From Bacteroidetes bacterium 47-18 (lineage in GTDB: Bacteria > Bacteroidota > Bacteroidia > Chitinophagales > Chitinophagaceae), in contig MKSF01000004.1 of assembly GCA_001897155.1 (NCBI GenBank), positions 62,001-126,000 of the forward strand: a stretch of 64,000 bases of DNA, given 5' to 3'. Shown here piece by piece: positions 1-64,000 of the stretch. Under the pieces are notes generated by a model that was not told where the DNA came from, made no database searches, and saw only the letters and a list, made by a program, of their open reading frames with translations. Position numbers and translations under genes: made by a program. Position 1 is the first letter of the stretch, and each line of letters starts with the position of its first letter.

Positions 1-923
1 TGGTGATGGAAGAATTCAAGGAGCATTATATCAATAAGCCCTACGGCGATGTATGGCAGCATATACGCGAAATGGCCTATACTACCCATCCCTATAAATG
101 GATGACCATAGGCCGTAAGCTGGAGCACATCGAGCAGGCTACGCTGGAAGATGTGAAGGCTTTCTTTAAAAAGCATTACAATCCCCTGAATGCCGTTTTG
201 TGCGTTGCCGGCAATGTAACGGCGGAAGAGGCGAGGGCAGCAGTAGAAAAATGGTTCGGTAATATACCTCCGGGTGAGAAGTATGAAAGGAACCTGCCGC
301 AGGAGCCGCTCCAGACGGAAAAGCGCACGAAGACCGTTTATGCTCCCGTCCCCGTGGATGCTTTTTACAAGGTCTGGCATATTGCGCCGCGCCTGCAGAG
401 CGGCTATTATATAGCGGATATCCTTTCCGAAGTGCTGGGCGGAGGAAACTCATCCCGGCTGTACGAGATTCTGATCAAGGAGCAGCAGTTGTTCAGCGAT
501 ATTTCCTGCTATCATACCGGCAGCCTGGACGCCGGTCTTCTGGTGATCGCCGGCCGTTTATCCAAAGGTGTCAGTATGGAGGCTGCGGAAGCAGCAGTGG
601 ATACTATCATAAATGATATTATCGTGCAGGGTATTACGTCCGATGAGCTGGAGAAGGCCATCAACAAGGTGGAGGCTATGATCGTCTTTGAAGATGTGAA
701 TCTCTTGTCGCGTGCCAATAACCTGGCATTTTATGAGCTGCTGGGTGATGCTGCGATGATGAATACGGAAATGGAAAATTATGACGGCATCTCACTGGAG
801 GATGTAAAGGTATATGCGGCCCGGACACTGGTCGATACCAATAGCAGTGTCCTGTACTATTACGCAGACGGCAAAACGGCGATCGCGGAAGAAGAAGATG
901 ATGATGATGAAGATGATGAGTAG
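1..923 (+). CDS. M16 family zinc peptidase, C-terminal part (5' end outside window)
   Basis: The open frame enters from the left edge, so only about 306 C-terminal residues are visible. They match the second half of a pitrilysin/insulinase-type M16 peptidase: a segment with the family-typical GGGNSSRLYEIL stretch (roughly residues 147-158 of the visible part) and alternating helices and strands. The zinc-binding HxxEH motif belongs to the N-terminal half and would lie upstream, so catalytic competence cannot be judged here. The protein ends in a strongly acidic tail (EEEDDDDEDDE), unusual for the family. A terminator follows within 50 bases. Bacteroidota often carry paired M16 genes, so this may be either a full enzyme or one of a pair. 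Confidence 0.85.
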   Translation, partial: VMEEFKEHYINKPYGDVWQHIREMAYTTHPYKWMTIGRKLEHIEQATLEDVKAFFKKHYNPLNAVLCVAGNVTAEEARAAVEKWFGNIPPGEKYERNLPQEPLQTEKRTKTVYAPVPVDAFYKVWHIAPRLQSGYYIADILSEVLGGGNSSRLYEILIKEQQLFSDISCYHTGSLDAGLLVIAGRLSKGVSMEAAEAAVDTIINDIIVQGITSDELEKAINKVEAMIVFEDVNLLSRANNLAFYELLGDAAMMNTEMENYDGISLEDVKVYAARTLVDTNSSVLYYYADGKTAIAEEEDDDDEDDE

Positions 924-970
924 GGTAGCAGGACCCATTGTTGTCAGGTAAATGGCCTGAAGTGACAGCC

Positions 971-1018
971 CCGGTTTGTTTCCGTGTTGTACATACGGAT
1001 GCAAGCCGGATTTTTTTT
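971..1018 (+). terminator. Rho-independent terminator after the M16 peptidase gene
   Basis: An 8-bp outer stem, CCGGTTTG with CAAGCCGG (one G-U pair), encloses a second stem TCCGT/ACGGA. It is followed by A and eight T residues. Position and polarity fit termination of the upstream peptidase gene. Confidence 0.85.
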
Positions 1019-1115
1019 GTCAGATGACGCGCTGCGTACAGTCCGGAGGAAATGAACCGCAATGAAGCTGCAGACGCCTGTCAATCGTTATTTTTTGTAA
1101 AATTAGGAGTGATAA

Positions 1116-1147
1116 TTTGGGGTTATTCTGCTAAAATAATAACTTTA
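1116..1147 (+). promoter_or_regulatory. Candidate promoter of the EnvC-like gene
   Basis: TTTG (1116-1119) is separated by 20 bases from TAACTTTA (1140-1147). This matches the Bacteroidota -33 TTTG / -7 TAnnTTTG pattern except for the last base. It lies 50 bases before the start codon. The same 15 bases, TAACTTTATAGCTTA, recur before the PorP/SprF gene near 45.7 kb. Confidence 0.35.
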
Positions 1148-1196
1148 TAGCTTATACCGTTTGGTAATTTGGTAATAAACTTAGTGATCCGACTAG

Positions 1197-2726
1197 ATGA
1201 AGAATATAAAATATATTGCCATATTTTCCCTGATTACCCTGTTCAGCGTGTATGTTGCCGCACAGCAACCTACAAAGGCTGACCTGGAAAAGCGCAGGAA
1301 TAACCTGCTAAAGGAAATAGAGCAGACCCAGAAGCAGCTTGAAGAGACCAAGCAGAACAAAAATGCCACGCTTTCGGACCTGAAGGCATTACAGGCTAAA
1401 CTGCAGGCCAGGACACAGCTTATCAATAATATTAACTCCGAAATTTCCGGTCTTGAGCATACTATCCGTTCCTCCGCACGTGATATTGAGGACCTGAACA
1501 GTAAACTGCAGTCGCAGCAACGCTCTTATGCGGCATCTGTCAGGTACGCCTATAAGAGCCGTGAGAGCGAGAACCTGGTGGCCTTCCTTTTCGGCGCGTC
1601 TGATTTCAACGATGCCCTGAGGCGCATACAGTACCTTAAGCGCTACAATGATTTCAGGAAAGCGGAAGGAGATAAAATTCAGCGTACGCAAGTCACGCTC
1701 AATACAAAGATAGGACAGTTGAACAGCCAGAAAAATGAAAAGAGCAGCCTCCTGGCAGAAGAAAAAGAGCAAACTCAAGAGCTGCTGGCAGAAAAGGCTG
1801 AAACCGATAAGGTGGTGCTGGCCTTAAAAGGCAAAGAGAAAGAGCTGCTGGACAGGATCAGGAAAGACCAGGCCGCTTCGGCCAAGCTGGAAAGCAGCAT
1901 TAAGGAGATGATCCGTAAGGAGATCGCGCTGGCTAAGAAAAAGGCGGAGGAAGAAGCGCGTAAGAAAGCAGAGCAGGAAGCCCTGGCCAAAAAGAAAGCG
2001 GAAGAAGAGGCCCGTCGTAAGCAGGAAGTAGCCGTCGCGGGTTCCAGGAGCAATGATGTGACGCTGAGGACAGGGTCTGAAATGAGAGGCGAGACGCCTT
2101 CCGGCTCCGCATCCCCGGCAACGAGCAAGCCGGCTCAGGGCGGCAGCGGTGCGACAGCATCCAATACCGCTACGCCCAAAGCGACTGCCGCTACGCAGCA
2201 GCCGTCAGGAAGCAATGCGAATCCCCGCGCTATGGGCGCATCCTCGCCCGGTACGCCCAAGGTGAGTGAAAGCTATAAGATGAACCTTACCCCGGAAGTG
2301 CAGAACCTTTCCAACAGCTTCAGCGCCAACCAGGGAAGGCTGCCCTGGCCTGTGGAAAAAGGATATATCTCCTCGCAGTACGGTACGCAGCAGCATCCTC
2401 TCTATTCCAGCATTACCATAGACAACCTGGGTATAGATATTACCACAGGAGCGGGCGCCGCCGCCCGGAGCGTCTTTGAAGGTACGGTGACCAAAGTCAG
2501 CAATATTGACGGCTTTATCGTTATGGTAAGCCACGGAGAATATTTTACCATTTACAGCGGACTGGCCAATGTGAGCGTCAGGCAGGGCGATAAGGTGACT
2601 GCCAAGCAGACCCTGGGCACCGTCGGGAAAAATGAAGATGGTGTAAGCGTGCTGAACTTCCAGGTGTGGAAGATCACAGGCAATAACTTTTCTACCGTTA
2701 ACCCGGCAAGCTGGATCGCGCGGTAG
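1197..2726 (+). CDS. EnvC-like murein hydrolase activator (coiled coil plus degenerate M23 domain)
   Basis: A 509-residue secreted protein. A signal peptide (about residues 1-22, ending AAQQ) leads into a long coiled coil (about 25-265) with Lys/Glu/Ala-rich repeats, then a low-complexity Ser/Thr/Ala/Pro linker (about 280-370), then a C-terminal LytM/M23 domain. In that domain the zinc ligands look lost: the usual HxGxD reads NLGID and the usual HxH reads VLN. E. coli EnvC has the same architecture and is also catalytically dead, acting by switching on N-acetylmuramoyl amidases at the division site. The inferred role is therefore activation of septal peptidoglycan hydrolysis in the periplasm. 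It is monocistronic, with a candidate promoter before it and a terminator after it. Confidence 0.88.
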   Translation: MKNIKYIAIFSLITLFSVYVAAQQPTKADLEKRRNNLLKEIEQTQKQLEETKQNKNATLSDLKALQAKLQARTQLINNINSEISGLEHTIRSSARDIEDLNSKLQSQQRSYAASVRYAYKSRESENLVAFLFGASDFNDALRRIQYLKRYNDFRKAEGDKIQRTQVTLNTKIGQLNSQKNEKSSLLAEEKEQTQELLAEKAETDKVVLALKGKEKELLDRIRKDQAASAKLESSIKEMIRKEIALAKKKAEEEARKKAEQEALAKKKAEEEARRKQEVAVAGSRSNDVTLRTGSEMRGETPSGSASPATSKPAQGGSGATASNTATPKATAATQQPSGSNANPRAMGASSPGTPKVSESYKMNLTPEVQNLSNSFSANQGRLPWPVEKGYISSQYGTQQHPLYSSITIDNLGIDITTGAGAAARSVFEGTVTKVSNIDGFIVMVSHGEYFTIYSGLANVSVRQGDKVTAKQTLGTVGKNEDGVSVLNFQVWKITGNNFSTVNPASWIAR

Positions 2727-2747
2727 CACCGGATAGCTGAATATAAG

Positions 2748-2784
2748 AATATCCCGGACGGACCAGTTCCGCCCGGGATATTTT
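2748..2784 (+). terminator. Terminator after the EnvC-like gene
   Basis: Perfect 10-bp arms AATATCCCGG and CCGGGATATT with an inner CGG/CCG pair, then TTTT. It lies 21 bases after the stop codon. Confidence 0.85.
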
Positions 2785-2852
2785 ATGGCCGGTGTCCGCG
2801 GTGTAGCGGGTCTGTCTTCCGGAATATTATCCTCATTTTGACAGGCCGGCGC

Positions 2853-2883
2853 TTTCTGTTACATCACTTTTATTGTAACTTTG
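2853..2883 (+). promoter_or_regulatory. Promoter of the UvrD/PcrA helicase gene
   Basis: TAACTTTG (2876-2883) is an exact TAnnTTTG -7 element. A weak T-rich -33 element (TTTCTG) sits about 17 bases upstream. The helicase ATG begins only 5 bases after the -7 box, so transcription should start at or next to the start codon. Confidence 0.5.
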
Positions 2884-2888
2884 TATTT

Positions 2889-5243
2889 ATGTTCAATTAC
2901 CTGTCAGAGTTAAACGAAAAACAGAAGGAGGCCGTCCTGCACAGGGACGGGCCGCTGATCATTATTGCAGGAGCAGGCAGCGGTAAAACAAAGGTGCTTA
3001 CTACCCGTATCGCTCACCTCATGAAGCAGGGTGTAGACCCTTTCAGGATACTCGCGCTGACCTTCACGAACAAAGCGGCAGCAGAGATGAAGGAGCGGAT
3101 AGACAAGATCTTGGGCAATAATGAAGCCCGCAACCTGTATATCGGTACGTTTCACTCCGTATTTGCCAGGATATTGAGGATAGAGGCTGAGAAGTTAGGC
3201 TATCCCAGCAACTTTACCATCTATGACAGTGACGACAGCCGGTCGGTTATCAAATCACTGGTGCAAAATAATAACCTGGATGATAAGCTGTATAAGCCCA
3301 ACCTGGTGCAAAGCCGTATCTCGGCTGCCAAAAACAGCCTGATAACGCCCTATGATTACCTGAATGACAAGCATATCCAGATGGAGGACGCAAGGGCCAA
3401 CAGGCCTTACCTGGGTCAGTTGTATGCCTCCTATGTAGAGAAGTGCTTCCGGAATGGTGCCATGGATTTTGATGACCTGCTGGTGAAGATGTATGAGCTT
3501 CTGACCAGGCATCCTGATGTATTGTCCAAGTACCAGCACCGCTTTCAGTATGTGCTCATAGATGAGTACCAGGATACGAATATGGCGCAATATAAAATTG
3601 TGAAGCTCTTGTCTGCCATGCATGAAAATATATGTGTGGTGGGGGATGACGCGCAAAGCATCTATTCCTTCCGGGGCGCTACCATAGAAAATATTCTCCG
3701 CTTCCAGGATGATTATCCTGATGCCCAGATGGTAAAGCTGGAGCAGAATTACCGCTGCACCCAGAATATCATAGGGGTGGCCAACGCGGTGATCAATAAT
3801 AATAAGAAGCAGATCCCCAAGGATCTCTGGACCGGCAATGATACCGGTGAAAAGATCAAGCTGGTGAGAACGCTGACCGATAATGATGAGGGGCGCTATA
3901 TCGCTGATGCCATACAGGAGCAGAAGCTGCGTAACCATTACCAGAATAAGGATTTCGCCATCCTGTACCGTACTAACGCGCAGTCCCGCTCTTTCGAGGA
4001 ATCCCTGAGGCGGCTGAATATCCCTTACCGCATATTCGGGGGATTGTCATTCTACCAGCGGAAGGAGATCAGGGATTACGTGGCATACCTGCGTTTCGTG
4101 GTCAACCCGAATGATGAGGAAGCCTTTAAAAGGATCATCAATTTCCCGGCAAGGGGCATTGGCAAAACTTCGCTGGATAAGATCCTTACGCTGGCCAACC
4201 AGTCAGAGCACAGCCTGTGGACCATCGTCCAGAACCCTGCGGCGGCGGGTATCGGCGGAGCAGCGAGGGCGGCCATCGAGCAATTCGTGGTGATGATGCA
4301 ATATATGCAGTCCATGCTGGCGTCCAGGAACGCCTATGAGATCGCGTTCGAGATCGGTAAAAGAAGCCAGCTGGTAGCAGAATTCTATAATGATAAGTCC
4401 GTGGAAGGGCAGGCGAGATATGAGAACGTCCAGGCATTGCTCAACTCTATCAAGGAGTACACCGAGACACCCAATGAGGACGGCGAGCTGGAAGCTAACA
4501 AGTCGCTGGGCGCTTATCTGCAGCAGATCACCCTGCTGACAGACGCCGATAATGATAATGATGGGAACCAGGACGTGGTAAAGCTGATGACCATCCACGC
4601 GGCAAAAGGGCTGGAGTTCCCATGTGTCTTTGCCGTGGGGCTGGAAGAAAATATTTTCCCGTCGGCTATGAGCGTCTATGACCGGGAAGGGCTGGAAGAG
4701 GAGCGCAGGCTGTTTTACGTGGTCATTACAAGGGCCAAGGAGAAGCTGTGGGTGAGCTTTGCGCATAACCGGTACCGGTTTGGTAATCTTGTGTCCAATG
4801 AGCCGAGCCGGTTTATTGAGGAGATACCGGAAACCTACCTGGATAAGTCGTTTGCAGGTGTGGCGGGCGCCAGGGGCAGCCTTAATAACTGGAGCGATAC
4901 CGGTTCCAGGCAGAGCTTTAACCGCAGCACCGCGGGTCCCGGGGGCAGGAGCGGCTTCAGCCGGAGCGCCGGAGCGCCGGAAGAAAAGAAAAATACGACC
5001 TTCAGCAGGGGAGTCGCACCTGCGGCGGGCAGCGGCTATGTGCACCGTCCCACGGCGACGTTCAGGCCGGCCAGCCCGGAGAGCCTGGCTGAAGGTATGA
5101 AAGTGGAACATCAGAAGTTCGGCTTCGGTACCATTTCCAGAATAGACGGCGGCCAGAGCAACAGGATGGCCACCATACATTTTGATAATGTGGGAGAGAA
5201 GAAGATCATGCTGCAATATGCCAAATTATCCATCATTCAATAA
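2889..5243 (+). CDS. uvrD: ATP-dependent 3'-5' DNA helicase, UvrD/PcrA type
   Basis: A superfamily 1 helicase of 784 residues. Visible motifs in order are Q (LNEKQKEAV), I (AGAGSGKT, Lys33), II (IDEYQDTN), III (GDDAQSIYSFRG), IV (LEQNYRCTQNI), V (MTIHAAKGLEF) and VI (EEERRLFYVVITRAK). A Ser/Gly/Arg-rich linker follows (about residues 655-745), then the small UvrD/PcrA C-terminal domain (VEHQKFGFGTI). It unwinds DNA in nucleotide-excision and mismatch repair and clears RecA filaments or stalled forks. An in-frame TTG lies 51 bases upstream, but MFNYLSELN is where family homology begins and the promoter overlaps the alternative, so the ATG at 2889 is preferred. PcrA versus UvrD cannot be decided from sequence alone. 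Confidence 0.93.
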   Translation: MFNYLSELNEKQKEAVLHRDGPLIIIAGAGSGKTKVLTTRIAHLMKQGVDPFRILALTFTNKAAAEMKERIDKILGNNEARNLYIGTFHSVFARILRIEAEKLGYPSNFTIYDSDDSRSVIKSLVQNNNLDDKLYKPNLVQSRISAAKNSLITPYDYLNDKHIQMEDARANRPYLGQLYASYVEKCFRNGAMDFDDLLVKMYELLTRHPDVLSKYQHRFQYVLIDEYQDTNMAQYKIVKLLSAMHENICVVGDDAQSIYSFRGATIENILRFQDDYPDAQMVKLEQNYRCTQNIIGVANAVINNNKKQIPKDLWTGNDTGEKIKLVRTLTDNDEGRYIADAIQEQKLRNHYQNKDFAILYRTNAQSRSFEESLRRLNIPYRIFGGLSFYQRKEIRDYVAYLRFVVNPNDEEAFKRIINFPARGIGKTSLDKILTLANQSEHSLWTIVQNPAAAGIGGAARAAIEQFVVMMQYMQSMLASRNAYEIAFEIGKRSQLVAEFYNDKSVEGQARYENVQALLNSIKEYTETPNEDGELEANKSLGAYLQQITLLTDADNDNDGNQDVVKLMTIHAAKGLEFPCVFAVGLEENIFPSAMSVYDREGLEEERRLFYVVITRAKEKLWVSFAHNRYRFGNLVSNEPSRFIEEIPETYLDKSFAGVAGARGSLNNWSDTGSRQSFNRSTAGPGGRSGFSRSAGAPEEKKNTTFSRGVAPAAGSGYVHRPTATFRPASPESLAEGMKVEHQKFGFGTISRIDGGQSNRMATIHFDNVGEKKIMLQYAKLSIIQ

Positions 5244-5257
5244 TTATTTTATAAAAT

Positions 5258-5617
5258 ATGTCAGTAAATACAGGGGCGCAGGAGCCTATAGCCAGAAGAA
5301 ATCCTAATGTGAAAAAATATGATAACGGCATTGTCGGTCTGCTATCAGGTCTTGCTGTTATCGTGCTCGGCATTATCATCATTAAATTCCTGAGACACGG
5401 GACTTATTCCTTCGGAGACTACCTGAAGTTCTTCTATACCTTCGAAAACCCCTTCCTGCTGTCCGAAGCGTCCAAAATATTATCGCTGGCGCTGTTCGGG
5501 CTGCTGGCGCCTTTTTACTTCTTCCTGAACAGGAAATGCTATATGGCCGCAAGGGGGGTGCTGATCGCAGCTATGATCGCGGCCGCCTTTATTATTATGT
5601 ACAAATTTGTCTGGTAA
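5258..5617 (+). CDS. Small membrane protein of unknown function, three membrane segments
   Basis: A 119-residue protein beginning 14 bases after the helicase gene and probably co-transcribed with it. The N-terminal 22 residues are polar. Three hydrophobic segments follow, at about 24-44, 72-88 and 97-117. It has no motif I recognise. Similar small hydrophobic proteins are common next to housekeeping genes in Bacteroidota. Its function is unassigned. Confidence 0.65.
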   Translation: MSVNTGAQEPIARRNPNVKKYDNGIVGLLSGLAVIVLGIIIIKFLRHGTYSFGDYLKFFYTFENPFLLSEASKILSLALFGLLAPFYFFLNRKCYMAARGVLIAAMIAAAFIIMYKFVW

Positions 5618-5631
5618 TTTTGTTGAAAAAA

Positions 5632-5663
5632 TTTGGCAGTTTGATAAATACGATGTAAGTTTG
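5632..5663 (+). promoter_or_regulatory. Promoter of the tRNA-Gln pair
   Basis: TTTG (5632-5635), a 20-base spacer, then TAAGTTTG (5656-5663). This is a close match to the Bacteroidota housekeeping promoter, 45 bases before the first tRNA. Confidence 0.65.
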
Positions 5664-5708
5664 CACACCGAAAAAAGGTACGAAGTTCATAGCAGGAAGA
5701 GCGATCAT

Positions 5709-5779
5709 AGTTCAATGGTGTAAAGGTAACACAACTGATTTTGGTTCAGTTATTCTTGGTTCGAATCCAGGTTGAACTA
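5709..5779 (+). tRNA. tRNA-Gln (anticodon TTG), copy 1
   Basis: A complete cloverleaf: acceptor AGTTCAA/TTGAACT, D stem GTG/CAC, anticodon stem ACTGA/TCAGT with loop TTTTGGT (anticodon TTG), and T stem CTTGG/CCAGG with loop TTCGAAT. CCA is not encoded. It reads CAA codons, and CAG by wobble. Confidence 0.93.
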
Positions 5780-5803
5780 CTATTTTTTTTCTGCTGACTT
5801 TAA

Positions 5804-5874
5804 AGTTCAATGGTGTAAAGGTAGCACAACTGATTTTGGTTCAGTTAGTCTTGGTTCGAATCCAGGTTGAACTA
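5804..5874 (+). tRNA. tRNA-Gln (anticodon TTG), copy 2
   Basis: Identical to the first copy except for one base in the D loop (AAC to AGC) and one in the variable region (TTATTC to TTAGTC). All stems are intact. It begins 24 bases after copy 1 and probably shares its transcript. Confidence 0.93.
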
Positions 5875-5878
5875 CTTT

Positions 5879-5920
5879 AAGGGACAAGCTTAGAATTTTC
5901 TGATCTTGTCCCTTTTTTTA
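5879..5920 (+). terminator. Terminator of the tRNA-Gln operon
   Basis: Perfect 10-bp arms AAGGGACAAG and CTTGTCCCTT with a 16-base loop, followed by a T run. It begins five bases after the second tRNA. Confidence 0.9.
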
Positions 5921-6020
5921 TTTAGTCTCTGGCGACACTTCAAAGGATAGAATGCCGGAAGGTCATAATTCTATCCTGTACCGTCTTAAATTGGGTTAAT
6001 AAGGATTTCAAATCAATTCC

Positions 6021-6554
6021 TCATTCACTTTGATGTACCGGGTTCTCATATTTATTTTCAAAATCGCCCAGAGCTTTATTCATCTCAATTTCTCTTTCTT
6101 TGATCAACCGGAATATTGGTAACAGGATATTTTTTGCTCTTTCAAACTTATTCCCTTCATTGTCGGAAAAGATCCGGATAGATGCCGGAATTTCATTTTG
6201 ATATGATTGATGGAATGTCTGGATGTATGACAGGGCTTTTTGTTTTAAGTTGATCCCGTTATCAAATTCTGTCAGGTTTTCAACTATTTTTTGCTCTTGA
6301 ATGCATACTGTTCTCGACTGTTCAAGGAGATCGGATAATTCCTGAATGTCAATTTTTGCATTGTCGTCTTCTTTCAATGCTATGAGTGCCGTTGTCAGTT
6401 TATCGATCAGCTTTTGCTGGATTGGCTTGTATTGCTCTAATTGATTATTGATTGTGTTGTAAAACTCAAATGCCTGTTTTGGATTGGTTTGGGGCCGGGC
6501 GCAGGAAAGCAGGGAAAAGAAAAGTAAGGTAATGAACAATATGGAGTTTTTCAT
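6021..6554 (-). CDS. Predicted lipoprotein, helical, unknown function
   Basis: A 177-residue protein with a hydrophobic signal segment and a lipobox LLSC (Cys18), so it should be lipidated and sit in the outer or inner membrane facing the periplasm. The mature part is almost entirely helical and charged, with no cysteines except Cys18 and C81, and no domain I recognise. It stands alone, with the tRNA genes upstream and a repeat-containing gap beyond its start. Confidence 0.7.
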   Translation of the reverse strand: MKNSILFITLLFFSLLSCARPQTNPKQAFEFYNTINNQLEQYKPIQQKLIDKLTTALIALKEDDNAKIDIQELSDLLEQSRTVCIQEQKIVENLTEFDNGINLKQKALSYIQTFHQSYQNEIPASIRIFSDNEGNKFERAKNILLPIFRLIKEREIEMNKALGDFENKYENPVHQSE

Positions 6555-6747
6555 TTTAAATGTGTGTGTTTATGTGAAATTGCTCGAGGCAGTCTAATCA
6601 ATGCAATTTAATCACTTATAACCGGTCTGCAAAACAAGCTGCAGGGACAGGCTGTGCATGGGCATGGCGGTCAAAGGCATACTGAACGTGGTAATGAAGC
6701 TATCATCCCCGTTACTGCCTCTGGGCGCGATCCTATAGCAGGTGTGT

Positions 6748-6806
6748 GAGATGCCTCACATCCGTTCGGAATGACCTGTACGCTCAATATTTGTGTTGGT
6801 GCTCAC
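6748..6806. repeat. 59-bp direct repeat, copy 1 (dispersed intergenic element)
   Basis: This copy matches 6942-7000 at 57 of 59 positions. It holds the core GATGCCTCACATCCGTTCGG followed by AATGACC, which recurs inverted near 49.4 and 62.46 kb. It is separated from copy 2 by 135 unrelated bases. Confidence 0.8.
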
Positions 6807-6809
6807 CCC

Positions 6810-6834
6810 GTTGTTGGTGTTCTTCACCAACAAC
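6810..6834. repeat. Perfect 10-bp inverted repeat between the two direct repeats
   Basis: GTTGTTGGTG, loop TTCTT, CACCAACAAC. No T run follows in either direction, so it does not look like a terminator. It is probably part of the same intergenic element. Confidence 0.7.
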
Positions 6835-6941
6835 CTTACAGGTTTCACCCCGCCACCTTAACGGAATACCATAAACTGACTGTTTCTGTATAAGTAATAA
6901 AACCGAAAGTGCAGCCTGCAGAAGATAAGCTGCAAGTATAA

Positions 6942-7000
6942 GAGATGCCTCACATCTGTTCGGAATGACCTGTACGCTCAATACTTGTGTTGGTGCTCAC
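6942..7000. repeat. 59-bp direct repeat, copy 2, abutting the rarA stop codon
   Basis: Differs from copy 1 at two positions. The homology ends exactly at the base before the rarA stop codon (7001-7003). The 3' untranslated region of rarA is therefore made entirely of repeat. Confidence 0.8.
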
Positions 7001-8269
7001 TCAGTACCCGTATTTTTCTTTCCAGCAGGCCCTCAGGTAAGCCCGCATCTTGTCCTCTGCGGCATTGGTCCCGGGATCATAGAGCTTGACGCCTTTCAAT
7101 CCTTCTGGCATAAATTCCATAGGGACAAAGTTGTTCTCATAACTGTGGGCGTATTTGTAATTTTTCCCGTAGTCCAGGTCTTTCATCAGGCCGGTCGGCG
7201 CATTCCGTATTTCCAGCGGAACAGGCAGGTCGCCGGTCTTCTTAACAACGGACTGCGCCGTATTGATCGCTTCGTAGGCCGCGTTGCTTTTAGGGCTGGA
7301 GGCCAGGTAAGTAGCACACTGGCTCAGGATGATACGGCTTTCGGGCCACCCGATAAGCTGCACGGCCTGGAAGGTGGTAGTGGCCAACAGGAGGGCGTTA
7401 GGGTTGGCATTCCCTATGTCTTCGCTGGCCAGTATCACCATTCTCCTCGCTATGAATTTAGGATCTTCACCGCCGGCTATCATCCTGGCCAGGTAGTAAA
7501 CGGCTGCATTCGGGTCACTGCCGCGGATGGATTTAATAAAGGCGGAGATGATATCATAATGGAGCTCCCCGTTTTTATCGTACTGGGAAATGTTCTGGAT
7601 GACGATCTTTTTGACAAGATCATTCGTTATCACGATGTCTTTTTTGGAGGTTGTATTAAAGATCAGCTCAAGCAGGTTAAGTATCTTTCTGCCGTCACCG
7701 CCGCTGTATTGCAGCAGGTTGTCCCATTCCTCCACGGTGATCTTCTTTTGCTGCAGGATCTCGTCTTTGGCGATGGCCTGCTGCACCAACAGCATCAGCT
7801 CTGCTTTGCTGAACTGCTCCAATACATATATCTGGCATCTGCTCAGCAAGGCATTGATGACCTCGAACGAGGGGTTTTCCGTGGTGGCGCCTATCAATAC
7901 GATATACCCTTTTTCTATGGCTCCCAGGAGGCTGTCCTGCTGTGCTTTATTGAAGCGGTGTATCTCATCTATAAAGAGCAGTATCTGGCCCTGCTTTTTA
8001 GCGATTTCGATCACGCTCCTGACCTCTTTTACACCGCTTTCTATAGCCGAAAGGCTGTAAAAGGGCAGGTCGGCTTCGCTGGCAATGATCTGCGCCAGGG
8101 TAGTTTTGCCCACTCCCGGAGGTCCCCAGAATATAATAGATTGATTTTGTTTATTTTTGATCAATTTATATAAAGGAGCGTCTTTCCCTGTTATATGTTT
8201 CTGCCCCACATAGTCAGTCAGTGTTTTGGGACGCATTCTTTCAGCTAAAGGCGTTTGCAGGCTGGGCAT
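7001..8269 (-). CDS. rarA: Replication-associated recombination protein RarA (MgsA), AAA+ ATPase
   Basis: A 422-residue clamp-loader-like AAA+ ATPase. Walker A is GPPGVGKTT (residues 49-57), Walker B is LLFIDEIHRFNK and sensor 1 is GATTENPS. The C-terminal helical part contains the family-typical SIRGSDPNAAVYYLARM and EDIGNANP stretches. RarA acts at stalled replication forks with SSB and recombination proteins. Length and start (MPSLQTPLAERMRP) fit the family. The gene is monocistronic. Its stop codon touches a dispersed repeat. Confidence 0.95.
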   Translation of the reverse strand: MPSLQTPLAERMRPKTLTDYVGQKHITGKDAPLYKLIKNKQNQSIIFWGPPGVGKTTLAQIIASEADLPFYSLSAIESGVKEVRSVIEIAKKQGQILLFIDEIHRFNKAQQDSLLGAIEKGYIVLIGATTENPSFEVINALLSRCQIYVLEQFSKAELMLLVQQAIAKDEILQQKKITVEEWDNLLQYSGGDGRKILNLLELIFNTTSKKDIVITNDLVKKIVIQNISQYDKNGELHYDIISAFIKSIRGSDPNAAVYYLARMIAGGEDPKFIARRMVILASEDIGNANPNALLLATTTFQAVQLIGWPESRIILSQCATYLASSPKSNAAYEAINTAQSVVKKTGDLPVPLEIRNAPTGLMKDLDYGKNYKYAHSYENNFVPMEFMPEGLKGVKLYDPGTNAAEDKMRAYLRACWKEKYGY

Positions 8270-8404
8270 TTGTTCTGTTATTTATTCCCTGTGAAATTAC
8301 GGGTATTTATTAAAACTGAAAAACTATATTTTTTAGTTTAATTTCTATTATTTAAATAATTGTTTATTATTTATTTATATAGTTTTGTTTGTTTGTTTTT
8401 TAGG

Positions 8405-8500
8405 GTGTTCTCCTGCACCCGGAACGGGCAGGAGCTGCTCCCGGTGTCCCGGAACCTTTGCCGGGTGTATTGCCGGACGGAGCGCGGATGTAACGGAATT
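8405..8500. other. GC-rich, hairpin-forming island in an AT-rich gap upstream of rdgB
   Basis: The gap between divergent rarA and rdgB is very AT-rich, apart from this stretch. It can form CTCCTGC/GCAGGAG (8410-8416 with 8428-8434) and TCCCGG/CCGGG (8439-8444 with 8461-8465). It lies about 30-120 bases before the rdgB start and may be a structured leader or a small RNA. I recognise no known family. Confidence 0.35.
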
Positions 8501-8529
8501 CTTTTTATCTTTATCCTTCAAACGAATTT

Positions 8530-9111
8530 ATGGATATTATATTTGCTACAAATAACCTTAATAAAGTAAAAGAGATACAATCATTTGTAAGTAATAATCT
8601 TAACTTTATAACATTGGAGGAAGCCGGTATTACGGAGGCTATCGAAGAGCCTTATGAAACATTCCGGGAGAATGCCTGGGCTAAGGCGAGCTATGTTTAT
8701 CAAAAGACGGGAAAGGCCTGCTTTGCCGAGGACAGTGGCATCGTGGTACCGGCGCTGGGTGGTGCGCCCGGAGTTCTGAGCGCCCGATATGCAGGTGCAC
8801 ATGGTGATGATAAGGCCAATAATGCCAAATTATTATCTGAACTTAAGGATATAACAGACAGATATGCTTATTATAAGGCTGTTATATGTCTTGTATTGAA
8901 CAAAGATGAAGTATACTACTTTGAAGGGGAATGCCGGGGCTCGATAGCTGACAGGGGAGCCGGAACAGGGGGCTTCGGGTATGATCCGCTGTTCATCCCG
9001 GAAGGGTATGACAGGACCTTTGGTGAGCTGGGTATGGAGGTAAAGAAGCAGGTCAGCCACAGATCGGCCGCTGTCAGTAAACTGGTTGAATTTTTAAATA
9101 CAATTCAATGA
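8530..9111 (+). CDS. rdgB: Non-canonical purine NTP pyrophosphatase (XTP/dITP), RdgB/HAM1 family
   Basis: A 193-residue Maf/HAM1-fold enzyme that hydrolyses dITP, XTP and ITP to monophosphates, keeping deaminated purines out of nucleic acids. Motifs: N-terminal FATNNLNKVKEI, then AEDSGIVVPALGGAPGVLSA followed by RYAG, then GGFGYDPLFIPEG and the terminal SHRSAAVSKL. The length is normal. The start MDIIFATNN is where homology begins. It is a single gene with a shared terminator after it. Confidence 0.95.
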   Translation: MDIIFATNNLNKVKEIQSFVSNNLNFITLEEAGITEAIEEPYETFRENAWAKASYVYQKTGKACFAEDSGIVVPALGGAPGVLSARYAGAHGDDKANNAKLLSELKDITDRYAYYKAVICLVLNKDEVYYFEGECRGSIADRGAGTGGFGYDPLFIPEGYDRTFGELGMEVKKQVSHRSAAVSKLVEFLNTIQ

Positions 9112-9158
9112 TAATCAGTATTATATTTTTGTATTAATTAGTGCAATATATTAAAAAA

Positions 9159-9197
9159 ACAAGCCCCGCCTGCATTACAGCGACGGGGCTTGTTTTT
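9159..9197. terminator. Bidirectional terminator between rdgB and nadA
   Basis: Perfect 10-bp arms ACAAGCCCCG and CGGGGCTTGT, with an A run on the left and a T run on the right. It serves both convergent genes. Confidence 0.9.
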
Positions 9198-9218
9198 AAT
9201 ATTCTGATTGTCAGTTGG

Positions 9219-10235
9219 TTATATGCCTAATTGTGCACTTAATTCCATCATTTTATCTATAGATCTTTTGGCCTGCAGTCTCAGGGTTTCATCCATCAGG
9301 ATTTCAGGCGTTTCATATTTCATGCACAGGTATAATTTCTCCAGCGTATTCAGCTTCATATGGGGGCAATCGTTACAGGCGCAGTTATTTTCGGGCGGCG
9401 CCGGTATGAGGGTTTTGCCGGGGGCGTTTTTTTGCATCTGGTGCAGGATGCCCGTTTCGGTCGCGACAATGAATTTCTGTGCCGGGTCGGTCTCTACAAA
9501 TTTAAGGATCTGGGTAGTAGAGCCCACGAAGTCCGCGATCTTTAAGAGCGGCTCCTCGCATTCGGGGTGTGCCACCAGCTTGGCATCAGGATGTGATTCC
9601 TTTAGTTTAATTATCTTTTCTAATGAAAAGATCTCGTGTACCATACAGGCACCATCCCAAAGTACCATGTTACGTCCTGTCACTTTATTGATATAAGCGC
9701 CCAGGTTCTTGTCCGGCGCAAAGATGATCTTCTGGTCGGCAGGCAGGCTGTCCACTATCAGTTTAGCATTGGAGGAGGTGCAGATGATATCGCTCAGGGC
9801 TTTGATACCGGCGCTGCAGTTCACATAGGAAATGACGATATGGCCGGGATGCTGCTTTTTGAATTCGGCAAAAACCGGCGGCGGGCAACTGTCGCTGAGC
9901 GAGCAGCCGGCATTGAGGTCGGGCAGCAATACTTTTTTGGTCGGGTTCAGGATCTTTGCGGTCTCAGCCATAAAGTGCACGCCTGCGAATACGATGATAT
10001 CCGCATCGGTCTTTTCGGCATACTGGGCCAGCCCCAGGCTGTCGCCGATATAGTCCGCCACATCCTGTATGTCGGGTTCCTGGTAATAGTGAGCCAGGAC
10101 CACTGCATTCTTTTCTTTCTTAAGTCGTTCAATTTCATCGAACAGGTCCAGCGTGGGGTCGATAGGGACATCTAGGAAGCCGCGCCTGCCGACCTGGCTG
10201 AGCTTTTCGTCAAAATCTATGGGAGTGTTCATCAT
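9219..10235 (-). CDS. nadA: Quinolinate synthase NadA
   Basis: A 338-residue [4Fe-4S] enzyme that condenses iminoaspartate with dihydroxyacetone phosphate to quinolinate in de novo NAD synthesis. The substrate-binding AHYYQEPD and the HPEC motif are present. Cluster ligands are expected at Cys111 (NAGCSLSD), Cys197 (DGACMVH) and one of Cys287/Cys290 in CACNDCPHM. nadB and nadC are not next to it. The second Met of MMNT could also be the start. It is transcribed away from the ribosomal cluster. Confidence 0.96.
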
Positions 10236-10543
10236 CTGAAGTAATGTTTGTTTTGTTTTTACGTAGTTAGACTATGTTTTACAATGATAGTTTAGTGTAT
10301 GTAGCTGCAAAGTTGCCGGGTTTTTGGCAATATTGCATCCCGGGGAGCAGGATTTTTGGTAAATTAATACAGGGCCGGCGGAAACTGCTGTACATAGCAG
10401 TTCATTGGGGCCTGTTTGCGGGCTTTTATGTTAAGGAACGGTAAAATATATGGCATTCCGGATTGAAACTTGTTTTATAATTGAATGATTATCATAACTT
10501 TGCTAAAAATAAATCTTTTTCTAATAAAAAACATCGAAAAATA
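10236..10543. other. Divergent intergenic region between nadA and rpsJ
   Basis: An AT-rich gap without a convincing gene. The rpsJ promoter sits at its right end. For nadA, the minus strand has CAACTTTG near 10311-10318, one base from TAnnTTTG, as a possible -7 element. rpsL-rpsG-fusA, which often precede rpsJ, are absent here. Confidence 0.4.
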
Positions 10544-10574
10544 TTTGTTTATATATAAAGAAGGTGTACCTTTG
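10544..10574 (+). promoter_or_regulatory. Promoter of the S10 ribosomal protein operon
   Basis: TTTG (10544-10547), exactly 19 bases, then TACCTTTG (10567-10574). This is a textbook Bacteroidota promoter, 35 bases before the rpsJ start. The 10-mer GTACCTTTGC at its -7 box recurs before rpmC and rplX. Confidence 0.8.
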
Positions 10575-10609
10575 CAGTCCAAATTTTAATTAAAAGGAAG
10601 TTTTTTGAT

Positions 10610-10915
10610 ATGTCACAGCGTATTCGCATTAAGCTTAAGTCTTACGACCACACTTTGGTAGATAAATCTGCCGACAAAATAGTAAAGACAGTTCGCAGCA
10701 CCGGTGCAGTGGTAACGGGTCCTATTCCTTTGCCTACTGAGAAGAAGATCTTTACGGTTTTACGTTCTCCGCACGTAAATAAGAAAGCCCGCGAGCAGTT
10801 CCAATTATGTACGCACAAGCGTTTATTGGATATTTACACCTCTTCGGCACGTACAGTAGATGCCTTGTCCAAACTGGATCTACCCAGCGGTGTGGAGGTT
10901 GAGATCAAAGCTTAA
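10610..10915 (+). CDS. rpsJ: 30S ribosomal protein S10
   Basis: A 101-residue S10, also known as transcription factor NusE. Typical stretches are [22 protein letters not shown] and [12 protein letters not shown]. It is the first gene of the cluster, directly behind a strong promoter. A 216-base spacer, unusually wide for this operon, separates it from rplC. Confidence 0.98.
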
Positions 10916-11002
10916 CAGCAAAAGAATAATAAATTATTAAAAGCGAATCGCATTTGTTCTTTTAAATTATAGAAACAAATAGCTAATCCCTAGGTTTTAA
11001 AA

Positions 11003-11039
11003 GCAACCCGAGGGCGCTTGGCTAAAGGGTACAGGTTGC
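11003..11039 (+). repeat. Hairpin in the rpsJ-rplC spacer
   Basis: GCAACC (11003-11008) pairs with GGTTGC (11034-11039) around a GC-rich loop in an otherwise AT-rich 216-base spacer. It could be a leader or processing structure. No T run follows. Confidence 0.45.
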
Positions 11040-11131
11040 ATCTTGTATTTCCATTAGGCCGTTTTTTAATTAAACATTATTTATTTAAAAGCGATTAGTC
11101 ATCAGCATTAATTGCATAACAACAAAATAGT

Positions 11132-11761
11132 ATGAAAGGTATTATTGGCAAAAAAATTGGCATGACAAGTGTGTTCGACGCTAATGGAAAGCAGATCGCT
11201 TGTACCATTATAGAGGCGGGACCATGTGTTGTTACTCAAAAGAAAACAGTAGAAACAGATGGTTATAACGCCCTGCAGATAGCATTTGGCTCTCGTAAAG
11301 AGAAAAACACTCCTAAAGCGCTCCAGCAACACTTCGCCAAAGCTAATACAGATCCCAAAGCTGTAGTAAAAGAAATTCGTAATTGTTCCATAGATAAACA
11401 AGTAGGTGAGACTATCTCCGCCGACATCTTCGCAGAAGGTGAAAAGGTGAGCGTTATCGGTACCTCCAAAGGTAAAGGTTTCCAGGGTGTGGTAAAACGC
11501 CACGGCTTTGCCGGTGTGGGTGAGGCTTCTCACGGTCAGCACGATCGTCAGCGTGCACCCGGTTCTATCGGTGGATCATCTTATCCTTCCCGCGTGTTCA
11601 AGGGTATGCGTATGGCCGGCCGTATGGGTGGTGACAGCGTAAAGGTTCAGGGACTGAAAGTAATGAAGGTATATCCTGAGCAAAACTATATCCTGATCGC
11701 CGGTTCTGTTCCGGGTCACATTGGTTCTACAGTATTGGTACAGAACTTCAGATCCAAATAA
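11132..11761 (+). CDS. rplC: 50S ribosomal protein L3
   Basis: A 209-residue L3, an early assembly protein bound near the peptidyl transferase centre. Recognised by the start [16 protein letters not shown], the [15 protein letters not shown] loop and the GRMGGDSV region. Length is normal for the family. Confidence 0.98.
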
Positions 11762-11807
11762 TCAGGCCTGCTCCGGGCAGCAACAGTAGTTTATTTATTT
11801 AATAATT

Positions 11808-11822
11808 AACCGACTTTCGGTT
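11808..11822 (+). repeat. Short hairpin 23 bases before the rplD start
   Basis: AACCGA, loop CTT, TCGGTT, followed by TT. It is a compact stem close to the start codon. It may affect translation or be a processing signal. Confidence 0.4.
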
Positions 11823-11845
11823 TTACAATAGCAAAACTTTATAAA

Positions 11846-12481
11846 ATGCAAATCGAGGTTTTAAACATAAAAGGTGAGAAAACAGGCCGTAGCGTTGACC
11901 TGCCGGATTCAATTTTCAATATTGAGCCTAATGATCACGTTATCTACTTGTCAGTTAAACAATATCTGGCTGCACAACGCCTTGGTACACACAAAACAAA
12001 AACTCGCGGCGAAGCTAATGGTTCCAGCCGTAAATTGCACCGTCAGAAAGGTACCGGCGGTTCCCGTAAAGGTAACCTGAGGAACCCGCTGTATAAAGGT
12101 GGTGGTACCGTTAACGGTCCTGTGCCGCACAAATACAATTTCAAACTGAACCGTAAGGTAAAAGACCTGGCTAAAATGTCCGCTTTATCCTACAAGGCTC
12201 AGGCCAACAATATCGTAGTAGTGGAAGATCTGAAATTTGAAGCGCCAAGCACCAAGCAATTCCTTTCCGTAGTAAGCGGCTTACAGGTATCCGGTAAAAA
12301 ATTACTGGTCATCAATGACGGTTACGACAAAAATCTTTACCTGAGCTTACGCAATGTACCGAGGGTAAAAGGAAGCGTGCTGAGCGATATCAACACTTAC
12401 GATATCATCAACGCTAATACTTTGGTACTGACAGAAAGCGCGGCAAAGATCTTTTCCGAAAGCGCAGCAGCTGAAGCATAA
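11846..12481 (+). CDS. rplD: 50S ribosomal protein L4
   Basis: A 211-residue L4. The basic loop LHRQKGTGGSRKGN lines the exit tunnel. In E. coli L4 represses its own operon through the S10 leader. Whether that regulation exists here cannot be told from sequence, but the long structured spacers leave room for it. Confidence 0.97.
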   Translation: MQIEVLNIKGEKTGRSVDLPDSIFNIEPNDHVIYLSVKQYLAAQRLGTHKTKTRGEANGSSRKLHRQKGTGGSRKGNLRNPLYKGGGTVNGPVPHKYNFKLNRKVKDLAKMSALSYKAQANNIVVVEDLKFEAPSTKQFLSVVSGLQVSGKKLLVINDGYDKNLYLSLRNVPRVKGSVLSDINTYDIINANTLVLTESAAKIFSESAAAEA

Positions 12482-12578
12482 TTGCGGCGGCAGTCACAGA
12501 GAATAAATTTATTTATTGATAAACAGATAACTTAATTCTGCTGAAAAGTTTAAGGATCTGATCAAAAAATTTTAAGAA

Positions 12579-12875
12579 ATGAATCTTTCACAAGTTTTGG
12601 TTCGCCCACGTATTACAGAGAAAGTTAACAGCCAGATGGAAGCACAGGGCCGTTATACCTTCGTAGTGGACAAACGCGCCAACAAATTAGAAATCAAGAA
12701 AGCAGTAGAGCAATTCTACAATGTCAGCGTAACTGATGTGAACACTATCGTTGTTCCTGCCAAGGCCAAAAGCCGCTTTACCAAGACCGGTCTGGTATCA
12801 GGCAGAAAACCTTCTTACAAAAAAGCCATCGTGACTTTGCAGGAAGGAGATTCGATCGACCTGTTCGCATACTAA
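12579..12875 (+). CDS. rplW: 50S ribosomal protein L23
   Basis: A 98-residue L23, located at the tunnel exit as a docking site for trigger factor and SRP. Recognised by RPRITEKVNSQME near the N-terminus and the KAKSRFTKTGLVSGRKPSYK loop. Length is normal. Confidence 0.97.
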   Translation: MNLSQVLVRPRITEKVNSQMEAQGRYTFVVDKRANKLEIKKAVEQFYNVSVTDVNTIVVPAKAKSRFTKTGLVSGRKPSYKKAIVTLQEGDSIDLFAY

Positions 12876-12889
12876 GCATGCTGTCCTAA

Positions 12890-12912
12890 TGCCTCTTGAT
12901 CTGCAAGAGGCA
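12890..12912 (+). repeat. Perfect 8-bp hairpin just after rplW
   Basis: TGCCTCTT, loop GATCTGC, AAGAGGCA, 15 bases after the rplW stop. There is no T run, so it looks more like a processing or stabilising stem than a terminator. Confidence 0.55.
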
Positions 12913-12998
12913 ATAGACATTTATAAGTATTTATTATTAAACAAGTCCTGTCCTGACAAACTGACTAAAATATAGGGCGGGCGTATAAATTCAAAACA

Positions 12999-13835
12999 AT
13001 GGCTTTACGCAAATTTAAACCAACGACCCCAGGTACACGCTGGAGAGTAGGTAATGCTTATGCTGAAGTTACTACCAACGAACCCGAAAAAAGCTTACTG
13101 GATGTAAAACATTCCAAAGCAGGTAGGAACTCAAAAGGTCGCTTAACTATGCGCTACAGAGGTGGTGGTCACAAGCATCACTATCGTATCGTGGATTTCA
13201 AACGTAACAAAAAGGATATCCCTGCCGTAGTTAAAACTATCGAGTACGATCCGAACCGTACTGCATTCATCGCGCTGGTGGCTTATGCTGACGGTGAGAA
13301 AAGATACATCATTGCTCCCCAGGGCATCCAGGTAGGCGCTACCATCGTAAGCGGTGACAACGTAGCTCCTGAAGCGGGTAATGCCTTATTGCTGAAGAAC
13401 ATGCCGCTGGGTACCGTGATCCACAATATCGAGCTGCAGCCTGGCAAAGGCGGTGCGCTGGTACGTTCTGCCGGTACTTATGCGCAATTAAGCGCCAAGG
13501 AAGAAAAATACGTAGTAGTGAAAATGCCATCCGGCGAATTACGTAAGATCTTAGGTACCTGTATCGCAACGGTAGGTATCGTTTCCAACTCTGACCACGG
13601 CTTACAGTCTGTAGGTAAAGCGGGTCGTAACCGTTGGAAAGGCATCCGTCCTCGTACAAGAGGTGTGGCGATGAACCCTGTAGATCACCCGATGGGTGGT
13701 GGTGAAGGTAAATCTTCCGGTGGTCACCCACGCAGCCGTACCGGTAAATACGCGAAAGGTGAGAAAACACGCAGCCTGACCAAGCCGTCTAACCGCCTGA
13801 TCATCCAGCGCCGTGACGGTAAAAAATTAAACTAA
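12999..13835 (+). CDS. rplB: 50S ribosomal protein L2
   Basis: A 278-residue L2, needed for subunit association and peptidyl transfer. Recognised by [32 protein letters not shown] and the C-terminal [19 protein letters not shown] loop, which carries the conserved histidine. Length is normal. Confidence 0.98.
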
Positions 13836-13921
13836 TTATTCCATAACCGATAAAATGGGTGGGCAGGGTAGCGCTGCACAGGCACATCCTGCTCATCAAA
13901 TCATCAAAAACACCGATTATA

Positions 13922-14194
13922 ATGGGTCGTTCAATTAAAAAAGGTCCTTACGTAGACCACAACTTAGTAGAGAAAGTAGACAAAATGAATGCAGGCGGTA
14001 CTAAAAAGACAGTCATCAAAACCTGGAGCCGTCGTTCTACCATTACTCCTGATTTCGTAGGCCACACATTTGCCGTACACAACGGAAACAAGTTCATTCC
14101 CGTTTACTGTACAGAGTATATGGTAGGTCATAAACTGGGAGAGTTTGCACCAACCCGTAACTTCAGAGGCCACGCCGGTACCGGTAAAAAATAA
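13922..14194 (+). CDS. rpsS: 30S ribosomal protein S19
   Basis: A 90-residue S19. It starts at [13 protein letters not shown], where homology begins. An in-frame GTG 63 bases upstream would add a non-homologous leader and is rejected. The conserved [20 protein letters not shown] stretch is present. In the 86-base spacer upstream, GGGCAGGG and TCCTGCTC can pair (two G-U pairs). Confidence 0.97.
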
Positions 14195-14274
14195 GCCTTA
14201 AGAGCGCGTCGAAATGTGCGTCTGGTTAACGCCAAAATAATAACCACAGATTTTTAACACTTATTACATATTTA

Positions 14275-14291
14275 TCCTAAAACGCTTAGGA
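14275..14291 (+). repeat. Short hairpin 19 bases before the rplV start
   Basis: TCCTAA, loop AACGC, TTAGGA. It is one of several compact inverted repeats placed shortly before ribosomal protein start codons in this cluster. Confidence 0.4.
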
Positions 14292-14310
14292 ATTTAAATA
14301 TCAAAACAAA

Positions 14311-14658
14311 ATGGAAGCAATAGCTCGTTTACGCAATGAACCTACCTCTCCACGCAAAATGCGCCTGTTAGCGGATTTGATTCGTGGTAAAGACGTAGAT
14401 CTAGCATTAAATACATTAAAGTTCAGCACGAAGCATCCTTCAGTGCCATTGGAAAAATTATTACTGAGCGCTATTGATAACTGGAAACAGAAAAACCAAG
14501 GTCAAGACGTTGAGAGTGCCAATTTATATGTTAAAACCATTTATGTGGACGGTGGCCGTATGCTGAAGCGTATGCTCCCTGCTCCCCAGGGTCGCGCATA
14601 CCGTGTACGCAAACGCAGCAACCATGTAACAATCATCGTTGACAGCCGTAATAATTAA
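14311..14658 (+). CDS. rplV: 50S ribosomal protein L22
   Basis: A 115-residue L22. Its beta hairpin ([20 protein letters not shown]) reaches into the exit tunnel and is the site of macrolide-affecting changes in other bacteria. The start [18 protein letters not shown] is normal. Confidence 0.97.
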
Positions 14659-14751
14659 TATTCATTCATCTATAGTAAAAAAATATTTCAGACCGGATAT
14701 CATATTCAGCGTAGAATAAATATCTGCTCTTCGAAATCCAAAACTTAAAAA

Positions 14752-15537
14752 ATGGGTCAAAAAGCAAATCCTATAGGTAACCGTTTAGGTATCATTCGTG
14801 GATGGGATTCCATGTGGTACAGCAACTCCAGAGATTTTGGTGCGAAAATCGTAGAAGACCACAAAATCCGTACTTACCTTAACGCTCGTATAAACAAGGG
14901 TGGTGTAGCACGTGTCGTTATTGAGCGTACTTTAGGTAAATTAATCATTACTATCCATACTTCCAAGCCGGGTATCATCATCGGTAAAGGTGGACAGGAA
15001 GTGGACAGTATCAAAGAAGAGATCAAAAAATTAACTAATAATGCTGATGTTCAGATCAACATATTAGAGATCTATCGTCCTGAGATCAATGCGCAGATCG
15101 TGGGTGAAACCATCGCTCGCCAGATCGAAGGCCGTGTAAGCTATAAAAGGGCTGTGAAAATGGCGATAGCAACCGCTATGCGCATGGGAGCAGAAGGTAT
15201 CAAGATCAAAGTAAGCGGACGTCTGGGCGGTGCTGAGATCGCGCGTAGCGAAGAGATCAAGCAGGGCCGTACACCTTTGCATACTTTCCGTATGGATATC
15301 GACTATGCATCTGTTTTCGCAATGACGGTATATGGTAAGATCGGTATCAAGGTATGGATCTGTAAAGGCGAGGTACTGGGTAAGAGAGATCTGAATCCTA
15401 ACCTGATAGCCGGAGGTTCTGACCGTCGTGGCGGCAGAAGCGAAGGTGGCCGTGGCGGTGACAACCGTGGCAACCGTGGTGGCGGTGACAGGAACCGTGG
15501 CGGTGGCAATAAAGGCAGAGCGCCTAAAAAAGACTAA
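14752..15537 (+). CDS. rpsC: 30S ribosomal protein S3 with a Gly/Arg-rich C-terminal tail
   Basis: A 261-residue S3 at the mRNA entry channel. The KH domain is clear ([20 protein letters not shown]), followed by the S3 C-terminal domain. After about residue 220 comes a tail of some 40 residues built of RGG, GGR and GNR repeats ending KGRAPKKD. E. coli S3 (233 residues) lacks this. The tail should be disordered and RNA-binding. I believe extended basic tails on S3 occur elsewhere in Bacteroidota, but how widely is not something I can check here. Confidence 0.97.
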
Positions 15538-15636
15538 TATTCGGACAGCGTCGTTACCTGGGCTGGATATTCACATAACAAATAAAAGGTTTAGCTTTTT
15601 GTCAGATAACCGGAAGGTATTATACTCTTAATGCTG

Positions 15637-15662
15637 ATCAGAGACCGGCCGGCAGATCTGAT
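15637..15662 (+). repeat. Inverted repeat 17 bases before the rplP start
   Basis: ATCAGA (15637-15642) and TCTGAT (15657-15662) enclose the GC palindrome GCCGGC-type core ACCGGCCGGC. It can fold as nested stems. Confidence 0.45.
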
Positions 15663-15679
15663 ATTAAAAATTTACAACA

Positions 15680-16102
15680 ATGTTACAACCAAAAAGAGTA
15701 AAACATCGTAAACAACATAAAGGACGTATCAATGGTAATGCACAACGTGGTGCTACTATCTCATTTGGTTCTTTTGCATTAAAAGCCTTAGAGCCCAAAT
15801 GGATTACCAATCGTCAAATAGAGGCTGCCCGTCAGGCATTGACCCGTCATATGAAACGTGAAGGTAATGTCTGGATCAGAATATTCCCTGACAAGCCTAT
15901 CACAGCCAAACCGGCGGAAGTACGTATGGGTAAAGGTAAGGGTAGTCTTGAGTACTGGGCTGCCGTAGTTAAGCCGGGACGTATCATGTTTGAATGTGAT
16001 GGCGTACCTGAGCAGGTGGCACGCGAAGCCTTCGAACTGGCTGCTCAGAAATTACCGATCAAAACCAAGTTTGTAGTCCGCAGGGATTACGACGGTAACT
16101 AA
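15680..16102 (+). CDS. rplP: 50S ribosomal protein L16
   Basis: A 140-residue L16, close to the A and P sites. Recognised by [16 protein letters not shown], the [20 protein letters not shown] stretch and [12 protein letters not shown]. Length is normal. It is the last gene before an internal promoter. Confidence 0.97.
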
Positions 16103-16125
16103 AAATTTATTAGTGATTTAGGTAA

Positions 16126-16159
16126 TTTGTTACTAATTAAATTATTTTATGTACCTTTG
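16126..16159 (+). promoter_or_regulatory. Internal promoter before rpmC
   Basis: TTTG (16126-16129) and TACCTTTG (16152-16159), spaced by 22 bases, slightly long. It shares the 10-mer GTACCTTTGC with the promoters before rpsJ and rplX and lies 65 bases before rpmC. Confidence 0.55.
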
Positions 16160-16224
16160 CACTCTTAAAATGAAAAGTGTATATAAAGTAGTTATATCCA
16201 TTAACACATTTATTCATTATAATA

Positions 16225-16431
16225 ATGGCAAACTCAAATAAAAACAAGGGTGAGCAGATCAGCTCTTTATCAGTAGAGCAGTTGAAGGATCAGATCAATG
16301 AGCAATCAGAGAATCTGAAAAGAATGAAGTTCAGTCATTCCATCAACCCTATTGAAAACCCTATGACAATCCGCTCTGTACGTCGCCAGATAGCGCGTCT
16401 GAAGACTGAGTTAACTCAGAAGAGCAAATAA
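16225..16431 (+). CDS. rpmC: 50S ribosomal protein L29
   Basis: A 68-residue all-helical L29 located beside L23 at the exit tunnel. Recognised by LSVEQLKDQINEQSENLKRM and IRSVRRQIARLKTEL. It is a little longer at the N-terminus than E. coli L29 (63 residues). It is the first gene behind an internal promoter. Confidence 0.95.
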   Translation: MANSNKNKGEQISSLSVEQLKDQINEQSENLKRMKFSHSINPIENPMTIRSVRRQIARLKTELTQKSK

Positions 16432-16463
16432 TTTAAATACATAAAATTATAATCTTTCCAGCA

Positions 16464-16727
16464 ATGTCAACAGTAGAAAGAAAAACCAGAAAGAGCCGTG
16501 TCGGTCTTGTTACAAGTGATAAAGCTCATAAAACAATAACAGTAGCTGTAGAACGTAAGGTAAAGCACCCTATATACGGTAAATTCCTTAAGAAAACTAC
16601 CAAGTTCCACGCTCACGATGAAAATAATGAGTGTGGTATCGGTGATACTGTAAGGATCATGGAGACCCGTCCTTTAAGTAAGACCAAGCGCTGGCGTCTG
16701 GTGGAGGTGATCGAGAAGGCGAAGTAA
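16464..16727 (+). CDS. rpsQ: 30S ribosomal protein S17
   Basis: An 87-residue OB-fold S17 binding the 5' domain of 16S rRNA. Recognised by [34 protein letters not shown] and [19 protein letters not shown]. It is 32 bases after rpmC, the tightest spacing so far in the cluster. Confidence 0.97.
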
Positions 16728-16762
16728 TCCTTCCTTTCCGATATACCTACCGGCAGCAGTCC

Positions 16763-16855
16763 CCGGATACATGTCCGGTGCTTCGGAAGCGTACAAATTC
16801 ATAATAAGAAACCATTTATAATTAGTTCTGAGTAACCCCCGGATATGCTCCGGGG
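16763..16855 (+). repeat. Hairpins in the rpsQ-rplN spacer
   Basis: CCGGA/TCCGG (16763-16778), GCTT/AAGC (16780-16790) and, closest to rplN, the perfect GC-rich stem CCCCGGA/TCCGGGG with a 5-base loop (16837-16855). No T runs follow them. The last stem ends 27 bases before the rplN start. Confidence 0.55.
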
Positions 16856-16882
16856 CAGTGCTCAGGTAAAATTGAAAAGACA

Positions 16883-17251
16883 ATGATACAACAAGAATCT
16901 AGGCTGAATGTAGCTGATAATAGCGGAGCAAAAGAAGTGCTTTGTATCCGTGTATTAGGCAACAGTGGCCAAGTATATGCCGGAATTGGTGATGTTATTG
17001 TAGTAACAGTAAAAGATTCTATTCCATCCGGTGGAGTGAAAAAAGGTACTGTTTCTAAAGCCGTTATCGTACGTACAAAAAACAAATTACGTCGTAAAGA
17101 TGGTTCTTACATCAGTTTTGATGACAATGCGGTAGTGTTATTAAACAACGCCGGAGATCCACGCGGTACCCGTATCTTCGGACCAGTAGCCCGTGAGCTG
17201 CGTGATAAGGGATATATGAAAATTGTTTCCCTGGCACCCGAAGTATTATAA
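16883..17251 (+). CDS. rplN: 50S ribosomal protein L14
   Basis: A 122-residue L14, part of the intersubunit bridge and contact for RsfS and IF2. Recognised by [19 protein letters not shown], the [15 protein letters not shown] stretch and the C-terminal [20 protein letters not shown]. Length is normal. Confidence 0.98.
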
Positions 17252-17266
17252 TTAAAAATAATTTTG

Positions 17267-17274
17267 TACCTTTG
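17267..17274 (+). promoter_or_regulatory. Candidate internal promoter (-7 box) before rplX
   Basis: TACCTTTG inside the shared 10-mer GTACCTTTGC, 35 bases before the rplX start, as for rpsJ. No clear TTTG -33 element lies at the right distance, so strength is uncertain. Confidence 0.45.
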
Positions 17275-17308
17275 CCGCCCATTGGTGGTGGAATAAGAAT
17301 TTAAAACA

Positions 17309-17644
17309 ATGAGCACAAGATTCAAACCTAAGTTCAATATCAAAAAGGGCGATTCTGTAGTAGTTATTGCAGGTAATGATAAAAATCGCACCACACCCAG
17401 AACGGTATTGGCAGTATATCCTTTAAAAGGAAGAGTGCTGGTGGAAGGTGTTAACATCATTACCAAGCACGTTAAGCCCTCTGCTCAGAATCCTCAGGGT
17501 GGTATCGTAAAACAGGAAGCGCCCATCAATATCTCTAACGTGATGTTGTTTGACGCCTCCAAAAATAGCGGAACCCGTATCCGCCGTGAACGTAAAGACG
17601 GAAAAGCAATCCGTATTTCTAAAAAATCAGGTCAAGAAATTTAA
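17309..17644 (+). CDS. rplX: 50S ribosomal protein L24
   Basis: A 111-residue KOW-domain L24 that starts 50S assembly. Recognised by [16 protein letters not shown] and the [15 protein letters not shown] stretch. It is followed after two bases by rplE, so the two are translationally linked. Confidence 0.96.
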
Positions 17645-17646
17645 TA

Positions 17647-18210
17647 ATGAACGCTACACACACACCAAGACTTCAGAAGAAGTATCAGGAAGAAGTAGTT
17701 CCTGCGTTGAAAGCAAAATTTGATTACAAAACAGTGATGCAAGTGCCACGCTTGAAAAAGATCTGTTTGAATCAGGGCGTTAAGGGTTCTGTTGCTGATA
17801 AAAAATTAGTAGATGATGCTGTTAAGGAAATGACAGCCATCGCAGGACAAAAAGCAGTACCTACTTTATCCAAAAAAGATATTTCAAACTTTAAATTACG
17901 TAAGAACATGCCTATCGGTGCGCGTGTTACCTTACGTGGTGCCAGAATGTACGAGTTTCTGGATAGGTTAATCTCTATCTCCCTGCCTCGTGTTCGTGAC
18001 TTCAAAGGTATTAACGATAAGGCTTTTGACGGTCGTGGCAACTATACGTTCGGTGTAACCGAGCAGATCATCTACCCAGAGATCGATATCGATAAGGTAA
18101 ACCGTATCTCCGGTATGGATATTACTTTCGTGACTTCTGCAGGTACGAATGAAGAAGCATACGAATTGCTGAAAGAATTAGGTATGCCTTTCAAAAATAT
18201 CAAAAAATAA
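17647..18210 (+). CDS. rplE: 50S ribosomal protein L5
   Basis: A 187-residue L5 that carries 5S rRNA and contacts the P-site tRNA. Recognised by [15 protein letters not shown], the [16 protein letters not shown] motif, and the C-terminal [19 protein letters not shown]-like stretch. Length is normal. Confidence 0.97.
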
Positions 18211-18221
18211 TTTTAAATCTG

Positions 18222-18247
18222 TCTTCCGGTAAGCAGTTGCCGGGAGA
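18222..18247 (+). repeat. Hairpin in the rplE-rpsN spacer
   Basis: TCTTCCGG and CCGGGAGA pair over 8 bp (one G-U) around a 10-base loop, ending 19 bases before the rpsN start. Confidence 0.5.
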
Positions 18248-18266
18248 TCATAAATGTAACTAACTA

Positions 18267-18536
18267 ATGGCAAGAGAATCAGTAAAAGCCCGTCAGCGCA
18301 AACGCGAAAGAATGGTTGCTAAATTTGCTGAAAAACGTGCAGCTTTAAAAGCAGCCGGAGATTATGAGGCTTTGGATAAATTACCTAAGAATGCTTCTCC
18401 GGTTCGTTTGAAAAACCGTTGTCAGCTGACAGGCCGTCCTAAAGGATATGTTCGTCAGTTCGGTATTTCACGTGTGGTTTTACGCGAAATGGCACTTGAT
18501 GGCAAATTACCTGGTGTTACTAAATCTTCCTGGTAA
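18267..18536 (+). CDS. rpsN: 30S ribosomal protein S14 (zinc-free form)
   Basis: An 89-residue long-form S14. The zinc ribbon of the short form is absent: only one Cys ([19 protein letters not shown]) remains. It starts with [16 protein letters not shown]. Its position between L5 and S8 is conserved. Confidence 0.97.
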
Positions 18537-18539
18537 TAT

Positions 18540-18554
18540 TATCCGTACCGGATA
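18540..18554 (+). repeat. Tight hairpin directly after rpsN
   Basis: TATCCG, loop TAC, CGGATA, beginning three bases after the rpsN stop codon. There is no T run. Confidence 0.45.
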
Positions 18555-18676
18555 TGCACAGTGTCCCGGTCCATATTATCAGTAAGGTCTATTGAACCAA
18601 TTAGATGAAAAGACATTGCCGCAGCGTAGTGTTACTCTCATCAATTTTCAAACAATTTAAAAACGCAAAAGTAAAA

Positions 18677-19075
18677 ATGGTAACAGATCCAATAGCAGAT
18701 TTCTTAACTCGTGTACGTAATGCTCAAATGGCCCGTCATCGTATTGTGGAAATTCCAGCTTCAAATTTGAAAAAACGTATCACCGAGATTTTATACGATA
18801 AAGGCTATATCTTAAAGTATAAATTCGAAGATGATAACAAACAGGGTATTATCAAAATAGCTTTGAAATATGATGCCGCTACCAAAGAGCCGCTGATCCG
18901 TTCCCTGGAGAGAGTGAGCCGCCCGGGTTTACGTCAGTATGCCAAGCCCGCCGAACTGAAAAAAGTAAAGAACGGCTTAGGTATAGCCATCCTTTCTACT
19001 TCAAAGGGTGTAATGACCGATAAAGAAGCGCGTGCGAATAACGTAGGCGGTGAAGTATTGTGCCATATCTGGTAA
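18677..19075 (+). CDS. rpsH: 30S ribosomal protein S8
   Basis: A 132-residue S8 that binds the central domain of 16S rRNA and in E. coli represses spc operon translation. The start is set at [15 protein letters not shown], where homology begins. An in-frame ATG 72 bases earlier would add an unrelated leader. The C-terminal [13 protein letters not shown] and GGEVLCHIW motifs are intact. Confidence 0.97.
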
Positions 19076-19106
19076 TAATAGCTTACCTGTAACAATATAC
19101 AATGTC

Positions 19107-19152
19107 AATAAGGATAGCTTATACTATCACAATAGCCGCAGTTATCCTTATT
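19107..19152 (+). repeat. 10-bp perfect inverted repeat in the rpsH-rplF spacer
   Basis: AATAAGGATA and TATCCTTATT enclose a 26-base loop, in the middle of a 178-base spacer. No T run follows. It is the longest arm pair among the spacer repeats. Confidence 0.55.
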
Positions 19153-19253
19153 TGAACTTTCAAAAGTCGGTTAGACAATTTAAGTTCTTTCCTATACGGT
19201 AACTGAACACTAACTGATGCTATATTTTAAATCATTTATATAAAACATATTTT

Positions 19254-19808
19254 ATGTCTCGTATAGGTAAAAAGATTATCACTTTAGGTGATAAAGTAAG
19301 CCTGACAGTAGCTAACGATAATACTGTTACAGTAAAAGGCCCTAAAGGTGAGTTATCCCAGACTATCGATAAGGATCTGAAAGTGGAAGTGAACGGTAAT
19401 GAAGTAACTATTACCCGTCCTACAGACCAGATCCGTCACCGTGCCGTACACGGTCTGACCCGCGCCCTGATCGCCAATATGGTGGAAGGTGTTACCAATG
19501 GTTACAAGCTCGTGCTGGAACTGGTAGGGGTAGGTTACCGTGCTGCCGTAACCGGTCAGCAACTGGATATGTCCCTGGGTTATTCTCACAATATTATCTT
19601 TGACCTGCCTCAGGAAGTGAAAGCTACTGCAGTAATGGAAAAAGGTAAGCCACCGGTAGTAACTTTAGAGTCTATTGACAAGCAACTGGTCGGACAGGTA
19701 GCTGCCAAGATCCGCAGCCTCCGTAAGCCTGAGCCGTACAAAGGAAAAGGTGTCAGATTCCAGGGTGAGATCGTTCGCCGTAAAGCAGGTAAGACTGCAG
19801 GTAAATAA
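19254..19808 (+). CDS. rplF: 50S ribosomal protein L6
   Basis: A 184-residue L6 near the sarcin-ricin loop. Recognised by MSRIGKKIITLGDKV, the GVGYRAAV motif and the C-terminal PEPYKGKGVRF stretch. It is the last gene of the cluster here: a terminator follows, and rplR, rpsE, rpmD, rplO and secY, which normally come next, are missing. Confidence 0.98.
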   Translation: MSRIGKKIITLGDKVSLTVANDNTVTVKGPKGELSQTIDKDLKVEVNGNEVTITRPTDQIRHRAVHGLTRALIANMVEGVTNGYKLVLELVGVGYRAAVTGQQLDMSLGYSHNIIFDLPQEVKATAVMEKGKPPVVTLESIDKQLVGQVAAKIRSLRKPEPYKGKGVRFQGEIVRRKAGKTAGK

Positions 19809-19830
19809 TCCCCTTCAGCAATATATTTAC

Positions 19831-19862
19831 AATGCTGTCCTTATACAGGACAGCATTTTTTA
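19831..19862 (+). terminator. Terminator after rplF
   Basis: Perfect 10-bp arms AATGCTGTCC and GGACAGCATT with a 7-base loop and a T run. It begins 22 bases after the rplF stop codon and ends the ribosomal protein operon. Confidence 0.9.
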
Positions 19863-19952
19863 TGGATGCAACTCTCCGGTTTCGCCACGCTTGGGAAAGT
19901 AAAAGGCTGTTCAGACCCTGCCGGTGACTATAAATGCAGGGCCGGGATAAAT

Positions 19953-19987
19953 AAAAAAAGTTTGCTGGGTTACAGCAAACTTTTTTT
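19953..19987. terminator. Terminator facing the receiver gene
   Basis: AGTTTGCTG and CAGCAAACT with a 5-base loop, flanked by seven A on the left and seven T on the right. It can act in both directions and mainly serves the minus-strand receiver gene that ends 24 bases away. Confidence 0.85.
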
Positions 19988-20010
19988 ATACATAGCTTTC
20001 AGTACAAAGC

Positions 20011-20517
20011 TTATCTCATCATCGGCCTGATCAGCAGGAAATAGAGTGAGCACAGGATAATAAGCACAATGACAACCGACAGGAACGTGATGGTGTTCTT
20101 CTGGGCCTTATTGATGGTGCGCATCTTGTGCAGCTCAGACAGGTTATTGATAATATTCTCTATCCTGGAAAAGGCGCTTTCTCCTTTTACCACGTAATCG
20201 TACGCGCCGAATTTTATCGTATCTATGGCCACTTCTATCTTATCCTGTCCTGACAAGGCTATCACTTGTGTTGATGGCGATATTTCTTTGATCTGCTTGA
20301 GAATTTCGATACCGTTTTTGGCGTTCGGGTTATTGGCGTTCAGGTAATAGTCCAAAACTAATATTTCCGGGTGCAGATGCATTTTCTTCAATGCCTCCTC
20401 CCCGTTATCAAACACCACAATCTCATATAGGAAACGCTCTGTTAGGTAATCTTTCAGCATTTCGTTCTGAATGGGTTCGTCGTCAACGAGAAATAAATAG
20501 CGTTTTTCTGATGCCAT
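20011..20517 (-). CDS. Single-domain response regulator tethered by a C-terminal membrane helix
   Basis: A 168-residue protein. The receiver domain (about 5-125) has the acidic pair Asp12-Asp13, phospho-acceptor Asp56 (ILVLDYY), Ser89 (ALSGQD) and Lys111 (VVKGE), so it looks phosphorylatable. No output domain follows. Instead a short linker leads to a hydrophobic segment (about 143-163) and a basic tail RPMMR, a tail-anchored arrangement with the receiver in the cytoplasm. It lies 100 bases downstream of the hybrid kinase in the same direction, so the kinase's HPt domain is the likely phosphodonor. Receivers are usually soluble. The partner that reads this one is not in the window. Confidence 0.85.
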   Translation of the reverse strand: MASEKRYLFLVDDEPIQNEMLKDYLTERFLYEIVVFDNGEEALKKMHLHPEILVLDYYLNANNPNAKNGIEILKQIKEISPSTQVIALSGQDKIEVAIDTIKFGAYDYVVKGESAFSRIENIINNLSELHKMRTINKAQKNTITFLSVVIVLIILCSLYFLLIRPMMR

Positions 20518-20617
20518 TGTCTGATATTTTTAAATTATAAATGTATTATCTTGTATGGATAAAAAGTGGAATTAATTTTGTAAGATACTCACAGTATTTC
20601 AATATTCAAAGTTTTTA

Positions 20618-23314
20618 TTATTCTTTTTTGCTGAGCTCCCGGATGCTCTTGGCGACCACCTGGCTGATGTTCTCAACCAGGAAATCCAGCCTTTTCCCGG
20701 GAGGCTCATGACCCGCGGCGGCGGCCTGTTCCAGCTCGTATATATGACTGACCTCTTCCCTGACGCCCATATAGGACAACTGGGGCTTAAGCGAATGCGC
20801 GGCTACCTTAAGGTTCGGGTAATCCCTGTTTTGCCAGTTGGCATTGATCTTCTCCAGGAGCGTGGGCGCATTCTGGATGAACATATGCACATATTTATCT
20901 ATTTTGCTTTGGTCGTCTTTCGTGAACTGCTTCAGGAAGGTCATATCGGTAATGTGCTCCGGCAGGGTGACGGCGGGCGGGGCCGCTTCAGGCTCCTGTG
21001 CCGTGCTGCCCGGCTCAGTCTTCAGGATATGTGACAGGGTATCATTGCCCGGATGGGTGACATAATCCTTTTCTTCCTTTACCAGGTGCTCCGGTAAGAC
21101 GCTCGACATTTTATCCAGCAGCACCTCGGTCTTGAACGGCTTGGAGATGTATGCGTTCATACCGCACTCCAGGTAGGTCTTCACATCTTCCTGCAGGACA
21201 TTGGCGGTCATGGCCACAATGCTGATATGCTTCTTTCTTTCATCTTCCAGGTTCCGGATGGCTATGGTCGCTTCCACGCCGTTCATGACCGGCATCTGGA
21301 TATCCATCAGCACCAGGTCATAATCGTTCTGCTTCACCTTTTCAACCGCGATAGCCCCGTTCTCCGCGGTATCCAGCTCTATATTTGGCAGCAGTTCCTT
21401 GAGCGTATCTTCCGCTACCAGCTGGTTGAATTCATTATCCTCCACCAGCAGGATCCTGGCATTGTTGAGCTTATTGATGACCTCCATGGATATTTCTTCC
21501 TCTTTTTTTACGACCTGCTGGTTTTGCGCGATCTCGAAGTTGATCTCTACGTAAAAGGTCGTGCCTACGCCTTCCTGGCTTTCCACGTATATTTTACCGT
21601 TCATCAGGTCCACCAATTGTTTGGAGATGGTCAGCCCCAGGCCCGTACCGCCGTACTTCCGGGCAGTATCCGTCCCTGCCTGGGTAAAGGATTCGAATAT
21701 CTTATCCACGTAATCCCTGGATATGCCGATGCCCGTATCGCGGATGCTGAATTTAAGGTGGATGCGCTTGTCGGTAGTATCTGTATTCTCTATCCTGATG
21801 GTAATACCGCCTTTTTCCGTGAATTTAATGGCATTCCCTATCAGGTTCACCAATATCTGGGTGACCCTTGTCGCGTCGCCTTTGAGCTGGTCCGGGATGC
21901 TTTCATCCACCATAAAGACCATATCCAGGTTTTTTTCCTGCGCTTTGATATCCATCATATCCCTGATGCTGCTGATGATCTCCCGCAGGGAGAAAGGGAA
22001 GTGCTCAATGATGATCTTGCCGGCCTCTATTTTGGAGAAGTCCAGTATATCATTGATGATGATCAAAAGATTATCTGCAGATTGCTTGATGGCATTAAGA
22101 TATTTTTCCTGGTCCTGCCTTGGGTTTTTATCCATGAGGAGCCGCGTAATGCCTACAATGGCATTCATCGGGGTCCGGATCTCGTGGCTCATATTGGCCA
22201 TGAACTGCTGCTTGAGGCGGGCGGTCTTCTCCGCGATCTCCTTTTCTTTCTTGGCGACCTCGATCTGGGTCTTTATCTGGAGGTTCCGGAGCTTGTTAAG
22301 GGTAGCCTGCTGGAAGATCTCCTCTTTAAGCTTTTCATATGCCTTCAGGTGGTTGAATGCCTTTGGGATATGGCCCATCAGGTCGTAAATATGGGAAAGG
22401 GACTCGTGTATGCTCATCAGGTCGTGCTTGCGGGACGTATCCTGTGCCAGGTCGTAGGCCTTTTCCAGGTGCTGCAGCGCCAGCCTGTAATTGTCCTTGG
22501 CCATGTTCAGCTTGCCGTAGTAGAAGTTGGAGATGATCTCCGACTCCACGTTATCTATTTTTTCCGCCTCTTTCATGCTGGTCAGCAGGTAGGTTTTGGC
22601 CTCATCGTAGAAACCCTGCTTATAAAGCACCTTGCCGATGCCGCTTTCAGCCAGCACGCGGTACACGGTCTCCGGGTCCGAAAGTTTCAGGTTGGTTTTA
22701 AAGTAATGCAGGGCCTCCTCATACATCTCTTTCTTGAAATAAATATCCCCGAGCGTATTATAGATATCCATCAGCCTGGTATTGTTCTGGTATTTCTCGA
22801 ATATGGGCTGGCACTTCAGGGCATATTCCAGGGCCGTATCATAATCGCCGAGATCGTGGTACAGGTTGGAGATATTGGTAAGGTTGATAGTGAGCAGGAA
22901 TTCATTGCCATGCTGCTCATTGATCTCCAGCGCAGCTTCAAAATTCTTCAGCGCCTTGGCCAGCTCTCCCAGGCTCCTGTATATCCTGCCGAAGTTGTTC
23001 AGCACCTTGGCCTCCAGGATCGGGTCTTTTACGGCTTTGGCTATCTCGTAGGCCCCGGTAAGCTCATCTAGGCCGTCATCATACTCTCCCATGATCCAGT
23101 AGCAGGCCCCCTTATGGTTCATGCCGTTGCCTATGCCCAACTGGTAATTCAGGGCCGTGGATTTTTCTATGATCTCCTCGGCCAGCACCATGGCCTTATC
23201 CACATCATCATTCCTGATCTCAAGGGTCAGCTCGCTCAGGATATCTATTTTAAGGTAAGGGTCCGTAGTGGTATTGTAAGATTCGTATAGCGCGTTGTAA
23301 ACGGCAGTATTCAT
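20618..23314 (-). CDS. Soluble TPR hybrid histidine kinase (TPR-HisKA-HATPase-REC-HPt)
   Basis: An 898-residue multi-step phosphorelay protein with no signal peptide or membrane segment. Residues about 1-335 are TPR-like helical repeats. A charged coiled coil (about 338-370) leads into HisKA with His377 in SHEIRTPMN. The HATPase domain follows (N box NLIGNAIKF, G1 DTGIGIS, G2 GGTGLGLTIS). A receiver domain carries Asp671 (LVLMDIQMPVMNG), and a C-terminal HPt domain carries His840 (AAHSLKPQ). A signal presumably arrives by protein-protein contact through the TPR part. Phosphate can pass His377 to Asp671 to His840, then to a separate receiver, most simply the membrane-tethered one encoded next. 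No DNA-binding regulator is adjacent. Confidence 0.93.
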   Translation of the reverse strand: MNTAVYNALYESYNTTTDPYLKIDILSELTLEIRNDDVDKAMVLAEEIIEKSTALNYQLGIGNGMNHKGACYWIMGEYDDGLDELTGAYEIAKAVKDPILEAKVLNNFGRIYRSLGELAKALKNFEAALEINEQHGNEFLLTINLTNISNLYHDLGDYDTALEYALKCQPIFEKYQNNTRLMDIYNTLGDIYFKKEMYEEALHYFKTNLKLSDPETVYRVLAESGIGKVLYKQGFYDEAKTYLLTSMKEAEKIDNVESEIISNFYYGKLNMAKDNYRLALQHLEKAYDLAQDTSRKHDLMSIHESLSHIYDLMGHIPKAFNHLKAYEKLKEEIFQQATLNKLRNLQIKTQIEVAKKEKEIAEKTARLKQQFMANMSHEIRTPMNAIVGITRLLMDKNPRQDQEKYLNAIKQSADNLLIIINDILDFSKIEAGKIIIEHFPFSLREIISSIRDMMDIKAQEKNLDMVFMVDESIPDQLKGDATRVTQILVNLIGNAIKFTEKGGITIRIENTDTTDKRIHLKFSIRDTGIGISRDYVDKIFESFTQAGTDTARKYGGTGLGLTISKQLVDLMNGKIYVESQEGVGTTFYVEINFEIAQNQQVVKKEEEISMEVINKLNNARILLVEDNEFNQLVAEDTLKELLPNIELDTAENGAIAVEKVKQNDYDLVLMDIQMPVMNGVEATIAIRNLEDERKKHISIVAMTANVLQEDVKTYLECGMNAYISKPFKTEVLLDKMSSVLPEHLVKEEKDYVTHPGNDTLSHILKTEPGSTAQEPEAAPPAVTLPEHITDMTFLKQFTKDDQSKIDKYVHMFIQNAPTLLEKINANWQNRDYPNLKVAAHSLKPQLSYMGVREEVSHIYELEQAAAAGHEPPGKRLDFLVENISQVVAKSIRELSKKE

Positions 23315-23351
23315 AACAGTTATTTTTATAAACGGAGTACAATATAAAAAA

Positions 23352-23376
23352 ACTTCTGCTAATTATCAGCAGAAGT
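23352..23376 (-). terminator. Terminator after the thioredoxin-like gene
   Basis: ACTTCTGCT and AGCAGAAGT with a 7-base loop, followed on the minus strand by a T run. It separates the redoxin gene from the kinase gene downstream. Confidence 0.8.
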
Positions 23377-23406
23377 CTTTATCCCCTGGTGGGTCCGTAA
23401 CCGGAA

Positions 23407-24048
23407 TTATTTTCTTTTAATGGAGCATCCTACAGACCTGCTGCTGGTCGGATCAATGGTTTGCTTGCTGACCATAGCATTCATGGCATTGGCAAGATAC
23501 AGTTGCTTTACTTCTTCAGGGTTGGCCGGGTTGTCATCCATAGCGCCTTTGTACACCAGTTGGTTCTCCGCGTTGAACAGGAATACTTCGGGTGTCCTGG
23601 TGGCGCCGAAAGCATCCGCAAGGTCGCCCAGGTCTACCAGGTAATGGGCATACCCGTGCTGCCGGGCATAGGCTTTCATAGCGTCCTCGCTGTCTGCATC
23701 GTTGCGCTGCGCCTCGTTGGAATTGAGTATCACCACGCCTATCTTAAGCTGCTCTGCCAGCTTTAGCACCTCTCTGGTACGTGGCTGGGCCTTCACCACA
23801 TACGGGCAGGTATTGCAGGAAAAGATCACCAGTGTGCCGGCGGATTGCTTCAGCTTATTGGGGCTGATCTGCCGCCCGGTCACTACATCATGCAATGCCT
23901 TATCCGCCAGAGGCATAGCAGAACCTATGGCCAGTGAGGTCTTCGGACTGGCTGTTCCCTGCGGTACGGTTGGCGACTGCGCCTGTAGCTGGTGGCCGAG
24001 CGCCAGGCCGGAAAGTGTAAGGGTCAGGAATAAGAGTATTTTTTTCAT
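23407..24048 (-). CDS. Secreted thioredoxin/redoxin-like protein
   Basis: A 213-residue protein with an N-terminal signal peptide (about 1-24, ending LQAQ) and a thioredoxin-fold domain of the AhpC/TSA-redoxin type. The active motif is CNTC in IFSCNTCPYV (about residues 77-80), and the cis-Pro loop is RTPEVFLF. It should act in the periplasm or at the outer membrane as a thiol reductant or peroxidase. The C-terminus SVGCSIKRK carries one further Cys. It is monocistronic. The exact substrate is not predictable. Confidence 0.8.
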   Translation of the reverse strand: MKKILLFLTLTLSGLALGHQLQAQSPTVPQGTASPKTSLAIGSAMPLADKALHDVVTGRQISPNKLKQSAGTLVIFSCNTCPYVVKAQPRTREVLKLAEQLKIGVVILNSNEAQRNDADSEDAMKAYARQHGYAHYLVDLGDLADAFGATRTPEVFLFNAENQLVYKGAMDDNPANPEEVKQLYLANAMNAMVSKQTIDPTSSRSVGCSIKRK

Positions 24049-24208
24049 TGAAGGACATTTAAGAATCAGCTACTAAGATACTGTTTTTGAAGCAAATAAT
24101 TGCAGGTAAGATAGGAAGAGCGCTGTTGAAGCCGCCAAGCTGCCCTGGTCCGGGGAGTTCAGGTGCACATCAGGTGCTGGAAATAAGGAACTTATGCGTC
24201 CGTAAATA

Positions 24209-24216
24209 TAAGTTTG
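24209..24216 (+). promoter_or_regulatory. Candidate -7 box before acs
   Basis: TAAGTTTG is an exact TAnnTTTG match about 105 bases before the acs start. No clear TTTG lies at the -33 distance. Confidence 0.35.
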
Positions 24217-24320
24217 GCTTAATATGATAAATAGCTCATTATTTTTATGAAATATTTGCAGAAAGTAATTTTAATCATTAAATTGTAGTCCGTATTATAC
24301 ATAAAAAACAAACTATTGAT

Positions 24321-26231
24321 ATGGCTTACTCATTTCAAATTACAAGTCCGGATGCATATAAACTGGCATATGAAAAAAGCGTAATGGATCCCCAGGGGTT
24401 CTGGGCGGATATCGCGCAGAATTTTTTCTGGAGGAAAAAGTGGGACAAGGTGCTGGAATGGAATTTTAAGGAACCCAGGATAGAGTGGTTCCGAGGCGGC
24501 AAGCTGAACATTACGGAAAATTGCCTGGACCGGCACCTGGGTACCATAGGCAACAAGCCGGCCTTTATCTGGGAGCCGAATGATGATGAGACGGACGCCC
24601 GTATCCTCAGCTACAGGAATCTTCACTTTAAGGTTATGCAGTTTGCGAATGTGCTGAAGAATAACGGTGTGCGTAAGGGCGACAGGGTGATCATCTATAT
24701 GGGTATGGTGCCGGAGCTGGCCATTGCCGTGCTGGCCTGCGCCAGGATAGGTGCAATACACAGTGTGGTATTCGGGGGCTTCAGCGCGCAGAGCATAGCG
24801 GACAGGCTGCATGATTCCCAGGCAGCTTATATCATAACGCAGGACGGCAGTTTAAGGGGCAATAAAACGGTGCCGCTTAAGGATATCATTGATGATGCGC
24901 TGGTACAATGTCCCTTCGTCAGAAAGTGTATCGTGCTGACCCAGGCAAGGATACCTGTCAGCATGATCAAAGGCCGGGACGTGTGGTGGGAGGATGAAAT
25001 TAAGAAAGTGGAATCCCAGGGCAACCCCGACTGCCCCGCAGAGGAAATGGACGCGGAAGATCCTCTGTTTATCCTGTACACTTCAGGGTCTACAGGAAAG
25101 CCCAAAGGGGTGGTGCATACCGTAGGGGGCTACATGGTCTATACAGCTTACAGCTTTGTGAATGTCTTTCAGTACAGGCCGGAGGATATCCATTTCTGTA
25201 CGGCAGATATCGGCTGGATCACGGGACACAGCTATATCATCTACGGCCCCCTGCTGGCAGGCGCTACCTCGCTGATCTTCGCCGGCATACCCACGTACCC
25301 GGATGCCGGCAGGCTGTGGGATGTAGTGGCAAAGCATAAGGTGAGTATCCTGTACACCGCTCCTACGGCTATCAGGAGCCTTATGGGATATGGAGAAGCG
25401 CCTTTTGAAGGGAAGGACCTGTCTTCTCTCCGGGTGCTGGGCACCGTAGGTGAGCCTATCAATGAAGAAGCCTGGCATTGGTACAAAAAACACGCCGGCG
25501 CGGATAAGCTGCCGGTAGTGGATACGTGGTGGCAAACGGAAACAGGAGGGGTACTGATCTCTAACCTGGCCGGAATAACCCCGGAAAAGCCCGGCTACGC
25601 CACCTTGCCGCTTCCCGGTGTGCAGCCCGTTCTGATGGACGAGAACGGCAAGGAGCTGGAAGGGAATGACGTGAGCGGTAACCTGTGCATTAAATTCCCG
25701 TGGCCCGGTATGCTGCGCACCACTTACGGTGATCACGAACGTTGCCGGACCACTTATTTTTCTACTTACGATAACCTGTATTTTACCGGCGACGGGGCCT
25801 ACCGTGATGAGAACGGTATGTACAGGATCACCGGCCGGGTGGACGATGTATTGAACGTGAGCGGTCACAGGATCGGCACGGCAGAAGTGGAAAATGCCAT
25901 CAATATGCACCATGGGGTGGTTGAAAGCGCGGTGGTAGGCTATCCGCACGAGGTAAAAGGACAGGGCATCTATGCTTATATAGTCCTGGAAAACCCGGAT
26001 GATACCCATTTGTCAGAGCAGGATATTATGAAAACCGTTACACGGCTTATCGGGGCCATAGCCCGGCCGGATAAGCTGCAGTTCGTTCCCGACCTGCCCA
26101 AGACACGCAGCGGTAAGATCATGCGCAGGATCCTACGCAAGATAGCAGAGGGAGAGACGGCTAATCTTGGAGATACCACGACGCTGCTGAACCCGGAGGT
26201 CGTAGAGCAGATTATAACAGGCAGGCTGTGA
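24321..26231 (+). CDS. acs: Acetyl-CoA synthetase (AMP-forming)
   Basis: A 636-residue enzyme activating acetate to acetyl-CoA through acetyl-AMP. Motifs: the P loop YTSGSTGKPKGVVHT, TADIGWITGHSY, DTWWQTETGG, the hinge region RVDDVLNVSGHR, and the catalytic Lys599 in KTRSGKIMRR, the site of reversible acetylation in homologues. Length matches bacterial Acs (about 650). It is monocistronic between a thioredoxin-like gene and a terminator. No Pat/CobB regulator gene is adjacent. Confidence 0.96.
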   Translation: MAYSFQITSPDAYKLAYEKSVMDPQGFWADIAQNFFWRKKWDKVLEWNFKEPRIEWFRGGKLNITENCLDRHLGTIGNKPAFIWEPNDDETDARILSYRNLHFKVMQFANVLKNNGVRKGDRVIIYMGMVPELAIAVLACARIGAIHSVVFGGFSAQSIADRLHDSQAAYIITQDGSLRGNKTVPLKDIIDDALVQCPFVRKCIVLTQARIPVSMIKGRDVWWEDEIKKVESQGNPDCPAEEMDAEDPLFILYTSGSTGKPKGVVHTVGGYMVYTAYSFVNVFQYRPEDIHFCTADIGWITGHSYIIYGPLLAGATSLIFAGIPTYPDAGRLWDVVAKHKVSILYTAPTAIRSLMGYGEAPFEGKDLSSLRVLGTVGEPINEEAWHWYKKHAGADKLPVVDTWWQTETGGVLISNLAGITPEKPGYATLPLPGVQPVLMDENGKELEGNDVSGNLCIKFPWPGMLRTTYGDHERCRTTYFSTYDNLYFTGDGAYRDENGMYRITGRVDDVLNVSGHRIGTAEVENAINMHHGVVESAVVGYPHEVKGQGIYAYIVLENPDDTHLSEQDIMKTVTRLIGAIARPDKLQFVPDLPKTRSGKIMRRILRKIAEGETANLGDTTTLLNPEVVEQIITGRL

Positions 26232-26255
26232 GCAGCCTTGCAACTATATATACAA

Positions 26256-26286
26256 AATCCTCCTGTAAGCACAGGAGGATTTTTTT
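26256..26286. terminator. Bidirectional terminator between acs and the HdeD-like gene
   Basis: Perfect 11-bp arms AATCCTCCTGT and ACAGGAGGATT with loop AAGC. T runs occur on both strands. Confidence 0.9.
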
Positions 26287-26306
26287 ATTAAAGGGTTGTT
26301 GCAGGG

Positions 26307-26873
26307 TTATTTTACATGACCCAGTACGGCGTTGTTCAGGCTTAGTCCGAACTGGATATTGATGATACCATATACTATGGAAAAGGCTCCTATGATGAGG
26401 AAGGCGGTATAGATAGAAACGACTTGGGAAAATATGACCACTCCTATGACAATGCCCCCGATGAGCGTAAGGAAGCGCATAAAGATATTCACCAGGTTAA
26501 ACTCGCCTGTATTCAGCAGGACATAACCATAAATGAACTGCAGGATAATAATAAACAGGATACCTATGCTGACATAGTACATAAATGTAGATGCCTCATT
26601 AATAAAGAAGGTGAATATTACCCCGGCTGCCAGCTCAATAACGGCTTCCAATAATACCCACTGCTGGGAGATCTTCAGTTGCGGATGCTTGAACGTGAAG
26701 ACCATTGTCATGATACCTGTGATAAGATTCAATATCCCGAATGCTTTAATAAGAAAGTAAGGAGATGACTGGGAAAGTAAGAGCGCCAATACGCCCCATA
26801 CGGTTATGATGATTCCTTTTATCAGGGGAATTCTCATAATACTGGAATTACGGTTTATTACTTGAAGTTCCAT
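26307..26873 (-). CDS. HdeD/DUF308-like membrane protein
   Basis: A 188-residue protein with about six membrane segments in three helical-hairpin pairs (about 18-60, 70-118 and 128-178), the layout of the HdeD/DUF308 family. HdeD is linked to acid stress in E. coli, but most members have no known activity. The first 15 residues are polar. It is convergent with acs. Family assignment is from topology and general similarity only. Confidence 0.6.
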   Translation of the reverse strand: MELQVINRNSSIMRIPLIKGIIITVWGVLALLLSQSSPYFLIKAFGILNLITGIMTMVFTFKHPQLKISQQWVLLEAVIELAAGVIFTFFINEASTFMYYVSIGILFIIILQFIYGYVLLNTGEFNLVNIFMRFLTLIGGIVIGVVIFSQVVSIYTAFLIIGAFSIVYGIINIQFGLSLNNAVLGHVK

Positions 26874-27054
26874 GACTGAAAGTTTTGATTCAATTTATTA
26901 AAACATAAACGGGATAAAAAGTTTAGCTGCCAGTCTTAATGTTATCTAAAAAATGGGTCCTGATAAAGGATGATCTGCCGGAAGGCCGACAGTGCTGCAA
27001 CGGAAGGGCAGAAGTTTTGCGGTTTGAATAAATGAGCGTAATTTACAGGTTACT

Positions 27055-28926
27055 ATGGAGCGACTTTTAATATTTAGTATTCTGATTTTTAACGCGCTGT
27101 TATTGGAAGCTCAGCCCCGGTATCCGCCGGCGGCCGATAGCTCGGGCATAGATCTCTGTACTGCATCTCCCTGGGTCATGATATTGAATGAAGAGTTTGA
27201 TCAGCCCGTGCTGGACCCTATGTGGATCACTCATAACTCCTGGTGCGGTATGAACGGAGGGGACAATGACAACTGGCAGATGGGCCGGTGGGGAAATAAC
27301 CGTAAGGGCAGCCCCGATTTCCTGATGCTGGATAAGAATGTGGAATTGCGACCGGAGGAGGGAGTCGTTGCCCTGAAGAACTATAAGGAGCCGGTGCAGT
27401 GGAAATGCCCGGATTGCCCTGAAAGCGATCTGCGCCGTGTTGCCTTTACTTCCGGCACGCTCAACCTGAGATACAGTACAGGGGGAGCAGGAGGCTGCGG
27501 CAACGGCTATATATTGAATAACGGGAAAATAGAGATCCGGGCGCGGTTGTCAGATCACAGGTATGCCTATGGCAGCTTATGGCTCTGGTATGGTTCCGGC
27601 GGCGTGAATGAGCTGGATATTGTTGAAGCCAAAGGTGAGCGCCGGCCTAATACGTTTTATCCTAAAAAAAGTAATGCCAGCTGGAATGTCCATGAGTGGA
27701 ATGCGGAGCAGCACTGGCAGGATTACCTGAAGGACAGCTTTCACAATGCCGATATGATCAATTATGTAAGGCTGTTCAAAGATGACGGGACGCCGTTGCA
27801 CGTGGATGGCTCGCTCACCATCAGGAGAGCGGAAAAATCGGATATTAGTCCTCGCCGTACCTATATGGTGAGCCGGTACGGCAGGAATGACTGGTTCAGA
27901 AGTCCCGGAGAAAATGATTTTGATAACTGGCATACCTATACAGTGGAGTGGGATGAGCATACCGTGAAGTTTTTGCTGGATGAGCAGTTGATCGCCTATA
28001 TCCCCCAATATTACAAAAAGGAACGCCGCAAGACCTTTGGCGGCCTTTCGGAAAGGAGCTATAATGTAGCGCCTTCCTGCATCAATAAAGAAACCCTGTA
28101 TTTTAATAATGGATTTCCCTGGCACACCTTGTCGCAGGCGCAGTTGAGAATCAACAACGGCTATCACAATGAGCTCTTTGAAGCCAACAATGCTAATGAA
28201 TTTGGGGATAGCCTGCTGGGAGAAATGCTGGTAGATTATGTGAGGATATATGTCCGGGAACAGCATCTTCCGGCATTAAAGGCTACTTCTGCCTGGGGAG
28301 CCTTGCCCAGAGAGCCGCTTACCGGTCAGGCAGCGCCTGCTTCCGTTACGGTACCCTCTAAGACCAAAGCAGCCTTAAAGACCCTGCCTGTGCTTGTAAC
28401 CGTGGACAGCAAGGAAGGGCAGCGCTTCCTGCTGCTGTATGACGATTACATTTATCCTGTGCTTGCGACTACCATGACGGAAAGGCCCGATTATGAATGG
28501 ACCGTCAGGTATAAGAACCGGTCAGGTGATACTTCCGGCGTGCGGCGCGTCAGGGGTCAGTATGTAAGCATACCATGGCCGGAGGACAGCAGCGTAGTGC
28601 TGGATATAAGCCTGTCGGCTTCCTTTCCCCTCGAAGATACGATCCTGCATAGCCATATGGAAATAAATTATCTTTACGGCATTGCCGAAAGCAAGGGGGC
28701 GCAGGTCAGTGTGCGCAATGCTTATATTGATGACCGTCCGCTTTTCGATAGCCTGGTGGAAGCGGAGATGGATGAGCACCTGTTTTACGAGTATGAGCTT
28801 CTCAGTGATACCTGTTTCAATGAGATCGGCTACCGCTATATTGCGGAAATATTACAGCGCCTTTACTTAGTCGCTCCTCTGGAAAATATATCGCACCAGG
28901 AAAGCGAGAAAGACTTATTGCAGTAG
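27055..28926 (+). CDS. Secreted glycoside hydrolase family 16-like protein
   Basis: A 623-residue protein with a signal peptide (about 1-19, ending LEAQ). Residues about 40-400 resemble the GH16 jelly-roll fold: NEEFDQPVLDPMW near the start, a GTLNLRYSTGG stretch, YAYGSLWLWY, and the catalytic signature NELDIVE with Glu186 (nucleophile), Asp188 and Glu191 (acid/base), the ExDxxE form seen in laminarinases and agarases. NWHTYTVEWDEHTVKFLLD is also typical. About 220 C-terminal residues form a separate region with no family I recognise and no clear T9SS C-terminal domain. Substrate is unknown; beta-1,3- or mixed-linked glucans are plausible. No SusCD pair is adjacent. Confidence 0.82.
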   Translation: MERLLIFSILIFNALLLEAQPRYPPAADSSGIDLCTASPWVMILNEEFDQPVLDPMWITHNSWCGMNGGDNDNWQMGRWGNNRKGSPDFLMLDKNVELRPEEGVVALKNYKEPVQWKCPDCPESDLRRVAFTSGTLNLRYSTGGAGGCGNGYILNNGKIEIRARLSDHRYAYGSLWLWYGSGGVNELDIVEAKGERRPNTFYPKKSNASWNVHEWNAEQHWQDYLKDSFHNADMINYVRLFKDDGTPLHVDGSLTIRRAEKSDISPRRTYMVSRYGRNDWFRSPGENDFDNWHTYTVEWDEHTVKFLLDEQLIAYIPQYYKKERRKTFGGLSERSYNVAPSCINKETLYFNNGFPWHTLSQAQLRINNGYHNELFEANNANEFGDSLLGEMLVDYVRIYVREQHLPALKATSAWGALPREPLTGQAAPASVTVPSKTKAALKTLPVLVTVDSKEGQRFLLLYDDYIYPVLATTMTERPDYEWTVRYKNRSGDTSGVRRVRGQYVSIPWPEDSSVVLDISLSASFPLEDTILHSHMEINYLYGIAESKGAQVSVRNAYIDDRPLFDSLVEAEMDEHLFYEYELLSDTCFNEIGYRYIAEILQRLYLVAPLENISHQESEKDLLQ

Positions 28927-28946
28927 TTCGCCGGCCGGAACCATAA

Positions 28947-29495
28947 TCAATCCCAAATGTCCCTGAGGTACACTTCCGTGCTGTCCGGGGAGCTGTATAT
29001 TTCCTGGCCATTGCCATAATCGTCTATACTGGAAAACACCAGCAATGTATCGCTCATCTCCGCCGGCCGGAACCAGTCGGGAAGGGCGGAGGATAAGCGG
29101 TCTTTGACCGCAGCCGCCGGTATGCGGACGCTTTCTTTAAAGGCTTTGTTGTTCAGGATCCTTTGTAATTCCCGGGGGCAGGTTTTGAAATGGAGCGTGA
29201 TATCGGTATCTATTTTGGGAATCATCTGATCCCTGTGGTGCAGCACGCTGACGCAGTTCGTGTCGGGCTTTCCCAGCAATGCCTCATAAATTGCTGTCCC
29301 GCTCCGTGGCTGAAATGCTGATCGTAAGGTTTTTTTGCCAACACTATATACTCCCCAGCTTACCCATATGATACCTGCCAGCAGTGCCAGGAGGGACAGG
29401 TAGATATAGCCCATTTGCTTTTTGATGATACCGGCCAGCAAAAGGGCAATGAATACCAGCAGGGTAATACCGGCATTTAGTAGCAGCGTGTACAT
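28947..29495 (-). CDS. Membrane-anchored protein of unknown function
   Basis: A 182-residue protein with two hydrophobic segments (about 4-23 and 28-49) followed by a soluble part of about 130 residues, probably periplasmic. Two cysteines (TNCVSV and KTCPREL) could form a disulfide. It has no recognised domain. It ends 20 bases from the convergent GH16 gene. Confidence 0.65.
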   Translation of the reverse strand: MYTLLLNAGITLLVFIALLLAGIIKKQMGYIYLSLLALLAGIIWVSWGVYSVGKKTLRSAFQPRSGTAIYEALLGKPDTNCVSVLHHRDQMIPKIDTDITLHFKTCPRELQRILNNKAFKESVRIPAAAVKDRLSSALPDWFRPAEMSDTLLVFSSIDDYGNGQEIYSSPDSTEVYLRDIWD

Positions 29496-29630
29496 GTTTT
29501 TAAAATTAAATAGTTAAGGAGCACAAGGCTGCTCCCTGTAAAAATAGCTATAAATACGGACCGGAGCTATAAATTTCGATGAGCTGAATATATTTAATGC
29601 TTTAAATGAGCTTATTTTTTTAAACTGTGC

Positions 29631-29638
29631 TACATTTG
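29631..29638 (+). promoter_or_regulatory. Candidate -7 box before the UDP-galactopyranose mutase gene
   Basis: TACATTTG matches TAnnTTTG, 100 bases before the start codon, in an AT-rich gap. No clear -33 element is seen. Confidence 0.35.
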
Positions 29639-29738
29639 TTATCCTGTCCGGATGCTTGACGTATAAATAATAGTAAAACTGTTATACGCAGATTTTATTT
29701 TATGCTTTTTAACGGTTTTTATAAAAAATGATTTTAGA

Positions 29739-30851
29739 ATGTATGATTATCTGATTGTTGGTTCAGGGCTTTTCGGAGCTGTATTCGCATACCTGGCCAA
29801 ACAAAATAATAAGACCTGCCTTATAATAGATAAGCGTGCTCATGCTGGCGGGAACGTGTACTGTGAAAATATAGAAGGTATTAATGTCCATAAATACGGT
29901 GCGCATATTTTTCATACAAACGAAAAATGGATATGGGATTTTGTGAACGGCTTTGTAGAGATGAATAACTATGTCAATTCCCCCCTGGCGCTTTATAAAG
30001 GACAACTGTTCAATCTCCCGTTCAATATGAATACGTTCTACCAGTTATGGGGCGTCATTGACCCGAACGAAGCGCAACGAATCATTGCGGACCAGATAAA
30101 GGATTTGAATATAACTTATCCCCGTAACCTGGAAGAGCAGGCGCTGTCCATGGTGGGTGTAGATGTATATGAAAAGCTCATAAAAGGATATACCGAAAAG
30201 CAGTGGGGTAGAAGCGCGAAAGAATTGCCCTCATTTATTATCAAAAGGCTGCCTTTACGTTTCACTTATAATAATAACTACTTTAATGATAAATTCCAGG
30301 GAATCCCGGTAGGAGGCTATAACAGGCTTATTGAGGGATTGACGCGGGATATTGAAATAAAGTTGGATTGTGATTACTTCGCAGACAGGCCGTATTATAA
30401 TGGCCTGGCACGCAAGGTGGTTTTTACAGGGAAGATAGATGAATTTTATGATTATCAATTCGGTGAGCTGGAGTACAGGAGCCTTACTTTCCGGGATGAG
30501 TTGCTTCCGATAGCTAATTTTCAGGGTAACGCTGTCGTTAACTATACGGAATATGAAGTGCCTTATACCAGGATCATCGAGCATAAGCATTTCGAGTTCG
30601 GCACACAACCGCATACCGTCATTACCAGGGAATACCCGGTCCAGGGATACAATAAAGCTATGGAGCCCTATTATCCTGTAAATGACGACCGGAATAATGG
30701 CATATATAATCAATACAAATCCTTGTCGAAGCAGGAAGCATCGGCAAATGTGATCTTCGGGGGAAGGCTTGCAGAGTATAAATATTACGATATGCACCAG
30801 ATCATAGCATCTGCCTTTAAAAAAGCTCAAACTGAATTTGCAATATCATAA
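29739..30851 (+). CDS. glf: UDP-galactopyranose mutase
   Basis: A 370-residue flavoenzyme converting UDP-galactopyranose to UDP-galactofuranose. The FAD-binding start YDYLIVGSGLFGAVFA and the family motifs KRAHAGGNVYCENIEGINVH (shown here as a 20-residue stretch), KYGAHIFHTN, EKQWGRSAKELP and YNRLIEGL are clear. Its product is the donor for galactofuranose-containing surface glycans. A glycosyltransferase gene follows 10 bases later, so the pair probably works on the same polysaccharide. Confidence 0.94.
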   Translation: MYDYLIVGSGLFGAVFAYLAKQNNKTCLIIDKRAHAGGNVYCENIEGINVHKYGAHIFHTNEKWIWDFVNGFVEMNNYVNSPLALYKGQLFNLPFNMNTFYQLWGVIDPNEAQRIIADQIKDLNITYPRNLEEQALSMVGVDVYEKLIKGYTEKQWGRSAKELPSFIIKRLPLRFTYNNNYFNDKFQGIPVGGYNRLIEGLTRDIEIKLDCDYFADRPYYNGLARKVVFTGKIDEFYDYQFGELEYRSLTFRDELLPIANFQGNAVVNYTEYEVPYTRIIEHKHFEFGTQPHTVITREYPVQGYNKAMEPYYPVNDDRNNGIYNQYKSLSKQEASANVIFGGRLAEYKYYDMHQIIASAFKKAQTEFAIS

Positions 30852-30861
30852 ACAGGCTTAT

Positions 30862-32049
30862 ATGAAGATATTGATCTGGAATAATTTTAAATTGTTGGAA
30901 AGAAAAGGAGGCCCTCCAACCTACCTGTATAACCTGAAGCAGGCTGTGCTGAAAGAAAAGTGTGATAAGATAGATTTCCTGGACCTGTATGAAACGGGAA
31001 CAGCAAAGAAACTGTCGTTGTATAAGCGCCTCAGGAAAAGGCTGGTGCAGAAATTAATGCAGGCTAAAAAATATAACTATCTCCGGTTTAAGCTGTTCTT
31101 ATACGGTATGGAAAAGGCCGATCCTGAGCTGCCTGCCATTGATTTTGACCAGTATGACTTTATCCATTTTCATTCAACGGCCGACTATTTTCAATTCAGG
31201 AAAATAAGGCATCATTTTAAAGGCAGGACCATACTGACCATACATAGCCCCAAGCCTCCGCACCTGGAATTGATAGAAGATGTATTCAAGATGGATGCCA
31301 GTCGCCTGACTGCGGGTGAATTGGAGCGGATAAAATATATAGATGATTTTTCATTGAACGATTGCGACCTGTTGCTCTTTCCCTGTGAAGAAGCTATGGA
31401 GCCTTTTATAAATAGCTGGGATACTTTTGCCGGAAGCATTCAGCATAAAAAGGTGATATATACGCCTACCGGCATACCGCCCGCTACCTTTACGGCATCA
31501 AAGGAGACTGTAAGGCAAAAATGGGGTATAAAGGAGGATAGCATTGTATTTAGCTATATCGGGAGGCATAATGGGATAAAAGGCTACGATCTGTTGAAAG
31601 ATGCGGCAGCGCTTATTTTGGAGCAATATCCCGATGTTTACTTTTTAATAGCGGGAGCAGAGCATCCTCTTAAAGGATTGGAGCATGAACGCTGGATCGA
31701 AGTGGGGTGGACGACAGATCCTCATGCCGTAACCAATGCTTCTGACTGCTTTATCCTGCCCAACAGGGAGACCTTTTTCGACCTGGTTTTGCTGGAAGTA
31801 TTATCGCTGAATAAAAAATGTATATTGAGCTTTACCGGCGGCAATAAATTTTTTAAGCAGTTCGGCAGCAGCGATCTCCTTTATTTTTATGACCTTCAAA
31901 AAGAAGATCTTGCAGATGCTATCAGGGAGTTTATAGATCATCAGCGCTACCTGTCGCCTTCATATACAAGGGAGCTGTACAATAATAATTTTACCGGAGA
32001 GCAGTTTTTACACAATTACCTGGAAGCCCTGAACGAGGTATCAGGCTGA
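30862..32049 (+). CDS. Glycosyltransferase, GT4 type
   Basis: A 395-residue GT-B fold enzyme. The C-terminal half shows GT4 features: SYIGRHNGIKGYDLL, a ligand loop at FLIAGAEHP, DCFILPNRETFFDLVLLEVL with an E-x8-E spacing one residue longer than the common E-x7-E, and a terminal helix. The start is placed at MKILIWNNF, just after glf. An upstream in-frame TTG would overlap glf and is not favoured. It is likely a sugar transferase for a surface glycan, perhaps using UDP-galactofuranose or accepting on it. Donor and acceptor are unknown. Confidence 0.85.
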   Translation: MKILIWNNFKLLERKGGPPTYLYNLKQAVLKEKCDKIDFLDLYETGTAKKLSLYKRLRKRLVQKLMQAKKYNYLRFKLFLYGMEKADPELPAIDFDQYDFIHFHSTADYFQFRKIRHHFKGRTILTIHSPKPPHLELIEDVFKMDASRLTAGELERIKYIDDFSLNDCDLLLFPCEEAMEPFINSWDTFAGSIQHKKVIYTPTGIPPATFTASKETVRQKWGIKEDSIVFSYIGRHNGIKGYDLLKDAAALILEQYPDVYFLIAGAEHPLKGLEHERWIEVGWTTDPHAVTNASDCFILPNRETFFDLVLLEVLSLNKKCILSFTGGNKFFKQFGSSDLLYFYDLQKEDLADAIREFIDHQRYLSPSYTRELYNNNFTGEQFLHNYLEALNEVSG

Positions 32050-32104
32050 TATAGACACACCGAATTTGCAGGGGATAATGAGTTGTTCGCGTAATGGCAG
32101 CATA

Positions 32105-32512
32105 TTATTGAGAAGCGGACTCGTTCTTTTTCTCCTTGGCCTTTTCTTGTTCCTCGCTTTCGGAGCTTTGCAGGTTTTCTATCCGTCCTTCATACTTTCC
32201 TTTCATCTCATCAATAACGGTCTTTTCCCATAGCGGGATGCCGGTAAAATAAGCTACCCTGCTGATGATATGACCGGCGATCGGGGCCGTGAGTATCAGG
32301 AAGAAGAGGATAGCAATATTTTTGCTGGTTACGGCAAAATCGTTGAAGAATATGGCCGCTGAGATCAGTATGGTGCCCATGCCCAGGGTTGCCGCCTTGA
32401 TGGTGACGGACAGCCTGGTATAAAAGTCGGGCATCTTTACGATACCGATGGATGCTATCAGTGCAAATATGGAGCCGCTTGTAGCTAAAATGGCAATAAT
32501 AAGTGATGTCAT
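32105..32512 (-). CDS. mrpG: Mrp Na+/H+ antiporter subunit G
   Basis: A 135-residue protein with three membrane segments and the family stretch GSIFALIASIGIVKMPDFYTRL, ending in a charged tail (SESEEQEKAKEKKNES). It is the last gene of the operon and overlaps mrpF by four bases (ATGA), indicating translational coupling. Confidence 0.9.
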   Translation of the reverse strand: MTSLIIAILATSGSIFALIASIGIVKMPDFYTRLSVTIKAATLGMGTILISAAIFFNDFAVTSKNIAILFFLILTAPIAGHIISRVAYFTGIPLWEKTVIDEMKGKYEGRIENLQSSESEEQEKAKEKKNESASQ

Positions 32513-32790
32513 TTCTTTCTCTTGTTTTGTTCCTGGATTAAATAATAGGAAAACGCGATGGTGCCCAGAAAGGCTATGAGCGCCAGGATCATCGCCACAT
32601 CCAGGAATGCCGGGTGATTGTAAATAATGCTGAATAATGCAATGATCCCCACCCCTGTGGTGATGATGAGGTCCAGCGCGATTACCCTGTCTGCGGTAGT
32701 AGGTCCCCTCATAAACCTGATAAAGGTCAGTATAAGGGAAAAGCAGAGGATGGGCATCACTACGAACAGTAAATACGAATTTAAATCCAT
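32509..32790 (-). CDS. mrpF: Mrp Na+/H+ antiporter subunit F
   Basis: A 93-residue protein with three membrane helices and the MrpF signature RGPTTADRVIALDLI. Subunits E, F and G complete the antiporter complex and are needed for its stability and activity in studied systems. It overlaps mrpG by four bases. Confidence 0.92.
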   Translation of the reverse strand: MDLNSYLLFVVMPILCFSLILTFIRFMRGPTTADRVIALDLIITTGVGIIALFSIIYNHPAFLDVAMILALIAFLGTIAFSYYLIQEQNKRKK

Positions 32791-32799
32791 GTGTTTCGG

Positions 32800-33282
32800 T
32801 TATCTTAATATTTCCAATAATCTGCCTTCAATATTGTCGTGTATATGCTTGATGAACTCTTCCTTGTCTTTCAGGTACATGGCATGAATGTAGAGCACTT
32901 TATGATCATCGCTGACATCAATGATCAGCGTACCCGGTGTCAGGGAGATAATATTGGACAGCATGGTGATTTCAAAGTTGCTTCTGGCATTCAGCGGGTA
33001 TTCCACTATGCCCGGGCTCATGAAATAACGTGGTGTAAGCACGTCATAGGCGATCTTGAAATTCGCTTTCAGCAGATCATAGAAAAAATAGAGCACAAAC
33101 CCCAGCGCTTTCGGTACCCTTGAAAAATATCTTTTTTTGTATTTGCTTTTCCTGCGCTCAATAAGCCATAATATGGCAAAACCCAGTATATATCCGAACA
33201 CGAAATTGATAAAATTCAGCGTCCCGGTTATAGCTACCCACACGAAGGTGAGCATCAGGTTCATTATAAAATGTTGCAGCAT
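32800..33282 (-). CDS. mrpE: Mrp Na+/H+ antiporter subunit E
   Basis: A 160-residue protein with N-terminal hydrophobic segments and the family-typical C-terminal part: MLSNIISLTPGTLIIDVSDD and IHAMY. The length matches MrpE/MnhE (about 158). It sits 7 bases after mrpD. Confidence 0.92.
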   Translation of the reverse strand: MLQHFIMNLMLTFVWVAITGTLNFINFVFGYILGFAILWLIERRKSKYKKRYFSRVPKALGFVLYFFYDLLKANFKIAYDVLTPRYFMSPGIVEYPLNARSNFEITMLSNIISLTPGTLIIDVSDDHKVLYIHAMYLKDKEEFIKHIHDNIEGRLLEILR

Positions 33283-33289
33283 ACCTGTA

Positions 33290-34810
33290 TTAATTTTGAA
33301 TATTCTTTACTCTGAATACATTTTCTATATAATCGTCCGAATGCATAAGCTCGTTCGCGATCTTATCAGAAAGGTTCATAAATGTTCCCGGTCTCATGGC
33401 TATCATAAATGATATGAAGGCCAGCAGGAATACCGGCAGGATCATTGTGACCTTCTTGAAGGTTGACAGCGGGGCAAAGGTATCATCCTGCTCCGGGTGA
33501 TCCTTGGGTGTCGGTTTCCAGAAAACTTCCGCCCAGACCTTGGCGATCATGACTAAAGTTACGAAACTTGAAATGATGATGCTGAACACCAGCGTGTAAT
33601 TCCCGGACCGGAGCGCCTCGCTGATAATGTTCAGCTTGGGCCAGAAGCCCGACAGGGGCGGCACCCCGGAAATGGATAAAAGTACGAACAGGATAAGGAT
33701 GGACAATAGCGGGTAATCCTTGTAAAGTCCTCCTAATCTTCTCATATCCGTGCTGCTCCTTATTTTGTAGATTAACCCGGCTATAAGGAAAAGGTTGGAT
33801 TTCGCTATGATATCATGGATGAGGTAAAAGATGGTGCCTGAAAGAGATTTTTCCGTGTACAATCCCAGGCCGGCTATGAGGTAGCCGATATGGCATACGA
33901 TGAGATAAGAGAATACTTTACGGATGCTTTTCTTGTTCATCATGCCGAAAGCCCCTGTGAACATGGTCATGATCGCTATGATGATGAACAGGTTGATCGT
34001 ATAATCGTCCGGGATGAATATCAGGGTGAACATCCGGATCAGCGCGTAGATACCCAGCTTGGTCAGCAGTCCGCCGAAAATGGCGGCTATAGCGGACGGG
34101 GGCGTATGATAGGAGGAGGGCAGCCAGAAATACAGCGGGAAAACGGCAGCCTTGATCCCGAAGGCCACAAAGAACAGCAGGGCGGTCACCTGGACGATGC
34201 CCCTGTTTTCCACCAGCGCTATTTTCTGTGCCAGGTCCGCCATATTGAGCGTTCCGGTAAGCCCGTAGGAGATGCCTATCGCTGTAAGGAAAATGGTGGA
34301 CGCCAGTATGTTCAGGGTCACATATTTAATAGCACCTTCCATCTGCATTTTCTTACCCCCGAGCGTTATGAGCACAAATGAAGATATAATGACCACCTCG
34401 AACCATACATACAGGTTGAAAAGGTCGCCGGTCAGGAAAGCGCCCTGCAGCCCCATCAGCAAAAAATGGAAAATAGGGAAATAGCCGTATTTGATACGGT
34501 TGATGCTGATGCCTATGGTAGAGAAAAGCCCTACGGCCAGCCCTACAATGGATGTCAGGAGAATGAGCGTGGCGCTGAGGGCGTCACAAACGAAAGTGAT
34601 GCCGAACGGCGGTTGCCAGTTGCCCGCGTGAAGTGTCTGCGTACCGAAATTCCAGATATCTATGGCCAGTATGAGGCTAGTGATAAAGCTGAAAGTATTG
34701 CCTACCGTGCTGAGCACACGCTGTACCGTAACCCTTTGCCAGAAGAAGATCAGCAATATCGCCGTGACGAGTTGAACGAGTATGGGAGCCAGGATATAAT
34801 TAGATGTCAT
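33290..34810 (-). CDS. mrpD: Mrp Na+/H+ antiporter subunit D
   Basis: A 506-residue, about 14-helix protein of the NuoL/M/N antiporter-like family. A conserved Glu in the helix near LYVWFEVVIISSF and the Lys in FVAFGIKAAVFPLYFWLP are the residues expected in the proton path. It has the usual gene order position after mrpC, which it overlaps by four bases. Confidence 0.94.
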   Translation of the reverse strand: MTSNYILAPILVQLVTAILLIFFWQRVTVQRVLSTVGNTFSFITSLILAIDIWNFGTQTLHAGNWQPPFGITFVCDALSATLILLTSIVGLAVGLFSTIGISINRIKYGYFPIFHFLLMGLQGAFLTGDLFNLYVWFEVVIISSFVLITLGGKKMQMEGAIKYVTLNILASTIFLTAIGISYGLTGTLNMADLAQKIALVENRGIVQVTALLFFVAFGIKAAVFPLYFWLPSSYHTPPSAIAAIFGGLLTKLGIYALIRMFTLIFIPDDYTINLFIIIAIMTMFTGAFGMMNKKSIRKVFSYLIVCHIGYLIAGLGLYTEKSLSGTIFYLIHDIIAKSNLFLIAGLIYKIRSSTDMRRLGGLYKDYPLLSILILFVLLSISGVPPLSGFWPKLNIISEALRSGNYTLVFSIIISSFVTLVMIAKVWAEVFWKPTPKDHPEQDDTFAPLSTFKKVTMILPVFLLAFISFMIAMRPGTFMNLSDKIANELMHSDDYIENVFRVKNIQN

Positions 34811-35160
34811 ATGTCGCCGTCATTAGTATTTAAGGAATCCAGGTCATCGGAGCCGGTCATTTGGTAAACCCGCTTTAAAAGGATGATGGCAAATGCCTGC
34901 AGGGCAAAGCTGATAACAATGGCTGTCAGTATTAAAGCCTGCGGGACAGGGTCTGCGTACACATCAGTAAAAACGGACGTGTTGGGAGCTATGATGGGCG
35001 GCTTGCCTTTGGCAATATCCCCCATCAGGAAGATCAGGATATTGGTGCCGTTACCCAGCAGCAGCAGACCGATCAGGAGCTTTACCATGCTCCTCCGGAA
35101 CATCATATATATGCCGGCGGCATACAGGATGCCTACAAGGATCACCAGTAATATTTCCAT
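34807..35160 (-). CDS. mrpC: Mrp Na+/H+ antiporter subunit C
   Basis: A 117-residue NuoK-like protein with three membrane helices (GIYMMFRRSMVKLLIGLLLL and DPVPQALILTAIVISFALQA). It starts directly after the mrpB stop codon and overlaps mrpD by four bases. Confidence 0.93.
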   Translation of the reverse strand: MEILLVILVGILYAAGIYMMFRRSMVKLLIGLLLLGNGTNILIFLMGDIAKGKPPIIAPNTSVFTDVYADPVPQALILTAIVISFALQAFAIILLKRVYQMTGSDDLDSLNTNDGDI

Positions 35161-35574
35161 TTATTTTACATTTTCTGAGATTGTGAATAAGATGGTCAGC
35201 GTTACACCTACGACAATAAGATAGACCCCTATATCAAAAAACAGGGGCGTACCTACAGAGCCTATAATGGCAACGGGCTTTTTGAACCATAAGCTGGTCA
35301 TGAACGGCTTGCCCGCGAACATGGGCAGGATCCCGCTGAAGAGCGATATGGAAAGACCTATCGGGATGAGGGTTGCCGTGCTGAACCTGAAAAAGCTCCG
35401 GGCGCTTTCCAGCCCGTATGCGAAAAAGTGCAGCACGAAAGCGATGGAAGCGATCAGGCCGCCCACGAAGCCGCCGCCCGATTCATAATGGCCTCTCAAT
35501 AATACAAACACTGAAAACAGCAATAACAGGGGTAGCAGGTAATTGGCTGCCACTTTAAAGATAGTGGATTTCAT
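35161..35574 (-). CDS. mrpB: Mrp Na+/H+ antiporter subunit B
   Basis: A 137-residue MnhB-type protein with four membrane helices. Family motif: LLRGHYESGGGFVGGLIA. It is a separate gene; in some bacteria it is fused to MrpA. It starts 3 bases after mrpA. Confidence 0.93.
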   Translation of the reverse strand: MKSTIFKVAANYLLPLLLLFSVFVLLRGHYESGGGFVGGLIASIAFVLHFFAYGLESARSFFRFSTATLIPIGLSISLFSGILPMFAGKPFMTSLWFKKPVAIIGSVGTPLFFDIGVYLIVVGVTLTILFTISENVK

Positions 35575-35577
35575 ATC

Positions 35578-37890
35578 TTACTCTTTATCAGATGATTTGA
35601 TCTGTAATTTTAATAAACTATATACACCCAGGGCCGCTATGGTCAGCACAATGCTTTCTATCATCGTATCGAATCCCCGGTAGTCTACCAGGATGACGTT
35701 CACCACGTTCTTTCCCTTGGCGGCCAGGTAGGCATTGTCGGCATAAAACCTGCTCACTTCCTTTTCCGCAGGCGATACCAGCGCCTGGAAGGTGATGATG
35801 GAGATCAGTGTCCCGAAGGCTACTGCTATAAGGAGATCCCTTGTTACAATGGTGGCCCTTGCATACTTCATGAAAGGAGGTAATTTGAACAATACCAGTA
35901 CGAAGAGCACGGATGTCAGGGTGTCGATGGTGAACTGGGTCATGGCCAGGTCCGGCGCTCCGTAAAACACGAACATCAGGCAGATACAATAGCCTACAAT
36001 GGTCATGCCGGCTATGGCTGTCAGCCTGGAGCTGGTGAATATGGTGACCATAATAGCCACAATGATGATGGAAAATACAGTGAGCTCATACAGCCTGAAG
36101 GTGGACAGGGAAGACGTATTGATCTGGATCGGCACTTCCGTAAAGAGCTTATAGCCCACCACGCAGATGATGAACAGAATAATGGTCATGATATATATGC
36201 GCAGGTAGCCGTTGTGCATTACCTGTGTATAGAAAAGCGCCAGCCTTTTGACCCCTGTTTTTAAATAGTTATATAGCTGCTCCGGCTTTACGGCATCCAG
36301 CAGCTCCATTTTCTCCTCCTGCCGGTGGGTCTGTTTCCTGAATATATACAGAGCGGCGCCGGCAAGGATGGTCAGGATGCTCAATACCAGGGTAAGGTTC
36401 ATCCCATGCCACACTTTAAGGGGAAGATCGGTAAAATGGCGGGTGACGCTTAAAGTGGCGCTTTTCAGCAGGATCTCATCTGCGATATAGGGAAAGCATC
36501 CGTAGAAGATGCCCGCCACCGACAAAAGCACGGGTGGCAGCAGCAGGAATACGGATAAGGGCTTTATCTTTTCAAATTTTTCGGGAATGGGACCAACGAA
36601 AGGCTTCAGCGCTACCTGGTAGCCTGAATAGCCTATGAAAATATTGGAGATGACCGTAACGGCCGCTATGCTCCACATCAGGACAGGTCCGGAAATACCC
36701 AGGGTGCTTTCATAGATCATTTCCTTACCGATAAATCCCAGTGAATAGGGAAAGCCGATATTGGACAGCAGCGTAAGTATGCCCGCCCCGAACAGGAGCG
36801 GCATTACTTCCCTTAAGCCGCTGAGCACCGTTACGTCCCTGGTGTGGGTTTCGTGGTCTATAATGCCGGTGATCAGGAAGAGCGAGGCCTTGTAAAGCGC
36901 ATGAGCCACGATGAATACCACAAGGCCCTTCAGTGCAAGGTCTGTTCCTATTCCGAGCATCATAGTGAGCATACCCAGCACCGCGATAGTGGAATAGGCA
37001 AGAATGCCTTTCAGGTCCGTTTTGTATAAGGTATTTATGGACGCGTACAGCATGGTAACGGCTCCAACGATCAGCAGGGTAGTATTCCAGTAAATATGCC
37101 CGCCGAAGGCCGGGGTAAGGCGCGCCAGGAGGTAAATCCCGGCCTTCACCATAGTAGCGGAATGGAGGTATGCGGAAACGGGGGTAGGGGCTTTCATGGC
37201 ATTCGGCAGCCAGAAATGGAAAGGGAATTGCGCCGATTTGGTGAAAGCGCCCAGGAAGATCAGGGCGATGGCCGGCAGGTAATAGGGACTGTTATGCAGC
37301 AGCTCCCTGGATTGCAGCAATTCCTGTATGGAATAGGAGCCTATAATATTGCCGCTGAGGATGAGGCCCGTCAGCAGGAAGAAGCCCCCGATGCCAGTGA
37401 TGGCCAGGGCCAGTTGCGCGTTCTTCCTGGACTTTTCATCTTCCGTATTGAACCCGATGAGGAAAAAGGAGCTGATGCTGGTCAGCTCCCAGAACACGAT
37501 CAGGGCTATAAGGTTATCCGAAAGCACCACGCCGAGCATGGACGACATGAACATGGTCAGGTAAGCGTAAAACTTATCCGTATGCTTATTCCCGTACAGG
37601 TACTTATGTGTGTACAGGAAAATAAGGCTTCCTATGCCAGTGATCAGCAGGGTGAACATCAGGGAGAGCCCGTCTAACCGGAAGTCCAGGTTGATGCCAT
37701 ACTGGGGTACCCATTCCGAACGGTACACAATATCCAGTTGTTGGTTGATTTTGGTAATGAATCCTGAGAAATAGGCGAATAATGATATAGGGTACAGGGC
37801 CAGTAAAAAGAAATATTTTGATTTAATATATTTCCCGAATAATAATAATCCCAGACTTATTAAAAATCCTGCTATAACTGCCCCGAACAT
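35578..37890 (-). CDS. mrpA: Mrp Na+/H+ antiporter subunit A
   Basis: A 770-residue large subunit with about 20 membrane helices. The NuoL-like core holds the VFWELTSISSFFLIGF and FPFHFWLPNAMKAPTPVSAY stretches (Glu and His/Lys residues of the proton path). The C-terminal part has MbhD/MbhE-like segments (YGAPDLAMTQF and VLVDYRGFDTMIES-like). It is the first gene of the seven-gene operon. The complex exports Na+ in exchange for protons and supports alkaline and salt tolerance. No regulator is adjacent. Confidence 0.95.
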   Translation of the reverse strand: MFGAVIAGFLISLGLLLFGKYIKSKYFFLLALYPISLFAYFSGFITKINQQLDIVYRSEWVPQYGINLDFRLDGLSLMFTLLITGIGSLIFLYTHKYLYGNKHTDKFYAYLTMFMSSMLGVVLSDNLIALIVFWELTSISSFFLIGFNTEDEKSRKNAQLALAITGIGGFFLLTGLILSGNIIGSYSIQELLQSRELLHNSPYYLPAIALIFLGAFTKSAQFPFHFWLPNAMKAPTPVSAYLHSATMVKAGIYLLARLTPAFGGHIYWNTTLLIVGAVTMLYASINTLYKTDLKGILAYSTIAVLGMLTMMLGIGTDLALKGLVVFIVAHALYKASLFLITGIIDHETHTRDVTVLSGLREVMPLLFGAGILTLLSNIGFPYSLGFIGKEMIYESTLGISGPVLMWSIAAVTVISNIFIGYSGYQVALKPFVGPIPEKFEKIKPLSVFLLLPPVLLSVAGIFYGCFPYIADEILLKSATLSVTRHFTDLPLKVWHGMNLTLVLSILTILAGAALYIFRKQTHRQEEKMELLDAVKPEQLYNYLKTGVKRLALFYTQVMHNGYLRIYIMTIILFIICVVGYKLFTEVPIQINTSSLSTFRLYELTVFSIIIVAIMVTIFTSSRLTAIAGMTIVGYCICLMFVFYGAPDLAMTQFTIDTLTSVLFVLVLFKLPPFMKYARATIVTRDLLIAVAFGTLISIITFQALVSPAEKEVSRFYADNAYLAAKGKNVVNVILVDYRGFDTMIESIVLTIAALGVYSLLKLQIKSSDKE

Positions 37891-38037
37891 ATATGATGAA
37901 AGTGATTTAATGGATTCTGAAAACAGACGTTTTTCAATATCTGTAAAGTTAGAATTTTATTTGCAGATATCACCGGGACACCCTAATAAAGTTTTGAAAA
38001 GTTATAAGAAAAATTTATTTTAATGTTATTGACCTGC

Positions 38038-39114
38038 TTACTCCCATTTAAAGGTCCTGAGCGCGATGAAGAGCGACAGCACACCCCATAATGCCAGGAT
38101 GGCAAGGTCGGACTTTATCGCCCATAAGCCGGCGCCCTCGAAGGCTACGGACCGGACCGCATGGTTGTAATAGGTAAGGGGCATGATATTGGCCAGCCAC
38201 TGCAGCCACTTAGGCAGGCTCTCCACCGGGAAAAAGGTTCCCGCAAGTATGAACTGCGGCAGCGTTACTATATTGGCCAGGGGAGGGATCATGGCTTCGC
38301 TCCGGGCTATCCCTGAAATGATAAAGCCATAGCTTAAAAAGGTGAACAGCGAAAATGTGCTGATGACCAGGATATCGGCAAAGGTGGCGAACCCGTTGAT
38401 GAGGGTATAGTCCAGCCAGTAATACCCGATGAGGAGAATGACGGCCGTGGAGATGACCTGGATAATGATCCTGGCCACGCACTCGGCCACTATGATGATG
38501 ACCGGCTTTACAGGGGTCGCCAGGAAGCGTTTAAGCACCAGGTTCTGTCTTAAATTATAGAACAGGAACGCGGTTCCGAATACCGAAGCGGCCAGCAGGG
38601 CAAAGCCCAGTTGCCCGGGCAGGATAAAGTCAATACGCCTGAGGGCTGTGATCCTGGCGGCGGGAGCCTCTTCCAGCCCGAACGGCCGCTGTGTGAGGCT
38701 TTGCTGCAAAAGCGCATAGAACAGGTTGCTCTGCCCCGGATCGAGGGTGGTCTTCACGATGGTGATGCGCGGCTGCTCAACATCACCCTGCAGGTCTATC
38801 AATGCCTCCAGCTCCTGTACCTTGAACAGGTGATGCAGCGCGGCGCTGTCCGCCCGGGGAAAGGACAGTAGCTGTATATTGGCATTCGCCTGCAATGCTT
38901 CCTGCAGCTCCGGATTGCTGGTATCGGTTACGGCGATTTTATAGACCCTGGCCGTGTTGGGATCCATAAAGCTGAACGCCAGGATAAATACCAGCGGGAA
39001 AGCAAACGAAAATATGACTGCGGTGGGGCTTTTCAGCATGGATTTAAGCGCCGCTGTAAGCAATGCCCGGAAGGCAGTGAACTGACTGTATCGGATCTTT
39101 TCTGGAGCCATCAA
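38038..39114 (-). CDS. ABC-2 type transporter permease (no ATPase beside it)
   Basis: A 358-residue protein with the ABC-2 layout: one N-terminal membrane helix (about 31-50), a large periplasmic domain (about 55-165), then five helices, the last pairs around PLANIVTLPQFILAGTFFPV and LPKWLQWLANIMPLTYYNHA, which are family hallmarks. It needs an ABC ATPase that is not in the neighbourhood. It is the last gene of a minus-strand operon starting with lpxK, starting 9 bases after the preceding gene. The substrate is unknown. A link to envelope lipid export is suggested only by context. Confidence 0.85.
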   Translation of the reverse strand: MMAPEKIRYSQFTAFRALLTAALKSMLKSPTAVIFSFAFPLVFILAFSFMDPNTARVYKIAVTDTSNPELQEALQANANIQLLSFPRADSAALHHLFKVQELEALIDLQGDVEQPRITIVKTTLDPGQSNLFYALLQQSLTQRPFGLEEAPAARITALRRIDFILPGQLGFALLAASVFGTAFLFYNLRQNLVLKRFLATPVKPVIIIVAECVARIIIQVISTAVILLIGYYWLDYTLINGFATFADILVISTFSLFTFLSYGFIISGIARSEAMIPPLANIVTLPQFILAGTFFPVESLPKWLQWLANIMPLTYYNHAVRSVAFEGAGLWAIKSDLAILALWGVLSLFIALRTFKWE

Positions 39115-39123
39115 TAAAAATAT

Positions 39124-39354
39124 TTACGGGTGATCGGGTGGTGTGTCCTTCGTGCGGCCTGAGGACCATAAGGCTTTTCCGTACAAGCACGCGTGAAAGG
39201 CGAAGAAGCCGATGATCAGGTAGCTGCTGTATTTGCTGATGCCCGGCAGTCCGGCTGTTTTAGGCACCGCGTACACCGCAGTGAACAGGATGCCCAGGAT
39301 GCTTACAATAAGCGCAGCGATGTAAAAAGGCCTGGATTTAAAGAACTGCATCAT
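39124..39354 (-). CDS. Small membrane protein, unknown
   Basis: A 76-residue protein with two hydrophobic segments (about 10-29 and 45-63) and a polar C-terminus. It starts one base after the preceding small gene and is part of the lpxK operon by spacing. It has no recognised family. Confidence 0.6.
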   Translation of the reverse strand: MMQFFKSRPFYIAALIVSILGILFTAVYAVPKTAGLPGISKYSSYLIIGFFAFHACLYGKALWSSGRTKDTPPDHP

Positions 39355-39355
39355 A

Positions 39356-39586
39356 TTATTTCAGTTGTTTGAGTCTGGAAGCGTACATATAAATGAAATA
39401 CGCAAAAATAAGCGGCGCCAAAGGCATGGCGATGGCCCTGATACCGCCGACATACCTGTAGCTTACCACCAGGTACAGCACACTGGCGATGAAAGCCAGG
39501 ATGCTGCATACCAGGAACAGCTTATACAGCCTGGATTTGTTGCGGTTATCGAACCACGGTATCTTGTTATCGGTGTCGTTGCTCAT
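39356..39586 (-). CDS. Small membrane protein overlapping the lpxK 3' end, unknown
   Basis: A 76-residue protein with a polar N-terminus and two membrane segments (about 22-42 and 50-69). Its start lies inside lpxK (20-base overlap), which indicates coupling. It has no recognised family. Together with the next gene it forms a small pair between lpxK and an ABC-2 permease. Confidence 0.6.
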   Translation of the reverse strand: MSNDTDNKIPWFDNRNKSRLYKLFLVCSILAFIASVLYLVVSYRYVGGIRAIAMPLAPLIFAYFIYMYASRLKQLK

Positions 39587-40598
39587 TGTTATATTGGATC
39601 AATTGCTCAATGTGTTGAATGAAGGTATCTGTATTGTCCTGGAATACCACTTCGATATCTATGACGCCTATGTTCCTGTCAGGGAAGAGGTCTGCGTGAA
39701 GCTGCCATTTTACGGCATCCTTCCTGGTCAGCAGTATCTGGTAGTGGTCTTCGGGATAAGTATCCAGCAGTTTCCTGATGATCTCCGGCGTATATTCATA
39801 ATGGTCCTTAAAGCTAATATCGATGACCACTTCTCCGTCCCGGCGGAGGTGCTCTAAAAGATGCCGGGAGTTGGCAATACCGCTTACTGCCACAATGATC
39901 TTGCCGGATGCCGGTAAGGGAGCCCCAGTCATAATGTGGACAGGAGGATAATAATTATAACGGGAAAACAGGACTTTCTGGTGCGGGCAGGGACGAATGT
40001 CACGGATAACGGCTTCCTGCTCTGGTGCGGATAAGATGCCCGGGCATTTGGTCACTATGATGTAATCCGCTCTTTTATAGCCGCCGGCGGCTTCCCGGAG
40101 GCGTCCCTCCGGCAATACCTTATCCCTGTAGAACGGGTCATCATAAGTGGTCAGCAGCACTTTGACATGCGCATCTATACGGCGGTGCTGGAAGGCGTCA
40201 TCCAGCAGGATGATATCGGTCTCCGGCAGCAGCGTTTCGATCTGCCGTACGGCGCTGACCCTGTCTTCTCCTACGGTTACGGTGATGCCGGGAAACCGCT
40301 GTACGTACTCTGCCGGCTCATCTCCTATCTGGGCGGCATCGCTCCGGTGGTCTGCTACCAGGAATCCCTTTGTCTTACGTTTATATCCCCTGCTGAGGGT
40401 CACTATTTTGTAGTGTTGCCGCAACTGCTGTATCAGCCAGGCGGTGTGAGGCGTTTTCCCGGTCCCGCCGGCAGAAAGGTTGCCGATGATGACCGTAGTG
40501 ACAGGAGACAGGTAGCTGGCTTTCGTACCGCTGTTATACAGATAATTACGCAGGCCGGTAATTACTTTATATAATATGGAAAATGGGTACAGCAGCAT
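39567..40598 (-). CDS. lpxK: Tetraacyldisaccharide 4'-kinase LpxK
   Basis: A 343-residue inner-membrane-associated kinase that phosphorylates the 4' position of the lipid A precursor. The N-terminal hydrophobic helix, the P loop GNLSAGGTGKTP (about 39-50), TLSRGYKRKTKG, GDEPAEY and DIILLDDAFQHRRI are all typical. A possible -7 element on the minus strand, TAAATTTG, lies 29 bases upstream of the start. It heads a probable operon with two small membrane proteins and an ABC-2 permease. Confidence 0.95.
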   Translation of the reverse strand: MLLYPFSILYKVITGLRNYLYNSGTKASYLSPVTTVIIGNLSAGGTGKTPHTAWLIQQLRQHYKIVTLSRGYKRKTKGFLVADHRSDAAQIGDEPAEYVQRFPGITVTVGEDRVSAVRQIETLLPETDIILLDDAFQHRRIDAHVKVLLTTYDDPFYRDKVLPEGRLREAAGGYKRADYIIVTKCPGILSAPEQEAVIRDIRPCPHQKVLFSRYNYYPPVHIMTGAPLPASGKIIVAVSGIANSRHLLEHLRRDGEVVIDISFKDHYEYTPEIIRKLLDTYPEDHYQILLTRKDAVKWQLHADLFPDRNIGVIDIEVVFQDNTDTFIQHIEQLIQYNNEQRHR

Positions 40599-40778
40599 TA
40601 TAGGTCAGTACGGTTGATTTCAAACGCAAATTTAAGGGATTCGCTCAGATAAGAAGCTATAAATATCGGGAAGTGGCAAGAAGCGGCCGTAACAAAAGCG
40701 GCTATACGCTGCACGCAGCATAAATATCCTTCGGGCATCCCCTGTTATAGGGATATACGGGCGGCGGCAGGTTCAAAA

Positions 40779-40819
40779 GGTAAAGCGGTTGACCTACAGG
40801 AGCAGGCAACCGCTTTACC
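40779..40819 (-). terminator. Strong hairpin after the nucleotidyltransferase gene
   Basis: Perfect 13-bp arms GGTAAAGCGGTTG and CAACCGCTTTACC with a 15-base loop. On the minus strand it is followed by TTTTG only, so the T run is short. Position fits a terminator. Confidence 0.65.
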
Positions 40820-40840
40820 GGGTATGATAATTTTTAAGAC

Positions 40841-41848
40841 TTATTCTACGCAGGAAAAATCACCCAGGGAATATTCATCCGGGCAGCCTTTCAGGCAGGA
40901 AGATTTGCCTATAAGGGAATTGGTGATATGCGCGTTGCTGATAATGGTATCGTTCCTCACAATGCTGTTGCTGATCACGCTGCCGTTTATTTTGCTGTTC
41001 GCTTCCAGGGAAACGTGCGGCCCTATTACGGAATTGGATATCTCCACGTTCTCCCCGATAAAGCAGGGTTCGATTATAATGCTGTTCGTGCTTTTATGAG
41101 AGGCGGCTTTCAGCACTTCCTTGCCGTTCTTGATCTCCAGGATACGCTGGTTGGTATATACGGTGGCATCCTTATTCCCGCAGTCCAGCCATTCCTCTAC
41201 CTGGTCGCAATAGAATTTAATGCCCTTGTTGCGCATATGCTCCATAGCATTGGTAAGCTGGTACTCACCTTTTTCCTGGATATTATTATCTATGAGGTAT
41301 TGCAGCTCGTTGCGCAGGTTCTCTCCGTCCTTAAAGTAATAAATGCCTATGATGGCGAGGTCGGATACGAACTCCTTGGGTTTCTCCACCAGCTCAATGA
41401 TCGCGCCGTCCTCAGCCAGCCTTACCACGCCGAATTGGGACGGGTCTTTGACCCTTTGTGTCCAGATGATAGCGTCCTTACCGGTATCAATGGTAAACTC
41501 GGCTTTGATAAGGGTATCTGCAAAAGCGATGAATACATTGCCCTGCAAGGCTTCTTTTGCTGCCAGGATAGCGTGCGCCGTTCCCAGCGGCTCATCCTGG
41601 TAATATATCTTTCCTTTGGCACCCAGGCTGTCGGCCACTTCCAGCAGCAGTTGCTCTGTCTCCTTCCCGAACGCCGGGTTGATCACGTAGGCTATTTCAT
41701 CCAGCTTTTCATTACAGGTGGCGGCTATGTCCTCTACAAGTCGTTGCACGATAGGTTTGCCTGCAATGGGTATCAGGGGTTTTGCTGTGGTCAATGTGTG
41801 CGGGCGCATACGTTTGCCCATGCCGGCCATAGGTATAATTATGTTCAT
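40841..41848 (-). CDS. Sugar-1-phosphate nucleotidyltransferase with a left-handed beta-helix domain
   Basis: A 335-residue protein. The N-terminal two-thirds is an RmlA-like NTP transferase: IIPMAGMGKRMRPHTLT, AKPLIPIAGKPI, YQDEPLGTAHAI, FADTLI and EKPKEFVSDLAIIGIYYF. The C-terminal part (about 250-320) has hexapeptide-like repeats and four cysteines. It makes a nucleotide-activated sugar, most likely dTDP- or UDP-glucose type, for surface glycans. The donor nucleotide cannot be fixed from sequence. A -7 element on the minus strand, TATCTTTG, lies at 41891-41898. Confidence 0.88.
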   Translation of the reverse strand: MNIIIPMAGMGKRMRPHTLTTAKPLIPIAGKPIVQRLVEDIAATCNEKLDEIAYVINPAFGKETEQLLLEVADSLGAKGKIYYQDEPLGTAHAILAAKEALQGNVFIAFADTLIKAEFTIDTGKDAIIWTQRVKDPSQFGVVRLAEDGAIIELVEKPKEFVSDLAIIGIYYFKDGENLRNELQYLIDNNIQEKGEYQLTNAMEHMRNKGIKFYCDQVEEWLDCGNKDATVYTNQRILEIKNGKEVLKAASHKSTNSIIIEPCFIGENVEISNSVIGPHVSLEANSKINGSVISNSIVRNDTIISNAHITNSLIGKSSCLKGCPDEYSLGDFSCVE

Positions 41849-41968
41849 TCTTTTGTTTTTTTACAAGTCTCTTTTCACGGAAACGACGGGCAAAGATATT
41901 CAAAAAGTTGTTTATCTCGGAGTTTAAAAAAACGTTATTATTTTTCTGCTGAATTATTAGGCTTTATA

Positions 41969-41999
41969 TTTGTTTTTTCAAATTAAGACTATATCTTTG
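41969..41999 (+). promoter_or_regulatory. Promoter of the small lipoprotein gene
   Basis: TTTG (41969-41972), exactly 19 bases, then TATCTTTG (41992-41999). This is a full match to the Bacteroidota consensus, 67 bases before the start codon. Confidence 0.7.
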
Positions 42000-42066
42000 G
42001 TTAAAATATTCTTATTGAAAAGAGCTCACAGTAAGTGAATTCATTTTTTACAAATTTAAATAAGCA

Positions 42067-42312
42067 ATGAATTTTAAATTTTTACTATCTATAGCATTTT
42101 TTTGTATTGTATCGTTCGGATTTTCTTCTTGTATTAAGGATTACACATGCAGATGTACTATGACCTATTCCGGGGCTCCGGGATTTACACAAACTGAAAA
42201 GGACTATAAGGTGAGAGATACGGAAAAGAATGCTAAAAAGATATGTGAGTCAAATTCCAGGGAATATGAGCACAATGGCATACATACCAAAGAGGACTGT
42301 AAGCTGTTTTAA
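42067..42312 (+). CDS. Small cysteine-rich lipoprotein, unknown
   Basis: An 81-residue protein with a signal segment and a lipobox-like FSSC (Cys22). After processing, four cysteines remain (Cys28, Cys30, one in KKICESN and one in EDCKLF), suggesting two disulfides. The mature part is polar, with no family I recognise. A clear promoter precedes it and a terminator follows, so it is a free-standing gene. Confidence 0.7.
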   Translation: MNFKFLLSIAFFCIVSFGFSSCIKDYTCRCTMTYSGAPGFTQTEKDYKVRDTEKNAKKICESNSREYEHNGIHTKEDCKLF

Positions 42313-42348
42313 TACAAGCCGCTTGTAATATTATATATTTGAATGAAT

Positions 42349-42380
42349 GGGTTGCCGGTAATTACGGGCAACCCTTTATT
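42349..42380. terminator. Terminator after the small lipoprotein gene
   Basis: GGGTTGCC and GGCAACCC with a 10-base loop, followed by TTTATTCTTTT. The stop codon of a minus-strand open frame also falls inside this hairpin. Confidence 0.75.
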
Positions 42381-42565
42381 CTTTTGATCATTTTTGTAAC
42401 CCGTAGATCGAAGGTCCCATCATTGTAAAAAGGCCGGGTTATATCGTAAGAAACAAAGCCATTATAAGTTACCCATATAAGAGCTGCCTGATATCCGCCC
42501 GGAATACCCGGCACCCTAAGGGCCTTTATTGTAAGAGAGGAAACACTGCTAACTGCTCGGTCATT
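42362..42565 (-). pseudogene. Coding-like minus-strand frame of 67 codons without a good start
   Basis: The minus strand is open for 67 codons between a stop at 42566-42568 and one at 42362-42364. The second half reads like a folded beta-rich protein (WVTYNGFVSYDITRPFYNDG). There is no in-frame ATG before codon 59; a GTG at codon 18 is possible. A terminator sits immediately upstream. It could be a decayed gene's 3' end, a small unrecognised gene or chance. Confidence 0.3.
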
Positions 42566-42602
42566 TTAAAAAAAAACACCGCAATAGACATTGCAGTGCG
42601 GT
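42566..42602 (-). terminator. Minus-strand terminator about 410 bases beyond rnc
   Basis: ACCGCA and TGCGGT arms (42578-42602) with an inner GCAAT/ATTGC option. On the minus strand they are followed by nine T. It would end the acpP-fabF-rnc transcript, or a separate small transcript from the gap. Confidence 0.55.
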
Positions 42603-43013
42603 TAATATTAAAATATTAATATGAAGAAAAATTTAATTAAGGTTTAGACTGTCCTGTTATTATTTTCAGACCTTGTAAAGTTAATAAATTGTTTTTAGAA
42701 AAACAAGGAAATAATATAAAAAATCCGGACTATCTATAAGAAACAGGCTTCCGGGCGAGGCTGTATTACCGGTAGCGCTTATAGAGCGAATTTCAGATGG
42801 CTCCATTTCGTTGTGTTATGATCGTAATGCTCATAATATCACCGCAAAGTGCAGAGCTATCTTTGTTTCCTGCTTCCGGACAGCCAACTGATAAATTCCC
42901 GGTGGGGAGGAAAGGAATGCTAAAAAAGAAAGATAAATTGTTTCCCGGGTTCATAAATATAGGGTTCCGTCTGCGGAGCAGCATACCGGGAATGTTGGGG
43001 GTAGTGGGGATGC
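42603..43013. other. Gap of about 410 bases after rnc with no convincing gene
   Basis: No open frame on either strand looks coding. A 63-codon minus-strand frame at 42793-42984 has odd composition and was rejected. The stretch between rnc and the minus-strand terminator could be a long 3' untranslated region or contain a small RNA. Confidence 0.4.
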
Positions 43014-43985
43014 TTATTGATCCTTGTCAGCTTCACCTGATTCCGGCAGCTTATTACCGGCAGTGTCATCGCCGGCAGATCCTTTGCGGGACCGGTTGCG
43101 GGGATGCTTTTTGCCAGGAGTATGCGGTGGTGTATCTCCGGGCTGTGAAGAGGGCGCTTCTTCCGGCGTGGTTCGGGGAGCGGCGGTCTGATCAGCCGTG
43201 TCCGGTTGGCGTGCTTCCGTATCATCTTCCGGTGCTGCCGCCTGGTCCTGTAGAGAACGGAATACGAGGTCCTGTTGCGTTTCCAGCATCTCAAGGGCCT
43301 TCTGGGCCGCCGTCTGGCTGGCTTCTTTTTTGGCATAGCCTGTTGCGGCTACAAAAAGCTGGTTATTCACATAGATACCTACATTGAATATTTTTCTGCC
43401 GGCTTCAAATCTTTCCCATATCGTATTGAAATCCAGGCTGTAATTGTTCTTCTGGGCCCAGGTGTACAGCCTGTTCTTGAAGTTGTACTCCGTCTGTTCC
43501 AGCTCGTCAATATCCAGGAAGGTCCCGATCAGCTTACGCTTCAGGAACTTGTTGGTGGTTTCAAAGCCTTTGTCCAGGTATACGGCTCCTACCAGCGCTT
43601 CAAAGGCATTGCCGAATATATGGCTTCTGCCCAGCACCTTATCCTGCTTATTGTAACGTACCAGCTTTGGGAGTCCCATTTTTATGGCTACGGCGTTCAG
43701 GCTCTGCCTGCTGACGATCTTGGAGCGCATTTCAGTGAGGTAGCCCTCATTCTGGGTGGGGTATTTTTTGAACAGGTATTCTCCTACAATAGAGCCGATG
43801 AAAGCATCACCGAGGAATTCCAGGCGTTCGTTATTAAGGGTATCGCCGGCAGAGGACCGGTGGGTCAGCGCCATGACATAATAGGGCATATATCCGGGAA
43901 TAAATCCCAGGATATTGGCCAGGGCCTTCTTAAGCACTTTTTCCTCCGGAGTGGACCCTTTAAATAATTTAAAACTGAAATTCAA
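43014..43985 (-). CDS. rnc: Ribonuclease III with a long disordered C-terminal tail
   Basis: A 323-residue double-strand-specific endoribonuclease that matures rRNA and other RNAs. The signature is NERLEFLGDAFIG (residues 52-64), with acidic metal ligands. A second acidic cluster lies at HIFGNAFEALVGAVYLDKGF. The double-stranded RNA-binding domain spans about 165-236 (ending KKEASQTAAQKALEML). Then come about 85 residues rich in Pro, Thr, Asp, Glu and Lys with no fold. Typical RNase III is about 230-250 residues. It is third in acpP-fabF-rnc, two bases after fabF. Confidence 0.95.
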   Translation of the reverse strand: MNFSFKLFKGSTPEEKVLKKALANILGFIPGYMPYYVMALTHRSSAGDTLNNERLEFLGDAFIGSIVGEYLFKKYPTQNEGYLTEMRSKIVSRQSLNAVAIKMGLPKLVRYNKQDKVLGRSHIFGNAFEALVGAVYLDKGFETTNKFLKRKLIGTFLDIDELEQTEYNFKNRLYTWAQKNNYSLDFNTIWERFEAGRKIFNVGIYVNNQLFVAATGYAKKEASQTAAQKALEMLETQQDLVFRSLQDQAAAPEDDTEARQPDTADQTAAPRTTPEEAPSSQPGDTPPHTPGKKHPRNRSRKGSAGDDTAGNKLPESGEADKDQ

Positions 43986-43987
43986 AA

Positions 43988-45247
43988 TTACTCGGCGTAT
44001 TTCTTAAAGATAACAGTAGCATTATGACCACCAAATCCGAAAGTATTGCTTAATGCAGCGTTTACCGTCCTGTTCTGCGCTGTGTTGAAAGTCAGGTTTA
44101 ATCTGGGGTTGATAGCCGGGTCATCTGTAAAGTGGTTGATGGTGGGCGGCACTACATTGTTCTTAATGGATAGGATAGTGGCGATGGCTTCAATCGCTCC
44201 GGCAGCACCGAGGAGGTGTCCGGTCATTGATTTTGTGGAGCTGATGTTTAAATTATAGGAGTGCTCACCGAATACTTTTTCTATAGCCGTGATCTCTGCG
44301 ATGTCTCCCAGCGGCGTAGAGGTACCGTGAACGTTGATATAATCAATATCCGAAGGTTTCAGTTGGGCATCTTCCAGCGCCAGGTTCATAACATTGATCA
44401 CACCCAGGCCTTCGGGGTGCGGTGCGGTCAGGTGGTAAGCATCTGCGGTCATACCGCCGCCTACCAGCTCACAGATTATGTTGGCGCCGCGTGCTTTGGC
44501 ATGTTCCAGCTCTTCCAGGATGATGCAGCCTCCGCCTTCACCGAGCACAAAGCCATCCCTGTCCAGGTCGAAAGGCCGGCTGGCTGTTTTTGGATCATCG
44601 TTTCTTTCGGACAATGCCTTCATGGCATTGAACCCGCCTATGCCGGATTGTGTTACCACGGCTTCAGAGCCGCCGGTAACTATTGCGTTGGCTTTGCCGA
44701 GACGGATATAGGTGAACGCATCGATCAGACCATGCGTGGAAGACGCACAGGCACTCACGGTAGCGAAGTTGATACCCCTGAATCCATACTTCATGGATAT
44801 ATGCCCTGCGGCGATGTCCAGTATGAGCTTGGGAATAAAGAAAGGGTTGAACCTAGGTGTACCGTCGCCCTGGTTGTAATTGGTCATCTCTTCGATGAAG
44901 GTGATCATGCCTCCTATGCCTGAAGACCAGATCACGCCTATCCTGTCCTTATCCAGGTCCGGGTGGTCCAGGCCGGCATTGTTCACCGCTTCTGTGGCTG
45001 CGATCATAGCGATCTGGGAAAAGCGGTCCAGCTTTTTTATCTCTTTACGCTCCAGAAAGTCTTCGGGTTTGAAATCTTTCAGCTCACAGGCAAATTTGGT
45101 TTTAAATTTTTCAGCATCAAATTGTTTAATGAAATCGGCACCCGAAACGCCATTAGTCAATGCGTTCCAGTATTCTGCTACATTATTGCCTATTGGTGTC
45201 AGGGCGCCGAGGCCCGTTACTACTACTCGTTTTAACGGTAAATTCAT
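43988..45247 (-). CDS. fabF: Beta-ketoacyl-ACP synthase II (FabF)
   Basis: A 419-residue condensing enzyme that elongates acyl-ACP with malonyl-ACP. The catalytic triad is visible: Cys167 in VSACASSTHG, His in NVHGTSTPLGD and His in MTGHLLGAAG. The C-terminal NTFGFGGHNA loop is conserved. The start MNLPLKRVVVTGLG is normal. It follows acpP by 56 bases, the classic arrangement with its carrier protein. Confidence 0.97.
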   Translation of the reverse strand: MNLPLKRVVVTGLGALTPIGNNVAEYWNALTNGVSGADFIKQFDAEKFKTKFACELKDFKPEDFLERKEIKKLDRFSQIAMIAATEAVNNAGLDHPDLDKDRIGVIWSSGIGGMITFIEEMTNYNQGDGTPRFNPFFIPKLILDIAAGHISMKYGFRGINFATVSACASSTHGLIDAFTYIRLGKANAIVTGGSEAVVTQSGIGGFNAMKALSERNDDPKTASRPFDLDRDGFVLGEGGGCIILEELEHAKARGANIICELVGGGMTADAYHLTAPHPEGLGVINVMNLALEDAQLKPSDIDYINVHGTSTPLGDIAEITAIEKVFGEHSYNLNISSTKSMTGHLLGAAGAIEAIATILSIKNNVVPPTINHFTDDPAINPRLNLTFNTAQNRTVNAALSNTFGFGGHNATVIFKKYAE

Positions 45248-45303
45248 TTACTTAATCTGATTTAATAAGATACTTGTTGCTGATATAAAAACCTGTAAGC
45301 TGA

Positions 45304-45540
45304 TTATTTAGCCAGACCTTCCAGGTAAGCGATCGCCTGCCCTACAGTTCCGATGTTTTCAGCTTGATCATCAGGAATAGAGATATTAAATTCTTTTTCG
45401 AATTCCATCATCAATTCTACAGTATCTAAAGAATCTGCTCCAAGGTCATTAGTGAAACTTGCTTCTGGAGTGATTTCTGATTCGTCAACACCTAACTTGT
45501 CAACGATGATTTTTTTTACGCGGTTAGCTACTTCTGACAT
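45304..45540 (-). CDS. acpP: Acyl carrier protein
   Basis: A 78-residue acidic carrier. Ser37 in [10 protein letters not shown] receives the 4'-phosphopantetheine arm. It is first in the acpP-fabF-rnc operon. Confidence 0.98.
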
Positions 45541-45565
45541 AATTTATGCTTTTAAAATTTGGTGG

Positions 45566-45573
45566 CAAAAATA
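45566..45573 (-). promoter_or_regulatory. -7 box of the acpP operon promoter
   Basis: On the minus strand this reads TATTTTTG, an exact TAnnTTTG match 26 bases before the acpP start. The -33 element is not clear. Confidence 0.45.
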
Positions 45574-45724
45574 TAATTTTTAATCAAACAAGAAAATTTA
45601 TTTCCTGAGAACTTTCAAATTTATATAAAATAATTCTAAAAACTAAAATTATATAAATCTCCTTACAGGCTGCAATATTAAAAATTATTTTTTCATAAAC
45701 AATTATAAATTACGCGGTAATTGC

Positions 45725-45739
45725 TAACTTTATAGCTTA
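45725..45739 (+). promoter_or_regulatory. Candidate promoter element before the PorP/SprF gene
   Basis: TAACTTTATAGCTTA is identical to the 15 bases before the EnvC-like gene (1140-1154). It contains TAACTTTA, one base from the -7 consensus, 28 bases before the start codon. Confidence 0.3.
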
Positions 45740-45767
45740 AGTGACTTCAGGATAAATCATTGCTCGC

Positions 45768-46784
45768 ATGAATAAAAAATTACTGTGGATTATTATATAT
45801 GTGTGCTGTGCTGTTACGGGATGGAGCCAGGGACTGCACTTCTCCCAGATATCGAGTGCTCCCCTGTTCCTGAATCCCTCCAATACAGGACTGCTGCCTT
45901 ATGATAACTACAGGGTAGGAGCGCATTACAGGAACCAGTGGAATACGGTCCCGGTAAATTATACGACCATGGCGGCATTCGGCGACCTGCAACTGCTGAA
46001 GAACGAGAATGAGACCAGCTGGTTCGGGCTGGGTGGCGCATTCTACAGTGACAGGGCCGGCGACGGCATATTGAGCCTCAGCCAGATACAACTGTCCCTG
46101 GCGTACCATATCAAGACCAGCTATACCAGCATGCTGTCCATAGGCTTCGGCGGCTCTTATAAGCAGCGGACCCTGGACTTCAGCAAGCTCAGCTATGATG
46201 TGCAGTGGAACGGTTTTTCCTTTGACAGGTCATCTCCCAACCACGAGCCTTTCAAATACGAGTCAACAAGGTTCTGGGACCTGAGCGCGGGCCTGAACTA
46301 CGCCTTATTTCCCAACGACTTTTTCTATGCCAAATTCGGCGCTGGCCTGCTGCATGTCAACAGGGCCAGCGAAACTTTTTATAACAATGATAATAAGCTG
46401 GGCTTCCGCCCTGTAGCCAGTGTAGAGATCATAGGGAAGGCTACGGAATACCTGATCGTATCTCCGGTATTGTATGCCTCCTTCCAGAAAAAAGCCTCGG
46501 ACGTGGTGATCGGGAGCATGTTCTCCTACAATGCCAGCGTGCACAGCAGGTACCCCAGCATCTTCAGCATCGGGGTGTATTACAGGTGGAATGACGCCGT
46601 TATCTCCGCGCTGGGCTATGAATTCAACAAGGTTAAGCTGCTGTTCAGCTACGACATCACCACATCGGGGATGAAAGCGGCCAACAATATGAATGGCGCT
46701 ATGGAGTTTTCCATTATTTACCAGGGATTATACCCTAAAAACAATGCCAATAACCGCGGCGGCTTCAACTGCCCCCGATTTTAA
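45768..46784 (+). CDS. Type IX secretion system membrane protein, PorP/SprF family
   Basis: A 338-residue outer-membrane beta-barrel with a signal peptide (about 1-20, ending GWSQG). N-terminal hallmarks are LHFSQISSAPLFLNPSNTGL and YRVGAHYRNQWNTV. The gene repeats alternating amphipathic strands and ends in a polar segment with CPRF. PorP/SprF proteins partner type IX secretion, often for type B cargo. Usually they sit beside that cargo gene. Here the only type B protein in view is about 10 kb away. Confidence 0.92.
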   Translation: MNKKLLWIIIYVCCAVTGWSQGLHFSQISSAPLFLNPSNTGLLPYDNYRVGAHYRNQWNTVPVNYTTMAAFGDLQLLKNENETSWFGLGGAFYSDRAGDGILSLSQIQLSLAYHIKTSYTSMLSIGFGGSYKQRTLDFSKLSYDVQWNGFSFDRSSPNHEPFKYESTRFWDLSAGLNYALFPNDFFYAKFGAGLLHVNRASETFYNNDNKLGFRPVASVEIIGKATEYLIVSPVLYASFQKKASDVVIGSMFSYNASVHSRYPSIFSIGVYYRWNDAVISALGYEFNKVKLLFSYDITTSGMKAANNMNGAMEFSIIYQGLYPKNNANNRGGFNCPRF

Positions 46785-46856
46785 CAAGGTTTTGGGATCA
46801 TGTTTGAACAATTTTGCTCTTTTTTGTATTAATTTAAGTGAAAAAAATAATAATTT

Positions 46857-47555
46857 ATGGAAGTAGAAAAAGCAAAAATACTTTTGGTAGAAGATGATAC
46901 CAATCTGGGACAGGTGTTGAAAAATTATCTGGAGCTGCATGACTATGTGGTGGAATTGTGTAGAGACGGCATACTGGGACTGGCAGCATTTAAAAGAGAA
47001 AAATTTGACCTGTGCATCCTGGATGTAATGATGCCTAATATGGACGGGTTTACGCTGGCGGAAGAGATCAGGAACCTGGATATGGAAGTGCCTTTGTTTT
47101 TCCTATCAGCCAAAAATATGAAAGAAGACATCGTAACCGGCTATAAGCTGGGTGCCGATGACTATATTACCAAACCTTTTGACAGCGAGGTGCTGTTGCT
47201 GAAGATACAGGCTATTCTGAAACGCAACAGTGAGATAGCGGACAAAAATAACAATGTGGTGGAATACGAATTTGGTAAGTTCCATTTGAACACTAAATTG
47301 AGAATACTATCCGTGGATGATACGAAGCATACGCTGTCTCCCAAGGAGAACGCGCTCCTGCAGATGCTGTGCGAGTACAAGAACGACCTGCTGCCCAGGG
47401 AACAGGCGCTGAAGCGCATCTGGGGCAGCGATACCTATTTCAACGGCAGAAGCATGGACGTATATATTGCCAAGCTGAGGAAATACCTGAGCGCCGATGA
47501 AAGCGTCAGTATCGTGAATATACACGGCAACGGGTTCAGGCTGGTAGTAGAATAA
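46857..47555 (+). CDS. OmpR/PhoB-type response regulator
   Basis: A 232-residue two-domain regulator. The receiver has Glu12-Asp13-Asp14, phospho-acceptor Asp56 (LCILDVMMPNMDG), and Lys in DYITKPFD. The C-terminal winged helix (about 130-230) has RSMDVYIAKLRKYL and INIHGNGFRLVVE. It resembles RprY-type regulators of Bacteroides. No sensor kinase is adjacent, so it is an orphan here. It follows the PorP/SprF gene by 72 bases and may be co-transcribed with it. Confidence 0.92.
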   Translation: MEVEKAKILLVEDDTNLGQVLKNYLELHDYVVELCRDGILGLAAFKREKFDLCILDVMMPNMDGFTLAEEIRNLDMEVPLFFLSAKNMKEDIVTGYKLGADDYITKPFDSEVLLLKIQAILKRNSEIADKNNNVVEYEFGKFHLNTKLRILSVDDTKHTLSPKENALLQMLCEYKNDLLPREQALKRIWGSDTYFNGRSMDVYIAKLRKYLSADESVSIVNIHGNGFRLVVE

Positions 47556-47580
47556 TATTTATAGGCCGACAAATGCTCTG

Positions 47581-47615
47581 AGACATCGTAATTGCATAAA
47601 TTGCGGTGTCTTTTT
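47581..47615 (+). terminator. Terminator between the OmpR-type regulator and the YiiX-like gene
   Basis: AGACATCG and CGGTGTCT (one G-U) with an inner AATT pair, then TTTTTATTTT. The T run ends at the next gene's ATG (47621). Confidence 0.75.
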
Positions 47616-47620
47616 ATTTT

Positions 47621-48274
47621 ATGAGAAAAATATTGACCTTAAGCACGGTTTTACTGGGCTGTCTTGCTGCTATGGTGTCAGCCTGTCAGCCGGCACCCGG
47701 AGAAATGGATACGCTGCCGTCGGTAAAGAACGGCGACCTGGTGTTTGTGGATGCCGGTTGCGGCCCTTTGTGTGATGCTATCAGCAGCGTTACGGCATCC
47801 CGCTATAACCTTCCTTTGTCCCATATGGGAATTGTGCAGATTGTTTCCAACGATACCTTTGTGATAGAGGCGGTAAGCAAAGGGGTCAGCAGGACGCCCT
47901 GGCAGACGTTCCGGCAGCGGTACCGTGATATCTATGCGGGCAGCATACGGCAGGCATCTCCCGGCTTTATAGACAGTACCCTGGAGTTCTGCCGGCGGCA
48001 GTTGGGCAAAGCCTATGACATCTATTTCTTAATGGACAATGACAGGTATTATTGTTCGGAGCTGATCTATGACGCCACGCTCTATGCAAACGGGGGTGTT
48101 CCTTTTTTTGAGCTGGCCCCTATGACCTATAAAAATCTCCGGTCGGATGCATACAATAGCCACTGGGTAGCCTATTTTGAAAAGCTGAACGCGCCTATCC
48201 CCGAGGGGCAGCCGGGGTGCAATCCCGGGGGCATCTCCTTGTCAGAAAAAATAACATTCTTTAAATTGAAATAA
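47621..48274 (+). CDS. Lipoprotein of the YiiX/permuted NlpC-P60 cysteine hydrolase family
   Basis: A 217-residue protein with a lipobox VSAC (Cys22). Family features: GDLVFVDAG, His68 in LSHMGIV and the nucleophile Cys145 in RYYCSELIYD, with the His before the Cys as expected in the circularly permuted papain-like fold. Members are thought to cleave peptides, amides or lipid-linked bonds in the envelope. The substrate is unknown. An upstream in-frame GTG falls inside the terminator stem, so ATG 47621 is chosen, although only T-rich sequence precedes it. Confidence 0.85.
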   Translation: MRKILTLSTVLLGCLAAMVSACQPAPGEMDTLPSVKNGDLVFVDAGCGPLCDAISSVTASRYNLPLSHMGIVQIVSNDTFVIEAVSKGVSRTPWQTFRQRYRDIYAGSIRQASPGFIDSTLEFCRRQLGKAYDIYFLMDNDRYYCSELIYDATLYANGGVPFFELAPMTYKNLRSDAYNSHWVAYFEKLNAPIPEGQPGCNPGGISLSEKITFFKLK

Positions 48275-48275
48275 T

Positions 48276-49274
48276 ATGGATTTGAATATCGGAACAGCAG
48301 GCAAAGCGCTGAAAGTATCTCCGGTGGCGGCCGGTACCTGGGCGGCTGGCGGCTGGATGTGGGGCGGCAGCGATACACAGGAGAGCATCAGGGCCATACA
48401 GGCCGGCATTGACAATGGTATGACCTCTATTGACACGGCTCCCGTTTACGGGCAGGGCCTGAGCGAAGAGATTGTAGGCGCGGCGATCCGGCCGTATAAC
48501 AGGGCAGATGTGCAGTTGCTTACCAAGTTCGGTATGCGCTGGGACACGCAGCAGGGCGAGCTGGCCATGCACTCTCACAAAAACGACGGCACGCCGGTAG
48601 ATATATACAGGTATGCCGGCAGGGAAAGTGTGCGGTATGAGTGCGAGCAGTCCCTGAAAAGGCTGGGCACCGATTACATCGACCTGTTCCAGATACATTG
48701 GCCGGATGTAACGACACCCATCGAGGAAACCTTTGAAGAAGTGGCCCTCCTGATAAAGGAAGGTAAGATCCGTTATGCCGGTGTCTGTAATTACAACGCA
48801 GCACAACTGCAAAGGGCGATGTCCGTTTGCGAGATCGTTTCCAACCAGGTGCCTTACAGTATGCTGAACAGGAAAATAGAAACGGAATTGGTGCCTTTCT
48901 GCATAGCGCATAATGTGGGCATACTGGCTTACAGTCCTATGGAGCGGGGCCTGCTGACAGGGAAGATAAAGCCCGGAGCGGTCTTTAAGGAAGATGATCA
49001 CCGGTCGCGTCATAAGCTGTTCCAGCCTGAGATCATAACCGAAGTGCAGGCTTTCCTGGACAGCATCGCCCCGATGGCGGAATCAAAGCAGATATCATTA
49101 TCCCAACTGGTGCTGGCCTGGACGAAATCCCGGCCGGGTATTGCGGCTGTGTTGGCGGGAATCCGGACAGTGGAGCAGGCTATCAGCAATGCCCGTGCCA
49201 TGCAGGTAGTGCTGGAGCACGAGGAGATCATGTTTATAGAGAAGCAATTGGGAAAGCTGACGCTCCCGGCTTAG
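48276..49274 (+). CDS. Aldo/keto reductase
   Basis: A 332-residue TIM-barrel NADPH-dependent oxidoreductase. The catalytic tetrad is visible: Asp in SIDTAPVYG, Tyr in the same stretch, Lys in LLTKFG and His in FQIHWPD. The cofactor-binding part is at AVLAGIRTVEQAISNA. It starts one base after the YiiX-like gene, so the two are co-transcribed. The substrate is unknown; homologues reduce various aldehydes and ketones. Confidence 0.93.
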   Translation: MDLNIGTAGKALKVSPVAAGTWAAGGWMWGGSDTQESIRAIQAGIDNGMTSIDTAPVYGQGLSEEIVGAAIRPYNRADVQLLTKFGMRWDTQQGELAMHSHKNDGTPVDIYRYAGRESVRYECEQSLKRLGTDYIDLFQIHWPDVTTPIEETFEEVALLIKEGKIRYAGVCNYNAAQLQRAMSVCEIVSNQVPYSMLNRKIETELVPFCIAHNVGILAYSPMERGLLTGKIKPGAVFKEDDHRSRHKLFQPEIITEVQAFLDSIAPMAESKQISLSQLVLAWTKSRPGIAAVLAGIRTVEQAISNARAMQVVLEHEEIMFIEKQLGKLTLPA

Positions 49275-49309
49275 CGGGCTTACGGTTATACGGGCAGCAA
49301 TAAAATAAC

Positions 49310-49340
49310 TGCCTGTCTGCTTACAGGCAACAGCCTTTTA
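49310..49340 (+). terminator. Possible weak terminator after the aldo/keto reductase gene
   Basis: TGCCTGT and ACAGGCA with a 6-base loop, followed after six bases by TTTTATT. The T run is displaced, so efficiency is doubtful. Confidence 0.4.
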
Positions 49341-49407
49341 TTACGGATACGTTTCGCTGGTCTTCTGTGGTCAGAGGCCGTTTTTACTATAAAGAAACTT
49401 AGATACT

Positions 49408-49439
49408 GGTCATTCCGAACGGATGTGAGGGATCTCTTA
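49408..49439. repeat. Dispersed intergenic repeat, copy 3 (inverted)
   Basis: GGTCATTCCGAACGGATGTG followed by AGGGATCTCTTA. The reverse complement matches the core of the repeats at 6748 and 6942 with one or two mismatches. It lies between convergent genes. Confidence 0.7.
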
Positions 49440-49467
49440 GCCAGTATAAAATATGTATAAGTATGGC

Positions 49468-50313
49468 TTAACCTTTCAGGTTATACCATATTTTTTTGAG
49501 GCGTGCGCGGAAGAGCGCCTTGCTGATAATGGCGGGATCAGGTTCCGGCAGGGGACCTTCATAGGGCAGGCCACGCCTGATATAATATCTGTTGAAGGTG
49601 GACTGGTTGATGCCCCATTTGTGTAAAAACTGCTTTCTGCCGTCATTCTTTTCGATCCGTAGCGTGGATTTCGCCTGGAAATGATAGATCCGGCTTTGTC
49701 CCACTCCCCTGAATTCCCGGCAGCCGGCATGCCATAATTTCATGGCAAAGTCATCATCGCTGCTCATACCGGGAGACAGTTCTGTGCTGTAGCCGCCCAC
49801 CAGCGTCCATAATCTCTTGCTGACTATGGTGGGCGGCCAGGCGGAACCGTACCAGTCCGCTTTGGAATGCCCGCTGAAATGGCTCAGCAGCTCTGCTTCG
49901 CGGAAGGTGCTGATGTCGGTGCCGTAATCGGCGTGTATCACACAGGGGTTGCCGGTATCCCTGGGCTCGATAAGCGTACCGGACAGCATGAAGATATCAT
50001 CGGGCAGCGAGCGGATGACCCGGAGCAGGTGGCTGTCCCAGCCGGGGCACACATACATGTCATCGTTCATATATACAATATATTCGGCAGTGGCGAGCGT
50101 GGTCGCCAGGTTGACGGCAAAGCAGATGCCTATATTGGTATCGCTGTGTGTATAGGGTATATTGTTGCTGCGCAGGTAATCAATAGTACCATCACTCCCG
50201 TCGTTGGCATGTACGATGATCTGGTGCGGATATTGAGAGTTCTTTTGCAGGCTTTCGATACAGGCTTTTAGATACGGCAGGTTATTCCAGGAAGGGATAA
50301 GGATGGAAAACAT
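49468..50313 (-). CDS. Glycosyltransferase family 2
   Basis: A 281-residue GT-A enzyme. The start SILIPSWNNLPYLKACIESL is typical, IIVHANDGSDGT holds the first Asp motif and YIVYMNDDMYV the DXD-like metal site. SSDDDFAMKLWHAG gives the catalytic base region. There is no membrane segment, so it is cytoplasmic and probably acts on a surface glycan. Donor and acceptor are unknown, and no other glycan gene is adjacent. Confidence 0.9.
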   Translation of the reverse strand: MFSILIPSWNNLPYLKACIESLQKNSQYPHQIIVHANDGSDGTIDYLRSNNIPYTHSDTNIGICFAVNLATTLATAEYIVYMNDDMYVCPGWDSHLLRVIRSLPDDIFMLSGTLIEPRDTGNPCVIHADYGTDISTFREAELLSHFSGHSKADWYGSAWPPTIVSKRLWTLVGGYSTELSPGMSSDDDFAMKLWHAGCREFRGVGQSRIYHFQAKSTLRIEKNDGRKQFLHKWGINQSTFNRYYIRRGLPYEGPLPEPDPAIISKALFRARLKKIWYNLKG

Positions 50314-50335
50314 ATACTATCGGTTTAATAAAAAA

Positions 50336-50360
50336 AGCAATCTATACGGAATAGATTGCT
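50336..50360 (-). terminator. Terminator after the DUF4377/META protein gene
   Basis: AGCAATCTA and TAGATTGCT with a 7-base loop. On the minus strand a T run follows. Confidence 0.8.
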
Positions 50361-50401
50361 AAAGTAGAGAAAAAATCAGGATGGAAACCCTGTTCCTTTC
50401 T

Positions 50402-51439
50402 TTATTTTGTCTTTTTGGTCTTACGCTGGAAGGTCATCAGGTGCTTTTCTCCCGAATAGAACATCAGCCTGTCATTCTCAAGGGTGTAGGTCAGGTTCTG
50501 CGTATTCAGCAACCTTGCATAATGGTTGGCAATATCATTGACAACAAGATCCACGCATCCTTTCATCGTGCTGGTGACCCCGGAGAATTTCATCGTGTTC
50601 TTGAACATTTCCATATGGCCGCTGAAGTGATTACAGCCGTCATAGCCGTATATCTGGCCGGTATTTTTGTCGAAGGTGATGTAAGAATACAGGCTCCTGA
50701 TGGTCATCAAGGTTGTATCATATTTGTATAATGCCCAGTCATAGCTGCTCAGGTAGTCAAACTCACGGGAAGCGGGCTGCCTGGAAAAGGACATCACGTG
50801 CCTGCCGTTCCTGTAAAAAAGCAGGTAGATCCCCGACAGCTCATAGGTGAGGTGGTTGTCTGAGAAAGCGTTCCTGAACCGGCTTTCGAGATCCATTTTG
50901 TCGGTGCAGGCCATCATCGTGCCGGCTACCGGTCCTACGTTCAGTGTTTTGTAGTTGACCGTAAAAGCACCGAAGTAGTTATTGCATCCCCCGAAAAGCA
51001 ATATCCTGCTGGCAGGTCCGTCAAGGGTCATATACAGGCCCTGGTCGCTTACATCCTGTTCGCTGAAGTAGGTAAGATACCATTTTACATTCTGGATGCT
51101 GTCGAAAGAGCGGTGCGCGGGTGTGGCTACCAGCTCCTTGGACACTACTTTTACAAGTTTGTACGTATGCCTGTTGATGTCGTTGGTGCCTTTGGCCTTG
51201 GTCCTGTCCACCAGCAGCTCATACCGGTAGCCTTCTTCATAGTCAAATCCTTCTATCGGGGCGTACAGCGTGGACCAGTCCTTGTAGTTGTTCAGCTTTA
51301 CCCAGAGGCATTCCTGCTCCTGGTCGCTGAAGCAGGCCGTTTTCTGTTCTTTTACTATTACTTTGATATGTTCGGCAAAAGCCTGGATGCCTGAATTAAC
51401 GGTCAATCCTATTGCCAGTAATATGCTTGTGAATTTCAT
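50402..51439 (-). CDS. Secreted protein with DUF4377 and two META domains
   Basis: A 345-residue protein with a signal peptide (about 1-22). Residues about 25-112 resemble DUF4377 (ECLWVKLNNYKDW, IEGFDYEEGYRYELLV). Two META-like repeats follow, each with GCN and a later Cys: FGGCNNYFGAF with AGTMMAC, and YDGCNHFSGHM with TSTMKGC. META domains occur in HslJ-type heat-shock lipoproteins and in leishmanial META proteins. Their role is unclear. It is probably an envelope stress or binding protein in the periplasm. Confidence 0.82.
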   Translation of the reverse strand: MKFTSILLAIGLTVNSGIQAFAEHIKVIVKEQKTACFSDQEQECLWVKLNNYKDWSTLYAPIEGFDYEEGYRYELLVDRTKAKGTNDINRHTYKLVKVVSKELVATPAHRSFDSIQNVKWYLTYFSEQDVSDQGLYMTLDGPASRILLFGGCNNYFGAFTVNYKTLNVGPVAGTMMACTDKMDLESRFRNAFSDNHLTYELSGIYLLFYRNGRHVMSFSRQPASREFDYLSSYDWALYKYDTTLMTIRSLYSYITFDKNTGQIYGYDGCNHFSGHMEMFKNTMKFSGVTSTMKGCVDLVVNDIANHYARLLNTQNLTYTLENDRLMFYSGEKHLMTFQRKTKKTK

Positions 51440-51532
51440 AATAGCTATGGTTGTTATTTAGTTAATGCTGGTGTAAATTAACTAATTATTTATGTAAAAT
51501 AATAATATTTCCCTGAAAAAACTTGCATTAAA

Positions 51533-51565
51533 AAAGCTGCACCTGTTATCGGGTGCAGCTTTTAA
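51533..51565 (-). terminator. Terminator after gapA
   Basis: AAAGCTGCACC and GGTGCAGCTTT, an 11-bp perfect stem with an 8-base loop. On the minus strand a T run follows. Confidence 0.85.
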
Positions 51566-51584
51566 TTATGTGATGCGGCTGAGC

Positions 51585-52652
<1,068 letters not shown>

Positions 52653-52707
52653 AACAATTATTATGAGAATAGCATGTAATGCAGTTGTAATTTATGCCGG
52701 CGGCCGC

Positions 52708-53943
52708 TTACTGCTCATAGGTCTGCAGTACCAGCAGCCCGTCCCTTGTTTTAGGCTCGAACCAGGTGCTTTTGGGCGGCATGACATTCCCCGAATCGGC
52801 TACTTCAAAAAGTTCCTGTATGCTTACGGGGTAGCAGGCGAAAGCTACGGCGGCCTCTCCGTTGTCCACCAGTTCCTGCAGGGCCCTGATGCCCCTGATG
52901 CCCCCTACGAAATCCAGCCTGGGATTGCTCCTGGGGTCTTCTATGCCTAAGATGCCATCCAGGATATTGTTCTGGAGTATATTCACGTCCAGGCTGTTGA
53001 GCACATCACCGGGATAAGTACCCTCGCGGGCTATCAGCTCATACCAGTTGCCGTCCAGGTACATGCCGAAGCGGTGCCGGGCGGCGGGCTTATAGGTACC
53101 GCTTTGGTAGACGGTGACCGTAAATGTTTTGCTGAGCGCTTCCAGGAAAGAAGTCACCGTATGCCCGTTCAGGTCCTTCACCACACGGTTGTAATCCATG
53201 ATCAGCAGCTCGGACTCGGGAAAGAATCCTGACAGGATCACCTTAAACGGGTTATCGGCAGCGTCTGCGTGCCGGGCATTGAGCTTGGACAGCGCGGCGG
53301 AACGATGATGGCCGTCCGCGATATAGGAATGCGGCATATCCCTGTCGAAGATATGCTGCAGGTCGCTGATGACAGATGTGTCATTAATTTTCCATATCCT
53401 GTGGGTGATGCCATCGTCCGCTACAAAATCATACAGGGTATCATGATGCTGCTTCCAGTTGTTCAGGATGTCTGTAACGGAAGGAATATCCCGGTAGGCC
53501 AGGAAAATGATGCCTGTCTGCGCCCTGGTGGTATTGATGTGGTTGATACGGTCGCTTTCCTTATCATGCCTGGTCAGCTCGTGTTTCTTTATCAGTCCTT
53601 TGTTATAATCGTCTATGGCCGTGCCGCATACCAGCCCGGTCTGTACATGGCCGTTCATGGTGAGCTCATAGATAAACATAGCGCTGTCCGTATCCTGGAC
53701 CAGCACGCCTTCCTGTATCATGCGCTGCAGGTTCTCATAGGCTCTTTTATAAACTATTTCGCTGTGGATGTCTGTATATTCCGGCAGGTCTATCTCTGAT
53801 CTTGTAACGTGGTAAAAATGGTAGGGGTTATCTTTCTGCACCGCTGCCTCTTTGGTATTGACCACATCATAGGGCAGGGTTGCGACTATTTTGGCATATG
53901 TATTCAGGGGGCGTAATCCCTTAAACGGAAAAATTTTTGCCAT
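52708..53943 (-). CDS. DUF1015 family protein
   Basis: A 411-residue protein of the DUF1015 family, recognised by the N-terminal PFKGLRPL and LPYDVV stretch, the central ADGHHR motif (Asp210 to Arg214) and HIFDRDMPHSYIADGHH context. The DGHHR motif resembles the nucleotide-binding site of ParB/Srx-type folds. Family members are often found near serine biosynthesis genes, but none is visible here. Molecular function is not established to my knowledge. A -7 box (TATTTTTG, minus strand) lies at 53973-53980. Confidence 0.85.
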   Translation of the reverse strand: MAKIFPFKGLRPLNTYAKIVATLPYDVVNTKEAAVQKDNPYHFYHVTRSEIDLPEYTDIHSEIVYKRAYENLQRMIQEGVLVQDTDSAMFIYELTMNGHVQTGLVCGTAIDDYNKGLIKKHELTRHDKESDRINHINTTRAQTGIIFLAYRDIPSVTDILNNWKQHHDTLYDFVADDGITHRIWKINDTSVISDLQHIFDRDMPHSYIADGHHRSAALSKLNARHADAADNPFKVILSGFFPESELLIMDYNRVVKDLNGHTVTSFLEALSKTFTVTVYQSGTYKPAARHRFGMYLDGNWYELIAREGTYPGDVLNSLDVNILQNNILDGILGIEDPRSNPRLDFVGGIRGIRALQELVDNGEAAVAFACYPVSIQELFEVADSGNVMPPKSTWFEPKTRDGLLVLQTYEQ

Positions 53944-53995
53944 ACTTTAAAATTGTGATTTTTAGAGAATGGCAAAAATAGTGAAGTTTTTATAT

Positions 53996-54403
53996 TTATT
54001 GACTTTCGAAATGGATTTCGGTTATTTTATAGTCATTATTTTCCAGTTTCAGGCTCAGATAAATGATATATTTATTTTTAGCCGAACGGTAATCTGAAAT
54101 GAGAAAAATAATATTCTTATTATTGGGATTACTGTGTTTTAATAATTTGTAATACGTAGGCGGCTCCTTATCCAACTGCTGCTTGAGAATAACTACCGCC
54201 TGTGATTTACTATAAATGGATTTTTGCTGGTTGAATGATAAATCAACGTTATTGCTTAAGTGATTTTTTATATGTTCTACACTTCCTTTGCTAAAGCTGG
54301 TATTGATATCACTTATTATATCCTGGTCGCCTGCACTCCACCCATTAATGGTAAATAAAATCGTATATATTATTAAAAGACAATATACTCTGATTTTATT
54401 CAT
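53996..54403 (-). CDS. DUF4783-like secreted protein
   Basis: A 135-residue protein with a signal peptide (about 1-23). The mature part (ISDINTSFSKGSVEHIKNHL, then SKSQAVVILKQQL) fits the NTF2-like DUF4783 family of Bacteroidota. Its function is unknown. It stands between DUF1015 and the peptide transporter as a separate gene. Confidence 0.75.
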   Translation of the reverse strand: MNKIRVYCLLIIYTILFTINGWSAGDQDIISDINTSFSKGSVEHIKNHLSNNVDLSFNQQKSIYSKSQAVVILKQQLDKEPPTYYKLLKHSNPNNKNIIFLISDYRSAKNKYIIYLSLKLENNDYKITEIHFESQ

Positions 54404-54511
54404 TTTTAAGCCTTAAAAATAAATTTTAGAAAATACTGGATAATATAGTACATACAATAACTGTACCAAATTATTCACAAAACAGATAATATATTGAAGA
54501 AGAGGTGGGTG

Positions 54512-56230
54512 TTATTTGATTCCCTTTTCCTTCATAATATTATTCATCCATCTTAACAGTATGAATCCAAGCGCGGCGGAGATCAGCAAAAGACCGAAGT
54601 TCACCAGGAAGAAATGCATCTTGTTTTCGTAATTGTACCAGGTCTTGGCCAGCATTCCGGACAGCTTATTGCCGATAGATGTGGAAAGGAAGAAGCCGCC
54701 CATCATCAATGCCGTGATCCGTACGGGGCTGAGCTTTGACACAAGCGACAGTCCCATAGGGCTCAGGAACAGCTCGCCTACGGTGATAACTCCATAACAG
54801 GCTATTAACCACAGGGCTGACACTTTAACAGCGCCATGATCGCTGGCATACACCGCGCCAACCATTACCAGGCAGGACAATGCCGATATCAGCATGCCCC
54901 AGGCTATCTTGGCAGGTGTGCTGGGCTCTTTGCCTCTTCTCCTGAGGAAGCTGAAAAATGCCACGACAAGCGGGGTCAGGGCCACTACCCAGAAGGGGTT
55001 GATGGACTGGAAAAGTTCCGTATTGGCAGTTGCGATGACGCTGCCTTCCGCAGGTAGCTGCTCCCCGGGAATATTCCTGAAATAGACAGGATAATCAAAG
55101 GTTTTCATGACCTGACCGTTTTCGTCCTTCATCTGGGCGAACTGATGGTCGTAGCGTATCACGCTATCCTGCTTATATACAATGGTATCTGCAAGAGAGA
55201 GGTACCTGGCAGCATCCCCGGTGGTCCCGGTCACTTCGCGGTTCGTATAATTTTTAGCCCAGTCTGTCAGGATCGTTCCGTTCTGCTTGAATACCGCCCA
55301 GAACATGATGCTTACCGCAAAGATGGATAATAAGGCCGCTACCGGGCGCTTATCGGTTGCAGCAGCTTTCCAGTAGAGGGAAACAAAGAAGAAGATCACC
55401 GGTATACAGGCGAAGATGAATGCATCATCGCTGTTGCTGCCGATCAGGTTGGCAGGATTGTTGAACAGGTAAGATAAGGTTTCCGGCCGCGAGAAGTCCA
55501 CTAATGAGAAATCAAAAGGATACATCCATCCTATAACGCCGGCGATGATGCTGGGCAGGAATACTACGGAGAAGAGCCTGCCGATACTGATGTCATTCGG
55601 TGACGCCGGCTTAAGCACATTGGCGGCCCGGTAGTGATTGAGCCCGATACCAAAGATGATCAGCCCGGCAAACATACCCACGCCCGCCGTTATAAAAGCG
55701 TAATCCCAGCCAAACTTATTCCTCATAAAGGCAGCAATGATATTGCATATGAAGGCACCTATATTGATGCCCATATAGAAGATATTGAAGCCCGCGTCCT
55801 TTTTGTCCCTGTATATATCGTTGGTATAGAGGTTCCCGAGCAATGTGGATATGCTGGGTTTGAAAAAGCCGTTACCTATGATAACCAGGGCCATCGAAAT
55901 ATAAAAGGCTTCGATCCCGTCCATCGCAAAGCCGATGTAGCCCAGGCCCATGAGCGTTCCCCCTATGAACACAGCGTTGATGTACCCCAGCTTACGGTCT
56001 GCGAGAAAGCCGCCGAGAAAAGGCGTGAGATACGTAAGCGCTATATAGGTGCCATACAAACTGTACGCTTCTTTCGGATCAAATCCCATGCCGCCTTTAT
56101 CCTTGCTCTCTATCATATACAGCACAAAGATGCCCAGCATCAGGTAGTAACCGAAGCGTTCCCACATTTCTGTAAGGAATAAATACGGTAATCCTTTGGG
56201 GTGTTTGGAGTTTGTAGGTGCATTATTCAT
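54512..56230 (-). CDS. POT/PTR family proton-coupled peptide transporter
   Basis: A 572-residue MFS protein with about 12-14 helices. The family motif FLTEMWERFGYYLMLGIF (ExxERFxYY) is in helix 1; LGGFLADRKLGYINAVFIGG and the later GELFLSPMGLSLVSKLSP motif are also present. It imports di- and tripeptides with protons. A large loop between helices (about 320-400) is longer than in E. coli DtpA. The start is set at MNNAPTNSK. An in-frame ATG 33 bases upstream is possible. Confidence 0.92.
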   Translation of the reverse strand: MNNAPTNSKHPKGLPYLFLTEMWERFGYYLMLGIFVLYMIESKDKGGMGFDPKEAYSLYGTYIALTYLTPFLGGFLADRKLGYINAVFIGGTLMGLGYIGFAMDGIEAFYISMALVIIGNGFFKPSISTLLGNLYTNDIYRDKKDAGFNIFYMGINIGAFICNIIAAFMRNKFGWDYAFITAGVGMFAGLIIFGIGLNHYRAANVLKPASPNDISIGRLFSVVFLPSIIAGVIGWMYPFDFSLVDFSRPETLSYLFNNPANLIGSNSDDAFIFACIPVIFFFVSLYWKAAATDKRPVAALLSIFAVSIMFWAVFKQNGTILTDWAKNYTNREVTGTTGDAARYLSLADTIVYKQDSVIRYDHQFAQMKDENGQVMKTFDYPVYFRNIPGEQLPAEGSVIATANTELFQSINPFWVVALTPLVVAFFSFLRRRGKEPSTPAKIAWGMLISALSCLVMVGAVYASDHGAVKVSALWLIACYGVITVGELFLSPMGLSLVSKLSPVRITALMMGGFFLSTSIGNKLSGMLAKTWYNYENKMHFFLVNFGLLLISAALGFILLRWMNNIMKEKGIK

Positions 56231-56298
56231 AGGTTCTGCTTTTTTCGACCCCGCAAAATACATTAATTTAGTATTATTAACAATACCGGGTCCAAATT

Positions 56299-56333
56299 AA
56301 ATCCCCCTGTCGTGCAGCACGGCAGGGGGATTT
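56299..56333 (-). terminator. Terminator after the PKD/T9SS protein gene
   Basis: AAATCCCCCTG and CAGGGGGATTT with an inner CGTG/CACG pair, making a nearly continuous 15-bp stem. Only a short T-rich run follows on the minus strand. Confidence 0.75.
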
Positions 56334-56354
56334 GATCAGGAGAGCGTTACGGGA

Positions 56355-59300
56355 TTAACGGATAAGGGTGATATTGCCCTTTTTAGTGGCGGAAGTTCCG
56401 TCGCGGAAGGTCACTTCCAGCGTATAGCCGAAAGCGTCCATTTCCTGAGGTACGCCGTTGTAGGTGCCGTCCCAGCCTTCGTTCTTGTCACGGGTGGAAA
56501 AAACAAGATTGCCGAACCTGTTATATATTTTGAAATCAATGGTTTCGATATTGTAGCCTTTTACATATACCTTATCGTTCGTGCCGTCTCCGTTCGGGCT
56601 GAAGCCGGTAGGAACATCGGCAAGGTTATGTACTATGGCCTGGATATTTTTACAGGTAACATCCTCACAACCGGCTTCATTTTTGACGGTCAGGCATACC
56701 TTGAAGGTCCCCGAGTTATAAAACTCGTGATAAGGGTCCTTCTCTGAGCTGGTCCTGCCGTCGTTAAAATCCCAGTGGAAAATATCGCCGCCTTCGCTCT
56801 GGTTAAGGAACTGGGTGCCCTTATTGGGTTCGGGGGTGATTGGCGTATAGCTGAACAGCGCAGTGGGCTTGTCATATACATTCACCTTTATGCTGGCCGT
56901 ATCATTGATATTACACGTGCTGGGGTTGTTGGCTATCAGGGTTATGGTATAGGAGCCCGGGGTCGTATAAATGTGGCTGGGCGTAGCGTCATTGCTGAAG
57001 CTGCCGTCCCCGAAGTCCCAGGTGTAGTTCCTTGCATTGACATAGGTGGGATTGAAGAATACCGGGTCGTTGATGCAGGCCAGCTCTACGGGCGGCAGGT
57101 CTACGCTGACCAGGTTATTGATGATCGTTAGGTTTTTGCTGATCACCACGGGATTGTTACAGGCTAAAGGATGCTCTATTGTCAGGGTTATGGTATAGGT
57201 GTCGTAGCCGGGATAGGTATGGGTAGGCGGATTACGTCCTACGAATGTAGTATTATCCCCGAAGTCCCACCTGTAAATGGCCTGGTTGGGATTCAGCTGT
57301 GAGGTCAAAGTGGTCAGGTTGGTGAAATTGACATCGAACGAGTAGCAGGTATCTTCCCGGGTATAGCTGAAGTTGCCCCTGATAGAGTCATTCCTCACCT
57401 GGATCTGCAGGTAAGTGGTGTCCCATTCAACGCAGGCCCCGGGATTATGGGCAATAAGCCTTACCGTGTATGTGCCGGCGGTAGGATAGGTATAGGATGG
57501 GTTGGCCTGTGTGGAGGTTGCGCCGTTATGGCCGAAGTCCCACCTGTATTGCGTGGCGTTGACAGAGCTGTTGTTGAAATTGACGGTGAATGGCGCGCAG
57601 CCGCTGTTGCTGGGTGCGGGTGTGGCCTGTGCCACCACCTTGGTAAAGCCGAATGCTATTTTGACAACCCCGATGTTACAGTTGAGGCTGCCGTTCACTG
57701 AAGAGTAGGCGCCGGGTGTGGAAGGGAAGGCCGTTCCGCCGCCGCAACTGGCACACATGGCCTGGTAGATCACGCCATGAGGATCAAACCGGCTGGTGCC
57801 GCCGTCCACGTGCTCGCCCCTGTTGAAGGCGCCGAAGAAAGAGCCGTACAGCAGGCTTTGAGCATCTTTGGCAATGACTATAAAATAAAAGTCGCTGCCG
57901 TCCGTGTTAGGCTGGAGCGCGTCCTGGGTCACCGGCAGTCCTGAAGTGGTGCTGCCGGGGGTGATGGTATTGCCGCCCCAGCCGGACACATATACATTTT
58001 CACAGGTATCTACCAGCATCGCTACCAGGGAAATGTTAGGAGTAGTCCTATTGCCATTTCCGAATACCGTGGAATAAAATGTGGTGGTAAATGTGTTATT
58101 AAGTTTATGGATGAACTGCGGAGAATTGGGATTGGAAAACGGTGCGTTGACCACAGGGTAAGCGCCCGTGGTCTGCCCCATTACGTAAACGTTGTTGTTA
58201 CCGTCCACCTGGATGCCGTAGCACTGGTCGTAACCGCTGGTGCCGATATAAGTGGATTTGAGCAGGGGATAGTTCCCGGAATTCTGGAATTTGACAATGA
58301 AACCGTCAGACAGCCCGCCTGAATTGGAAGTATTGATGCTGCCGGACATAGTGCCGGGATGAAAATTCGTGCTCTGGGTACCGCCGGCAATATAAATATT
58401 CTGCTGCTGCTTATCCATGGTGATCACATAGGCTGCATCTGTACTGTCGCCACCTATAAGAGTGGAGTATATGAGCTGGCTGAGTCCTGGGTTGAACTTG
58501 GTAAATATACCGTCCTGCAGGCCGGAAAGATTTCTTTTGATACCGTTGGCAGTAGTTGGAAAATTGGTGGATTGTGTGCTGGCTACCACATAGATATTAC
58601 CGCTATTGTCCACGATCACCTCGCTCCTAGAGTCATCACCGTAATTGTACTTGAGGGAGTTTTGGTTGGCGTTGAAGCCGAGGGATACATTAATACCATC
58701 GGCGCCGGACCCGCCGAGGTAGGTACAGGCTACCAGCGCTGAGCCGGTAGGATTCAGCTTTGTAACGAACAGGTCGGTTATGCCGCCGCCGTAGGCAGGC
58801 TGGAAAGAGCCTGTAGTTGTCGGGAAGTTGCCGGACTGGGTTTTACCGGCAATAATAAGGTTGCCGCCGTTGTCCACGACCAGGCTGTGGGGGAAATCAT
58901 CAGAGTCGCCACCTATATAAGTAGAGTATATCAGGGTAGAGCCCGCACTGTTGAATTTAGAGATGGTAATATCCCAGTTCCCTCCTGAAAAGAAAGCACG
59001 GTAGGCACCGCTCGTGGTAGGGTAGCCCAGCCCGTTGGCGATACCGCCCGCATACAGGTTGCCCTGCGGGTCGTAGGTGGCTGTGAATCCCCAGTTGTCG
59101 GCGGTGGACCCGCTAAGGGATGCAAAGACCATCACGGGATCTATGATCAGGTCATATTGTTTGTTATATCCTTTGGGGAAGAAGAACCTGACCTCGTTAT
59201 CCTTTACTTCATACTGTGCCGGCACGGTCTTTTTTTCGCCGTTGATGACCTGGTAGGAATAAGGAGCCATTTCTATGACGTTGCCCACCGATGTTTTGAT

Positions 59301-59894
59301 GACGAGCTGACCCTGGTCGAGCGATATACCGTCGGTTCCGTTGAACTGCATCACGATCCTGGAGGGATTGCCCTGCGGGCGGACGATAAAATCGTATTTA
59401 AGCTGCTCGTTCTCCGTATAATATTTGACATCTATATTATCGTAGATGTTCTGGTACATTACCACGCCGTACAGGCTGACATTGCTTTTCCAGCGTTTTG
59501 GGTCCTGTCCCAGGAAATAATTATGATAGTAAGGCTGCTTCTGGGCGGCCACGATGGTCGCATCCGGATTAGCGTTTTTCCAGGTCATATTATAATGATG
59601 GAAAAGCAGCTCGCCGCTTTTGATCTTCCCGAATTTCCAGTCGTGCATCTTTTTGCTGTTCTCCTTATCGCCTATCCGGTAAGTGATCCCGGTTTGCTCC
59701 AGGAAGATATCCGCATTTTTGTGCAGGCCCTTGAACCTGAAAGGATGCTCCCACTGTCCTTCATTGGGCACGAAAAGAACGGGCGCGGCCTTTTCGTGCG
59801 TATGTTCTCCGCCTTCGTGGCAATAGCCTCTGGTACCGGGATGTACCAGGAAGGAGAAGAAGGTTATAAATAAAAAGAAGTATATTTTATTCAT
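56355..59894 (-). CDS. Large secreted protein: beta-propeller, four PKD domains and type B T9SS sorting domain
   Basis: A 1179-residue surface or secreted protein. A signal peptide (about 1-24) is followed by a DUF7948-like region (about 38-245, FVPNEGQWEHPF), then SBBP-type beta-propeller repeats (about 250-740; motif GNIYVVASTQSTNFPTT with repeated YST.IGG). Four PKD domains follow (about 755-1090), each with WDFG or WDFN. The last about 90 residues are the gliding-motility-associated CHU_C/type B sorting domain (PTGFSPNGDGTNDKVYVKGY, YNRFGNLVF, GWDGTYNG). It should leave the cell through the type IX system. A role as adhesin or surface-layer-like protein is likely. Confidence 0.92.
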   Translation of the reverse strand: MNKIYFFLFITFFSFLVHPGTRGYCHEGGEHTHEKAAPVLFVPNEGQWEHPFRFKGLHKNADIFLEQTGITYRIGDKENSKKMHDWKFGKIKSGELLFHHYNMTWKNANPDATIVAAQKQPYYHNYFLGQDPKRWKSNVSLYGVVMYQNIYDNIDVKYYTENEQLKYDFIVRPQGNPSRIVMQFNGTDGISLDQGQLVIKTSVGNVIEMAPYSYQVINGEKKTVPAQYEVKDNEVRFFFPKGYNKQYDLIIDPVMVFASLSGSTADNWGFTATYDPQGNLYAGGIANGLGYPTTSGAYRAFFSGGNWDITISKFNSAGSTLIYSTYIGGDSDDFPHSLVVDNGGNLIIAGKTQSGNFPTTTGSFQPAYGGGITDLFVTKLNPTGSALVACTYLGGSGADGINVSLGFNANQNSLKYNYGDDSRSEVIVDNSGNIYVVASTQSTNFPTTANGIKRNLSGLQDGIFTKFNPGLSQLIYSTLIGGDSTDAAYVITMDKQQQNIYIAGGTQSTNFHPGTMSGSINTSNSGGLSDGFIVKFQNSGNYPLLKSTYIGTSGYDQCYGIQVDGNNNVYVMGQTTGAYPVVNAPFSNPNSPQFIHKLNNTFTTTFYSTVFGNGNRTTPNISLVAMLVDTCENVYVSGWGGNTITPGSTTSGLPVTQDALQPNTDGSDFYFIVIAKDAQSLLYGSFFGAFNRGEHVDGGTSRFDPHGVIYQAMCASCGGGTAFPSTPGAYSSVNGSLNCNIGVVKIAFGFTKVVAQATPAPSNSGCAPFTVNFNNSSVNATQYRWDFGHNGATSTQANPSYTYPTAGTYTVRLIAHNPGACVEWDTTYLQIQVRNDSIRGNFSYTREDTCYSFDVNFTNLTTLTSQLNPNQAIYRWDFGDNTTFVGRNPPTHTYPGYDTYTITLTIEHPLACNNPVVISKNLTIINNLVSVDLPPVELACINDPVFFNPTYVNARNYTWDFGDGSFSNDATPSHIYTTPGSYTITLIANNPSTCNINDTASIKVNVYDKPTALFSYTPITPEPNKGTQFLNQSEGGDIFHWDFNDGRTSSEKDPYHEFYNSGTFKVCLTVKNEAGCEDVTCKNIQAIVHNLADVPTGFSPNGDGTNDKVYVKGYNIETIDFKIYNRFGNLVFSTRDKNEGWDGTYNGVPQEMDAFGYTLEVTFRDGTSATKKGNITLIR

Positions 59895-60089
59895 GTGCTT
59901 ATATTATATATAATTTTCAGGAATTTTAAATATGAAGTTATGGCATTTTGACGATAATTTCAATTTTTGCAGGTAAAAATGTACACTGCTGCGGGTATTG
60001 TGACAATAGGGGAAATCAGGACGGGACCTGCAACATAATCTCATAGGGTACAATTTGTTATGTGAATTGTTTTTGATAAATTCGTGCAT

Positions 60090-61244
60090 ATGAAACAGCT
60101 TATGATCAGATATCTTATACTGCTTGTCGCCCTGTCGGGAGGCATATTGTCATCCGTCCGGGCCCAGGTATCCAGGGACGCGGCGATCAGCCTGCTTTTT
60201 GATCAGGATATGTACCTGAAAATTGTGGAAAGCTACTCGGCCGATACGTCCGGGCTCAGCGGGGAGTCGTATAAATATATCGGAGTTGCCTATTATTTGT
60301 CGGACAGGAGCGATACGACGGCCATTCACTTCCTGGAGAAAGCCCTGTCCAGGGAATGCAGTAACCCCGATATGGTGTATTATTATCTGGGGCAGTCCTG
60401 TCTTTTTGCCAAAGATTATGTACGGGCCAAATCGTATTACAGGCACCTGCTCCAGCGGAATCCGCGTCATGCCGGGTCGTATGTGGGGCTCGGGTATTGT
60501 ATGCTGGGCGAGCATAAGACGGACCAGGCCTGCCAGATGTTTGAGAATGCCTATGTGATAGATAATAAGCATATCGGCGCTAATTTTAACCTGGGCATAT
60601 ACAGCGACGATCCTAAGAAATGCAGGGCCTACCTGGGAAATGTATTGAAAAGTGCAGATTCCACAGATCACTATTTTGTCCGGAGCCTCTACTACCTTGC
60701 CCTGATGGATATGGAAACTAAGGCCTACGCAGACGCTGACAGGCGGCTGTTGCTGGCGAAGCGCCTGGCGCCGGAAGACAGCGATATTCTCGAGGGTATC
60801 ATACAGTCATTGTACAGGCAGGAAAGGTATGCCGCCGCTGAACCTTATAAAAAGGAATTGTACCGCATGTATGCTGATACCGCTATGGCCCGGGAGCTGA
60901 AGGAGACCTTCTTCCTGGATGAGTTCAGCTATAAAAAATACAGGGTCGTGGTAAAGGAAAGCTTTGAGTCTGGAAATGCCATGGCCGGGGCTGTCAAGCT
61001 CGTTTTTAATGTTTATAATGAATACGGCCGCCTGCTGTACAGGGTACGGCTGGAATATGCGGCGGCTGACGGAAGTGCAGGGGGAACAGCTCCTGCAGGG
61101 CTTTGCCTGTACCAGGCGCTTGATAATGATACCCGCATCCGCCATGGTGGGCTGTTTGCCGCAGGCTATGACTATGGCAACGTCAAGGCGGCGGTGATGG
61201 ACATTCTGAGAAAGAAGCATACCGCTCACTTTTCCGCCCGGTAG
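60090..61244 (+). CDS. Secreted TPR protein
   Basis: A 384-residue protein with a signal peptide (about 1-24, ending VRAQ). Residues about 30-265 form TPR-like helix pairs (GLGYCMLGEHKTDQACQMFE, ADRRLLLAKRLAPEDSDILE). The C-terminal part (about 275-384) is a beta-rich region without a recognised family. It is divergent from the T9SS cargo gene, and the two share a 195-base promoter region. It may be a periplasmic scaffold. No further function is assigned. Confidence 0.75.
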   Translation: MKQLMIRYLILLVALSGGILSSVRAQVSRDAAISLLFDQDMYLKIVESYSADTSGLSGESYKYIGVAYYLSDRSDTTAIHFLEKALSRECSNPDMVYYYLGQSCLFAKDYVRAKSYYRHLLQRNPRHAGSYVGLGYCMLGEHKTDQACQMFENAYVIDNKHIGANFNLGIYSDDPKKCRAYLGNVLKSADSTDHYFVRSLYYLALMDMETKAYADADRRLLLAKRLAPEDSDILEGIIQSLYRQERYAAAEPYKKELYRMYADTAMARELKETFFLDEFSYKKYRVVVKESFESGNAMAGAVKLVFNVYNEYGRLLYRVRLEYAAADGSAGGTAPAGLCLYQALDNDTRIRHGGLFAAGYDYGNVKAAVMDILRKKHTAHFSAR

Positions 61245-61275
61245 CCTGTCCTGTTTTATTTGCGGTAATATTGCT

Positions 61276-61283
61276 TACTTTTG
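61276..61283 (+). promoter_or_regulatory. Candidate -7 box before the MerR-type regulator
   Basis: TACTTTTG matches TAnnTTTG, 52 bases before the GTG start codon. No convincing -33 element at the right distance. Confidence 0.35.
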
Positions 61284-61334
61284 TCGAGCTAAAAATATTG
61301 CTGCTTAGACCCAAAAATACGGTAAATTATTCTG

Positions 61335-62222
61335 GTGAGTACCTATGCTACATATACCATAAAGAACCTGGAAGTAATGACCGGCATTAAAAGCCATACT
61401 ATCAGGATATGGGAGAAGCGTTACGGTATCCTGCAGCCCGGCAGAAGCGATACGAATATCCGCTTTTATACCAACGAGGACCTGAAAAAGCTGCTGAATG
61501 TAAGCTTTCTGAACCAGCATGGTCTGAAGATATCCAGGATCGCGGAAATGTCGGAAGAAGAGATACGGCTTAAAGTGCAGGCCCTGAACCTGTCGGAGTT
61601 CTCTGATGCCACGCTTATAGAAAGCCTGATGGTGGCTATGATAGAGCTTAATGAATCCCTGTTCCGGAATGTATTGCATACGGCTACTTTAAGGTACGGG
61701 TTCGAGCAGGTGGCAGTACTGGTGATCTTTCCCTTCTTTCAGCGTATAGGCATTATGTGGCAGACCGGGGTCATTAACCCCGCCCAGGAGCATTTTGTCA
61801 GTAATATCGTCCGCAACATGATCATAGGGGCTACGGAGGCCCTCGACTACCATCCCGATCCTGCCCTGAAAAAAGTGGTGCTGCTGCTGCCGGAAAGCGA
61901 GCTGCACGAGATCGGCCTTTTATTCTATAATTACGTGCTGCGCATACATAACTACCCGACGCTGTACCTGGGGCAGATAGTGCCGCTGGATAGTATGGAG
62001 CGTATCCTGGAGATCACCACCCCCGATGCTCTCATCTGCTCTGTGACCAATGCGTTGAATGCCGGTGATATAGACATCCTGATCCGTCGGATAGCAGTGA
62101 CCTATAAAGGTCCTGTGTTTGTCTGCGGCAGTGCGCTGTCTGCCTGTGAAGCCCCGATGCCGGCTAATGTAAGCAGGTTTTCGAGAGCTGCGGAGCTGCT
62201 GCAGCTCCTTGCCGCGCTTTAA
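61335..62222 (+). CDS. MerR-family regulator with cobalamin-binding domain (CarH/LitR-like)
   Basis: A 295-residue protein. A MerR winged helix lies at about 7-75 (YTIKNLEVMTGIKSHTIRIW). A four-helix B12-binding linker region lies at about 85-160 (with QTGVINPAQEHFVSNIVRN). A Rossmann-like B12 domain follows, with His191 in ESELHEIG, corresponding to the DxHxxG lower-ligand motif. CarH and LitR use adenosylcobalamin as a light sensor to repress carotenoid genes in the dark. The downstream phytoene desaturase gene supports the same role here. The start codon is GTG. Confidence 0.9.
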   Translation: MSTYATYTIKNLEVMTGIKSHTIRIWEKRYGILQPGRSDTNIRFYTNEDLKKLLNVSFLNQHGLKISRIAEMSEEEIRLKVQALNLSEFSDATLIESLMVAMIELNESLFRNVLHTATLRYGFEQVAVLVIFPFFQRIGIMWQTGVINPAQEHFVSNIVRNMIIGATEALDYHPDPALKKVVLLLPESELHEIGLLFYNYVLRIHNYPTLYLGQIVPLDSMERILEITTPDALICSVTNALNAGDIDILIRRIAVTYKGPVFVCGSALSACEAPMPANVSRFSRAAELLQLLAAL

Positions 62223-62653
62223 GCGTCTTCCCTGTTAAATCTCCCATGCTATTCAGTGATGTTGTTGATTGTTCCGGCTGTACGATAGCGGCTATGCGGT
62301 CGTGAGGTTGCAGGAACAGAACGCCAGGCAACGAAGCAGGCCCCGGGCAGCGGCTTTTTTACTTCACAACCTTTTATCATGGATATGCTCCGCTGAGGAG
62401 TGTCCTCCCTGCGGGCGATTGACTGCTTTTGCCACAAAGGTACCGAGGGGGCCGGTCGTTCCGAACGGATGCGGGGCACTCTTATATAACCGGTAGCCTA
62501 TAATGGCTTTGTTTCCTATATAGCAGATAGCCAGTTACTTGATAATATGGATTGCCGGTGATCGAACACAGCCGTATAATGCAGGTGACAGGCCGGTTGG
62601 GGGCAACCCTGTACGATCTTTTTTGCCAGTATAAATTTTTATTATAAAATATT
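62223..62653. other. Gap between the regulator and crtI
   Basis: About 430 bases before the crtI promoter without a convincing gene. It contains repeat copy 4 and GC-rich sequence without a clear terminator. A 75-codon frame at 62269 has no family resemblance. Confidence 0.4.
62454..62484. repeat. Dispersed intergenic repeat, copy 4 (inverted, diverged)
   Basis: GGTCGTTCCGAACGGATGCG followed by GGGCACTCTTA. It is the most diverged copy, one base shorter than the others. Confidence 0.6.
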
Positions 62654-62682
62654 TTTGTCTGTAATTATTTTGTTTAACTTTG
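62654..62682 (+). promoter_or_regulatory. crtI promoter
   Basis: TTTG (62654-62657), a 17-base spacer, then TAACTTTG (62675-62682). The spacer is about two bases short, so an activator or weak basal activity is possible. Confidence 0.5.
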
Positions 62683-62702
62683 TTTATTAAATATTAAACA
62701 AA
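62679..62702 (+). promoter_or_regulatory. Inverted repeat overlapping the crtI -7 box and leader, candidate operator
   Basis: TTTGTTTA and TAAACAAA are perfect 8-bp arms with an 8-base AT spacer. The left arm overlaps the -7 box and the right arm ends at the base before the ATG. It is a plausible binding site for the adjacent MerR-type regulator. Confidence 0.4.
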
Positions 62703-64000
62703 ATGAATATTAAGGGGCGGAGAAAAACAGCGATTGTCATTGGGGCCGGCTTTTCCGGTATCACAGCAGCCGCTGCTTTGGCCGCTCAGGGTTGGGAAGT
62801 GCAGGTGCTGGAAAAGAACAGCACGCCGGGAGGCAGGGCGCGTGTGCTGAAGAAGGACGGCTTTACTTTTGACATGGGTCCCAGCTGGTATTGGATGCCG
62901 GAAGTGATCGGCAGCTATTTTCAGCGCCTGGGTACTTCTGTGGAGGACCACCTTGATCTTAAGAGGCTGGATCCTTCCTACCAGGTTATTTTTTCAAGGC
63001 ATAACACGCTGGAAGTGCCGGCAGATATGAGCGCGTTACGGGAACGCTTCGAAAGCCTGGAGCCTGGAGCCGGCCGGAAGCTGGACCGGTTCCTCAGGGA
63101 AGCCCGGCTGAAATACGAGAAAGGGATGGGGGAGTTTGCAGCGAAGCCTTCGCTTTCCATACGTGAATTTGCCCGCTGGAATCTTATCCGTGCCGCTGTC
63201 CGGCTGGACCTGTTCCGCTCTTTTTCCGCTCATGTCAGGTCTTACTTCAGGCACCCGGAATTATTACAGTTGTTGGAATTCCCGGTGCTTTTTCTCGGCG
63301 CGATGCCCAAACATATTCCTGCCTTATACAGTATGATGAATTATGCGGACCTGTCCCTGGGGACATGGTACCCGATGGGCGGCTTCGGGAAGCTGGTAGA
63401 AGCCATGGTAACCGTTGCGGAATCCAAAGGAGTGAAGTTCATGTATGATGTGGACGTCCGGGAGCTTACGCCCGGCGACGGGTCTGTAGAGCGCGTCCTG
63501 ACCGGTAAAGGTGTCTTTACGGCCGATGTCATTATCAGCTCAGCAGATTATCATTTTACGGAGCAGGTGCTGCTGCCCCCGGCTTACCGTAATTATAGCG
63601 CATCCTATTGGGAGAAGCGTGTCATGGCGCCTTCCTGCCTGCTCTACTATATAGGGGTCAGTAAAAAGATAGGTCGCCTGCGTCACCACAACCTGTTCTT
63701 TGAAAATAGCTTTGATGCCCATGCAGCATCCATATATGAAAGGCCGGCTTATCCCCGTAATCCCCTCTATTATGTATGCTGCCCTTCCAAAACGGATGAC
63801 AGCGTAGCCCCGGAAGGAATGGAGAACCTTTTCCTGCTGATCCCGGTAGCGCCCGGACTTGAAGATACGCCTGCCGTCAGGAGCTCGTACTTTGAGCATA
63901 TCATGGCAAGGCTGGAGGCATATTGTGGCGAGCCTATAAAGGAGCATATCATAAGCTATACCGATTATGCAGGTGAAGATTTTATAAGGGATTACAACGC
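62703..64000 (+). CDS. crtI: Phytoene desaturase CrtI (3' end outside window)
   Basis: The first 432 codons of a carotenoid desaturase. The FAD motif is VIGAGFSGITAAAALAAQGW with EKNSTPGGRA, followed by FDMGPSWYWMP, the middle NYADLSLGTWYPMGG and PRNPLYYVCCPSKTDD. Full-length homologues have about 490-500 residues, so some 60-70 are missing. It desaturates phytoene towards lycopene at the membrane. It lies downstream of the cobalamin-binding regulator. crtB and others would be expected to follow. Confidence 0.95.
   Translation, partial: MNIKGRRKTAIVIGAGFSGITAAAALAAQGWEVQVLEKNSTPGGRARVLKKDGFTFDMGPSWYWMPEVIGSYFQRLGTSVEDHLDLKRLDPSYQVIFSRHNTLEVPADMSALRERFESLEPGAGRKLDRFLREARLKYEKGMGEFAAKPSLSIREFARWNLIRAAVRLDLFRSFSAHVRSYFRHPELLQLLEFPVLFLGAMPKHIPALYSMMNYADLSLGTWYPMGGFGKLVEAMVTVAESKGVKFMYDVDVRELTPGDGSVERVLTGKGVFTADVIISSADYHFTEQVLLPPAYRNYSASYWEKRVMAPSCLLYYIGVSKKIGRLRHHNLFFENSFDAHAASIYERPAYPRNPLYYVCCPSKTDDSVAPEGMENLFLLIPVAPGLEDTPAVRSSYFEHIMARLEAYCGEPIKEHIISYTDYAGEDFIRDYN

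Follow-up and report, generated by a model that had tools for sequence, protein, structure and literature searches.

A hybrid histidine kinase with a built-in HPt domain and a predicted tail-anchored receiver probably form a phosphorelay to the membrane in Bacteroidota

Two adjacent genes in the window (the whole stretch of 64,000 nucleotides analysed here) probably encode a phosphorelay of four steps (H377 to D671 to H840 to D56), at the end of which would stand a receiver anchored in the inner membrane through its C-terminal helix. The receiver gene lies downstream of the kinase gene on the same strand, with 100 nucleotides between them (Table 1). A preliminary description of this DNA had depicted the kinase as a soluble TPR protein with HisKA, HATPase, REC and HPt domains (His377, Asp671, His840), and the product of the next gene as a receiver whose only other element is a C-terminal membrane helix. 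Pfam and hydropathy agree with both portrayals, as do the residue contexts in the kinase.

Table 1. Features of the kinase-receiver pair, in window coordinates
Feature	Position	Strand	Details and evidence
Hybrid histidine kinase	20618..23314	(-)	898 aa, without transmembrane segment; ORF, Pfam, hydropathy, AlphaFold2
TPR sensor region, residues 4-313	22376..23305	(-)	Pfam TPR_12; paired helices in AlphaFold2 model
TPR-to-HisKA helix, residues 316-366	22217..22369	(-)	Runs on into first DHp helix; AlphaFold2
HisKA / DHp with H377	22019..22213	(-)	Pfam; conservation
HATPase_c	21536..21880	(-)	Pfam
Internal receiver with D671	21110..21454	(-)	Pfam
HPt domain with H840, residues 801-890	20645..20914	(-)	Pfam; helices 792-897 in AlphaFold2 model
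Tail-anchored single-domain receiver	20011..20517	(-)	168 aa; ORF, Pfam, hydropathy, AlphaFold2
Receiver domain with D56 phosphoacceptor, residues 9-113	20179..20493	(-)	Pfam; invariant residues
Alpha5 as an unbroken helix (residues 115-167) that extends through the membrane segment	20017..20175	(-)	AlphaFold2, mean pLDDT 89
Predicted transmembrane tail anchor, residues 145-163	20029..20085	(-)	19-residue hydropathy mean 3.08
Probable intrinsic terminator 3' of receiver gene	19953..19980	(-)	8-bp stem then T run; sequence read directly, scan did not list

The kinase carries HisKA (2.1e-21, residues 368-432), HATPase_c (5.2e-30), Response_reg (7.8e-23, residues 621-735) and Hpt (2.5e-6, residues 808-886) matches in one chain behind TPR_12 (4.1e-33), with the expected H, D and H at residues 377 (MSHEIRTP), 671 (VLMDIQMP) and 840 (AAHSLKPQ), and thus belongs to the HPt-bearing hybrid histidine kinases. 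The Hpt match is modest (28.1 bits for a cut-off of 24.6), and a PDB sequence search with this domain gave a best E of only 0.47. The highest 19-residue hydropathy mean of the kinase is 1.18. In the 83-row kinase alignment H377 is found in 75 rows, D671 in 76 and H840 in 74, the other rows being truncated ORFs or wrong-strand reads. The HisKA / DHp domain is the most conserved region, with a mean identity of 80% to the window kinase; region identities were taken over the 66 rows of kinase length, and rows L122, L123, L126-L128, L135, L137 and L141 are not kinases. The AlphaFold2 model has a single helix over residues 316-395, along which the block pLDDT drops from 92 to 63.

TorS, BarA and ArcB have the same order of HisKA, HATPase, REC and HPt, and of all NCBIfam models those of TorS and BarA match the kinase best. 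It is an orthologue of none of the three by the NCBIfam cut-offs (405.7 of 676.5 bits for TorS, 388.2 of 890 for BarA and 332.3 of 838 for ArcB). It differs from them in its cytoplasmic TPR input and in its partner, a receiver with a predicted membrane anchor and no DNA-binding domain.

Response_reg (1.1e-17, residues 9-113) is the sole Pfam match in the receiver, so that Pfam sees no output domain and the protein does not qualify as a DNA-binding response regulator. It has the acid pair, Asp, Ser/Thr, Tyr/Phe and Lys of the CheY-like receiver superfamily; D12, D13, D56, S89, Y108 and K111 are invariant in 81 of 81 receivers, and the stretch 85-121 is strongly conserved. Among solved structures it most resembles NtrC1 and CheY-like receivers, with a TM-score of 0.79 by target length for the NtrC1 receiver. 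The receiver is the only folded domain, as in proteins of the CheY, Spo0F, CpdR and MrrA type; in contrast to these, the window protein has a membrane helix continuous with alpha5, and a glycine (Gly112) instead of the usual proline after the conserved lysine, a replacement found in 81 of 81 receivers.

Is the C-terminal helix really a membrane anchor? When the receiver sequence was shuffled 10,000 times, its hydropathy mean of 3.08 was reached only 3 times. A hydrophobic tail occurs in all 80 relatives kept from our scan (19-residue mean at least 2.11), in 38 of 40 loci from other families of the order (at least 2.12) and in all nine receivers from a family of a different class (1.69-2.62). 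Positive charge is greater before than after the helix in 79 of 81 receivers and equal in 2, and 2-14 residues remain C-terminal of it. The protein is thus a predicted tail-anchored membrane protein, with one C-terminal helix, a very short tail and a cytoplasmic N-terminus. A rival reading, in which the protein is soluble and its hydrophobic C-terminus is buried or serves oligomerisation, appears very improbable: the AlphaFold2 model, an isolated helix, does not discriminate between membrane and coil, but the strength of the hydrophobic segment, its maintenance as hydrophobic and the excess of positive charge on the inner side all argue for the bilayer. Few residues of the helix are conserved, hydrophobicity being kept rather than residue identity, and simple anchoring may be its whole role.

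Sixteen soluble sister receivers of the same phylum (L146-L160 and L177; 143-146 aa; 37-43% identical) lack the membrane tail, with 19-residue means of 0.24-0.94. A hybrid kinase of PAS type adjoins them in most loci, and the two such kinases tested show at most a weak HPt signal, sub-threshold for Pfam in L154 and undetected in L152. Polysaccharide-export genes adjoin more distant soluble cousins (L168, L169); these are not members of the present subfamily, and a link to exopolysaccharide is retained as a lead only. Trees bore on a possible single origin of the membrane tail. In a 63-row tree built from receiver columns only, receivers of families f1 and f48 form one clade (98/84) relative to the soluble sisters and NtrC receivers. 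A 96-row tree, from which 7 near-duplicate rows were left out, gave no clear grouping but did not reject a single clade for tailed receivers (p-AU 0.398).

The gene pair itself recurs in related genomes, as the preliminary description had proposed to check. In 60 of the 80 loci a kinase gene immediately precedes the receiver gene in the same orientation, at a distance of 37-364 nucleotides (55 full-length, 3 partial and 2 REC-input paralogues); 15 loci with at least 3 kb of upstream sequence have no kinase nearby, and all 18 other genomes searched have a near-full-length kinase. Among 195 genomes of the family, 39 have the receiver, 40 the kinase and 39 both, the sole kinase-only genome being 69% complete. 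Since the tail is present in 80 of 80 relatives, the genes are adjacent in 60 of 80 and the two co-occur in 39 of 39 genomes, this arrangement is not due to chance. A second copy of the pair, seen at L065 and at L084, carries REC instead of TPR but retains both the HPt and the tail-anchored receiver.

Further evidence comes from other families of the order, where the HPt is often a separate gene. An HPt gene in the same orientation immediately precedes the receiver gene in 22 of the 40 loci (gap of -25 to 274 nucleotides), and a hybrid kinase precedes it by 2-82 nucleotides in 17 of these 22. All four free HPts tested exceed the Pfam Hpt cut-off, and none of three partner kinases tested has an Hpt match. 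One of the 22, L240, starts where its contig is cut off and could be what is left of a fused kinase. We ranked 47 HPts, including all 22 free ones and 25 fused ones, by similarity to the window HPt: the 14 closest are all free, 21 of the 22 free HPts rank above all 16 from soluble-sister or PAS-type kinases, and the 9 from f48 TPR kinases fall amid the lower free HPts. Order-level receivers with no kinase or HPt nearby also exist (for example L227, L229, L230, L231 and L234). Inputs vary (TPR, REC, PAS, membrane helix) while the succession of HPt and membrane receiver recurs; on this comparison of sequences, the relay very probably ends on the membrane-anchored receiver. The pairing of HPt kinase and receiver surmised at the outset thus holds as one module with the HPt as likely donor, given the co-occurrence and the free HPt genes before the receiver. 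In a mirror-tree analysis of 56 pairs, HPt and receiver showed no particular coupling (partial r 0.02; 0.40 for REC1-HPt, 0.27 for receiver-TPR and 0.26 for receiver-HATPase).

The true partner of the kinase might be a DNA-binding regulator, with the tail-anchored receiver as an accessory or a branch of the relay. Such a target gene could sit anywhere in the genome. Relays are known that branch from one phosphotransferase to several receivers, as in CckA-ChpT-CtrA/CpdR (PMC9981736). We consider this quite improbable, as 39 of the 40 genomes with the kinase also have the tail-anchored receiver and no DNA-binding response regulator, the finding that would have told against the initial interpretation, was recognised among the 40 most widespread neighbour families of the 80 loci or among the conserved neighbours in the 40 further loci. 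The families of the 80 loci were assessed by reading their first 70 residues; the most widespread resemble housekeeping genes in synteny. Neither the 80 loci nor the 40 further ones revealed a conserved third gene or common effector, and no conserved neighbour points to the transporter, motility or secretion complex first suggested as target. A sigma-factor-like gene lies about 5 kb away on the opposite strand in 17 loci, and an ABC-ATPase-like gene lies downstream of the receiver in L228, L230, L231 and L242, all of genus g281.

The system had also been described as reversing the usual pattern of membrane sensor and soluble regulator. A soluble kinase and a membrane receiver are indeed what the window encodes. 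However, the TPR kinase beside the receiver has its own membrane helix in 9 of 9 loci of the family in another class, and two order-level kinases (L215 and L216) have an N-terminal membrane helix. The reversal, judged from these predicted helices, is lineage-specific and does not define the system.

The same loci bear on another explanation, in which the receiver is a membrane dock that recruits the soluble kinase, or a phosphate sink that drains the HPt, the real output being a response regulator elsewhere in the genome. Phosphate-sink receivers are known, the receiver has no effector domain and none was recognised among its conserved neighbours. Rec-only proteins can act as intermediates (PMC9981736). 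Yet the anchor is kept in all nine other-class loci, where docking alone would be unneeded because the kinase has a membrane helix of its own, and invariant S89 and Y108 together with the conserved stretch 85-121 fit an allosteric output face. We therefore regard a dock or sink as unlikely.

How could a relay ending on the membrane receiver operate? TPRs tend to bind proteins or peptides, and the cytoplasmic TPR region would bind a ligand, probably of this kind, whose signal the long helix would pass to the HisKA domain. We infer that the phosphoryl group then travels from the internal receiver to the built-in HPt and on to D56 of the tail-anchored receiver. Phosphorylation would alter the alpha4-beta5-alpha5 face through S89/Y108 coupling and, by protein contact, the way in which the receiver pairs with another copy or with a membrane protein whose gene lies elsewhere. 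Because alpha5 and the membrane anchor are predicted to be the same helix, this change would sit beside the bilayer. More tentatively, these proteins may represent a distinct class of Bacteroidota phosphorelays in which interchangeable cytoplasmic or membrane inputs converge on a single conserved HPt and a single conserved tail-anchored receiver, phosphorylation acting via the alpha5/membrane helix on a membrane complex, with an output within the bilayer and not to DNA or a soluble target.

Two-component outputs are usually regarded as soluble and mostly transcriptional, and our open-access literature searches brought up no paper on membrane-bound single-domain regulators. A likeness exists in the archaeal MetOD3-REC-MetOD2 regulators of Methanoregula, described as receiver proteins with a membrane-anchored domain; they differ in comprising four proteins of one archaeal genus, in which MetOD3 is N-terminal and the receiver is followed by an HTH-like MetOD2 (PMC5847659). 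In the receivers studied here the switch helix is itself the predicted membrane anchor. It is kept with kinase and HPt in several families of one order and in one family of another class, and this points to an output directly at the membrane. This small conserved module of two or three genes occurs in named strains of Taibaiella, Edaphocola and Flavipsychrobacter, in which the role of a phosphorylated membrane receiver can be tested.

The gene pair is present where the preliminary description placed it, with a spacer of 100 nucleotides, and is real, conserved and coherent; it very probably forms a multistep phosphorelay, predicted to end on a membrane-anchored receiver. Pfam recognises TPR, HisKA, HATPase_c, Response_reg and Hpt domains in the kinase, and the proposed residues (H377, D671 and H840) proved correct on a sequence check. 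The kinase also lacks a membrane segment as claimed, its best 19-residue hydropathy mean (1.18) being below membrane strength. A signal peptide plus a membrane helix is unlikely to have been overlooked at its start, because the open frame spans 914 amino acids versus 898 for the gene. TorS, BarA and ArcB share this relay domain order, but the window kinase scores far below the cut-offs of their models. In an AlphaFold2 model (21 sequences, mean pLDDT 80, pTM 0.44), the TPR region consists of paired helices up to residue 313, a single long helix (316-395) runs from its end into the HisKA domain, residues 744-780 form a low-confidence linker, and H840 lies within helices 792-897. A PDB sequence search with the HPt gave no good match (E 0.47).

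Coordinates of the gene pair and the preceding gene in the window
Feature	Position	Strand	Basis
Kinase gene	23314 to 20618	minus	ORF, 898 aa
Receiver gene	20517 to 20011	minus	ORF, 168 aa
Redoxin-family protein gene, precedes kinase	24048-23407	minus, same as kinase	Pfam

The redoxin-family gene ends 92 nucleotides before the kinase, and its start, read by eye, resembles a signal peptide; it is absent from the widespread neighbour families of relatives' loci. An apparent hairpin and T run, read by eye and not listed by the pattern scan, lies 3' of the receiver gene; beyond it are ribosomal-protein-like ORFs on the opposite strand.

Response_reg is the sole Pfam match of the receiver. Its top hydropathy window scores 3.08 (residues 145-163), a value reached by 3 of 10,000 shuffled versions of the receiver. 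Modelled by AlphaFold2 (44 sequences, mean pLDDT 89, pTM 0.75), the protein has an ordinary receiver fold, with the NtrC1 receiver 1zy2 as top Foldseek match (TM 0.79 by target length), and its alpha5 is a single helix (115-167) running through the membrane segment. Placement of the receiver in the membrane is itself a prediction. D12, D13, D56, S89, Y108, K111 and G112 are invariant across 81 receiver sequences. Invariance extends to most positions of the stretch 9-23, around alpha1, and to many within 86-121. An excerpt of PMC9981736 describes the alpha1 face as contacting the DHp domain, and activation of terminal receivers as changing the alpha4-beta5-alpha5 face. The net charge on the N-terminal side of the membrane helix exceeds that on its C-terminal side in 79 of the 81 receivers (equal in two), and 2-14 residues follow the helix; with this bias and so short a tail, the receiver domain is expected to be cytoplasmic, and next to nothing would protrude on the far side. 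The sequence of the membrane helix varies freely among relatives, which is compatible with an anchor and with a signalling helix alike. The position after the conserved Lys is usually a cis-Pro in receivers. It is Gly in all 81 window-family receivers (window 20182-20187, residues 111-112), and Gly, Asn or Ser in the relatives displayed.

The pair recurs in related genomes. A pattern scan of one genome per species (84,980 species) yielded 188 confirmed relatives, and the analysis went on with the best 80. Most of these come from metagenome assemblies, a few of them under improbable names (Azovibrio, Bacteroides); named organisms among them include Taibaiella, Edaphocola and Flavipsychrobacter. 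All 80 have the hydrophobic tail (hydropathy mean at least 2.11). In 60 loci the receiver is directly preceded by a kinase on its strand, at 37-364 nucleotides: 55 of these kinases are of 860-1000 amino acids and three are incomplete, while L065 and L084 have paralogues whose input differs. Among the other 20 loci, the kinase is 6.3 kb away in two, none is nearby in 15, and the receiver is less than 3 kb from the contig start in three; a near-full-length kinase was found in all 18 of these genomes searched (L031 and L032 left out). Across 195 family genomes, 39 have the receiver (E <= 1.3e-48, match reaching residue 152 or beyond; next match 2.8e-28), 40 the kinase (E <= 1e-180, a few matches only partial) and 39 both; the sole kinase-only genome (G143) is 69% complete. 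The most widespread neighbours, judged from their first residues, are housekeeping genes in synteny, and on the same reading no DNA-binding response regulator was recognised among the 40 most widespread neighbour families. A sigma-factor-like gene occurs about 5 kb downstream, on the opposite strand, in 17 loci. The neighbourhood suggested no target.

Within the window's order, 248 genomes were searched with a profile, and 36 proved to have the receiver (E <= 1e-38); 40 of the 41 sites outside the window's family were fetched for comparison. The membrane tail is present in 38 of these loci (absent in L222 and L235). In 22, the receiver is immediately preceded on its own strand by an HPt gene (gap -25 to 274 nucleotides), and 17 of these HPt genes follow the end of a hybrid kinase by 2-82 nucleotides. 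Pfam confirmed Hpt in all four free HPts tested and found none in the three partner kinases tested. We ranked 47 HPts (22 free, 25 fused) against the window HPt domain: the 14 closest are all free (E 6.9e-26 to 1.1e-20), and 21 of the 22 free ones rank above all 16 from soluble-sister or PAS-type kinases. The motif AHSLKPQxxYM of the window HPt occurs in 10 of the 22. The L240 HPt ranks 40th; this locus begins at a contig end, and the ORF may be the last part of a fused kinase. The HPt is encoded on its own, between kinase and receiver, in some families but is built into the kinase in another; this is good evidence for an HPt that acts between the two. A mirror-tree test of 56 pairs found the HPt-receiver link not special.

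Is the combination of a soluble sensor and a membrane regulator, described as a reversal of the usual pattern, general? It holds in the window, but not in f48, a family of another class. There, tail-anchored receivers (37-42% identity) occur in 9 of 13 genomes, and the receiver precedes the TPR kinase, opposite to the window order; among 245 sampled genomes of that class the receiver occurs in nine, all f48. The HPt-ended kinases of f48 (Pfam in L164 and L165, alignment in all nine) all contain a membrane helix, located at residue 402-482 (9/9), and eight of the nine an extra N-terminal hydrophobic segment; their HPts rank 15-29, amid the remaining free ones. Since both partners are predicted membrane proteins in f48, the membrane receiver would be no substitute for a lost membrane sensor; having the TPR sensor in soluble form characterises the lineage of the window. 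L165 and L178 have an HPt-less TPR kinase with a membrane helix between the receiver and the HPt kinase, giving tandem TPR hybrid kinases (L165:2660-8035, L178:4251-9598), the nearer without and the farther with an HPt end.

In a tree built from receiver columns, with NtrC receiver sequences for the outgroup, the tail-anchored receivers of families f1 and f48 form one clade (98/84); with more rows, a single clade of tail-anchored receivers is no more than a possibility (p-AU 0.398). Soluble sister receivers (143-146 amino acids) adjoin hybrid kinases without membrane segments. More distant soluble single-domain receivers adjoin Poly_export/SLBB and Wzz/GNVR genes (L169:2445-9127, L168:2172-5621), that of L169 directly following a PAS hybrid kinase whose Hpt match is slightly below the cut-off. 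This L168/L169 neighbourhood is a clue that relays related to the window's could possibly act on exopolysaccharide export.

Kinases beside tail-anchored receivers vary in input: TPR in the window's family, an N-terminal receiver in L065 and L084 (by sequence), L206 and L218, PAS in L224, L226 and L232, and an N-terminal membrane helix in L215 and L216. In L206, L211, L236, L237 and L241, an additional single-receiver gene (124-128 amino acids) precedes the kinase, about 2.8 kb upstream of the tail-anchored receiver, giving a four-gene relay in the order REC / REC-HK-REC / HPt / tail-anchored REC (Pfam assignments of the kinase domains are from L206 alone). Order-level receivers with no kinase or HPt nearby include L227, L229, L230, L231 and L234.

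Among the matches listed in the open-licence PMC literature (titles and abstract starts), we found no paper on a membrane- or tail-anchored single-domain response regulator, and wordings like 'membrane-bound response regulator' matched nothing there; this result, confined to open-licence articles, is a weak sign of novelty. The nearest described case comes from PMC5847659, where a few archaeal regulators carry a membrane-anchored MetOD3 domain.
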